From IMG/VR virus record IMGVR_UViG_3300044732_000488, positions 1 to 29,953 of that record: a DNA stretch of 29,953 bases, one strand, 5' to 3'. A program made the position numbers and the translations under genes. Position 1 is the stretch's first letter, and every line of letters starts with the position of its first letter. This document shows positions 1 through 29,953 of this stretch, one piece after another. This DNA comes from a virus. A model generated the notes under the pieces. The model was not told the DNA's origin. It saw nothing but the letters and a program-made list of their open reading frames with translations, and did no database searches.

Positions 1-124
1 GTTTTTTTTGTGCGTCAAAATCTTTTTTCAATTTATCATATAGACTTTTCAAACTTTCGTGATCTTTTTGTAGTGCTATATATTTTAAAGATAAATCTCT
101 ATGCTTTTCGGTGTCTTTACTATA
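1..124. repeat. Terminal direct repeat (circular contig overlap), left copy
   Basis: Bases 1-124 are identical to 29830-29953. The repeat lies inside one reading frame that continues in phase across the junction. This is what an assembler overlap of a circular or circularly permuted molecule gives; a true short terminal repeat of a linear virion genome is less likely but not excluded. The non-redundant unit is 29,829 bp. Confidence 0.9.
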
Positions 125-403
125 AGAAATTTGCATTTCATTAAATTGCTTTTGCATCGTCTTATAATTGTCCTTTACCTCTGTAAGTTCATTCATAACC
201 TCGCTCATTCTTACCTTATAATCTTCTAGGAATTTATTGTAAACTTCCTGCATTGCCGAAACCGCATCGGCATTACCTTTTTTTATTTCAGATTCCCCTT
301 TTTTTAGTTCTTGTGCTTTGGCTTGTTTGCCTCCAAAAATCCAAGCAATCGGAGTAGTAATTGCTCCTAGTAATAACATCCAATTATTTACGACCCATTC
401 CAT
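1..403 (-). CDS. Membrane-anchored coiled-coil protein of the lysis region (wraps across the contig ends)
   Basis: The ATG at 403-401 opens a frame that runs off base 1 and finishes at the TGA at 29819-29821 after circularisation, giving 137 residues. The N-terminus begins MEWVVNNWMLLLGAITTP, a probable single membrane segment (about residues 5-24). The rest is highly charged and heptad-rich, rich in Lys and Glu, and ends KLAK: a long helix or coiled coil. It lies 2 bp after the holin-like gene, and its stop overlaps the GTG start of the lysozyme gene. The topology would suit an Rz-like or holin-accessory protein, but a separate unimolecular spanin candidate is encoded nearby, so its exact role is unclear. 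No family was recognised. Confidence 0.8.
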   Translation of the reverse strand, partial: MEWVVNNWMLLLGAITTPIAWIFGGKQAKAQELKKGESEIKKGNADAVSAMQEVYNKFLEDYKVRMSEVMNELTEVKDNYKTMQKQFNEMQISYSKDTEKHRDLSLKYIALQKDHESLKSLYDKLKKDFDAQKK

Positions 404-405
404 AA

Positions 406-744
406 CTATAAAAAATAAAAAAAACTTACTAATATTCCCAAAACTAAAAAGAACTCACTAAACCATAAATCCTTATAGCTTTCAAACATTTCAAGTTCGC
501 CTATCAATCGACCTCGCTTTTGCCAAAATTCAAAGGTTAATAAAGACAAATATCCTAGAAAACTAGGCACAAATATCTTAAATGCTATTTCGGTTGCAAT
601 GTAAGTATCGTGAATTGTATCTTTTAATACCAAAAATAAAAAGCAACCAGCTACAAAAGCTATCGGTGCGTGTAAGTGCCATCTATTGACTAATATTTTA
701 TTCCAACTTTTACAGTCTTGTAATATTGATTTTAATATTTCCAT
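406..744 (-). CDS. Putative holin / small multi-spanning membrane protein
   Basis: This 112-residue protein has three hydrophobic stretches: about residues 26-44 (APIAFVAGCFLFLVL), 52-70 and 95-112 (FFLVLGILVSFFYFL). The first is preceded by a basic, polar N-terminus. Holins form inner-membrane lesions that release or activate the endolysin. The assignment rests on size, membrane topology and position: the membrane coiled coil, lysozyme and spanin candidate follow downstream on the same strand with 2-bp gaps or overlaps. The C-terminus ends directly in hydrophobic residues. No specific holin family was recognised, so it could be another phage membrane protein. Confidence 0.6.
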   Translation of the reverse strand: MEILKSILQDCKSWNKILVNRWHLHAPIAFVAGCFLFLVLKDTIHDTYIATEIAFKIFVPSFLGYLSLLTFEFWQKRGRLIGELEMFESYKDLWFSEFFLVLGILVSFFYFL

Positions 745-746
745 TT

Positions 747-980
747 TTATTGCGTTAATAAGGTTTGCAAAATGTCTGTTTTTTCTTGTTCGGTCATTGC
801 TTCAACTTGCTTAGTAAGCAAATCAATTACAATCTCGTTGGCTATTGGTAGCGTAGGTTCTTCCAATAGTTCAGATTCTTGCTCAAAAGCAATAGTTTCG
901 TAATCAACTCCCTCTGGAATATCAGTTAGCGTTAAAGTTTCAACGCTCATTTGTCCTATTGTGTATCTGTATTTTATCAT
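747..980 (-). CDS. Hypothetical small acidic protein after the tail fibre
   Basis: This 77-residue acidic protein contains a Glu-rich middle (EQESELLEEPTLP) and a helical C-terminus (LLTKQVEAMTEQEKTDILQTLL). Its ATG overlaps the stop region of the fibre gene and it ends 2 bp before the holin-like gene, so it is co-transcribed with both. Small acidic helical proteins after a fibre gene are sometimes fibre assembly chaperones, but nothing in the sequence proves that here. No family was recognised. Confidence 0.75.
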   Translation of the reverse strand: MIKYRYTIGQMSVETLTLTDIPEGVDYETIAFEQESELLEEPTLPIANEIVIDLLTKQVEAMTEQEKTDILQTLLTQ

Positions 981-3055
981 TATCTTGGATTTGTAAAGAT
1001 TTCTTCGTACATAAAATAATCTGTTTGCATCGCTCTTGTTGTTATTCCAATAGTTTTGACAATTAAATTATTTACACTCATACCAGTACTTATAGCTGGA
1101 ATGTTTGTAGTTAAAGTAGTTATTAAATTGCCATCAATATAAAATGATGCTTGTGTTCCCGCTGCGTTTATATCTATTCTTAATTTATACCAAGTCCCAG
1201 CAACTACTGGAACAGATGAAATAAAAGATGTTCTTGTTGAACTATTTATTGTATAGATTCTCCAATTTGGAGAACCAACACCTGTAAAATTTATTGCGCC
1301 ACCCTCATCATAGGCAAAGAAAATACCATTTGCAAAATTATTAAAATTTGCTCCACTAGTATAACCAAAAACTGTGTGAAACCTATCTGTAACAGTTGAT
1401 AGCGTTTCAATATTTACATAAGTTTCTAAAATTATTGCTCCAGTTCCACGAAATAAAGAATTAGCACCATAATTGAATCCAGCATAACCGCTTAAAGTTG
1501 TTCCAGTTTGCGCTCTAACTACACCTTGTTGATTTGTTCTATTTGTTATTGTAGCCGTTGTAACACAACTTGCTCCAGCACCAGCTACGTTTGTGGTAAC
1601 TCCACCAAAGCTAGTACCCACACTACCACCTTGATTACCCATAAATTCCTCAAAGAAATAAATCCCTTTGGTTCGGTTAAAATCTTTGAGTATATCAATA
1701 AGGTTTTTATTTTGCCACAATTCAGTAGCAGATGTGTACGCTAGTAATTGGTTATTTAAAGGCGTTACTATTTGACAATCGTGTATTTCTTCTAATTCTG
1801 GACCGTTTTGGATTTGTACCTCGATTTGCCCTTGTGTTGGGTGTGAACGTGTAACTTTACCTACATAAACTAAATGCGTTGGAGCTAAAACTCTTGTATC
1901 TGTAAATGCACCCGCAACCGTTCCGCTTAAATAAAGTTGCGCTCCCTCTGCAAATGATGAAGTGTTAACTCCGCTTAAATCTCCAATGATAACGCAGTTT
2001 CCCAAGCCATTGTTTAAAATGTCTGATTGCAATAATCCAAATGTTCTAGCACTTAAAGCATCGGTTGTAGCTAATGCTTTTGAAACTAAAGCCTTATTTC
2101 CATTTGCTCCCGAAATGTAAACAACCGTTCCTTTCGTTAAGGTTGCTCCCGTCATATTTTTAACCTCACGTACTAAAGTTGATGCTTCTCCAGCAACTGG
2201 TATATCTAAAGCGGTAATAAAAGGATTTACACCATCTACTCCATCGTTTGTTAATTGGCTTGTTGTTGTAGGAATATCAGAAGTTAAAGCTAGTGTGCCA
2301 GTTGCATCAGGCAATAAAAACTCTCTATTATTTGTTAAATTTAGAGCTTGTATAGCTGCTGAAAATCCTGACCTAAACAATCCTAATGTTGAATCTTGCA
2401 ACGTAAATAATATAGTACCATCTAATCTTCTAATGCTTATTCCTCCATCTTCTCCTAAAATTTTTAAATATTCATCTGCTGTCGCATCAAATAGTTGAAA
2501 ACTATCTAAACTCTTAATGGAATTTGTAGTACTATTACCCTCGTCTGTTACTTCTTGAAGTGTAGGAATACCAGCAACGCTATAAATTTCCCAAACTGCT
2601 GCTCCCTCTGTTGCATCTGTACAAATATAAGTAGTGCCATTGTCTAAAGTCCAAAATGAACCAACTTTAAAGCGCAAAGTAACGTCAAAAGTTTCATCGG
2701 GAACTAAATCAAAGCCATTACTTGAATTTCTTATAAATCCTGATTGGTCAAATACGTGTCGAAATCCATTTTGCCACATATCTTCGTATTGATTTGAGCA
2801 AATTCTAGAAATTCCGCCATTACCGCCAAAGTTATAAGTGCCTTTTTGAAGTGAGGAAGTATTCTCTAATTGAACTGCATCGGCGTTATTGATAACAATA
2901 TTTTCCCCGCCCGTTATATTACCTAATGCTAGTGTTTGCGCTAGTGTTTGTGAACCTGCACCGCTTGTTCTTGTTACATTAACCTCAATAATATTAGGGT
3001 TAACCGTAATATCAACTGAATCAATCGTTTCGTTAATCGTTATATCTACTGCCAT
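980..3055 (-). CDS. Putative tail fibre / receptor-binding protein
   Basis: At 691 residues this is one of the largest proteins in the phage. It is rich in Thr, Ser, Asn, Gly and Val, typical of beta-structured fibres. The middle contains the fibre-like motif TTTSQLTNDGVDG (near residue 265) and a region resembling the fibre segments that start NMTGATLTKGTVVYISG. From about residue 470 the C-terminal part (FEEFMGNQGG to the end) resembles a concanavalin-like or LamG-type beta sandwich, with GTWYKLRIDINAAGTQ and a final YFMYEE strand, so it may bind surface glycans. It follows two small structural genes and precedes the lysis genes, the usual place for host-recognition proteins. Confidence 0.75.
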   Translation of the reverse strand: MAVDITINETIDSVDITVNPNIIEVNVTRTSGAGSQTLAQTLALGNITGGENIVINNADAVQLENTSSLQKGTYNFGGNGGISRICSNQYEDMWQNGFRHVFDQSGFIRNSSNGFDLVPDETFDVTLRFKVGSFWTLDNGTTYICTDATEGAAVWEIYSVAGIPTLQEVTDEGNSTTNSIKSLDSFQLFDATADEYLKILGEDGGISIRRLDGTILFTLQDSTLGLFRSGFSAAIQALNLTNNREFLLPDATGTLALTSDIPTTTSQLTNDGVDGVNPFITALDIPVAGEASTLVREVKNMTGATLTKGTVVYISGANGNKALVSKALATTDALSARTFGLLQSDILNNGLGNCVIIGDLSGVNTSSFAEGAQLYLSGTVAGAFTDTRVLAPTHLVYVGKVTRSHPTQGQIEVQIQNGPELEEIHDCQIVTPLNNQLLAYTSATELWQNKNLIDILKDFNRTKGIYFFEEFMGNQGGSVGTSFGGVTTNVAGAGASCVTTATITNRTNQQGVVRAQTGTTLSGYAGFNYGANSLFRGTGAIILETYVNIETLSTVTDRFHTVFGYTSGANFNNFANGIFFAYDEGGAINFTGVGSPNWRIYTINSSTRTSFISSVPVVAGTWYKLRIDINAAGTQASFYIDGNLITTLTTNIPAISTGMSVNNLIVKTIGITTRAMQTDYFMYEEIFTNPR

Positions 3056-3375
3056 TATCTAGAAATATCGTCGTTAATAATAAACAATCCACTAATCCAC
3101 GTTACAACCGTATCATCCGCTAAAGTAATCTGAATATCATATTGGTAAGTACACGCAGGAATATTGATAATTTGCTCGTCAATTTGAAAATCGCCACCCT
3201 CCGCATCTGTTATTGTTAAATCGGGAGTTAATGCAATAACGCCTCCAGGTTCTTTTCTTAACTGCATCAAAATTACTGCTCCCGTTAAGTCTAGATCAAC
3301 ATTATTTACTTTTATGTTTATCGGTGTTGCGTAAAATGTATCCCCTCGTTTGTGCGTGAAATTTACTGTTTTCAT
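3055..3375 (-). CDS. Small beta-rich structural protein upstream of the fibre
   Basis: This 106-residue protein begins MKTVNFTHKRGDTFYATP. The sequence KRGDTF followed by hydrophobic/polar alternation and LTGAVILMQLRKEPGG resembles small baseplate or fibre-adaptor proteins of phages, with beta strands throughout (CTYQYDIQITLADDTVVTW). Its last base overlaps the fibre start, so the two are translationally linked. It is probably a connector or accessory subunit for the fibre. The start used is an ATG; a short alternative-frame gene may overlap its first 25 codons. Confidence 0.75.
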   Translation of the reverse strand: MKTVNFTHKRGDTFYATPINIKVNNVDLDLTGAVILMQLRKEPGGVIALTPDLTITDAEGGDFQIDEQIINIPACTYQYDIQITLADDTVVTWISGLFIINDDISR

Positions 3376-3436
3376 TTGATAAATACTTTTGTAGTTTTTT
3401 TATATTGTCCTCTGTTCTTTTGTCTACTTTTCTCAT
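3302..3436 (-). CDS. Possible 44-residue overlapping gene
   Basis: An ATG two bases after the stop of the connector gene opens a 44-codon frame beginning MRKVDKRTEDNIKKLQKYLS, basic and helical, ending at TAA 3302-3304. It overlaps the next gene by 74 bp in another frame. The tight spacing after the previous stop favours translation, but the long overlap means it could simply be chance. There is no other gene in the 62-bp interval. Confidence 0.3.
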   Translation of the reverse strand: MRKVDKRTEDNIKKLQKYLSNENSKFHAQTRGYILRNTDKHKSK

Positions 3437-3437
3437 T

Positions 3438-3956
3438 TTAATAGTAGTTATTATTCGGATCTAAAAAGTACCATCTATTTAAAATACTACTTTTATTGTA
3501 AACTGGAGGCACGATTTGACTGTCTGCGCTTAAATATTCAGGCAATTCGTTTAGCATTAACCAACGCTCTAAACGTCCCTGATACATTTCGGCTTTTAAT
3601 CTTTGGTTATTTACAAGATAATCAACTTCAGTTTTATCAACTGCCGCGGTGTTTTCGGGTTGAGTTTTATAAATCCCATTATTAGTGATCTTGTAAGCAC
3701 CCACCAAAAGGTATTCAACCGCGCTCTGATGAATCAAAAAAGGTTTTATATAATCATCAAACAAAGTCAAATATAAACCGCTTAAATCATCGTTTCCGAA
3801 GTCAACATCTATTTTATTGAATAGCGTTTCACCTAGAATTTCCTCAAGTCTTGTTCGTTGTGCATCTGCTATGCAAGGAATATATAAATCTATATCAATA
3901 TTGCCGCCTAATAAGGTGTTTTTTGTCAATTCGTTTTCTCTTAACCAAATATTCAT
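3438..3956 (-). CDS. Putative head-tail connector (gp6-like / DUF6712-type)
   Basis: This 172-residue, mostly helical protein lies directly after the portal gene. It contains features of Bacteroidota phage connector proteins: an N-terminal patch of short helices (QRTRLEEILGETLFNKI), a central helix (YIKPFLIHQSAVEYLLVGAYK), and a C-terminal half ending in an extended tail (NRWYFLDPNNNYY). Connectors of this type form a ring under the portal and link head to tail. The family call rests on pattern and position and is not certain. Confidence 0.65.
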   Translation of the reverse strand: MNIWLRENELTKNTLLGGNIDIDLYIPCIADAQRTRLEEILGETLFNKIDVDFGNDDLSGLYLTLFDDYIKPFLIHQSAVEYLLVGAYKITNNGIYKTQPENTAAVDKTEVDYLVNNQRLKAEMYQGRLERWLMLNELPEYLSADSQIVPPVYNKSSILNRWYFLDPNNNYY

Positions 3957-3974
3957 AATACTTTTTTTTATGGT

Positions 3975-5891
3975 TTACATATCGTGAGGAGCGATATATG
4001 CTTTTGATTCACTTGGTTTTAATGCTGGTAAAATTTCGCCCTCTTTTCTCGCCTTTGCAGGTGTAATTATTTCCGCAAGAGGATTGTTTACATCCGCTCT
4101 TAATCTGTACGTTTCACGTACCCAAAAATGTTTGCAAGTTCCAAAAGGGAAAGCCTCTGAAAGCAATCCGCCGCCTTTCCATAAAAATATATCGTAAGGC
4201 TTATTTGGGTTTGGTCGCATTCCGAATCCTGGATTAACATTTCTTTGGCTCATCATTTCAATATCCTCTCTCCTATACAATTTATTTGCGCTCATCATTG
4301 CTTTGCAAAATTCACGTTCCGGGTTTGGATTTCCGCTGTATCTATATCGGCTTTTAAATAAAACGCCATCTTGGTTACTTATTGCATTTGGTCTTGCAGT
4401 TCCAGTCTTTACATCTGCCAAAGCCACATTCATTAATTTTATAGTTGTAGCGTTTAACCTTTCAAGCTCGGCATCTCGTTCCTCTTCTTTGTCGTAGTCT
4501 ACTGGATCGGCACTAATCAACTCCCACTCGTTCAAATCGATTTCCTCTCCTAAGTCTGAAAAGTCTTGTGATGAAAGTTGTGTAACTGCTGCGGTTTGTT
4601 GAGTAAATAAAGCCTGTGCCACGCTTGCAGGAATGTTTAAGAATTGAACCAAGAAAACAATCGCTTGTTCCGTTGTCAAAATACCCTCTTTTACCTTTGC
4701 AAAAATATCAATCGCACTAGCAATCTGCGCACCGTTGTAAGAAATTTGCGCATCTGAACTAGCTTTGTCGGTTTGGTCTAAAACATTTGCAGCAACCTGC
4801 TCACTTCTTAAACTTTCAAATTGTAAATCCAAACTAATACCATTTGCCTTTAATATTTCCATCAAGCCATCCAAAATAATTTCTTGTTTTGGCGTTATAA
4901 CGTTAATCATCAACTCAGCAAATCCAACCTTAATTTCCTCAGCATTTGAACTGAATCCGCTTGCTTCTTTTATACCAACTAACATCGGCGAAGTAAGTTT
5001 GTGAGCGGTGCAAAGTTGTTGCCTTGCTTCCGCGCTTAGATACTCATATTGTTTATGCGCTTCGCTAACATCCAACGCTGTAATTGTGATCTCACTTTCT
5101 TTATTATCGTTCCAATTTAAAAAGAAATTCCCTGCTTTATTTGATCCCGTTAAATTCTCACGAATTCTCCGAGTAGTTTCCATTATTTCAATCTCACTGG
5201 CTTGAACTCCAGCATTCATATTTATAATGTAGCCAAATGAAAGTCCGTTTTGGATGTGCTTAATGCAGTAGTTTTGGAACTCCTCTTCAAACTTTGCCCA
5301 AGACAATCCCGAAACGTAACTCGGATTCGAGTAGTAAAATTGTCCTACTTGGTAATCTCTAATAATATAAATTTCTGACCGCTCTCCGCCACCGCTTCCA
5401 AATCCAAACGCATCATATCTTTCGGGCTTGTATTTTTGAACATTTGAAAAATCGTAACTATACCAATATCCCGTAATATCGCCATCCTCGTTTGCTACTT
5501 CCGGAGCAACTCGCTCCTTTGCTATGTGGTAAACTTTTCGTACTTCATTATTCAAGTATTTCACTTCAACCGAAGCCTCGCCAAACATTTCAAAATCTTT
5601 GCAAATTTTTCTTAACTCCTTTTTGTCAAAGATGGTATTTAATGCACTCCACTCTTTTGGCTTGGTTAATTTATCGTTGGAATCGATGCCTTTTCCGTAA
5701 ATGAAATTGGCGTAACTATCAATTATTGCCGAGTTGGTTGTTGATCCGTTGTAAGCGTCTATAATCGTCTTATAAAACTCGTTATTTCTGCCATTTAATA
5801 CCCACTTTTTACCCTGAACTTCCTTAATTTCTGGTCGAATGTAGTTGCTTAATTGCAAATCGAATACTCTTTGTTGTGGTTTATTAGCCAT
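3975..5891 (-). CDS. Portal protein fused to a MuF-like head-morphogenesis domain
   Basis: This 638-residue protein begins MANKPQQRVFDLQLSNYIRP. Residues about 1-400 follow a phage portal pattern, including the stem and crown region LSAEARQQLCTAHKLTSPML and the following GFSSNAEEIKVGF. The C-terminal third (from about residue 490) carries a separate block with YRYSGNPNPEREFCKAMM, YRREDIEMMS, YDIFLWKGGG and CKHFWVRETYR, a Cys/His arrangement typical of minor head proteins associated with portals in Bacteroidota phages. The portal forms the dodecameric DNA channel at one vertex. It stands after the capsid and tail-tube genes rather than next to the terminase, which is unusual. Confidence 0.85.
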   Translation of the reverse strand: MANKPQQRVFDLQLSNYIRPEIKEVQGKKWVLNGRNNEFYKTIIDAYNGSTTNSAIIDSYANFIYGKGIDSNDKLTKPKEWSALNTIFDKKELRKICKDFEMFGEASVEVKYLNNEVRKVYHIAKERVAPEVANEDGDITGYWYSYDFSNVQKYKPERYDAFGFGSGGGERSEIYIIRDYQVGQFYYSNPSYVSGLSWAKFEEEFQNYCIKHIQNGLSFGYIINMNAGVQASEIEIMETTRRIRENLTGSNKAGNFFLNWNDNKESEITITALDVSEAHKQYEYLSAEARQQLCTAHKLTSPMLVGIKEASGFSSNAEEIKVGFAELMINVITPKQEIILDGLMEILKANGISLDLQFESLRSEQVAANVLDQTDKASSDAQISYNGAQIASAIDIFAKVKEGILTTEQAIVFLVQFLNIPASVAQALFTQQTAAVTQLSSQDFSDLGEEIDLNEWELISADPVDYDKEEERDAELERLNATTIKLMNVALADVKTGTARPNAISNQDGVLFKSRYRYSGNPNPEREFCKAMMSANKLYRREDIEMMSQRNVNPGFGMRPNPNKPYDIFLWKGGGLLSEAFPFGTCKHFWVRETYRLRADVNNPLAEIITPAKARKEGEILPALKPSESKAYIAPHDM

Positions 5892-5893
5892 TT

Positions 5894-6202
5894 TTATACT
5901 TTTAAAATCCCGTTGTTCATTTCGTAGTTTTCAAGGTCTGTTTGAGCCGTAACATAAGCCTTGCCTCTGTACGTAATTGCATCATTTTCAAGTATTGTAC
6001 ACTCAAAACTCTGCCCCTCGATGGTTTGAAAATCCGAAAATGTGATTATTAATTGAAAATTTTGGTAAAAAACATTATCATACTCAATCGCATAAGTAAT
6101 ATTTTTCAGTTCATCACGTAAATTAAAGACAATATTCCCATAATTATAGTAAGATGGAATACATCGGAACGTGTGATTTGTTGCTACATTAAATACTATC
6201 AT
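5894..6202 (-). CDS. Small structural protein of unknown function
   Basis: This 102-residue, beta-rich protein begins MIVFNVATNHTFRCIPSYYN and ends ENYEMNNGILKV. It lies 2 bp before the portal gene and just after a strong terminator, so it may be the first gene of a separately started transcript. Two bases before its ATG stands the sequence TTTTAGTCTTATAA, also found at the same distance before the gene starting at 16280. It may be a head or neck accessory subunit; no family was recognised. Confidence 0.7.
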   Translation of the reverse strand: MIVFNVATNHTFRCIPSYYNYGNIVFNLRDELKNITYAIEYDNVFYQNFQLIITFSDFQTIEGQSFECTILENDAITYRGKAYVTAQTDLENYEMNNGILKV

Positions 6203-6204
6203 AT

Positions 6205-6218
6205 TTATAAGACTAAAA
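6205..6218 (-). promoter_or_regulatory. Shared start-proximal motif TTTTAGTCTTATAA, copy 1
   Basis: This 14-bp motif ends two bases before the ATG of the gene at 6202. An identical copy sits at the identical distance from the ATG at 16280. It follows a terminator, so it may mark a phage-specific late promoter or a translation-initiation element. It does not match TAnnTTTG. Confidence 0.4.
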
Positions 6219-6234
6219 TATATCGATTTGTAAC

Positions 6235-6261
6235 AAAAAACCCATCAATTAAGATGGGTTT
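6235..6261 (-). terminator. Rho-independent terminator after the tail-tube gene
   Basis: On the minus strand a perfect 9-bp stem AAACCCATC / GATGGGTTT with loop TTAATT is followed by further T residues (TTTTGTT). It lies 23 bp after the stop of the tail-tube gene and before the small gene that precedes the portal. It should end or reduce the capsid/tail-tube transcript. Confidence 0.85.
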
Positions 6262-6283
6262 AAGTAGTAGGTTAAGGTAAAAT

Positions 6284-6814
6284 TTAAGAAACTACGTCCT
6301 CAGATACCAAAGTTAACAATTCTGTTTTTGTAGTGTTATCCAAAAATGGAGATAATGAACCCTCCTCCGCAGCTACTGTCAAAGTGTAACCTGATAAATC
6401 TCCACCCGCTGCTCCTGTTACTTTTGTACAGTTGCTCATCGTTCCATTGGTCAATCCAACTAAGTGAATGTTACCGTTATAATCTTCAACAAATACAAAA
6501 GGTCTGCCTTGACAAATCAACTGTACTTGCGCTTGTAAATCTGCTGCCAATTTTGGAAGCGTAACCGCCAAAGATTGAGCAACTAAATAAGTTCCGTTAT
6601 CTTCTGAACTTGTGCCAGTTTCTGTTAGTGCGTTAGTAGTTGCTTTTACTTCGTATTTAAAAACTTCGGTTAAAGTTCCCAAATCTGTAACCGCTTGCGC
6701 TGCTACTACGAATCCGTAATTATCGTAATTAGCAAAGTAAAGGTTTTTAATACCACCCCTTTGATTCTTACAATTATTCAAAAGCCTCCCCGCTGTTATA
6801 GGACAATATGCCAT
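6284..6814 (-). CDS. Putative major tail (tube) protein
   Basis: This 176-residue protein begins MAYCPITAGRLLNNCKNQRG and shows the Cys/Gly-rich N-terminus and GGIKNLYFANYDNYGF segment common in Bacteroidota phage tail-tube-like proteins. It also has FVEDYNGNIHLVGLTNG and a GDLSGYTLTVAAEEG stretch. A tail tube subunit would polymerise around the tape measure. Position supports a highly expressed structural protein: it directly follows the major capsid gene, separated by a stem-loop, and is closed by a strong terminator. The assignment is by pattern and context rather than a certain family match. Confidence 0.6.
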   Translation of the reverse strand: MAYCPITAGRLLNNCKNQRGGIKNLYFANYDNYGFVVAAQAVTDLGTLTEVFKYEVKATTNALTETGTSSEDNGTYLVAQSLAVTLPKLAADLQAQVQLICQGRPFVFVEDYNGNIHLVGLTNGTMSNCTKVTGAAGGDLSGYTLTVAAEEGSLSPFLDNTTKTELLTLVSEDVVS

Positions 6815-6833
6815 AATATTTTAATTTAAAATA

Positions 6834-6855
6834 AGGGCGGAAACTAATCCGCCCT
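6834..6855 (-). terminator. Stem-loop between capsid and tail-tube genes
   Basis: A GC-rich 7-bp perfect stem AGGGCGG / CCGCCCT with loop ATTAGTTT is followed on the minus strand by TATTTT. It lies 9 bp after the capsid stop. The T run is interrupted, so it is probably a partial terminator or an mRNA-stabilising hairpin that sets relative levels of capsid and tail protein. Confidence 0.6.
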
Positions 6856-6864
6856 AGTTACTTC

Positions 6865-7884
6865 TTATCCTCCGTAAAGTACTCCTTTTGTAGCTTGACC
6901 TACATTCGCTGCCAATGTGTAGATTGATCTTACAAATTGAACATCGCCATCGTTAACCAATTTACCAACTTCAAATCTGTTTACGTCATCAAGTAAATCT
7001 GTATTCCAAGATACTGCCGCTTTTCTTTGAGCGTAAGCCATTAAAGCATTTGGTGCAGGTACGAATAATAATTCGATTCCGTTGTAGAATACTTGAGAAT
7101 TATTGAAGTTATCTCCAGTGATTACAAAGTTGATTTGTTGAGCAGCACCTACTGCATTGTTAGCGTTGTAGCATAATTGCTTCCAAGAACGTGGGCAGTA
7201 AATAACTGTTGGGCTAACTGTATCAAGTAAGTTTTCCGCTGGTATTGCAGCAAAGATTTTACCAACTTCCGTAGCGATGTTTGCAGACGTTACAGTTGTT
7301 CCGATTACTTTGATATAACCTCCCAATGCAGCGTTATCGTAAAGTGCTTTTGCGAAAACTCCATCAACAAGTCCCGGAGTTAATGCAGCAACCGCAGTTT
7401 TTGTAGCAGCAGTAATCGAACCTTGTGCGTTATTAGCAGTTAAGGCAGCGATAGCCGTTTGCGTTGCAGCAGTCATTCCACCCCAGAAAATATTTTCTGC
7501 ATCTTGTGAAACGTTTGGCCCAACCATAGCTAAAACAGTTGAAGCGAACTCGCTTGACTCAATGTTAAACGCTCCCGGATTCATTGAACGATTAAAACGA
7601 GATGAACGCAAAGCCTCTTGTAAGAATGTTTGCTTGTACTCTAGTTTTGTAGGTGTGATTGTGCGGTCTGTGATATTGATTGATCCGCTTGAACTCAAAG
7701 CACTACCTGTATAAAGTTGTGCTGTTACGTCAACTCCAGCCTCTGTAAAGATTGTACCTGCTTTGATGTTGTCGTTAAATGTTACGTACCCATCGCTAAT
7801 GGTTTTATTTGCGAATAATACTTCTTCTAAGATTGGTTCTACTGCAACCCCTCTAATGTCTACTGGTGTATAGCTTATTGCCAT
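6865..7884 (-). CDS. Major capsid protein
   Basis: This 339-residue protein begins MAISYTPVDIRGVAVEPILE. It has the pattern of Bacteroidota phage capsid proteins: FLQEALRSSRFNRSMNPG near residue 90, a SQDAENIFW segment near residue 127, and a C-terminal region VSWNTDLLDDVNRFEVGK. It follows the protease-scaffold gene with a 19-bp gap, the usual order of head genes. Near residues 139-170 it contains two copies of a short Ala-rich unit (TAATQTAIAALT and TAATKTAVAALT), a likely surface insertion. The gene is flanked by a stem-loop, consistent with high expression. Confidence 0.8.
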   Translation of the reverse strand: MAISYTPVDIRGVAVEPILEEVLFANKTISDGYVTFNDNIKAGTIFTEAGVDVTAQLYTGSALSSSGSINITDRTITPTKLEYKQTFLQEALRSSRFNRSMNPGAFNIESSEFASTVLAMVGPNVSQDAENIFWGGMTAATQTAIAALTANNAQGSITAATKTAVAALTPGLVDGVFAKALYDNAALGGYIKVIGTTVTSANIATEVGKIFAAIPAENLLDTVSPTVIYCPRSWKQLCYNANNAVGAAQQINFVITGDNFNNSQVFYNGIELLFVPAPNALMAYAQRKAAVSWNTDLLDDVNRFEVGKLVNDGDVQFVRSIYTLAANVGQATKGVLYGG

Positions 7885-7903
7885 TTTTTTTAGTTTTTAG
7901 TTG

Positions 7904-8998
7904 TTATTTTAATTGTTTTTTGATTTCTCTGTGTCTCTCCAAAGCTGTCATTGCCTCGAAAGGTTTTGAGTCTTTAACCTCTGGTTTTGCTTTTGTACTT
8001 GCGCTAAGTTGGATCTCTTTAGCTTCTGAAATTTCGGCTTTTAATTCAACTTTCAAGTCATTCATTTGTTTAGCCACTTCGCTAGACAAATTCATTACGA
8101 TTGATTTGATTAACGCTTCAAATTTTGCATCGTTAGTCATTTCAACTTCTACTTCAACTTTCGTTTCTGCTGGTTTGATTTCAGCGATAATTCCCGCTTC
8201 TGTAATTATCAAGACGTTGCCATCTTCTAATTCGTGTTCGCCAACTGGTGCAGGAGTAGTTGTGCCATCTTCGGCTACAATAACAACCTCTTGACCAGCT
8301 TCAAAACTTGCCGCTTCTAAAACTGTAACGCCATCGCTAAGTCTCATTTGTGCTAGTTTTACATCCACCACTTCGGGTGCTGGGTTATCGCTCGATAATT
8401 TTATCGATGCAAACCCCTCTTTAATTGCATTTGCAATCGCTTCTAGATTCATATAGTTAGTATTTAAATTAATTTTCTCTAATCCGAATTTTGTACCATC
8501 AATAGAAAAGCCTTTTACCTTTCCCGTTTTGATATAATCGTTCCAAACCTCGTCGTTATTTATTTTCTGCATTCCGTATAATGTGCCAATCGGGTGCTTA
8601 AATCCGTATAGTACTGACTTATCGTGTACTTCATCCTCTTTTATCCAAGTTTCCGTAAAGGTTACATCTTCAATTAATTTCCCATCGTGTTCGATAGTTG
8701 AATTATTTTGAAATCCATTTTTTATGAACTTTTCGTGGATTTCTGCAATCGTTTCCGCCTCAAACATAATGTTAAACGGTTCGCCTCCATCGGGATCGTT
8801 TCTCATTATTAGCTGGTTTGGTATAAGTACCGGCCCAACTACAATCCTTTTCTCCTCATTTGCCGTTGCCAGTTGTATATCTGTTTGCTCTGCCTTAAGT
8901 GAAATAAATAACTCTTTTGTGGCTGGATCATCCACTAACGAAATTGCGTAAATTCCGCTTTCATCATTTTCGTTTAATATAACTTTATACGTTTGCAT
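7904..8998 (-). CDS. XkdF-like prohead protease with C-terminal scaffold region
   Basis: This is a 364-residue protein. Residues about 1-175 resemble the XkdF-like putative serine protease domain: DPDGGEPFNIMFEAETI, NNSTIEHDGK, DKSVLYGFKHPIGTL and KTGKVKGFSIDG. The remainder is acidic and coiled coil, with a Val/Glu-rich linker (ETKVEVEVEM) and a helical end (ERHREIKKQLK), as expected for an internal scaffold or delta domain removed during capsid maturation. Direct placement before the capsid gene supports a protease-scaffold fusion. The likely catalytic residues were not assigned. Confidence 0.75.
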   Translation of the reverse strand: MQTYKVILNENDESGIYAISLVDDPATKELFISLKAEQTDIQLATANEEKRIVVGPVLIPNQLIMRNDPDGGEPFNIMFEAETIAEIHEKFIKNGFQNNSTIEHDGKLIEDVTFTETWIKEDEVHDKSVLYGFKHPIGTLYGMQKINNDEVWNDYIKTGKVKGFSIDGTKFGLEKINLNTNYMNLEAIANAIKEGFASIKLSSDNPAPEVVDVKLAQMRLSDGVTVLEAASFEAGQEVVIVAEDGTTTPAPVGEHELEDGNVLIITEAGIIAEIKPAETKVEVEVEMTNDAKFEALIKSIVMNLSSEVAKQMNDLKVELKAEISEAKEIQLSASTKAKPEVKDSKPFEAMTALERHREIKKQLK

Positions 8999-9036
8999 AC
9001 TCTTTTAACTAAATTTAATTTGTTTGTTATAAACTT

Positions 9037-10926
9037 TTATCCTAGTGAGGCGTTTTTAATGATGTTGCGATCTAGTGATTGCCCCGTTGTAACGTCGCTA
9101 GGAACTACGTATGCTTTAACTGGTGTTTGCTCATTCGTTGCCATAATTCCAGCTAATTGATTAACTCCGCTATTACCTACTACGTTGAATTGTGGTGCGC
9201 TTCCTGCTGCTGCTCCGCCTCCTGCGCTACCTCCTGCCATCGAAGGTGCTGCACCGCCTCCAGCACCGCCTCCGCCTCCACTTAATAACGCTCTTGCTCT
9301 GGCTAAATTTGCCAAAATAGTAGCCGCTCCACTTGCGTAAAATGCTATTTTAGTTGATAGGTAAACTGCTGGAGCTGCTGGACCTGCAACCGAAGCCGCA
9401 CCCGCTGCGCTTGATTCAGTTCCTTGCATCATTTTTGAGAATGCAATAGCACTATCCGCACCAATTTGAACGAGTGCAAGTGCTTTCATTGCCGCTTGCC
9501 CCGCCTTTCCTCTTGCTAATCCGTTGGCTTGAATTTGCTCCAATAATTTTTCCCCGCTTTGAGCGATATTTGCAATCGCGTTAGTAGTTAATTGAAATTG
9601 CTCTATTCTTCTTTGGCGTGCCTCCTCTGCTCTTTCATTTCTTGCGGTTTCACTATCATAAATTATTTGCGCGGTTTGTAATTGAAATTGTTGCTCTGCT
9701 GCAATTTGATCCTCTTTAAACTTTGCGTCTTTTTCTCGCTTTGCTTGGTTTGCAGCGTCTAAATTTTCTAACGATGTAACGTCAAAGTCGCCTTGTATTT
9801 TGTCATTTTCTTCATTAAACTCCTTATTGAGTTTTTTTATTTTTTCCTTTTTTTCAGTTTCTGTAAGTTCTTCTTTTTTGGCTGCTGCCGCTGCTTTTTT
9901 TGCCGCTTCAATTCTTTTCTTTTCTTTTTCATCCTCACGCTCTTTATCCGCTGCCGCTAATTCTCTATTCAATCTTTTTGCTAACTCAACTCGATCCTTT
10001 TCAGAATTGCCCTCATCTTTTAAAGCTTCTAAATATTTGTTTTTGGCTTCAATTTTCTTTTTAGTAAATTCATCTAATTGATCGCCCTGCTGCTCTAAAT
10101 ATTTTTTATTTAATGCAAGTGATTTGTCGGCTGCCTCACGCATTTTATCCAACGCTCTTGAAGCATCTGAAGTAGCACCGACAAAATCCGTAACAGTATT
10201 GAAAATAGTACCGAAAAAATCCCCTACGCTTTTAAGTCCAGGCAAAAAATTTAAAACCGCCTCTTTTACTTTGTCAAAGTTTTGGTATAATGCAACCAAT
10301 CCAACTACAAGCGCACCGATTCCCGTTCCTATAATTGCCAATCTTAGCAACTTCATTCCCGTTGTTGCTGCGCTTGTTGCCGCTGTTGCCGCTACTGTTG
10401 CAGTTGATTGCGCTGCTGTTGCAATTACATCCTCTTTTTTTAATGCAATCGATCCAGTTTGAATAAAATTATTTGCAACTTGAACTATATTTAGCGATTT
10501 AATTACTGCTCCTAATTGCTTAAAACTATCTACGCTCTCTCCTATCTGTTGAAGTCCCGCACTCAAAGCCATTGCGCTTTGAACTTTTAAAAGTGTCTTT
10601 TCAACTTCCGCAGATTCAGCACCAAATAAAGCCATTCCGCCCTGCACCGCAGCGAACCCACCTGCAACTCCAGCAAGTGAACTGCTCAAAGCCTTAAATT
10701 TAGCATCGGGATTAAATGCATCTGTTAACGCTTTCGCATCCCCGATTTGGTCTTTTAATTCTCCGGCTCTTTTTGCCGCTTGAATAGCCTCTTGACTTGT
10801 CGCTCCGAATTTACTTGACAATTCAGCTACCTCCGCTTGCGCTGCTCTTAATTGTGAGCGTAATGATCCAACCGCCTCGTCTGCGTTGCCTTGTATTTTT
10901 ATATCAATTACTTTCTCTATTGCCAT
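9037..10926 (-). CDS. Tape measure protein
   Basis: This 629-residue protein has a long N-terminal coiled coil (LRSQLRAAQAEVAELSSKFG), hydrophobic helices near residues 190-215 (LLRLAIIGTGIGALVVGLV), a Lys/Glu/Ala-rich coiled coil near 270-430, and a Gly/Ala-rich segment near 560-590 (SGGGGGAGGGAAPSMAGG). This is the standard make-up of a siphovirus tape measure, which sets tail length. At about 0.15 nm per residue it predicts a tail near 94 nm, a rough inference. The gene is preceded by a 44-residue gene and the tail-tip gene, and followed by the protease-scaffold gene. Confidence 0.85.
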   Translation of the reverse strand: MAIEKVIDIKIQGNADEAVGSLRSQLRAAQAEVAELSSKFGATSQEAIQAAKRAGELKDQIGDAKALTDAFNPDAKFKALSSSLAGVAGGFAAVQGGMALFGAESAEVEKTLLKVQSAMALSAGLQQIGESVDSFKQLGAVIKSLNIVQVANNFIQTGSIALKKEDVIATAAQSTATVAATAATSAATTGMKLLRLAIIGTGIGALVVGLVALYQNFDKVKEAVLNFLPGLKSVGDFFGTIFNTVTDFVGATSDASRALDKMREAADKSLALNKKYLEQQGDQLDEFTKKKIEAKNKYLEALKDEGNSEKDRVELAKRLNRELAAADKEREDEKEKKRIEAAKKAAAAAKKEELTETEKKEKIKKLNKEFNEENDKIQGDFDVTSLENLDAANQAKREKDAKFKEDQIAAEQQFQLQTAQIIYDSETARNERAEEARQRRIEQFQLTTNAIANIAQSGEKLLEQIQANGLARGKAGQAAMKALALVQIGADSAIAFSKMMQGTESSAAGAASVAGPAAPAVYLSTKIAFYASGAATILANLARARALLSGGGGGAGGGAAPSMAGGSAGGGAAAGSAPQFNVVGNSGVNQLAGIMATNEQTPVKAYVVPSDVTTGQSLDRNIIKNASLG

Positions 10927-11051
10927 CTCGATAATTTTTTAAATAATTCCCAATTATTTGTATATTGATATTTTCCCTTTGCAATTTCGATTGTCTCGTT
11001 GCCTTTGTAGTCCTCTGCTATTTGTAGCATCTCTAAGATTTGATTAAGCAT
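10917..11051 (-). CDS. 44-residue protein between tail tip and tape measure genes
   Basis: The ATG at 11051 overlaps the end of the tail-tip gene, and the TAG at 10917-10919 overlaps the start of the tape measure gene by 10 bp. The product begins MLNQILEMLQIAEDYKGN, a helical N-terminus, and ends ELFKKLSRWQ. Overlaps at both ends suggest translational coupling. It has no recognised family. A short tape-measure partner or chaperone is possible by position only. Confidence 0.6.
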   Translation of the reverse strand: MLNQILEMLQIAEDYKGNETIEIAKGKYQYTNNWELFKKLSRWQ

Positions 11052-13458
11052 TTTGAAATACTGGTATTTGAATTGTTGTTGAAACTACTCCTTTAAAATA
11101 TTCTATTAATATACTGTCTGATCTGTCTAATCCCGTTGTGTTTGCTGGAACTGAAACGTTTAGTAAGCCATCTTTAAATTGATTTCCACCGCTTGAATAA
11201 GTTCCTGCTAAAAATCCAGCTGCAACTTTTGAACGCCATAAATCATAATCATTTAAGAAAACTTGTACTTCCACTTCTTGCGCTTTATTGTCCAAAGCAA
11301 TAGCTACTATATTTGTGCTTCTTAACGGTGTTTCTTCGGCAACTAATTGTCTAAAATCACTTAATAATTCAAAAGTCGTTTCTTTGGTTACTAAATCAAC
11401 TGTCATCGTGTTAATGGTGTACCTTTTATTTTTGTAAATAATCCTATCATATAATTGAATACTATTTACAATTAAAGTATTTAGCATCGCTTTTACAGTT
11501 ACTTTTCGAGTTCTAATATTGTAAAGATTTTCTACATATTTTGAATAGTACGTACTATATAAACCTTTTGGAGGTGCTAAACTAGTATCTACAACTCCAA
11601 ATTCATCGCTAAAATTTAAAGAATATAAATATGCTTGGTCACTTGCACCTATTGATATTTCATTTGTAAATCTTCTGTAAAATGTTTGATTAAAAGATGA
11701 ACCTCCAAAAGTGTATTTAATTGGTGTAGTCACGTTATCTACTGTTAATGCAGGTCGGCTATTTAAGTACATTAAAACTGGCTTTGGCGTATATGCTTGT
11801 TGGTCTTTATTCCATAGCGTAGCAGTTACAAAATTAGTTACAGTTGTCCCAGTTGTTATTGGTGGAATATAACGCTCATACATAATATCCTCGAATGGGA
11901 GTTTAACTTCATAAACCTCCGTACTTGCTATATTTTCATTTGTATAATCCAAATCGCCATACTCACGATTAAACAAGCCACGAAAAGAATTATTAATTAT
12001 ATTCTCTGACTTTTCAAATAAAAATTTAATTGATTTGAATATTTTAGGTTTTGCAATTTGCTCGTCGTCTGTCTTGCAGTATTTTGTAATGTCTAGAACT
12101 CTACCTCTTTCAAAATATACGTCCATTGTTACAAATTCAAAAGTAGTTTCATTAATTGGAACAATCATAAGATTGTGCGCTTTCATAATTCCTATTAAAA
12201 ACGATTCGACCGTCATATCAGGAACGTAATTTTGAACGTTTAATAGTGTGGATGTTGTTTGAGAAGCTCCATAACCGTACCTATCGACTGCGAAAAACGG
12301 CGATATTCCAACATTTCTTCTATACTCAATTTGTGAATTAAAAGTCATAGGTAATTCTGACCTAACAAAAAAAGTAAACCTATGGAAAGGGTATTCTCCA
12401 TTTATTTTAGGTTCGTCCCATCTATAACGAGCAAAATAACACGCTTCTAAATAACCAAGATGATTTTCTATGCTTAAAAATAAAACGCCATTATCGTAAA
12501 TATCAACAGTATATGGTATTGAATCATCAGTAGGATCAATATCAATCCAGCTTTCAATTCTAGTATTACTTAAAACATCACTTTGTGGCAAATCATTAAA
12601 TCTGAAAATTAATTCATCAGTTGTTAAGTTTAAATAACCTTTTGTAAGATTACTGAAATCTGCATCTTTTGAAGTAAAATTAATTTTTAAAGCTTCTGTT
12701 TTCACAGTAAACTTTTCAGCGTTTTTTAAATATAACCACAGTTTTTTAAATACTATACTTTCTAAAAATACACCAGTAAAAGTAAGATTGTAGGCAGTTT
12801 GTATATACTCAAATATTTTATAAACTGGAATAGCAGGGAATAACTCCCTTGCATCAATAGCGCCGCTTGTTGTTGTTATATCTGAACCGCTACCAGTTCC
12901 GCACTCATAACGTCTATTACTTCCAATTAAAGGCAAAGCAAGATTAAGACCGAGTCCAGTTCCAGATGATAAAATAGTACTTACATTTGATTGATTATAA
13001 TCAAAATTTAATTCATTATAACAACTTACTCCATTTTCATCTCGTAAACTATTTAATTTATCTTCTTTGAACCTATCTTTTATTTGAGTTAAATTACCAG
13101 TAAAATTGATGGTATAACTTTCAACCATATTATCCTTTTTGTCGGCTTTCTCTAATTGAAATTTTCCAAAGCGAAAAGGTATATCGTCAATCTCTATTCT
13201 ACCAAAATACTTTTTACGTTGATCGAATCCATCATTAACCGCGTTTTCGTACCAATAAGAAAAGATTTTATTATTTACTGCACTTGCTGGAACTGTAAAC
13301 GATTTCGAATAGTCTGTAAATATTTTACCTAAGTCGTTAAAATTCTGAATAGATGAAGTGATAGTAATTGTTTCATCCGCAAATAATTCTATTCTTTTGG
13401 AAATTGGAGTTAGTACGTCATCAATTAATTCATCAATATAAATGTAAATTCCTACCAT
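11044..13458 (-). CDS. Tail tip / baseplate hub-like protein
   Basis: This 804-residue protein begins MVGIYIYIDELIDDVLTPIS. The segment TDYSKSFTVPASAVNNKIF near residues 48-66 and the next FGRIEIDDIPFRFGKFQLEKA are typical of large Bacteroidota phage tail or baseplate proteins. Most of the rest is beta-rich and aromatic, with repeated Tyr/Phe/Asn. It probably forms the tail tip or hub near the tape measure and fibre. It lies 1 bp after the 361-residue tail gene, so the two are co-translated. Confidence 0.7.
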   Translation of the reverse strand: MVGIYIYIDELIDDVLTPISKRIELFADETITITSSIQNFNDLGKIFTDYSKSFTVPASAVNNKIFSYWYENAVNDGFDQRKKYFGRIEIDDIPFRFGKFQLEKADKKDNMVESYTINFTGNLTQIKDRFKEDKLNSLRDENGVSCYNELNFDYNQSNVSTILSSGTGLGLNLALPLIGSNRRYECGTGSGSDITTTSGAIDARELFPAIPVYKIFEYIQTAYNLTFTGVFLESIVFKKLWLYLKNAEKFTVKTEALKINFTSKDADFSNLTKGYLNLTTDELIFRFNDLPQSDVLSNTRIESWIDIDPTDDSIPYTVDIYDNGVLFLSIENHLGYLEACYFARYRWDEPKINGEYPFHRFTFFVRSELPMTFNSQIEYRRNVGISPFFAVDRYGYGASQTTSTLLNVQNYVPDMTVESFLIGIMKAHNLMIVPINETTFEFVTMDVYFERGRVLDITKYCKTDDEQIAKPKIFKSIKFLFEKSENIINNSFRGLFNREYGDLDYTNENIASTEVYEVKLPFEDIMYERYIPPITTGTTVTNFVTATLWNKDQQAYTPKPVLMYLNSRPALTVDNVTTPIKYTFGGSSFNQTFYRRFTNEISIGASDQAYLYSLNFSDEFGVVDTSLAPPKGLYSTYYSKYVENLYNIRTRKVTVKAMLNTLIVNSIQLYDRIIYKNKRYTINTMTVDLVTKETTFELLSDFRQLVAEETPLRSTNIVAIALDNKAQEVEVQVFLNDYDLWRSKVAAGFLAGTYSSGGNQFKDGLLNVSVPANTTGLDRSDSILIEYFKGVVSTTIQIPVFQNA

Positions 13459-13459
13459 A

Positions 13460-14545
13460 TTAATCTACATCGTTTATAAGGTTAAATGCGTACTCAAAGT
13501 TCATTTCGTAGTTTATCATCTTGTCCTTTAACCTTGTTTTCTTTTGCAAAGATTTGTCTTTTAAAGTTGCTGGCTCGTTATCGAGTAAAATAGTTTCGCT
13601 ACTCATTAACTCAACAAGTAACTCGATTGTATTTTCATCAACCCATCCAGTATTTAGCTTAACACTTTGCTTTAAATCAAAATTAAACTCCTTTTTTTGA
13701 CCTCTCAACGGGTTGTAATCAACTGCATCAGCTAATAAATTAAACCCTTTACTCTTTACCTCGTAGCTATCTGTACGTGCTTTAAAAAATGTTAGGTACT
13801 GCCATCCGCCTTTTGAGTTTATAAATGCGCATTTAATTGGTGTGTAAAGACAATCGTCTCCGTTTAAAAAGTAAATTTGTGGTTGTGCAGGAACTCCGCC
13901 AGAAGTATTGTATCTGACTTGTACAGTATTGCCATTTTCAAGTCCAGCAGCTGCAGTTCGATAAGGTACTTTGTACATATAAATTCCAGAGGTATAACCA
14001 CTACCAATAACAACTACATTTTCAATAGTTGTACCCGCTAAATTTCTATATCTGTAAATTAAATCATAAGTTCCAGTTGTAAAATCAATCAGCAAATTAA
14101 AATATTGGTTATTATCGGAGCGGTAAATATTTACATCGGGATTCGTTAATAAAACAACATCCGAAGTTATTGATTGATTATAGCCGCCTTGGTAATTATT
14201 ATATCCATTTACAGCGACAAACTCTTGTAATTCTAATTCTGTCCATTCATCGTTTATATCTACTTTCCAATACGTTGTTACTTCAACTTTGCGCCACATA
14301 TTTGCATCCTCATCCGTTGGTGTGATTGCGCTCGGTGCTATGTTTTCTATTTCATCTTTAATATAAGGCGAAATATTAAACCAACAATCCCGATTAACTG
14401 TATCGGGGATTTGCTTTTCTAGCGTTACGGTTTTAGTTGGTAGCACTCCAGCAGGATCAATTATATCAATCACGCATCTAGTATAAACCTGCGTCGCTTC
14501 ATCAACTAAAATTTTATAAGGACTTCTTACAAATATTACTTTCAT
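13460..14545 (-). CDS. Tail structural protein (distal tail-like)
   Basis: This 361-residue, beta-rich protein begins MKVIFVRSPYKILVDEATQV. It contains a C-terminal block found in Bacteroidota phage tail proteins: SKGGWQYLTFFKARTDSYEV, then LLADAVDYNPLRGQKKEF, and a final INYEMNFEYAFNLINDVD. Its start overlaps the end of the upstream gene by 4 bp and it ends 1 bp before the tail-tip gene. It is probably a distal tail or tip-complex subunit. The exact role cannot be fixed from the sequence. Confidence 0.65.
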   Translation of the reverse strand: MKVIFVRSPYKILVDEATQVYTRCVIDIIDPAGVLPTKTVTLEKQIPDTVNRDCWFNISPYIKDEIENIAPSAITPTDEDANMWRKVEVTTYWKVDINDEWTELELQEFVAVNGYNNYQGGYNQSITSDVVLLTNPDVNIYRSDNNQYFNLLIDFTTGTYDLIYRYRNLAGTTIENVVVIGSGYTSGIYMYKVPYRTAAAGLENGNTVQVRYNTSGGVPAQPQIYFLNGDDCLYTPIKCAFINSKGGWQYLTFFKARTDSYEVKSKGFNLLADAVDYNPLRGQKKEFNFDLKQSVKLNTGWVDENTIELLVELMSSETILLDNEPATLKDKSLQKKTRLKDKMINYEMNFEYAFNLINDVD

Positions 14546-15096
14546 TTTATTTCTTTTAACGTGAACTTTAAAAACGATTCTACATCCAAACCGTATTTCT
14601 CAACTATATTTTCATCTAAACTTTTGTAGCTCGTTTCAAACGCCTCTCGGAAAAACTTTGTTTCTGGTGTACCCTTTAAGTATATACTTCGGCTAATCAT
14701 AGACACCATTTGTTTACGATTCATAAACCTACCATCTTTGCCCCTCGTTCCTGCAAGTCCTTTGCGTACTACCCACTTATCAATCGAAGCACGTAACCCA
14801 CCTTTTTTACCCGTTCCGCTTCCAAATTGATAAGGGCTGTTCGGTGCTTTTGCGCTCGATATTTTACCTTTAACTCCGTAATCTAAAAACTTCCAATAAT
14901 CTTGAGCGTAAAAATCAAAAGCAATACTTCTAGCACTTTCTTTAGTTTCAAATCTCAAAGAGTCGGTCAACTTGTTACTTGTATTGTGTGAACCGTATTT
15001 GCCTCCTTTCTTTAAGTTAGACTTCGCCCGATCAATAACAAGTTGCCCAAACTCATTTAAAGCCTGCTGAACGTTATCAATCTTCACAACAAACAC
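14542..15096 (-). CDS. HK97 gp10-like tail component / neck protein
   Basis: This 184-residue protein has an N-terminal helix (NVQQALNEFGQLVIDRAKSN), a Gly/Ser/Lys-rich loop, then YAQDYWKFLDYGVKG, a hallmark of the Bacteroidota version of HK97 gp10-like proteins, and a basic central part (GTGKKGGLRASIDKWVVRKG). Such proteins help complete the tail or join it to the head. It overlaps the upstream gene by 20 bp and the downstream gene by 4 bp. Confidence 0.7.
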   Translation of the reverse strand: MFVVKIDNVQQALNEFGQLVIDRAKSNLKKGGKYGSHNTSNKLTDSLRFETKESARSIAFDFYAQDYWKFLDYGVKGKISSAKAPNSPYQFGSGTGKKGGLRASIDKWVVRKGLAGTRGKDGRFMNRKQMVSMISRSIYLKGTPETKFFREAFETSYKSLDENIVEKYGLDVESFLKFTLKEIK

Positions 15097-15538
15097 TCAT
15101 TGCGTTGTTCGGAATAGAAAGCGTTAAATCTACTTTCCAACCATCCAACATATTTGTAAATTCTAAAAGTATCGGAGTTAAATCTGAAACGTTTTCAATC
15201 TCTATATCAAACTCATTTCTCGTTAACTGCATTTTGGTTATAGCATAATTAATAATGGCGTGGCAGGTGTTCAAATTGTCAATCTCGTTATCGTTGCCTA
15301 GAAACTTATTATTTGATTTTACCTTTGACACGTTGCGAATATCTAGAACTGCAATTTCAAAAGTAAAAGTATTGCTTTGTCCGGGAGCGGATGCGTTTAA
15401 AATATTTATGTGTGCCAGCGGAAATATATTCTTTTTTACGTTGTCGATAATGTCAGTCCCTTGCGTGATTGTGTTCACAAATGGCGCACCTTTTATGCTA
15501 TCTCGGATGAAGTTTAAACAAGTGTAGTATTGGTTCAT
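15077..15538 (-). CDS. Putative tail terminator / completion protein
   Basis: This 153-residue protein begins MNQYYTCLNFIRDSIKGAPF. It has the plan of small tail-completion proteins: an N-terminal helix, a strand region (IFPLAHINILNAS), a TFTFEIAVLDIRN strand, a central helix pair, and a final Gly-Trp segment (MLDGWKVDLTLSIP) before a Cys-Cys end (MSVCCED). The ATG overlaps the stop of the frameshifted gene (ATGA). It sits next to the gp10-like gene, a pairing common in siphoviruses. Confidence 0.6.
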   Translation of the reverse strand: MNQYYTCLNFIRDSIKGAPFVNTITQGTDIIDNVKKNIFPLAHINILNASAPGQSNTFTFEIAVLDIRNVSKVKSNNKFLGNDNEIDNLNTCHAIINYAITKMQLTRNEFDIEIENVSDLTPILLEFTNMLDGWKVDLTLSIPNNAMSVCCED

Positions 15539-16280
15539 TTCTGTTGTGTTTGTTTTATTCTACGTGCTTCCTCTTTGCTTTCATCAATCAAGTAAGATAG
15601 TAACGTGAGTGATTCAAAAAGAGGCTCTTTTCCAACGTCTGAAATTCTAATTTTAAGTTCTCGGCTAATTGTGATAAAGGATTGATACCATCCCCATCGT
15701 TCGGTAAAACTTCCTCCAAATTCAACTTCTCCCTCGCTGCCATCTTGGGAATAGAGCAAAGGGTAGTCTGCAATAATTCGCTGAATAAACTCCAAAAAAA
15801 AACCATTGCGCCTCTAACTATGTGCATCGGTGTATCTTTGAAATTTAACGCAAGTGATTCATCACCTGAAAACTCTTCAATTTCGTAATACTCTCCCGCT
15901 TTTCTTTTGATCGGTCGGTACATTACTGAAAGCATCAACTCGGTTAGTTCATCTTTGCCCATACAAGTATCAATCGTTGCGTGTTCCCCTAGTGATATGC
16001 GTTCCATATTAGGAATAAATCCGTAGTTAACGCCATTCATTTTAAACGTGCGTGTAAGTGCAGGTGATTGGTCTAGTGTTTGCGAAATTGTTTTGACTAT
16101 ATCGGCAAACTCAATCGCTGGAAGTTTCATTACATCGCTAACTTCTAAATTGCAGAATATCGCAACCATCTGAATGCAAATGTACGTTTCATCGTCTGCA
16201 TTATCGGCTACCACTTTTTGGTAACGTTTGTACTGTGATAAGGTTATTTCTTTTAAATCTGTTGGAATTACTACTCTCAT
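15535..16280 (-). CDS. Tail-region protein made by -1 frameshift (tail-assembly-chaperone-like)
   Basis: The zero frame starts at the ATG at 16280 (MRVVIPTDLKEITLSQYKRY) and alone would stop at 15588 after 230 residues. At a run of nine T residues (15802-15794) a -1 shift enters another frame with no ATG or GTG of its own that reads to the TGA at 15535. That frame is clearly protein-like (ERWGWYQSFITISREL, LLSYLIDESKEEARRIKQ) and resembles the GWY-containing C-termini of Bacteroidota phage tail-region proteins. The fused product would have 248 residues. Overlapping products made by -1 frameshifting are a hallmark of tail assembly chaperones. A homopolymer length error or natural length variation would produce the same picture. 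The gene follows the terminase and overlaps the next gene by ATGA. Confidence 0.65.
15794..15803 (-). other. Candidate -1 slippery site (G followed by T9)
   Basis: In mRNA the codons are AUG GUU UUU UUU UGG. A -1 slip after the second UUU gives UUG GAG UUU and enters the long second frame. U UUU UUU fits the canonical X XXY YYZ heptamer. No clear stimulatory hairpin was seen in the next 60 bases. The same result would follow from ten rather than nine T residues. Confidence 0.55.
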
Positions 16281-16282
16281 AC

Positions 16283-16296
16283 TTATAAGACTAAAA
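16283..16296 (-). promoter_or_regulatory. Shared start-proximal motif TTTTAGTCTTATAA, copy 2
   Basis: This is identical to the motif at 6205-6218 and lies at the same two-base distance from its ATG (16280). It stands between the terminase gene and the tail module. It may be a late promoter for the phage sigma factor or an initiation element. Confidence 0.4.
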
Positions 16297-16309
16297 AATG
16301 TGGTTTTGT

Positions 16310-17473
16310 TTATGTAATTATTACTTTTCGTGTTGGCTTTATTGCAAGTTGCATCATTGCGAAGTATCGAAGCGCATCGATGGCGTGATTCATCGAGTCA
16401 ATCGGCTTGTTAAGTTTCTTGCCGGTCTTGTCAACATCCCAACTATACGATCTCAATTCTTTGATTAGATTCACGCTTGACTTTGTGATTAACATTTGTC
16501 TTTGTTGCAGTACTGAAATCCCGAAATTAATCGAGTCCGCACCTTTTACAACCGCTTTTATGTTATATCCTGCTCGCCTTATTTCCTCAATACTTTTCGG
16601 CTCGGCACTATCGGCCCAAATTGGGAGGCGTTTATCGTGGCTCATTAAGTTTATTATATCGGAGTTTAAAAGTGAGGTCGAATAGATTACCTCGTTGCAA
16701 ATTATTTTACCATCGTATTCGTGTACCTCGATTAGTGCGCTCGGATCGTTGCTATATCCAAAATCTAACCCGTAACCGATTAACTTTGCTTCGGCTGGTA
16801 TTGTATCGATTAGTTCGTAATTTTCGAATATAACGCCCTCCAGCGTTCCGAGTTGACCGAGTCCGTAAACCTTGTACCAATTATCCCAATAAGATGAAGT
16901 TAACGCCTTTTCTTTTGCTTTATTTATGAAGTTCAAAGCGGATTCTGGGCAGGCTTCATTATCCATATAATTAACGATTATAAAATCTACATCGCTATCG
17001 TTTTGGAGTTCGGTGTGAAACCAAAATTCATTCGTTGGATTCCAATCTAAATAAACTCCTAGTTTTGTTCGTGATGCTAGTTCGGTGTATGCGTGAAATA
17101 CCATATTATTGGCTTCATTCATATACAAATAATCACGCCTCGCACCTCTCAACTTTGCGTCATTATCCGCAGAAAAAAACTCTATTTGTGATCCGTTGGC
17201 AAAGGTGTATTTGAAATCGGTTGCGTTCCATCGGTTGTCAAACCATCGCCCCGTTTCTTTCATTATCTTTTTAAAATCTTTCATCGCACCACGTTTGAGA
17301 TGCGGGATTGATTCAGCGACTACACTAATCTCGGTTAATTCTGTTTTGGTTGCGAGGTTAATTAAAATAGGAAGCACTCCAAAGGTTTTACCCGCTGAAG
17401 TGCCTCCTTGTATTCCTTTGACAAATTTTGTCAAATTAAGTATTTTATTTATTACTGTGGTTCGAATGAACAT
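16310..17473 (-). CDS. terL: Terminase large subunit
   Basis: This 387-residue DNA-packaging motor is of the Terminase_3 type. The ATPase part has Walker A GGTSAGKT (residues 23-30) and a Walker B-like DYLYMNEAN (114-122), where the usual acidic residue before Glu is Asn, a variant known in this group. The nuclease part has the expected acidic residues in GLDFGYSNDPSA (Asp237), WADSAEPKS (Asp288) and MNHAIDALRY (Asp366). It docks on the portal, hydrolyses ATP to pump DNA and cuts concatemers. The ATG overlaps the last base of the small-subunit stop region. Confidence 0.95.
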   Translation of the reverse strand: MFIRTTVINKILNLTKFVKGIQGGTSAGKTFGVLPILINLATKTELTEISVVAESIPHLKRGAMKDFKKIMKETGRWFDNRWNATDFKYTFANGSQIEFFSADNDAKLRGARRDYLYMNEANNMVFHAYTELASRTKLGVYLDWNPTNEFWFHTELQNDSDVDFIIVNYMDNEACPESALNFINKAKEKALTSSYWDNWYKVYGLGQLGTLEGVIFENYELIDTIPAEAKLIGYGLDFGYSNDPSALIEVHEYDGKIICNEVIYSTSLLNSDIINLMSHDKRLPIWADSAEPKSIEEIRRAGYNIKAVVKGADSINFGISVLQQRQMLITKSSVNLIKELRSYSWDVDKTGKKLNKPIDSMNHAIDALRYFAMMQLAIKPTRKVIIT

Positions 17474-17877
17474 TAGTCCGGAAATAATGGTTGCTCTGCA
17501 ATTATAGTGTTTTGAACTTGCTCTGTTAGTCCGTTTAATCTTTGTGTTATGCTCGGATTGTACACTCCAGCCATCCCGCCCTCGATTTGATCTTTACGTG
17601 TGTGTTTTTTAATATATGAACAGATGGGTGCATAATCGGAGTATCTGTTATCTTTATTCTTTAAATAATCTCCCAAATCTTCAATAATATCATTATCTGC
17701 TAACCAACATTCAAACCCCTCAATCGTAAGAGGTCGTTCCTTTTCTTTGTACACTTCTAAAGCATCTTTTCCAACCCAATCTTTAACTATAAAAGGATTG
17801 TTTTTAGTTTCCTTTTGATAGCAATGGAAGTACTCTTTTAGCTTTTCGGGTGTTTCTATGTATTTAGTTCTGCCCAT
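17473..17877 (-). CDS. terS: Terminase small subunit / DNA-packaging protein
   Basis: This 134-residue protein precedes the large subunit and abuts it. It contains RPLTIEGFECWLADNDI near residue 48, and a C-terminal stretch with QIEGGMAGVYNPSITQRLNGL, both typical of small-subunit DNA-packaging proteins in this lineage. Such proteins recognise the packaging site and load the large subunit. The start overlaps the preceding Cys-rich gene by 14 bp, suggesting coupled translation. Confidence 0.85.
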   Translation of the reverse strand: MGRTKYIETPEKLKEYFHCYQKETKNNPFIVKDWVGKDALEVYKEKERPLTIEGFECWLADNDIIEDLGDYLKNKDNRYSDYAPICSYIKKHTRKDQIEGGMAGVYNPSITQRLNGLTEQVQNTIIAEQPLFPD

Positions 17878-18160
17878 CGTTAAATAATTTATTCAAATCC
17901 TTTACCATTATCGCCATTATCTTTTCGCTTTTGGTGTTGGTGTTATCCAAGCCGAAGTATTTAAGGTATAATGCTGGTATATTAGGATTATCACTATTAA
18001 ACGCTTGGCAGTCCTTACAATCGATTTTGCAAATTGGCTTTTTGTGAGTCCATTTATCCATTGTAAATTGGCGGTCCTCACATTTAGCACATTGCTTAAT
18101 TCCGACTGCCTCTGTAATCTCTTTTACTATTGTTCCGAGTTTTGGTTTTTTACTTGCCAT
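17864..18160 (-). CDS. Small Cys-rich (possible zinc-binding) protein
   Basis: This 98-residue basic protein has Cys residues in CAKC (residues 24-27) and in CKIDCKDC (44-51). Together these can form a zinc-binding unit, followed by a helical C-terminus. It overlaps the sigma-factor gene by 34 bp and the small terminase gene by 14 bp. It may be a DNA-binding adaptor of packaging or late expression, but no family was recognised. Confidence 0.7.
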   Translation of the reverse strand: MASKKPKLGTIVKEITEAVGIKQCAKCEDRQFTMDKWTHKKPICKIDCKDCQAFNSDNPNIPALYLKYFGLDNTNTKSEKIMAIMVKDLNKLFNDGQN

Positions 18161-18564
18161 ATTAATTTTTCTTTTACCATTTTGTTAATTCTGTGAACTG
18201 TTTGGATGTGAATACCTGTTTGACGTGAAAATGGTCTTTGCCCCTCCAAAGTTGAACAAACAAACATCGTTTTTTCGTACCACGTTAGCCGCTTTGAAAT
18301 TTCATCAAACTCTGGCAGCGTTACGTATTCATCATCGATAATCTCAAACCTTGTAAAGTCATCGATTAGTATTTCTTTTGTCTTTAAACTATCGTAAAAT
18401 AAGTTTCGTAAGATGGTGTAAATGTACGAATTATTTATATTCTTGAACGTGTGCGCTTTTAAGTACATCTCCTGCACAATATCGTCAGCAAGGTCTTTGT
18501 CTTTCGTAATTTTAAAAGCCATCAGTCGCCATTCGCTGTCTTTTTGTGCAAGTTGTTCAATCAC
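18127..18564 (-). CDS. Sigma-70 family RNA polymerase sigma factor (ECF-like)
   Basis: This 145-residue protein has region 2 features near residues 12-60 (ITKDKDLADDIVQEMYLKAH and YIYTILRNLFYDSLKTK) and a region 4-like helix-turn-helix near 93-135 (GQRPFSRQTGIHIQTVHRIN). It would redirect host RNA polymerase. Placement just before terminase and the structural genes suggests a late-gene switch. The start chosen is GTG one base after the previous TAA, because the overlapping ATG is followed at once by a stop. A shared non-host motif (TTTTAGTCTTATAA) found at two late genes is a candidate target. Confidence 0.8.
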   Translation of the reverse strand: MIEQLAQKDSEWRLMAFKITKDKDLADDIVQEMYLKAHTFKNINNSYIYTILRNLFYDSLKTKEILIDDFTRFEIIDDEYVTLPEFDEISKRLTWYEKTMFVCSTLEGQRPFSRQTGIHIQTVHRINKMVKEKLIWQVKNQNSEQ

Positions 18565-18565
18565 A

Positions 18566-18808
18566 TTAATTGCATATTTTCTGCCCTACGTTATAAATAC
18601 CGTTTAAATTAAAATTCTTTTGTACTCCAGTGCAATCATTTTCCATAACTCCTGCGGTAAAACTTTGCCCTGTTGGCAGACTAAATTTATTTGCCTCCAA
18701 AATAGTTGAGCAATTACAATTTAATTCCTCTTGTGGAGTTGTGCTTACTTCATCTGCTGAGCAGCTACTTAATGCGATTGCTAATATAAATAAAATTCGT
18801 TTCATCAT
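18566..18808 (-). CDS. Small secreted lipoprotein
   Basis: This 80-residue protein has a typical lipoprotein signal: basic MMKR, a hydrophobic core, and lipobox LSSC with Cys16 as the acylated residue. The mature part is Cys-rich (CNCSTI, DCTGVQ, final KICN). It would be exported and anchored in the periplasm or outer membrane. Phage lipoproteins of this size can act in superinfection exclusion or host-surface change; this is inference. The gene ends one base before the sigma-factor start. Confidence 0.75.
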   Translation of the reverse strand: MMKRILFILAIALSSCSADEVSTTPQEELNCNCSTILEANKFSLPTGQSFTAGVMENDCTGVQKNFNLNGIYNVGQKICN

Positions 18809-18814
18809 TCAAAG

Positions 18815-19024
18815 TTATAAATTATTTTTTAATTCTTTTACATTTATTCTTGAGCGTACCCAGTCCGTTACATTTGACTTTGGATCGAGATCAATTTTAA
18901 AATCGTAAACTGTGTTATCTAAATCTTCTTTTCTGCAAATTTGTCTTGCATCTTTAAAAGTTAGGTTTTCTTGGATCAGGTAATTTTTAAAAATTTCCCT
19001 ATTGGTGGTAATTACTGCAATCAT
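18815..19024 (-). CDS. Hypothetical protein, 69 residues
   Basis: This small protein begins MIAVITTNREIFKNYLIQEN and contains a charged middle (KDARQICRKEDLDN) and VTDWVRSRINVKELKN near its end. Its ATG immediately follows the TAA of the preceding gene, and it ends 7 bp before the lipoprotein gene. No family was recognised. A link to early host takeover is only suggested by its place among many tiny genes. Confidence 0.65.
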   Translation of the reverse strand: MIAVITTNREIFKNYLIQENLTFKDARQICRKEDLDNTVYDFKIDLDPKSNVTDWVRSRINVKELKNNL

Positions 19025-19186
19025 TTAGTTATTTGTATAGTAAGTTATTAAATCATTTTTTAAAGAAATATTTTCGTTTGTTAATCGCTCTATTTTTGCA
19101 TCTTTTATTTTATTCAATTCTAGAGCGGATTTTAATTCATTAAGCATAATAGCGTAGCTTTCAAAAGTTGGATTATTGTCGATCAT
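19025..19186 (-). CDS. Small coiled-coil protein, 53 residues
   Basis: The ATG at 19186 overlaps the end of the DUF3310 gene, and the TAA at 19025 directly precedes the next ATG. The product begins MIDNNPTFESYAIMLNELKS and continues as a heptad-like helix (IERLTNENISLKNDL). It could dimerise. No family was recognised. The tight packing at both ends supports expression. Confidence 0.65.
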   Translation of the reverse strand: MIDNNPTFESYAIMLNELKSALELNKIKDAKIERLTNENISLKNDLITYYTNN

Positions 19187-19391
19187 TTTCTAAATTTTTT
19201 TGTTTTCTAATATTTTTAATTTCCCTCTGGAGGTAGTCAACTGCCTTTTCTAAATCTTGTAACTCGTTTTGTTTTTTTCCAGCGCGGCAAATGTATTTTA
19301 GTACATTAAATCGGAAAAAATTAAGGTTGTAATTAAGTGCAACATCGATAAGATCGTATTCTTGTCCTGAATCGTAATGTAATGGCGTCAT
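19173..19391 (-). CDS. DUF3310 family protein
   Basis: From the ATG at 19391 the product has 72 residues. It shows the DUF3310 pattern: TPLHYDSGQEYDLIDVAL near the start, then NVLKYICRAGKK and LEKAVDYLQREI. This family is common in phages; proteins with the pattern are often noted as nucleotide-kinase-like or of unknown function. An upstream TTG could add 12 residues, but the ATG overlaps the stop of the 30-residue gene as ATGA, which supports the shorter start. Confidence 0.8.
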   Translation of the reverse strand: MTPLHYDSGQEYDLIDVALNYNLNFFRFNVLKYICRAGKKQNELQDLEKAVDYLQREIKNIRKQKNLENDRQ

Positions 19392-19480
19392 TTTTCTGCT
19401 TTTTTGATTAAATAATAAAATAACCAAATTAATTTTGGTCTGATAAATTCGTAGGCTGCTAAGATTAATAAATATTTCAT
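19388..19480 (-). CDS. Very small hydrophobic protein, 30 residues
   Basis: The product begins MKYLLILAAYEFIRPKLIWL and continues FYYLIKKAEK: a hydrophobic segment with a basic tail, likely membrane associated. The stop TGA overlaps the DUF3310 start (ATGA), which supports its being translated. It follows a stem-loop that closes the upstream gene. Function unknown. Confidence 0.55.
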   Translation of the reverse strand: MKYLLILAAYEFIRPKLIWLFYYLIKKAEK

Positions 19481-19498
19481 CTTACTTTTTGTGATTAA

Positions 19499-19523
19499 AT
19501 AAACCCCATTTTTTAGGGTTTAT
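19499..19523 (-). terminator. Stem-loop overlapping the stop of the 67-residue gene
   Basis: On the minus strand ATAAACCC pairs perfectly with GGGTTTAT across a 9-base loop. The stop codon of the upstream gene lies in the loop region. The following bases are TTAATC, a poor T run, so it may be a weak terminator or a processing/stability hairpin. Confidence 0.5.
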
Positions 19524-19716
19524 CTTGTTGTGAAAGGTATGTTTCGTTATAGTATTGCTCATAATCATCTGCAAATTCATTAAATCCTTTTCTGCCACCC
19601 TCTACATAAGCATCAATTATCTGTTGCTTTTCCATTTCTTTGGCTTGGTAAAAATCAACTGGTGTTAATTTACTATTATAGTTATATTGTTGCTCTATAA
19701 ATTCTACTGCTGTCAT
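19513..19716 (-). CDS. Conserved small phage protein, 67 residues
   Basis: This helical, acidic protein begins MTAVEFIEQQYNYNSKLTPV, followed by FYQAKEMEKQQIIDAYVEGG and YEQYYNETYLSQQDKP. The QAKEMEKQQIIDAY and QYYNETY segments look like a small protein seen widely in Bacteroidota phages and prophages, whose function is not known. It starts one base after the preceding stop and ends in a stem-loop. Confidence 0.75.
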   Translation of the reverse strand: MTAVEFIEQQYNYNSKLTPVDFYQAKEMEKQQIIDAYVEGGRKGFNEFADDYEQYYNETYLSQQDKP

Positions 19717-19717
19717 T

Positions 19718-19963
19718 TTATTTCTTTTTTAAATTCATTAATATTGTCGCTCTCTGACTGGCGCAGCTTAATTTGTGATTGTATTGATCTTGTCCGCAGT
19801 ATTTACATTTGTTATTGTGCCAAAATAAATCACAGTTGTATGCATCCGCTTCTCGGTTGGTGTTTATCCAGCTTTGCCGAAATTCACTAATTGGAGAAGT
19901 AAACCTATAACAAATTTCTTTTGAAGGGCAAAGGTTGTCGTTGCATTTTGAAATATCACTCAT
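19718..19963 (-). CDS. Small Cys-rich protein, probable zinc binder
   Basis: This 81-residue protein has nine Cys residues in two clusters: CNDNLCPSKEICYRF near the start and CDLFW, CKYCGQDQ and a later SCAS. The pattern CPSKEICYRF...CDLFW recurs in Bacteroidota phage proteins and probably binds metal. It overlaps the upstream gene by 4 bp (ATGA type). It may be a DNA- or protein-binding accessory factor; function unknown. Confidence 0.65.
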   Translation of the reverse strand: MSDISKCNDNLCPSKEICYRFTSPISEFRQSWINTNREADAYNCDLFWHNNKCKYCGQDQYNHKLSCASQRATILMNLKKK

Positions 19964-20214
19964 AAATTATCTAATATTTTACGAGTCGCCTCGTGATTAA
20001 ACTTTTGTACAAAATTATCGTTGTAATCAAATTCAAATCCAAATAAGCTATTGTCGTCGGTATAAATAAAAAAATAGTACCAATGCCAATGCTCAACTTT
20101 TTTAATCCACTTGCAGGAAACTTGTAAATTTTTAGCAATACTCAACAACCTATAAGGTCTGCCTAACTTTGAAAGTTTAGGAGTAATTGATAAATTTAAT
20201 TCAGATGGTTTCAT
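19960..20214 (-). CDS. Hypothetical protein, 84 residues
   Basis: The product begins MKPSELNLSITPKLSKLGRP and has an aromatic core (VEHWHWYYFFIYTDDNSLFG) with a charged C-terminus. Its ATG overlaps the TGA of the 45-residue gene, and its end overlaps the next gene by 4 bp, forming a tight operon. No family was recognised. Confidence 0.65.
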   Translation of the reverse strand: MKPSELNLSITPKLSKLGRPYRLLSIAKNLQVSCKWIKKVEHWHWYYFFIYTDDNSLFGFEFDYNDNFVQKFNHEATRKILDNL

Positions 20215-20348
20215 CGTGTGTAAACTTCTCTAATTTCGTAATTGTATAAACCTTTTAGCTCCGCTCTAATTTTTGCTTGCTCCTCAGTTCGGTAATAATT
20301 TTCAGAGTGCTGGTCCTCTTGTGTCCAAATGTAAAATTGTTTTCTCAT
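20211..20348 (-). CDS. Small protein, 45 residues, first gene after ninG
   Basis: The ATG at 20348 opens a 45-codon frame that begins MRKQFYIWTQEDQHSENYYR and ends EIREVYTR. Its TGA overlaps the next ATG. It is preceded by a promoter-like sequence 25 bases upstream. Composition and coupling support a real gene. No family was recognised. Confidence 0.65.
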   Translation of the reverse strand: MRKQFYIWTQEDQHSENYYRTEEQAKIRAELKGLYNYEIREVYTR

Positions 20349-20372
20349 AATATGTAAAATTTAATGTTTAAA

Positions 20373-20399
20373 CAAATATTAAAAGAATTTTTTTATCAA
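20373..20399 (-). promoter_or_regulatory. Probable promoter for the small-gene operon after ninG
   Basis: On the minus strand TTG at 20399-20397 is followed after 16 bases by AATATTTG (20380-20373), one mismatch from the TAnnTTTG box. It lies in the gap between ninG and the 45-residue gene, which supports use despite the imperfect match. Confidence 0.45.
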
Positions 20400-20406
20400 A
20401 CTAATT

Positions 20407-20964
20407 TTATTTCAATTTTAACAGTTCTTTGCATTTAATATCGTACTGTAACTTTTTAGCAATTAGCTGCTCACGTGTAAACTTCATCTGCCTAGTGTCA
20501 TTTGCCAGTTGCTCAATATCATTTGCATATTGTTCTCCATATCTTAAAATCAAACCTAATCTATAATTCAATTCATTTCCGTTTAAAAATCGATTGCACT
20601 TCCGGCATTGTTTGTGGCAATTCATTTCGTTAAAAATAACTCCCGAATATATCTCGGCTTTTTTATAGTGACCTCCATCCCATAACTCGGTGGTTTTTAC
20701 TCCGCAGGAAATGCAATCTAAATTGGCATCACGTAACCGAATAAACTTTTGAAATGATTTTTTTGCCTCACTCTCTAATTGTGTAAGCGTTTTTAAAGCC
20801 GTTTTAAGCGATTGTTTTTCTTTTTGCCATACTTTACTCGCATTTTGTTTTACTTTCGCTCTAGCGTACTGTATTGAAGCGTCAACGCATTTCTCATCGT
20901 TGCAGAACTTTTGCAAAAAACGAGCTGGTGTAAATTTACTTTTACAGTTTAGGCATCTAGGCAT
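20407..20964 (-). CDS. ninG: NinG / Rap-like recombination endonuclease
   Basis: This 185-residue protein matches the NinG family: an N-terminal Cys cluster (CLNCKSKFTPARFLQKFC), a long basic helix, then FQKFIRLRDANLDCISCG and WDGGHYKKAEIYSG, and CHKQCRKCNRFLNGN. The last parts form a metal-coordinating HNH-like nuclease site. Lambda NinG acts on recombination intermediates. It follows the RecA-fold ATPase gene by one base and ends the replication operon. Confidence 0.9.
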   Translation of the reverse strand: MPRCLNCKSKFTPARFLQKFCNDEKCVDASIQYARAKVKQNASKVWQKEKQSLKTALKTLTQLESEAKKSFQKFIRLRDANLDCISCGVKTTELWDGGHYKKAEIYSGVIFNEMNCHKQCRKCNRFLNGNELNYRLGLILRYGEQYANDIEQLANDTRQMKFTREQLIAKKLQYDIKCKELLKLK

Positions 20965-20965
20965 C

Positions 20966-21796
20966 TTATTCGATTAGGTACGGAAGTCCGTTTTTGTTTA
21001 TATCAAAACTAAATTGGTTAAAATGATAACCACGTGAGTAGGGATTTGTAACTGTGACGCTGCGATCTGAATTAACGTCCAGGTTTATAACCGTTTCCGC
21101 TTTTTTTAGCACATAAGTTCCTAAATGTCCTAAAGGTTTGCCAGTACTTGCCGCTTTATGAATAATTGCTATCACGTGGATGTTATAATCGTTGGTCCAC
21201 TTCAGAATGTAATCACTCGCTTGTTTGCTCATTACAATATCGTTTGTGTTTTCCACTAAATCGGCAATTCCATCAATAGCAATTAACTTAACTTCTTTTT
21301 TGTAAAGTGTTTTTTGGTTTTTAAGGCAATAATCGATAAGTCCTAACCTTTCAGCGGATGATAAACTTCGGGTTGCATAACCTTTGTAATGCTCATAAAC
21401 TGCTCCGCTAATATCCTGGACTCGCCTAAACGTTCTTTGCGTGTAAAATTTGCCTTGTTCAGTATCGAAATCCAGTATTTGATATTCTTTATCTCGGTGG
21501 CTTTTAATGTTTGGGAATAGTATTGAGGCATTACCTCCAATATAGCAGCCAATCAATGCGGATTTTAAAAAGGATTTCTTTGCTTTTGACTCTGCAACTA
21601 TTGCGGAGAACTCTCCAGCGGTCATTATCGGAGTATCGTACATTTTATTTTTGTATTCGTGCTGCCCGATTGAAAGTAAAATTTCAGGTTTTGGCATCTC
21701 TAGTGATAAATCAACAAAGCAATCATTCTCTAGTTGGCTAAAATTAAATTCAACCGGTGCCTCTTGCAGGAGATCATCAAAATTTATATCATTCAT
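20966..21796 (-). CDS. RecA-fold ATPase (RepA/DnaB-like helicase or loader)
   Basis: This 276-residue protein has the AAA_25 / RecA-like pattern of Bacteroidota mobile elements. The P-loop AESKAKKS (residues 68-75) is degenerate: the usual Gly residues are replaced but Lys-Ser is kept. Later come ILDFDTEQG (107-115), a Walker B-like LIAIDGIADL with Asp175, and a sensor-type segment IIHKAASTGKPLGHLGT. It probably drives or loads the replicative helicase with the initiator encoded upstream. It overlaps the previous gene by 8 bp. Confidence 0.75.
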   Translation of the reverse strand: MNDINFDDLLQEAPVEFNFSQLENDCFVDLSLEMPKPEILLSIGQHEYKNKMYDTPIMTAGEFSAIVAESKAKKSFLKSALIGCYIGGNASILFPNIKSHRDKEYQILDFDTEQGKFYTQRTFRRVQDISGAVYEHYKGYATRSLSSAERLGLIDYCLKNQKTLYKKEVKLIAIDGIADLVENTNDIVMSKQASDYILKWTNDYNIHVIAIIHKAASTGKPLGHLGTYVLKKAETVINLDVNSDRSVTVTNPYSRGYHFNQFSFDINKNGLPYLIE

Positions 21797-22286
21797 AGTA
21801 ATTTATGTTTTTAATTATTTGATTTGCGGTTTTGTAAAATGATTTTTCAACCTGCTCAAAGCTCCAATCTTTTATAAACTTTTTAGCAATCTCTTTTTGT
21901 TGCTTAATTATTATTTCATCGTTGCTTTTAGCATCCGCTTTCGAGTGTACGAAATTAACATTAATTCCGATCGATTTTAAATAGGAATCAAATTCAACTT
22001 GATTAAAACTTTTATGTAATATTTGAGAATGATAGTTCAAAGGTCTTTTTAGTTCGTCATCAATTTTTTTTAGTGCTACTTCCATCGATCCGTAATGCTC
22101 TAAATTTTGCCTCAACTGGATCGAAAGTAATTTTGCAAATAATAAATTATCGGTTGCAATACTTTTATCTTGCTCATCGATACTATTTGCAATTAACTTA
22201 AGTGCGTTAACATCCTCTTGGTAAACTTTGCTTCGCTTAAATACGTTGTAAATTCGTTTAAGTGCGTTATCTTCTCTCCAGCTCAT
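21789..22286 (-). CDS. Hypothetical replication-region protein, 165 residues
   Basis: This basic, mainly helical protein begins MSWREDNALKRIYNVFKRSK and contains LFAKLLSIQLRQNLEHYGS and FIKDWSFEQVEKSFYKTAN. The start overlaps the previous stop as ATGA and the end overlaps the ATPase gene by 8 bp. Place and composition suggest a replication accessory protein. No family was recognised. Confidence 0.7.
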   Translation of the reverse strand: MSWREDNALKRIYNVFKRSKVYQEDVNALKLIANSIDEQDKSIATDNLLFAKLLSIQLRQNLEHYGSMEVALKKIDDELKRPLNYHSQILHKSFNQVEFDSYLKSIGINVNFVHSKADAKSNDEIIIKQQKEIAKKFIKDWSFEQVEKSFYKTANQIIKNINYYE

Positions 22287-22579
22287 ATCACTAAAGTTTT
22301 TTTATTCTTTTCTTTTAAATACTCCCGAATCCAAAAGCAAACTTCTTGGGTTGATAGCTTGTAAGTTTTTCCGTACTTGCCCAAACTTCCGTTTCTTATT
22401 GCTAGAGTAAACTCATCATTTGAAATTCTAGGAAATTCCGATATAATATCTTGGACCATTGGTTGAATATTAAAAGGATCTGTTTTTGTGCGTTCTATTG
22501 CGACTGCTATTGATTGATTTAAATTAAATTCTCGGATTTGCAATTCGTGCTGCTGCGGTGATTTCTGTAAGTTGCTCAT
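22283..22579 (-). CDS. Small helical replication-region protein, 98 residues
   Basis: The product begins MSNLQKSPQQHELQIREFNL and contains an alternating helix region ending VCFWIREYLKEKNKK. Proteins with SNDEFTLAIRNGSLGKYG and a later aromatic helix occur in Bacteroidota mobile elements near replication genes. It overlaps the initiator gene by 56 bp and the next gene by 4 bp. Its function is not known; a loader or adaptor is possible. Confidence 0.65.
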   Translation of the reverse strand: MSNLQKSPQQHELQIREFNLNQSIAVAIERTKTDPFNIQPMVQDIISEFPRISNDEFTLAIRNGSLGKYGKTYKLSTQEVCFWIREYLKEKNKKTLVI

Positions 22580-23117
22580 TGTTTTTATTTTTATTAGGTT
22601 TAAAATTACTTTCGTTTTTTATCCAAGTTTTAATGCGCCTATCTAGCGACCAAGTTTTCTCTAGTTCCTGCCGGAATTTAGTATTTGATTTATTTGGTTC
22701 AGTCCAGTAGTCATAAAAATCTTTTAAAGTATCTCTACCAAATTCATCAACAAATGGTTTGAGTGTGGCAGCAAATTTTAATTTGCGGCTATCTATATTA
22801 TTATCTTCTTTTACTTTCTCTTTTACTTCTACTTGTTCGGTAGGGGGTTGATTACCCCCTTGCCTACCCCCTACGGTAGGGGTTAAAATAGTTTTAGTTT
22901 TATCCTCATATCCTTTTACTTGCGAATCAATACTATTTGTTTGACTAATGTAGGCAAATTTAGCCATTCCGGTTAGGTTTAAAGGCTTAATTCCTAAGAA
23001 CTGTCGATCAAGTAAGGCATCAATAAAAGCTACCTTATCTGCATCGTTTTCCAATTCATTATAAACGTCATAATATGATCTAAAAAAATTAAATCCTTTG
23101 CGTTTGGTTAGTTTCAT
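22524..23117 (-). CDS. Replication initiator-like protein (DUF6291-type N-terminus)
   Basis: This 197-residue protein has an N-terminal domain with FNFFRSYYDVYNELENDADK and FIDALLDRQFLGI, typical of a Bacteroidota phage replication family, and a C-terminal domain with FYDYWTEPNKSNTKFRQE and SLDRRIKTWIKNE. Between them a low-complexity linker (near residues 78-93) is encoded by a GC-rich inverted-repeat cluster that may be the origin, as in lambda O. It probably starts replication with the RecA-fold ATPase encoded downstream. It is preceded by its own promoter and a 105-nt structured leader. Confidence 0.7.
   Translation of the reverse strand: MKLTKRKGFNFFRSYYDVYNELENDADKVAFIDALLDRQFLGIKPLNLTGMAKFAYISQTNSIDSQVKGYEDKTKTILTPTVGGRQGGNQPPTEQVEVKEKVKEDNNIDSRKLKFAATLKPFVDEFGRDTLKDFYDYWTEPNKSNTKFRQELEKTWSLDRRIKTWIKNESNFKPNKNKNNEQLTEITAAARIANPRI
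22838..22886. repeat. GC-rich inverted-repeat cluster, candidate replication origin
   Basis: Inside the linker of the initiator-like gene are four blocks related to CGGTAGGGG(G)TT, two in each orientation. CCCCTAC-G-GTAGGGG at 22868-22882 is a perfect palindrome with 7-bp arms. AGGGGGT-TGATT-ACCCCCT at 22842-22860 is another. The blocks stand out sharply in an AT-rich genome and are flanked by AT-rich DNA on both sides. Origins inside initiator genes are known from lambda. Confidence 0.5.
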
Positions 23118-23223
23118 ACTATTATAAAAGTTAAAATCCGATACAGTCAGCGTAGTGTGAGATTTCGCTTTCCGTATCGGATTCTTATAATATTTTACGT
23201 TGTAATAAATCTCACTAAATTAC
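23118..23223 (-). ncRNA. Structured 5' leader of the replication operon with complementary hairpin loops
   Basis: Hairpin 1 (GUAAU / AUUAC, 23223-23202) begins about five bases after the promoter box and carries GUGAGAUUU in its loop. Hairpin 2 has a perfect 10-bp stem AAUCCGAUAC / GUAUCGGAUU (23183-23174 with 23144-23135), an inner AGCG / CGCU stem, and an apical loop holding AAAUCUCAC. The two loop sequences are perfectly complementary over 9 bases, allowing a kissing or pseudoknot structure. Hairpin 2 is followed by UUUUAACUUUU. The initiator ATG is at 23117. Confidence 0.65.
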
Positions 23224-23227
23224 GCCT

Positions 23228-23257
23228 CAAATATAAAAATAAATTCTAAATAATCAA
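23228..23257 (-). promoter_or_regulatory. Promoter of the replication operon
   Basis: TTG (23257-23255), 19-base spacer and TATATTTG (23235-23228) match the Bacteroidota sigma-A consensus TTG-N17-23-TAnnTTTG. The -33 element overlaps the end of the NinB-like gene. Predicted start is near 23223. Confidence 0.75.
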
Positions 23258-23694
23258 TCTAAATTTAATAAAATTTCCTCGTTAGGATTTGGGATGTCAA
23301 CTCCTAAAAATTCTGCGCTCCATTTCTGAACTTCCATAACATACTCCATAAACTGAACCGTACTCATTTCGCTAGAACTAATTTTCTCCGATAACACTTG
23401 CCCAGTATCAATATTTACAATCTCATTACTCGGGGAAAACAAGGGAAGTAATATTCCGTAATGAATAGAATCCGCACTCCTGAACTCTCCAGTAGCATCT
23501 TTTAAGCCACTTTGTACAATCGGAATAACAACTGCCCAATAAAATGCGTTTTGATTGTTAGATCGGCTCTTTTTTAGTTTCTCAATAGTAATAACAATGT
23601 TCTTACCCTCAAACTCTGCAATCGCTTGTTTAACTTGTTCTCGATTGCGTTTAAGATTTCCGTTCTCGACGCTGGAAATTATTTTGTGTTTCAT
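23254..23694 (-). CDS. NinB / Orf-like recombination protein (putative)
   Basis: This 146-residue protein contains SRSNNQNAFYWAVVIPIVQS near residue 45 and a C-terminal FMEYVMEVQKWSAEFLGVD followed by IPNPNEE. This resembles the layout of NinB/Orf proteins, which help load recombination proteins onto single-stranded DNA. It completes a recombination set with the ERF protein and the SSB-tailed protein. The family match is by pattern only; sequence similarity to lambda NinB is weak. Confidence 0.55.
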   Translation of the reverse strand: MKHKIISSVENGNLKRNREQVKQAIAEFEGKNIVITIEKLKKSRSNNQNAFYWAVVIPIVQSGLKDATGEFRSADSIHYGILLPLFSPSNEIVNIDTGQVLSEKISSSEMSTVQFMEYVMEVQKWSAEFLGVDIPNPNEEILLNLD

Positions 23695-23704
23695 ATAATA
23701 AATT

Positions 23705-23731
23705 ACGCCCCGAATTAACGAGGCGTTTTTT
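23705..23731 (+). terminator. Stem-loop with T run facing the plus strand
   Basis: ACGCCCCG (23705-23712) and CGAGGCGT (23719-23726) form an 8-bp stem with one wobble and loop AATTAA, followed on the plus strand by TTTTT. It lies between two minus-strand genes, so it points against the operon. It may stop antisense transcription or act as an mRNA hairpin. Confidence 0.5.
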
Positions 23732-23733
23732 AA

Positions 23734-24021
23734 TTAAAATGGTAAATCATCAGCTTCCGGAACGTCGTGAACTTCTATTGCAGACTCGATCGGAGTTGAT
23801 TCCTTTAAGTTTCCAAAATAAAACTTGTCCTCTTTTGCTGCTCCTTTAAAGTTTGATTGAAACGAGGCAACGTTCCCAAATTTATCAACTTCATCGTTAA
23901 CGTACATCCGCACGTTTAAATAAATTTTTCCGTTTTCGGATTTGCTAAATGCTTTATTACCTGATTTAGCTTGCTCAATTAATTTACTAAAATCGATTGA
24001 ACCGTAATAAGACTGCGCCAT
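23734..24021 (-). CDS. Small protein with SSB-like acidic tail
   Basis: This 95-residue protein begins MAQSYYGSIDFSKLIEQAKS, has a beta-rich middle (KIYLNVRMYVNDEVDKFGNV), and ends VPEADDLPF. The DDLPF tail copies the C-terminal tip of bacterial single-strand DNA-binding proteins, the part that recruits recombination and repair enzymes. It follows the ERF gene and precedes the NinB-like gene. It may itself bind single-stranded DNA or compete for SSB partners; an OB-fold could not be confirmed. Confidence 0.6.
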   Translation of the reverse strand: MAQSYYGSIDFSKLIEQAKSGNKAFSKSENGKIYLNVRMYVNDEVDKFGNVASFQSNFKGAAKEDKFYFGNLKESTPIESAIEVHDVPEADDLPF

Positions 24022-24031
24022 AAATAAAAAA

Positions 24032-24526
24032 TTAAAGATTAATAAAAATAGTTTCTTGTTGTTGTGTTATGTTGTATTTGGTTTTTACTTGATCCAATGA
24101 AAAGCCGCCATCTTTTGCCTTTTTTAGTATTTCGGTTGTGGCGTTTGGTTTTGGCTCGACTGCCTTTTGCCCATCGTCATCATCTGCGCCAACGCAAACG
24201 AATGATTGAAGCGAATATCTACGTGCGTAACTTATTCCCGATCCCTGCGCTTGTGCATCGTTGATCTTGTTGTAAACTATTTCCGTAAGTGATTCCATCA
24301 TCTCGCCAGTTTCGTGCAGCAAAATAGTTTTGACAAAGTTTTTGCCATCCACGTGAACAATCGGCTGGAGAACCGAAATCCCGTTTGCGTTTAGCGTTGG
24401 AATAACTGCCTCCCGGATCGAGTTTAAATCTGCGTATTTGCTTTTAAAAAATGGATTTACTGCGCCTTTTTTGGCGTTGCTCATTTCTGACTGTGCTTTT
24501 AGTAAAGCGGTTGCAATGTGTTTCAT
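24032..24526 (-). CDS. erf: ERF family single-strand annealing protein
   Basis: This 164-residue protein shows the ERF pattern: VNPFFKSKYADLNSIREAV near residue 22, a strand/helix core, then QAQGSGISYARRYSLQSF and VGADDDDGQ near residue 100-115. ERF proteins anneal complementary DNA strands and promote phage recombination, often for genome circularisation or repair. The C-terminal tail is short and charged. The gene lies in a recombination operon under a structured leader. Confidence 0.9.
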   Translation of the reverse strand: MKHIATALLKAQSEMSNAKKGAVNPFFKSKYADLNSIREAVIPTLNANGISVLQPIVHVDGKNFVKTILLHETGEMMESLTEIVYNKINDAQAQGSGISYARRYSLQSFVCVGADDDDGQKAVEPKPNATTEILKKAKDGGFSLDQVKTKYNITQQQETIFINL

Positions 24527-24555
24527 AAGATAAGATATTAAGATTAATTATTGAT

Positions 24556-24999
24556 TTAAAATGATATTGCCATACTACTTTTGCGTGGCGTTGTACTAAC
24601 TTTAGGCACCTGAACTCCTGCCGCATCGTATATTTCGTTTTGCGATTTCAAAGCTAACTTTAGTAAGTCCTCACGTTCTTTTAATTCTCGGTTAATGTCG
24701 CTCCACACTTCGCAATCTTTAAAGTTAATCGTTTCCCCTCCGCTTCGGAATGTACCTTTTAGTCCAAACGCTTCAAAGTTTTCCTGCGGTAATACTTTTA
24801 AAAGTTCGGCGTTAATTACTTCCAACGCTTCGCCCATTCTTTTGGCTTGCGCTAATAGTTCAATTTTGTCAATCTCGCCAGCATCTAACACTTCTTTGAT
24901 AAATGTTTTTGCAGATAGCTGGATCTCTAGCTTGTTTGGAAGGAAATTTTGCGTGTCAATCTCTTGTTGGCGCATTAACTGGAATAAATCTTTACTCAT
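24556..24999 (-). CDS. Hypothetical first protein of the recombination operon
   Basis: This 147-residue, helical, acidic protein begins MSKDLFQLMRQQEIDTQNFL and contains KEREDLLKLALKSQNEIYDA near residue 108. It precedes ERF, an SSB-tailed protein and a NinB-like protein, so it may assist recombination or protect DNA, as with other proteins placed upstream of annealing genes. The leader has a kissing-loop candidate and an attenuator-like hairpin. Its start-codon region matches a predicted antisense RNA from 27690-27746. Function not recognised. Confidence 0.75.
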   Translation of the reverse strand: MSKDLFQLMRQQEIDTQNFLPNKLEIQLSAKTFIKEVLDAGEIDKIELLAQAKRMGEALEVINAELLKVLPQENFEAFGLKGTFRSGGETINFKDCEVWSDINRELKEREDLLKLALKSQNEIYDAAGVQVPKVSTTPRKSSMAISF

Positions 25000-25011
25000 A
25001 ATGTTTTAATT

Positions 25012-25096
25012 AAAAAATCCTAACTTAAATCCTACTGGTCAGAGTAGGCAAAATTAGGATCGATTATAGTTTTTCTCTCAATCTCTGACCAGATTG
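25012..25096 (-). ncRNA. Structured 5' leader of the recombination operon with kissing-loop and attenuator-like hairpin
   Basis: Hairpin 1 (CAAUCU-GGUCAG-AGAUUG, 25096-25079) begins about six bases after the -7 box. Hairpin 2 (25060-25017) has outer stem AUCCUAA / UUAGGAU, an internal loop, inner stem CCUACU / AGUAGG and apical loop CUGACC. That loop is perfectly complementary to loop GGUCAG of hairpin 1. Hairpin 2 is followed at once by a U run (25017-25012), 12 bases before the ATG at 24999. It could act as an attenuator. The same DNA could also hold two operator copies with core CTGGTCAG. Confidence 0.7.
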
Positions 25097-25101
25097 TTCT
25101 G

Positions 25102-25130
25102 CAAATATATAAAAAGTTTTTAATCTGCAA
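25102..25130 (-). promoter_or_regulatory. Promoter of the recombination operon
   Basis: TTG (25130-25128), 18-base spacer and TATATTTG (25109-25102) match the Bacteroidota sigma-A consensus. The -33 element overlaps the end of the methyltransferase gene. Predicted start is near 25097. Confidence 0.8.
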
Positions 25131-25986
25131 CTATAAATGAAAAAATATGTTCTATAACTGGTAAAGTCCAACCATCTCCGAGAAGTGAAGCCGCTTTGTT
25201 TCTTGTTAGTATATCACAGTAATTATCTGGAAAACCTTGAAGCCTACATAATTCAACTTTATTTAGTATTCTAACATTTTCATTTGGCAAACAATCAAAA
25301 TTATCAAATACTAAATTTGTCATTCCAAATTCTTTATATCTTTTATAAAGTTTTTCTTTGGAAACTAATTGCCTTTCCTCGCTTTCTAAAACTGCTCTTG
25401 CTTTTTTTCTGTCAGTATAACCATCAGTTAAAACATCTTGAAAAAATTTATTATTATTTTTAGGTTGTGGAATATCTGTAACTACATCAAACATAGTTTC
25501 CTTTGTTTTTATATTAGTCCAGTAATATCTATCTCTTGAAGCTGCAACTAATAATTCAGAATTTATGCGAACAGGGTAAACTCCCAACGCTCGGCTCATA
25601 ATTCCTATGTCAGAAACATTTGCACTACCAACATTCTCTTGAAAAAAAATAACTTTGGGATTGAGTGCTTTAATATGTTCTAAAATATCGACAAACGTAA
25701 AAAACAAACTAGATTTTTTTCCTTTAATTCCATCACGTTTTCCAGCTGCACTTAAATCTTGACAAGGCGATCCGCTTAAAACTAAATTAATAGTTTTCCA
25801 ATCAATATCCCACTCACGCCACTTTGTAACATCCCCAACTTGAATAGTGTCGGGGAAGTGATGTTGAGTAAGTTCTATTGCGTAAGGCTTTATTTCACTT
25901 GAATAGTACTTGTCAACTTTGATTCCTACGTTTTCAAGTGCTTGCCTACCTGTATTCATTCCGTTAAATAGACTTAATACAATCAT
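25120..25986 (-). CDS. Orphan C5-cytosine DNA methyltransferase
   Basis: This 288-residue enzyme has the ordered motifs of C5-cytosine methyltransferases: motif I VLSLFNGMNTG (residues 3-13), motif IV GSPCQDLSAAG with catalytic Cys75, motif VI QENVG near 116-120, motif VIII-like ASRDRYYW near 149-156, motif IX-like CRLQGFPDNY near 247-256 and motif X-like GDGWTLPV near 270. It transfers a methyl group from S-adenosylmethionine to cytosine. No restriction enzyme is encoded nearby, so it is likely protective or epigenetic. It overlaps the small upstream gene by 4 bp. Confidence 0.9.
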   Translation of the reverse strand: MIVLSLFNGMNTGRQALENVGIKVDKYYSSEIKPYAIELTQHHFPDTIQVGDVTKWREWDIDWKTINLVLSGSPCQDLSAAGKRDGIKGKKSSLFFTFVDILEHIKALNPKVIFFQENVGSANVSDIGIMSRALGVYPVRINSELLVAASRDRYYWTNIKTKETMFDVVTDIPQPKNNNKFFQDVLTDGYTDRKKARAVLESEERQLVSKEKLYKRYKEFGMTNLVFDNFDCLPNENVRILNKVELCRLQGFPDNYCDILTRNKAASLLGDGWTLPVIEHIFSFIVAD

Positions 25987-26189
25987 AAATACGTTTTTGG
26001 AGTATAATTTAATCTACTTTCAACTAAAATACATTCATCATTCTGCTCCCACTCGTCTAAAACTCTGTTAATCTTTTTAGAACTAATTGCCATTCGATTA
26101 ATAAATGTTTGTCGCCCGAAGTACTCGAACCTAAACCATAATTCGATGATGGTTATCTTAAACTTACTGTAATCTTTTCTCCTATCCAT
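25983..26189 (-). CDS. Small basic protein, 68 residues, upstream of the methyltransferase
   Basis: The start chosen is the ATG at 26189 (MDRRKDYSKFKITIIELWFR), which overlaps the preceding membrane-protein stop by 8 bp; a TTG at 26222 would add 11 residues. The middle NRMAISSKKINRVLDEWEQN could form a short helix-turn-helix. It overlaps the methyltransferase ATG by 4 bp. A role in regulating or helping the methyltransferase is inference. No family was recognised. Confidence 0.65.
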   Translation of the reverse strand: MDRRKDYSKFKITIIELWFRFEYFGRQTFINRMAISSKKINRVLDEWEQNDECILVESRLNYTPKTYL

Positions 26190-26337
26190 TGTCTTTATCT
26201 TTAAATTTATCCTCCCAATCAATATCCTGTATCATTTCATCGGGAAAAAATAAAATAAATACGATGAACACAATCAAAAGAAGTAAGTAACCAGCAATAA
26301 AGCTAAGTAATACGATATTATCTTCTATAAAATCCAT
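26182..26337 (-). CDS. Small single-spanning membrane protein, 51 residues
   Basis: The ATG at 26337 opens MDFIEDNIVLLSFIAGYLLL, continuing LIVFIVFILFFPDEMIQDID: one long hydrophobic span and an acidic/basic C-terminal tail (WEDKFKDKDNG). It overlaps both neighbours, which supports translation. It may act at the host membrane, for example in exclusion; this is inference. Confidence 0.6.
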   Translation of the reverse strand: MDFIEDNIVLLSFIAGYLLLLIVFIVFILFFPDEMIQDIDWEDKFKDKDNG

Positions 26338-26563
26338 CTGTCAAGTTGTTTAGTTGCTCAATCGGATTTTGGAATATCTCGTCAAAGACTTTAGTCGCTT
26401 GATCGAGTTGTGGAAAGTTTAAAACTTCTGCATCTTGCACCTCCCAGTCGTTTATAAGTGCTTGCATTAACTCTTTAATTTGTTTTAGTTCGTTGTTTAA
26501 ACGCTCGTTTTCTTTTCTTACTGCGTTTAGTTGTTCCGCTTGAAATCTGATTAAATCTTCCAT
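26318..26563 (-). CDS. Coiled-coil protein, 81 residues
   Basis: The product begins MEDLIRFQAEQLNAVRKENE and forms a long helix with heptad spacing (RLNNELKQIKELMQALIND), then a more open C-terminus ending LTDGFYRR. The start overlaps the previous TAA as TAATG, so translation is coupled. It could pair with the coiled-coil product of the gene before it. No family was recognised. Confidence 0.7.
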   Translation of the reverse strand: MEDLIRFQAEQLNAVRKENERLNNELKQIKELMQALINDWEVQDAEVLNFPQLDQATKVFDEIFQNPIEQLNNLTDGFYRR

Positions 26564-26817
26564 TATAATAATTCGTTTAGTTTGTTATGTAAAAATTCAA
26601 AGTCATTTGCGTAAGTTGATTTTAGTAACTCAATAATTTTCGAGTTAACCGCTTTGCGATACGCAACCGCATTACGCATTTGGTTGATTTTGCGTTCTAA
26701 ATCGCAAATCTCATTTTCCATTTGCTCCTCAATAGTCAACTCCAATTCTGTTTCCTCTTGGTTCGCTGGGTGGCTACTGTTGCCAACTCCTAACACATCG
26801 TGATCGTAATTTATCAT
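26563..26817 (-). CDS. Coiled-coil protein, 84 residues
   Basis: The product begins MINYDHDVLGVGNSSHPANQ, a polar N-terminus, followed by an acidic helix (EETELELTIEEQMENEICDL) and a basic helix ending LHNKLNELL. Its start overlaps the TAA of the 29-residue membrane protein (TAATG). The two adjacent coiled-coil genes may make a complex. No family was recognised. Confidence 0.7.
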   Translation of the reverse strand: MINYDHDVLGVGNSSHPANQEETELELTIEEQMENEICDLERKINQMRNAVAYRKAVNSKIIELLKSTYANDFEFLHNKLNELL

Positions 26818-26906
26818 TAGTATCTAAATATTATTTGCGTTAGAAACCATACCGCTGCGCCAAACGCAATTAAATACTGCCAATCATTTTTTTGTAATCT
26901 GTTCAT
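26817..26906 (-). CDS. Very small membrane protein, 29 residues
   Basis: The ATG at 26906 opens MNRLQKNDWQYLIAFGAAVW and ends FLTQIIFRY. A basic N-terminus and one hydrophobic span indicate a membrane peptide. The stop is the first part of TAATG for the next gene. This is the first gene of the methyltransferase cluster and follows a region rich in GTTCA half-sites. Confidence 0.6.
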   Translation of the reverse strand: MNRLQKNDWQYLIAFGAAVWFLTQIIFRY

Positions 26907-26977
26907 AATAAATGTTTGTGTTAGTTGTTCAATATTTTTAAGTGTTCATTGTAATTGAACTTAATAAAAAAATGAAC
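26901..26977. promoter_or_regulatory. Cluster of five GTTCA/TGAAC half-sites
   Basis: GTTCA occurs at 26901, 26927 and 26944, and its reverse TGAAC at 26956 and 26973; 26944-26960 forms an inverted repeat GTTCA-N7-TGAAC. The cluster covers the start of the 29-residue gene and the terminator before it. It may bind a regulator and control the methyltransferase cluster. No TAnnTTTG promoter was found here. Confidence 0.35.
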
Positions 26978-26999
26978 AGTCTAATTAAAGACTGTCATT
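26966..26999 (-). terminator. Rho-independent terminator of the 54-residue gene
   Basis: On the minus strand TGACAGTCT (26998-26990) pairs with AGACTGTTCA (one bulge) across loop TTAATT, followed by a run of seven T bases. The stop codon lies in the loop. It isolates the single early gene from the cluster below. Confidence 0.8.
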
Positions 27000-27149
27000 A
27001 TATTCGTCTGCAAAGTCAGATGCTTTGTCTAAATTCATAGACTTAAATACAACTTCTGCATCTCTGTCTTTAGAAGTGATACTTAACATATCTTGCTCGT
27101 CAGTAACATAAGCAGAAGAACCATCGAAAATAACATAATGTAAACTCAT
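26985..27149 (-). CDS. Single-gene early protein, 54 residues, with own promoter and terminator
   Basis: The start chosen is the ATG at 27149 (MSLHYVIFDGSSAYVTDEQD), because the promoter box lies at 27202-27195 and an upstream TTG would fall inside it. The remainder is acidic (SMNLDKASDFADEYNDSL). It is the first gene transcribed in the minus direction. The small acidic character and separate transcription are typical of early host-takeover or DNA-mimic proteins, but this is inference. No family was recognised. Confidence 0.75.
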   Translation of the reverse strand: MSLHYVIFDGSSAYVTDEQDMLSITSKDRDAEVVFKSMNLDKASDFADEYNDSL

Positions 27150-27163
27150 AACTAAAAGTGTTA

Positions 27164-27189
27164 AGATAAAAACTTCGTTGTTGTTATCT
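27164..27189 (-). promoter_or_regulatory. 5'-terminal hairpin of the early single-gene mRNA
   Basis: AGAUAA (27189-27184) pairs with UUAUCU (27169-27164) across a 14-base loop that contains a further AAC/GUU pair. It begins six bases after the -7 box, so it would lie at the very 5' end of the mRNA, as in the two operon leaders. Confidence 0.5.
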
Positions 27190-27194
27190 GAGGA

Positions 27195-27202
27195 CAAATA
27201 TA
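27195..27202 (-). promoter_or_regulatory. Promoter -7 box of the 54-residue gene
   Basis: TATATTTG on the minus strand is identical to the boxes of the recombination and replication operons. The -33 region is T-rich but lacks a clear TTG. A start near 27190 leaves about 40 nt of leader. Confidence 0.65.
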
Positions 27203-27217
27203 GAATCTAAATTGTAA

Positions 27218-27233
27218 TAAAAAAATTTTTTTA
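27218..27233. repeat. A7T7 palindrome in the divergent promoter region
   Basis: TAAAAAAATTTTTTTA is a perfect 16-bp palindrome centred between the minus box (27195-27202) and the plus box (27250-27257). Such A-tract DNA is rigid and curved, and may act as an UP-like element or a protein site for both promoters. Confidence 0.4.
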
Positions 27234-27249
27234 TGTAAAAGTTTATTTG

Positions 27250-27257
27250 TAGGTTTG
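27250..27257 (+). promoter_or_regulatory. Candidate plus-strand promoter box of the mini-operon
   Basis: TAGGTTTG fits TAnnTTTG and ends four bases before the ATG at 27262. Transcription would start at or beside the start codon, giving a leaderless mRNA. No TTG was found at the right spacing. Confidence 0.4.
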
Positions 27258-27261
27258 CAAA

Positions 27262-27471
27262 ATGAAAATAACTCACATTAACACAATCCAAAACCCTAAG
27301 TTTATAATAGTTCGGCACTATGATAATTCTATTGTAACTTTGCCATCTGAATTTAGAGTAGTTGAGGAAAATGCAATCGGTTGCTGGCGTGTGCGGATTA
27401 TCGATAAAATACCTACTGAATATAAACAAACAAATAATATAATATGGCAGGCAGACCAAAAAAAGGAATAG
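27262..27471 (+). CDS. Plus-strand small protein, 69 residues
   Basis: The product begins MKITHINTIQNPKFIIVRHY and has a compact beta-like body (RVVEENAIGCWRVRIIDKIP). It is the first of three overlapping plus-strand genes that run against the rest of the genome, likely an early or regulatory unit. A minus-strand frame over the same bases (27184-27459) was rejected. No family was recognised. Confidence 0.7.
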   Translation: MKITHINTIQNPKFIIVRHYDNSIVTLPSEFRVVEENAIGCWRVRIIDKIPTEYKQTNNIIWQADQKKE

Positions 27472-27593
27472 AGAAAAGAGAACCGTATAACGGAAAACTT
27501 GAAAAGTATAAGATTGAAGTTATCGGAGGTACAAAAGAATGCAACCGATTGGCTTATGAATATTTAACTAAAAGATACAATGAAAAAAAATAA
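27444..27593 (+). CDS. Plus-strand small basic protein with AT-hook-like N-terminus, 49 residues
   Basis: The ATG at 27444 overlaps the previous gene by 28 bp. The product begins MAGRPKKGIEKREPYNGKLE and ends YLTKRYNEKK. GRP flanked by basic residues is the core of AT-hook DNA-binding peptides, which insert in the minor groove of AT-rich DNA, apt in this genome. It could be a regulator or nucleoid-like protein. This is inferred from the motif alone. Confidence 0.6.
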   Translation: MAGRPKKGIEKREPYNGKLEKYKIEVIGGTKECNRLAYEYLTKRYNEKK

Positions 27594-27663
27594 CGAGGGT
27601 TTGGTGCTTTTAATAGCTTTGCTTTTGGTATCTTTAATTTATGGAGTTTTAGTTTGTTTGTAA
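27580..27663 (+). CDS. Plus-strand hydrophobic peptide, 27 residues
   Basis: The ATG at 27580 overlaps the previous gene by 14 bp. The product is KKNNEG followed by one strong hydrophobic span (LVLLIALLLVSLIYGVLVCL). It looks like a small membrane peptide, similar in kind to type I toxins, holin-like or exclusion peptides. The next promoter overlaps its end. Function unknown. Confidence 0.5.
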   Translation: MKKNNEGLVLLIALLLVSLIYGVLVCL

Positions 27664-27685
27664 TTAAAATTAATTATTACATTTG
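27657..27685 (+). promoter_or_regulatory. Plus-strand promoter of a candidate small RNA
   Basis: TTTG (27657-27660), a 17-base spacer and TACATTTG (27678-27685) match the Bacteroidota sigma-A consensus very well. The start is expected near 27690-27692. No gene lies between it and the terminator at 27717-27746. Confidence 0.7.
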
Positions 27686-27689
27686 CAAC

Positions 27690-27746
27690 TCATAATGTTT
27701 TAGTTTGATAGATTAGAAAAGCCACTATTTATTTAGTGGCTTTTTT
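27690..27746 (+). ncRNA. Candidate small RNA (about 55 nt) antisense to the recombination-operon start
   Basis: The interval is bounded by a strong promoter and a strong terminator. The first 26 nt should be single stranded. The DNA at 27688-27705 matches the plus strand at 24994-25011 at 17 of 18 positions, with 15 contiguous (ACTCATAATGTTTTA). That site is the antisense of the start codon and upstream region of the gene at 24999; the odd position gives a G-U wobble. It may base pair there and block translation. There is no useful reading frame in it. Confidence 0.55.
27717..27746. terminator. Bidirectional terminator between converging transcripts
   Basis: AAAAGCCACTA (27717-27727) and TAGTGGCTTTT (27734-27744) form an 11-bp stem with loop TTTATT. 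On the plus strand it is followed by further T residues (27741-27746). On the minus strand the run is TTTTCT, a weaker but usable end for the late operon. Confidence 0.85.
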
Positions 27747-27847
27747 ATTTCATCCTCAATCGGTGGAATCCCTTTCCATTTGTTGACTGGCAGTTGTATT
27801 CGCACCCAGTCTTTACCTTGTTTTATCCATTTGTACTCCAGGATCAA
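27725..27847 (-). CDS. Possible 40-residue last gene of the late operon (TTG start)
   Basis: A TTG at 27847-27845 overlaps the spanin stop as TTGA and opens a 40-codon frame (LEYKWIKQGKDWVRIQLPVN, ending IEDEIKKPLNK) that stops inside the terminator. Composition is protein-like and aromatic. The rare start and the overlap with a terminator make it uncertain. Confidence 0.35.
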   Translation of the reverse strand: MILEYKWIKQGKDWVRIQLPVNKWKGIPPIEDEIKKPLNK

Positions 27848-28341
27848 AGCAAGGGAAATTTGAGATAGCCTTTATATCTGCGGTAAGCTAAATAAATAGC
27901 CAGTAGAATCAAGAGCCACAACCACCACAACTGCAAAATAAATGTACTCCAGTTGAACTGCTCCTTGTAAACTATCTTTGTACTTTCAACTTTGTTGACT
28001 TCAATCTCGTTTGTAAGCGAATCAACGATGATTTTAGACACGCTTTTCTCGTTTACTACAATAGTATTGTCTTTTCTTTTTTTCTTCGTTAAACGTGCGT
28101 TTTTGTATTTAGTTACTTTGCCCTCGTTGTTTATAATCTCGATTGGCTTGGTGCTATCGACCGCTTCGATAATTATTTCCTCACTAACTACATCAAATTT
28201 AATTGAAGTGCTATCTTTAGAAATAGAATCGGTTTTGGTAACTGCAATAGTTTTGGCAATACTATCTGTTTTTTTATCGTCTTTATTAATTGTTTTTGCA
28301 CCGCAGGAAATAATAAGAAACGCAAGTAGTAAATATTTCAT
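27844..28341 (-). CDS. Putative unimolecular spanin (lipoprotein with C-terminal membrane span)
   Basis: This 165-residue protein starts with a signal MKYLLLAFLIISCGAK, with lipobox IISC and acylated Cys13. A long charged periplasmic region follows (KKTDSIAKTIAVTKTDS and more). The C-terminal part has a strong hydrophobic span near residues 130-150 (FILQLWWLWLLILLAIYLAY) and a basic end. A lipoprotein anchor at one end and a transmembrane span at the other is the plan of u-spanins such as T1 gp11, which join inner and outer membranes at lysis. It sits after the lysozyme and phosphoesterase. Confidence 0.65.
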   Translation of the reverse strand: MKYLLLAFLIISCGAKTINKDDKKTDSIAKTIAVTKTDSISKDSTSIKFDVVSEEIIIEAVDSTKPIEIINNEGKVTKYKNARLTKKKRKDNTIVVNEKSVSKIIVDSLTNEIEVNKVESTKIVYKEQFNWSTFILQLWWLWLLILLAIYLAYRRYKGYLKFPLL

Positions 28342-28342
28342 T

Positions 28343-29365
28343 TTAAACTATTTTGTAATTGATAATGCGGATGTTTTTCAATTCGTAGTTGCCATCTTTG
28401 TCCGTTTTGACGTGAGCGAATCCGTGATTATAGTTATTATAAGGAGCGTATTCAGGTTCAAGTCCGCAAAGGCATCCAGTTGACCAGGTTGTAACTACTT
28501 GACCGCTTAAAGTCTTTTCAGTATGCTCGCTTGTTCTATGATGATGGCCAACTAATGCGCTTTCTTTTGCTTTTAAAAACAACCCCCTTGCTGGATTGAC
28601 TGGAGGTGCAAATCCGCCATACCATTCGTGACCGTGAAGTATTGGGAGTTTTCCCGCCATTGCGATCTGTTTATCTTTAATCAAAGTAACTCCAAATTCT
28701 CTAAATCTTAATAATTGCTCCAACTTAAAATCATCAACCCCTAAAAGTTCTGGAGCTTTTAACATTAAATAATGCTCCCATCTCGCTTCGTGGTTGCCGA
28801 TCTTAAAATATATCGGGCATTTAAACATCTCCTGGATCATTTTTAAAAAGTTTCTAGTCATTTCCAACTCCCCAGCTAGATCACGCAATCTCCTATCTTT
28901 TGTAAATCTACTGGCTTGGTACATATCTATTGTATCGCCATTCAAATAAACTGCATTAACCTTATTTTCAAGTCCGTAATTTAAAGCAAGTGTCAAAGCG
29001 TGATTGTCTTGGTACGGCAAATGTATATCTGATAAAACTAGGATATTATTTTGACCTCTAGGAATAATAAAAGGCTCAATTTTGGAGTAATCGCTTTCTG
29101 GAAGTTCAGCTATTTTGCGCATCGCAAGTTTTTTTTCCTCTTCTGTTCTAATTGCAGTTGGAGATACATTTGAATTTTTATTTCCTTCGCATCTGTATCG
29201 CCTAACATTACCACGAACGCCCTCAACACTCGTAAAATCCAACGGGTTCTCATTAAAAATCATTCTAGCAATAGCCATCGTTGTAGATTTTGGAAATCTT
29301 TGCAAATAAGACAAAATAATATTTTTTTTGTAGGTCGCAGCATTTTGATTTCCTTTTACGCTCAT
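28343..29365 (-). CDS. Calcineurin-like metallophosphoesterase
   Basis: The start chosen is the ATG at 29365 (MSVKGNQNAATYKKNI), ten bases after the lysozyme stop; an upstream start would overlap the lysozyme gene. The N-terminal part (about residues 1-95) is basic and helical and may bind DNA or regulate. The catalytic domain has all metallophosphoesterase motifs: SDIH (112-115), NGDTID (142-147), GNHE (190-193), HGHE (244-247) and GHHH (273-276). It may hydrolyse nucleic acids or nucleotides. Its position between lysozyme and spanin is unusual. Confidence 0.85.
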   Translation of the reverse strand: MSVKGNQNAATYKKNIILSYLQRFPKSTTMAIARMIFNENPLDFTSVEGVRGNVRRYRCEGNKNSNVSPTAIRTEEEKKLAMRKIAELPESDYSKIEPFIIPRGQNNILVLSDIHLPYQDNHALTLALNYGLENKVNAVYLNGDTIDMYQASRFTKDRRLRDLAGELEMTRNFLKMIQEMFKCPIYFKIGNHEARWEHYLMLKAPELLGVDDFKLEQLLRFREFGVTLIKDKQIAMAGKLPILHGHEWYGGFAPPVNPARGLFLKAKESALVGHHHRTSEHTEKTLSGQVVTTWSTGCLCGLEPEYAPYNNYNHGFAHVKTDKDGNYELKNIRIINYKIV

Positions 29366-29375
29366 AGTTTGATTT

Positions 29376-29822
29376 TTAAGAAAAGTATAGTTTTGCTTCA
29401 ACCGCACGTCTTTTAGCAAGTCCGTTAACTACCTTGCCACCCGCTTTATTCCATTTCGCAAACTCGGCAGCTATTGTCGGATCGTTTGGATTGATGTTTA
29501 CCTTTTTTAGTAGCGTGCTTCTACCTAGGGAAGTTAAACCTAAATTAAAGGCAAATGAAACTAAAGAATTAAATTGGTTTTGTGTAAGTTTTGATTTTAT
29601 CAATTTGTCAACATCAGCAGCAAATTTATCGGCAGTTTCTTTTAGCATCCATTTTGCAGTTAATAAACTTATTGGAGCATCCTGCATAGTTACTTTTTTA
29701 CCACTAGGATAAAATGTATTTCCGTAACCTATCGTAGCTACTTTTGCGCTGCATAAATACGGAACTAAACTCAACCCCTCAAAATCTTGGATTAATTTGT
29801 AACCTTTGTCATCTAGTTTCAC
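29376..29822 (-). CDS. Lysozyme (glycoside hydrolase family 24 endolysin)
   Basis: This 148-residue enzyme starts with GTG at 29822, overlapping the TGA of the membrane coiled-coil gene. It has the GH24 active-site order E-x8-(D/C)-x5-T as Glu15 (DFEGL), Cys24 and Thr30, followed by GYGNT. Later come LTQNQFNSLVSFAFNLG and a C-terminal GLAKRRAVEAKLY. It cleaves the glycan bonds of peptidoglycan for host lysis. It lacks an obvious signal sequence, so it needs a holin to reach the wall. Confidence 0.92.
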   Translation of the reverse strand: MKLDDKGYKLIQDFEGLSLVPYLCSAKVATIGYGNTFYPSGKKVTMQDAPISLLTAKWMLKETADKFAADVDKLIKSKLTQNQFNSLVSFAFNLGLTSLGRSTLLKKVNINPNDPTIAAEFAKWNKAGGKVVNGLAKRRAVEAKLYFS

Positions 29823-29953
29823 TTGGCTAGTTTTTTTTGTGCGTCAAAATCTTTTTTCAATTTATCATATAGACTTTTCAAACTTTCGTGATCTTTTTGT
29901 AGTGCTATATATTTTAAAGATAAATCTCTATGCTTTTCGGTGTCTTTACTATA
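29819..29953 (-). CDS. C-terminal part of the membrane coiled-coil gene (redundant copy)
   Basis: This holds the last 44 codons and TGA stop (29819-29821) of the gene that starts at 403. The part above 29829 duplicates bases 1-124. It is not a separate gene. After circularisation the gene runs 403 to 1 and then 29829 to 29819. Confidence 0.85.
   Translation of the reverse strand, partial: YSKDTEKHRDLSLKYIALQKDHESLKSLYDKLKKDFDAQKKLAK
29830..29953. repeat. Terminal direct repeat, right copy
   Basis: This is the exact second copy of bases 1-124 and should be removed when the genome is circularised. It carries the C-terminal codons of the membrane-anchored coiled-coil gene whose start is at 403. 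Confidence 0.9.

Follow-up and report, generated by a model that had tools for sequence, protein, structure and literature searches.

The rep leaders of pT181 and pIP501 are attenuators that work with antisense RNAs or alternative hairpins and involve contacts between RNA loops. The P4 immunity RNA and other c4-type RNAs combine mutually complementary words, located ahead of a phage replication operon in its leader, with termination control, and the P4 CI RNA serves as the model for a trans-acting leader RNA in immunity. Purine riboswitches attain a compact fold through the kissing of two loops and can control a terminator. The nearest phage analogue in position to the leaders reported here is the putRNA of HK022. 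According to the accessible part of PMC9378689, it is about 70 nt long, forms two hairpins just 3′ of a phage early promoter and is conserved in structure; its antitermination activity is factor-independent and operates via the zinc-binding domain of the RNA polymerase β′ subunit.

Here we describe leaders in Bacteroidota phages in which the loops of two successive hairpins are complementary to each other. The open-access literature yielded no description of such leaders, nor of a comparable RNA that controls early genes in these phages; this absence is weak evidence, subscription papers and preprints being outside the scope of the search.

Architecture of the two leaders

The viral record analyzed, hereafter the window, is 29,953 bases long, and its minus strand carries the lambda-like recombination genes NinB, ERF and NinG. 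The minus-strand leader at 23118-23235 opens with a TATATTTG promoter and runs through a 5′ hairpin and a linker into the two-part hairpin 2, behind which come a U-rich tract and an ATG (Table 1). The consensus to which the promoter conforms, TAnnTTTG, is that of the Bacteroidetes -7 box (PMC7366714). A preliminary description had placed at 23118 two hairpins whose loops share nine complementary bases, and both the sequence and our detector bear this out: L1 and L2 are complementary over 9 nt. The plan was described accurately; the unit itself starts a few bases further upstream, at the promoter. Similarly, the "perfect 10-bp outer stem" exists, as part of a longer P2 of 14 bp that includes two G-U pairs (23185-23172 with 23146-23133). 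The inner stem, P3, has 4 bp, AGCG/CGCT (23169-23166 with 23152-23149). Stem 1 is weak by itself, at about +0.3 kcal/mol in the detector, and the pseudoknot-free fold of the leader has a z-score of -4.4. In the computed fold the linker also pairs with the stretch that precedes the ATG; this pairing was rejected, as inspection of alignment A1 by eye indicates that it is not kept in L004, L113 and other homologues. The ATG of the downstream gene is at 23117, and a phrog_19415 member is also hit by a "primosomal protein" profile. Within this gene, the inverted repeats GTAGGGGG/CCCCCTAC at 22837-22882 score in a promoter-free scan.

The second leader, at 25109-24997, has its parts in the same order and a different sequence, as previously proposed: its L1 word is GGTCAG, and its L2 word, at 25044-25039, is the complementary CTGACC. 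Elsewhere on the minus strand, a GC-rich hairpin at 23705-23726, ACGCCTCG-TTAATT-CGGGGCGT, lies just 5′ of the ATG of the NinB-like gene (23694) and has no partner hairpin.

Table 1. Parts of the two leaders, and the genes behind them, in window coordinates.
Feature	Position	Strand	Basis
First leader, promoter -7 box TATATTTG	23228-23235	-	sequence; fits Bacteroidetes consensus TAnnTTTG
First leader, 5′ hairpin P1, GTAAT/ATTAC, 12-nt loop	23202-23223 (arms 23223-23219 with 23206-23202)	-	sequence, detector; P1 covaries
First leader, L1 kissing word GTGAGATTT	23207-23215	-	sequence; double changes with L2 among homologues
First leader, A/U-rich linker AACGTAAAATATTATA, hairpin 1 to hairpin 2	23186-23201	-	sequence; A/T-rich in all elements
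First leader, hairpin 2: P2, AA/GA internal loop and P3; terminator-like	23133-23185	-	detector, fold, covariation
First leader, L2 kissing word AAATCTCAC, in the P3 loop	23157-23165	-	sequence, covariation
First leader, U-rich tract TTTTAACTTTTA 3′ of P2	23125-23136 (approx.)	-	sequence
Gene behind the first leader: 197-aa replication-associated protein of the DUF6291/phrog_19415 type	22524-23117	-	profile matches
Second leader, promoter box TATATTTG	25102-25109	-	sequence
Second leader, 5′ hairpin CAATCT/AGATTG, loop GGTCAG (L1 25090-25085)	25079-25096	-	sequence, detector
Second leader, hairpin 2: inner stem CCTAC/GTAGG, loop TCTGACCA, then U tract	25016-25061	-	sequence, detector, covariation
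147-aa gene behind the second leader, first in the operon with ERF (24032-24526)	24556-24999	-	

Comparison with chance

At each TAnnTTTG site, the detector scores three energies: those of the two hairpins and that of the duplex between their loops. Only 2 of the 76 such sites in the window pass -20 kcal/mol; these are the two leaders, with the top two scores. Equally good scores were obtained by none of 20,000 dinucleotide shuffles for the 23118 leader and by 1 of 20,000 for the 25012 leader, and 4 of 20,000 yielded such a plan with kissing words of 9 nt or longer. Among 1,930 promoter-like sites, 98 matched at -18 or better, versus 2 in one shuffle set; at -20 or better there were 37 elements in 25 phage sequences, with 0.67 expected. 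A detector based on the plan finds the element with almost no false positives.

In a loop-swap test, hairpins were picked on stem energy alone and their loops compared afterwards. Complementarity to the leader's own partner averaged 6.05 nt, versus 3.59 nt to a foreign partner (19 non-redundant leaders), and when loops were swapped between leaders the observed sum was reached in 0 of 100,000 permutations. The concern that shuffled AT-rich leaders might show equal complementarity is thereby answered, the plan not being reproduced by shuffling. Chance complementarity is ruled out by the shuffles, the loop-swap test and the covariation described next.

Covariation in three families

Three families, whose members were collected mainly by sequence similarity, were aligned: the homologues of the 23118 leader, of the 25012 leader, and of the leader in phage 11b. 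The proposed pairs are formed in 98.0%, 93.1% and 97.9% of cells, respectively, and pairing falls to 24-52% when the partners are slid by 1-3 columns. Pairs changed on both sides number 11, 17 and 13, including 3, 4 and 2 in the kissing helix, the counts of the second and third families being somewhat biased because some members are detector matches (L165 and L082 in the second family; L023, L113, L115 and L117 in the third; none in the first). The covariation score of the three families was equalled by no shuffle. In P1 of the 23118 homologues, for example, UA is replaced by CG in L113 and AU by UA in L033, and the second-leader homologues L002 and L086 display a natural compensatory change in the kissing words, from TGGTCAG/CTGACCA to CGGTCAG/CTGACCG. 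Lack of covariation in homologues had been named as a result that would speak against the structure; it is instead strong, and it is found in all three families and in every helix, the loop-loop helix included.

In the paired columns, G-U occurs in 51 cells versus 12 for A-C, which points to selection on the RNA of the gene-sense strand. What the comparative evidence demonstrates is the pair of hairpins with the inner stem, the helix between their loops, selection acting on the gene-sense RNA, and the linkage to promoter and gene.

Anatomy of the element class

The anatomy was derived from a set of 48 non-redundant elements, which have the plan, and not the sequence, in common. The box TATATTTG is exact in 37 of the 48, though the detector took any TAnnTTTG, and hairpin 1 follows it at a distance of about 5 nt (interquartile range 3-6). 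Typical sizes are 5 bp for P1, 7 bp for the kiss, 17 nt (median) for the linker, which is A/T-rich in every element, and 11 bp for P2, with a 23-nt loop region. Hairpin 2 is mostly two-part, with an outer stem, an internal loop and a short inner stem capped by L2. The 5′ arm of P2 mostly begins AA(G)CC, and P2 is present in the computed fold of 47 elements. T accounts for 65-83% at each of the first 8 positions 3′ of P2, and the sequence is A-rich beyond. Loop sequences differ nearly everywhere; a conserved core of the riboswitch type is absent, no sequence being common to all 48 elements.

By eye, the internal loops are of several types, among them TGAA/GGA (L024, L047, L112); another, AGTA/GAA (phage 11b, L010, L012, L032, L037, L085), resembles the loop E (sarcin-ricin) motif. 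Variant leaders in L018, L038, L105, L117 and L139 have a longer linker with a third hairpin, and a hairpin 2 without the inner stem. In the leaders of L112:5764, phi19:1 and phi10:1, a common stretch, TAATTTAATAGTTATCGGTAATCTT...ACCGT, and a small hairpin lie between the U tract and the ATG, which is at least ~45 nt beyond the U tract.

Several further features were considered and rejected. A rigid-rod model would need the linker length to scale with the stem lengths, and no such scaling is seen in the 48 elements. A leader peptide is not conserved, an ATG-initiated upstream ORF being present in only 8 of 48. As for an antisense promoter, antisense TA..TTTG occurs 6 times, versus 10 in shuffles, and antisense TATATTTG not at all.

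Distribution and relation to known RNA families

Among replication-gene relatives with enough upstream sequence, 42 of 71 are preceded, within 700 nt and on the sense strand, by an element; the same 71 loci contain none in an equal downstream window and none on the antisense strand. The detector scored no element at 29 of the 71, a few of which have the plan when inspected by eye. Further elements precede genes for Prim-Pol/DUF3987 and BT4734/PriCT primases, ResIII helicase, MT-A70, YopX and NUMOD4-HNH endonuclease, and one phage may contain several elements with different words. The proposed location before replication genes in Bacteroidota phages thus holds for diverse phages. Free-standing endonuclease genes of the NUMOD4/HNH type have their own copy of the leader (L104, L114, L017, L112, L099, L155), and the leader may therefore travel with such genes.

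The element is also found in the cultured phages 11b, phi13:2, phi19:3, phi19:1, phi10:1 and P12002L (phi19:3 was represented by the region only, and phi13:2, phi19:1 and phi10:1 by their first 50 kb), where the genes behind it match phrog_19415, primosomal or replication-initiation profiles. The element is therefore directly testable. There was no match at -20 in Riemerella phages CRP5 and RAP44, Flavobacterium phage 6H, Nonlabens phage P12024L or the first half of crAss001, and no element was detectable in the related phages G006, G008, G013 and G025. At ~9830-9917 of P12024L (L219), only a plain terminator-like hairpin, ACCCTATC...GGATAGGGTTTTTATT, stands between TATATTTG and an ATG, the kissing 5′ hairpin being absent; this is perhaps a simpler version of the kissing-loop leader. 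In Flavobacteriaceae host DNA, sampled as 826 kb of five genomes together with short loci of nine, only 3 of 1,075 sites gave a match; these were weak, one of them a tRNA and none convincing.

A search of the whole window against Rfam 15 gave 0 matches. Four stretches with eleven detected elements, searched at E-values up to 3, gave none on the modelled strand; one sub-threshold antisense match over one element, to mir-454 (24.4 bits versus 60), is attributable to chance. A DUF805b RNA (RF02914, 49.5 bits) lies at L127:8779-8811 (+), between both kissing-loop leaders of G001, a relative of the window. With blastn, the sole match of the leaders to named phages was that of phage 11b to itself, as expected if the sequence is unconserved. 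Ordinary sequence and Rfam searches miss the element because the words change freely while the pairing persists. Taken together, the covariation, the shuffles and the lack of an Rfam match support the earlier suggestion of a real RNA regulator, possibly of an undescribed class, the regulation itself being what we infer. The leader appears to represent a structured RNA class of Bacteroidota phages that is outside Rfam and has a new architecture.

Proposed mechanism and alternatives

We regard it as fairly probable that the leader acts in cis to attenuate the transcription of early operons for DNA replication and DNA metabolism. Transcription would start just 3′ of TATATTTG, and the small hairpin P1/L1 would fold first. 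About 17 nt further on, the two-part hairpin 2 (P2, internal loop, P3) would fold, and L2 would kiss L1, the two loops being joined by about 6-9 Watson-Crick pairs. This kissing complex would arise as L2 leaves the polymerase, that is, earlier than the 3′ arm of P2. The kiss would either alter the rate at which P2 closes or build a shape read by RNA polymerase or by a protein, and in this way would set the share of polymerases that pass the terminator.

The anatomy suggests that hairpin 2 is an intrinsic terminator within the leader: P2 looks like one because its base is GC-rich and the start codon is directly preceded by a U tract; AT-rich initiation regions may account for part of this tract. 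This putative terminator sits between promoter and gene, so that expression would depend on read-through. We favor the notion, short of proof, that kissing raises read-through; a trans factor may be involved, and a signal may be sensed. Because P2 and the kiss are compatible, the leader would not be a classical two-helix switch with a mutually exclusive antiterminator. A classical antiterminator was also rejected on the computed folds: with its 3′ arm unmade, the 5′ arm of P2 pairs upstream by at least 50% in 10 of 48 elements, and P1 and P2 coexist in most folds.

If attenuation is correct, the leader controls when the virus copies its DNA. More tentatively, the elements may form a superfamily of RNAs free in sequence and conserved in shape, in which the kiss gates an intrinsic terminator, each operon has its own orthogonal pair of words, and the shape, whatever its sequence, may be read by RNA polymerase itself or by a single factor from host or phage; they would then be a portable early-gene module of Bacteroidota phages. 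Were it true that the kiss gates the terminator, these phages would offer naturally occurring transcription switches that are simple and mutually orthogonal.

It is unlikely that the folded leader acts as a put-like RNA, staying on RNA polymerase and conferring resistance to later terminators or pauses with no dedicated protein. Two hairpins at the extreme 5′ end of early transcripts, near the promoter, recall HK022 putL (PMC9378689, accessible part), and shape is kept where sequence is not. However, putRNAs are alike in sequence and need no terminator in the element, and kissing is not mentioned in that part of PMC9378689; in the present leaders hairpin 2 bears a U tract, and the loops covary freely.

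An effect on translation or mRNA stability, in which the kissing fold would shield the 5′ end or shape the initiation region and the U tract would be incidental, strikes us as similarly improbable. Such an effect would suit the end of hairpin 2, some 15-20 nt 5′ of the start codon in most elements, but not the many in which the next ORF starts 25-50 nt further on. Moreover, it is T, not A, that is enriched directly 3′ of P2, and together with the GC-rich stem base and the preceding A's this is the signature of a terminator.

Could the terminated leader instead act in trans, pairing via L1 or L2 with other nascent leaders of the same phage in dosage feedback or superinfection immunity? The strong link to replication genes and the fast change of the complementary words between phages are consistent with this, as is one subfamily (L010, L011, L012, L032) in which the L1 word (AGTGCAG, AGGCAG, ATGCAG) is repeated a few nucleotides 5′ of the start codon and changes along with L1, so that L2 could alternatively pair there. 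Nevertheless, the third copy is confined to this subfamily and was rejected as a general feature (own 4, versus 2.0 by permutation), an antisense promoter is not conserved, and a single phage may have several elements whose words differ, HNH endonuclease and methylase genes being among those that they precede. We therefore consider a trans-acting RNA quite unlikely. Inverted repeats acting in the DNA, as an operator or a replication origin, would fit the nearby replication genes and are hardly credible given the excess of G-U over A-C, the strict orientation behind a promoter and the several copies per phage before unrelated genes.

Comparison with known systems

The reading that we prefer, attenuation in cis, has partial parallels among the systems introduced above. 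As in purine riboswitches, two hairpin loops kiss; in contrast to them, the leader has no conserved ligand-binding core and no Rfam match, and its L1 and L2 words are free to change. With the rep leaders of pT181 and pIP501 it shares loop-loop contacts and a position ahead of a replication gene, where it has a putative intrinsic terminator and they have an established one, but most members lack an exclusive antiterminator, there is no antisense promoter, and the kiss forms within one leader. The P4/c4 RNAs, too, have complementary words ahead of a phage replication operon, whereas here a third copy of the word is not general and each phage can have many independent elements with different words. 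Like the HK022 putRNA, the leader begins an early phage transcript with a pair of stem-loops. The 48 elements, however, have no sequence in common, whereas putRNAs share sequence, and the leader has kissing loops and a terminator-like hairpin of its own, whereas putRNA acts on later terminators via RNA polymerase (PMC9378689, in the part accessible). Thus, cis-acting leader RNAs with a terminator are already a familiar kind, among which the present one may deserve a class of its own.

Follow-up and report, generated by a model that had tools for sequence, protein, structure and literature searches.

An IMG/VR virus record carries a gap filled by a promoter-like sequence and a terminator, with small ORFs clustered in rightward orientation on one side (27262-27663) and a group of leftward genes on the other (an ORF at 27725-27847, another at 27844-28341 and a phosphoesterase gene). 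Does this gap encode a small RNA, and which messages would such an RNA control? The window, i.e., the whole stretch of DNA analysed, comprises 29,953 bases and has a terminal repeat of 124 bases, so that the phage genome is probably complete. Among annotated sequences it matches Flavobacterium phages most closely (~68% identity across one gene), and the host group of the uncultured phages carrying the RNA is probably the flavobacteria. Our preferred reading, to which we give a probability of about 0.6 from sequence analysis, is that the locus encodes a trans-acting antisense small RNA that represses translation of several of the phage's own genes.

A conserved promoter-terminator unit

The unit spans 27653-27746 and consists of a flavobacterial-type promoter followed by 57 nt of non-coding sequence and a strong terminator (Table 1). 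The first-pass annotation had described the promoter as TTTG-N17-TACATTTG, and a TTTG is indeed found at 27657-27660, 17 nt before TACATTTG; the relatives align at the first TTTG (27653-27656) instead. It had also described a strong terminator following the promoter with no gene between, which agrees with the hairpin at 27717-27746 (z -5.0) and with the lack of any ORF of at least 40 aa from promoter to terminator. The sigma-A TAnnTTTG box of F. psychrophilum occupies -12 to -5 (PMC9723704), which places the predicted +1 at 27690. As TANNTTTG alone is frequent in the window (76 on both strands), the evidence for the promoter lies in its conservation and not in the match. The RNA is predicted to fold into a single terminator hairpin (-18.5 kcal/mol, z -5.0) that leaves the first ~26 bases mostly unpaired and thus accessible. 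Promoter and terminator without an ORF give the locus the predicted layout of an independent short transcription unit.

Conservation was assessed from the 39 related loci that encode the same 147-aa protein as the window. Alignment of the region matching 27201-28360 gave 22 relatives, which were thus picked via this protein and the surrounding DNA, with the RNA sequence unused. In all 22, TACATTTG is followed after four variable bases by TCATAATGTTT, GTTTGATA and the terminator, and the 5′ UCAUAAUGUUU is kept as well, while the upstream ORF, the promoter spacer and the downstream DNA are more variable than the RNA unit. The conserved block starts exactly at the predicted +1; since the four bases before it vary and the block from +1 is constant, the pattern fits the RNA as the conserved entity. 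A pattern scan of IMG/VR gave further copies, for 18 distinct alleles in total. The 100% identity of box and seed in a set chosen by the pattern is circular; the unbiased set is the 22 relatives. In the terminator alignment 98% of cells are paired, and an A-U/G-C exchange keeps one pair of the stem in 5 of the 18 alleles (three alleles have a mismatch there). Judged by these comparisons, the small-RNA unit is real and strongly conserved, with a conserved seed that is predicted to be single-stranded; three relatives have another seed.

The unit might instead merely close the rightward small-gene cluster, supplying its 3′ end and terminator, with a promoter-like sequence that arose by chance in AT-rich DNA. 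The terminator is located where the cluster should end, TANNTTTG is common, and the right arm of the stem also encodes the end of the convergent ORF at 27725-27847 (-). Yet box, seed and terminator stay intact behind an unrelated upstream gene in L013, L016 and L023, and before different downstream DNA in L003, L004, L014 and L027, and we regard this explanation as hardly credible. The terminator may still serve the cluster as well. Adjoining the small RNA upstream is an ORF for a 27-aa hydrophobic peptide (MKKNNEGLVLLIALLLVSLIYGVLVCL, 27580-27663, +), with other DNA in its place in L013, L016 and L023.

Very improbable, too, is a DNA operator or relic, in which the minus strand from 27710 to 27690 would be the remains of a gene start or early leader (ATCAAAC..AACATTATGA), and the conserved block would be bound by protein or be a leftover. 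The minus strand does resemble the leaders of other genes (ATCAAAC...AACATTATGA), and its ATG opens 7 codons in the window. Against this, the plus-strand -7 box and terminator are kept in 22 contigs, which is unexpected of a relic, and the motif lies at start codons in all target families, a better fit to RNA and translation than to an operator. A coding role of the minus strand over the seed was ruled out, as its ORF has 7-45 codons and is frame-shifted between alleles, with non-synonymous changes.

Searches further afield gave no match at the gathering score for the RNA locus with the Rfam 15 covariance models (window and eight related loci) and no convincing relative of the locus among annotated phages. 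The box-plus-seed pattern had four matches in 84,980 bacterial and archaeal species genomes, all chance-like and in unrelated bacteria, so that neither a prophage copy nor a host was found. A covariance model run on the divergent 147-aa relatives L032-L036 and L038 and on filifjonk9-1 gave weak terminator-like matches and no convincing RNA.

Table 1. Positions of the predicted RNA unit, its candidate targets and associated features (window coordinates unless a related contig is named).
Feature	Position	Strand	Remarks
-33 element TTTG	27653..27656	+	homologous position in relatives; spacing to -7 box 21 (19 or 21 in relatives)
-7 box TACATTTG	27678..27685	+	Bacteroidetes TAnnTTTG; identical in 22 relatives picked by surrounding-region similarity
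Variable discriminator, -7 box to predicted start	27686..27689	+	CAAC in window; elsewhere CCTT, TCAT, TCAC, TCGC, TAAC
Predicted small RNA, ~57 nt	27690..27746	+	predicted +1 through end of T run
5′ seed UCAUAAUGUUU	27690..27700	+	invariant; antisense to AAACATTATGA start contexts
Second conserved segment GUUUGAUA	27703..27710	+	complementary to (T)ATCAAAC, leader 5′ ends of 29-aa, 82-aa and 45-aa genes (relatives)
Predicted intrinsic terminator	27717..27746	+	AAAAGCCACTA-TTTATT-TAGTGGCTTTT at 27717-27744, then T tail
Complementary site, leader and start codon of 147-aa gene	24996..25011	-	predicted pairing
Attenuator-like hairpin	25018..25060	-	followed by T6 (25012-25017), just upstream of 147-aa start
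147-aa gene	24556..24999	-	heads recombination operon; best target within window
Erf single-strand annealing protein	24032..24526	-	phrog_2324 8e-43, PF04404 3e-25
NinB/Orf recombination mediator	23254..23694	-	phrog_72 2e-14
45-aa gene (MRKQF..), start region	20327..20383, start 20348	-	weak in window, strongest target in several relatives
29-aa membrane-peptide gene (MNRLQKNDWQYLIAFGAAVWFLTQIIFRY)	26817..26906	-	leader strong target in many relatives, weak in window (-10)
Metallophosphoesterase gene	28343..29365	-	start targeted in some relatives
176-aa gene, start region	6794..6830, start 6814	-	second-best in window, -16.7 to -16.9 kcal/mol
Alternative seed allele	L006 296-366; L017 3477-3547; L071 2007-2076		same slot and backbone
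Extra promoter-terminator units	L003 640-1050; L014 560-880; L027 2050-2390; L050 6000-6340; L004 about 3700

Complementarity to translation starts

According to the first-pass annotation the 5′ end of the RNA is antisense to the start region at 24994-25011, including the AUG. The complementarity was recovered: the repeat ACTCATAATGTTTTARTT occurs in the window at 27688-27705 and 24994-25011 only, as does ACTCATAATGTTTTA(A/G)TT, giving a predicted pairing of 16-18 nt with one G-U. Shuffled sequences, with up to three mismatches allowed, gave a mean of 0.28 matches, and two matches were reached in 2 of 100. Of the 18 pairs, 16 fall within an RNA with +1 at 27690 (27690-27705 with 25011-24996) and span the AUG at 24999-24997. 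The gene that begins here encodes the 147-aa protein, for which Pfam and PHROG gave no match, and behind it in the operon follow Erf (PF04404), a phrog_24909 protein and NinB.

For an RNA starting at 27688 the duplex with the 147-aa start (-22.5 kcal/mol) ranks first among 44 start regions, with an energy that 0 of 1500 dinucleotide-shuffled RNAs attain at any start. For an RNA starting at 27690 the same start is the best among 45 (-18.3 kcal/mol) and 14 of 1500 shuffles do equally well, so that under this strict start the p value for the window is only ~0.01. The z of the 147-aa start region is about -7 in the window, and a scan of the entire window, coding interiors included, found a few sites with equal pairing. 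By these calculations the partial complementarity to translation starts encoded elsewhere is above chance. The RNA (27690, +) does not lie opposite its candidate targets (24999 and elsewhere) and is in this sense not a cis-antisense RNA such as sar, OOP or aQ.

Start contexts of the form AACATTATG(A) recur at the 147-aa, 45-aa, phosphoesterase, 29-aa membrane-peptide and 82-aa genes. In the relatives the same 5′ end pairs equally or better with the 45-aa, 29-aa and phosphoesterase starts that carry AACATTATGA. When whole loci were scanned with the RNA of the respective contig, the starts of the five families came out near the top, and across 14 contigs the mean z was -2.4 to -4.8 in these families versus -0.9 in 347 other ORFs. 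The strongest pairings are bipartite, joining UCAUAAUGUU to the start codon and GUUUGAU to ATCAAAC where a short leader begins; in the 29-aa gene this ATCAAAC leader lies directly behind a TATATTTG box. As the 147-aa start is the main target in the window, where the 29-aa leader pairs weakly, and other starts are stronger in the relatives, the target set appears to turn over between phages.

The 29-aa peptide (MNRLQKNDWQYLIAFGAAVWFLTQIIFRY, 26817-26906, -) is itself highly conserved and probably a single-pass membrane protein. In most relatives its gene has its own TATATTTG promoter directly upstream, and its leader is complementary to the small RNA, which recalls the arrangement of type I toxin-antitoxin pairs.

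Seed variants and the range of targets

The first-pass annotation had asked for conservation of both sites in related phages. The RNA unit is kept in 22/22 relatives, and a 10-13 nt core of the complementarity is kept at the 147-aa start in most relatives. It had also named the pattern that would speak against it, relatives in which promoter and terminator are kept and complementarity is lost, and this is seen in part: L006, L017 and L071 carry a different seed (UAAUUUUGUUAUAAG) in the same slot, with the promoter kept, the same backbone and the same type of terminator. L006 and L017 nevertheless retain the AAACATTATGAG target start, and in L013 and L031 the RNA is kept and the 147-aa start is changed.

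These exceptions bear on the proposal that the RNA is dedicated to the recombination operon, controlling the 147-aa gene by antisense pairing and Erf via coupling. In its favour, the 147-aa start ranks first among the start regions of the window (z about -7), and the core is retained in most relatives. With better pairing at other starts in most relatives, seed and target changing separately in the four contigs above, and no sign of coevolution for the 147-aa gene (p 0.35), we consider it improbable. What stands of the recombination operon as a target is therefore the match to the AUG of the gene heading Erf and NinB, not its role as the dedicated target.

The value of 0.35 comes from a comparison of matched with mismatched RNA-target pairs, which also found no advantage for the phosphoesterase (p 0.55), 45-aa (0.29) and 82-aa (0.93) genes, with few distinct seeds and little power. 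The 29-aa leader showed a marginal matched-pair advantage (p 0.048, uncorrected for five tests and again with few distinct seeds). Covariation of the 2-3 bases before the seed with target codon 2 looked suggestive in the window, L004 and L022; it was rejected, since these bases precede the predicted +1 and a permutation test was negative.

A real phage small RNA could also have its main target elsewhere, in a host mRNA or a binding protein, with the start-codon match as a by-product of its CAUAAU seed. ATTATG is a common start context in flavobacterial phages (24 of 68 genes in filifjonk9-1, where CATTATG is absent), so that some pairing is expected of any RNA containing CAUAAU. The different seed in L006, L017 and L071 and the lack of a matched-pair advantage for most targets point the same way. 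However, the pairing exceeds ATTATG and extends to AAACATTATGA, plus ATCAAAC in several leaders; it reaches 16-18 nt in the window, and z is far lower than for other ORFs of the same contigs. Among gene families with ATTATG starts, CATTATG is found in 9 of 44 in phages with the RNA versus 4 of 74 in those without (Fisher p 0.016), although one family among these nine may simply be the RNA's own antisense. All in all we see a main target elsewhere as possible, if rather unlikely.

In some relatives, one or two further promoter-terminator units of ~100-140 nt without obvious genes lie downstream of the small RNA, and GTGCCCAACTATTCATTAGCATTAGTGCTGCAC is common to several of them. In one related phage contig, L014 4962-4994 matches the DUF805b RNA in Rfam (RF02914).

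The locus might be an exchangeable small-RNA slot. Its backbone (GUUUGAU..UAG and terminator) would be constant and its seeds swappable (type A UCAUAAUGUUU; type B UAAUUUUGUUAUAA, with three contigs found), and some phages would have one or two extra units in tandem. Because the targeted start contexts are common to related phages, such RNAs might be directed at relatives that compete or superinfect, besides the phage's own genes. The specificity of c4 RNA varies among relatives (heteroimmunity; PMC12197685). The slot would then provide a c4-like RNA heteroimmunity in flavobacterial phages without known prophage copies, an idea that we regard as unlikely at present.

Proposed action and relation to known RNAs

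We return to the preferred reading of a trans-acting RNA with several targets among the phage's own genes. Its own promoter (27653-27685) would drive a ~57-nt RNA ending at its own terminator, and the unstructured 5′ end (UCAUAAUGUUU..GUUUGAUA) would pair with start regions of phage mRNAs that have a AACAUUAUGA context. The main target in the window would be the 147-aa gene; in relatives the 45-aa gene, the 29-aa membrane-peptide operon and the phosphoesterase would be further ones. F. johnsoniae does not use Shine-Dalgarno sequences, and initiation there depends on A at -3, -6 and -12/-13 and on how the mRNA is structured near the start (PMC6847099). A duplex reaching from the AUG to about -12 would conceal both the A-rich stretch and the AUG, which a ribosome working without a Shine-Dalgarno requires. 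The masked starts would lower translation of the targeted genes, perhaps as a shut-off later in infection.

P22 sar RNA is encoded in cis, opposite its target, and is fully complementary to it; c4 RNA of P1 and P7 is processed from the ant transcript, and lambda OOP RNA pairs with the 3′ part of cII. All three resemble the proposed RNA: the short sar RNA pairs with the phage's ant mRNA and hinders translation initiation, c4 acts by antisense close to the ribosome-binding site of a phage gene, and the small OOP RNA is transcribed from a promoter of its own and is antisense to the phage gene cII (PMC12197685). Unlike sar, the present RNA is encoded 2.7 kb from its target and has partial complementarity to several starts. 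Whereas c4 pairs through loops, it has its own promoter and a linear 5′ seed, and whereas OOP is cis-encoded and promotes RNase III cleavage, it is proposed to mask start codons in trans. As far as its sequence allows a comparison, the RNA probably works like sar and c4, with encoding in trans, a linear 5′ seed and several targets as the differences.

In infection, the phage small RNAs lambda PreS and VP882 VpdS likewise act in trans (PMC12197685). They differ in binding Hfq and in belonging to gamma-proteobacteria, where PreS targets host dnaN and VpdS targets phage and host mRNAs. To our knowledge, Hfq is generally missing in Bacteroidetes, and the present RNA would presumably act independently of a chaperone. 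Rfp18 of Flavobacterium psychrophilum is a flavobacterial small RNA with one pairing region and several predicted mRNA targets, but it is chromosomal, has metalloprotease genes as predicted targets and is reported to have a strong fold (PMC9723704). The phage small RNAs covered by the review cited above act mostly in gamma-proteobacteria and often use Hfq (PMC12197685). Our literature search, of incomplete coverage, found no relevant report on small RNAs of flavobacterial or Bacteroides phages.

If the preferred reading is true, the RNA would exemplify antisense control in phages whose probable hosts dispense with Shine-Dalgarno sequences, where an unstructured A-rich leader decides start choice. 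It would also define a small, testable regulon (the 147-aa recombination leader gene, the 45-aa gene, the 29-aa membrane peptide and the phosphoesterase) and offer a natural translational-control tool for flavobacteria.

At the 147-aa gene, the RNA would act solely on transcripts that pass the leader hairpin (Table 1). This attenuator-like leader (25012-25097, -, in the window, and L002-L033) is absent from Rfam and has two alleles that share one architecture, though unrelated, and are interchangeable. In each, a 5′ segment (CTGGTCAGAG or CCGCCAAG) is the perfect complement of a segment inside the T6-ended hairpin before the start codon.
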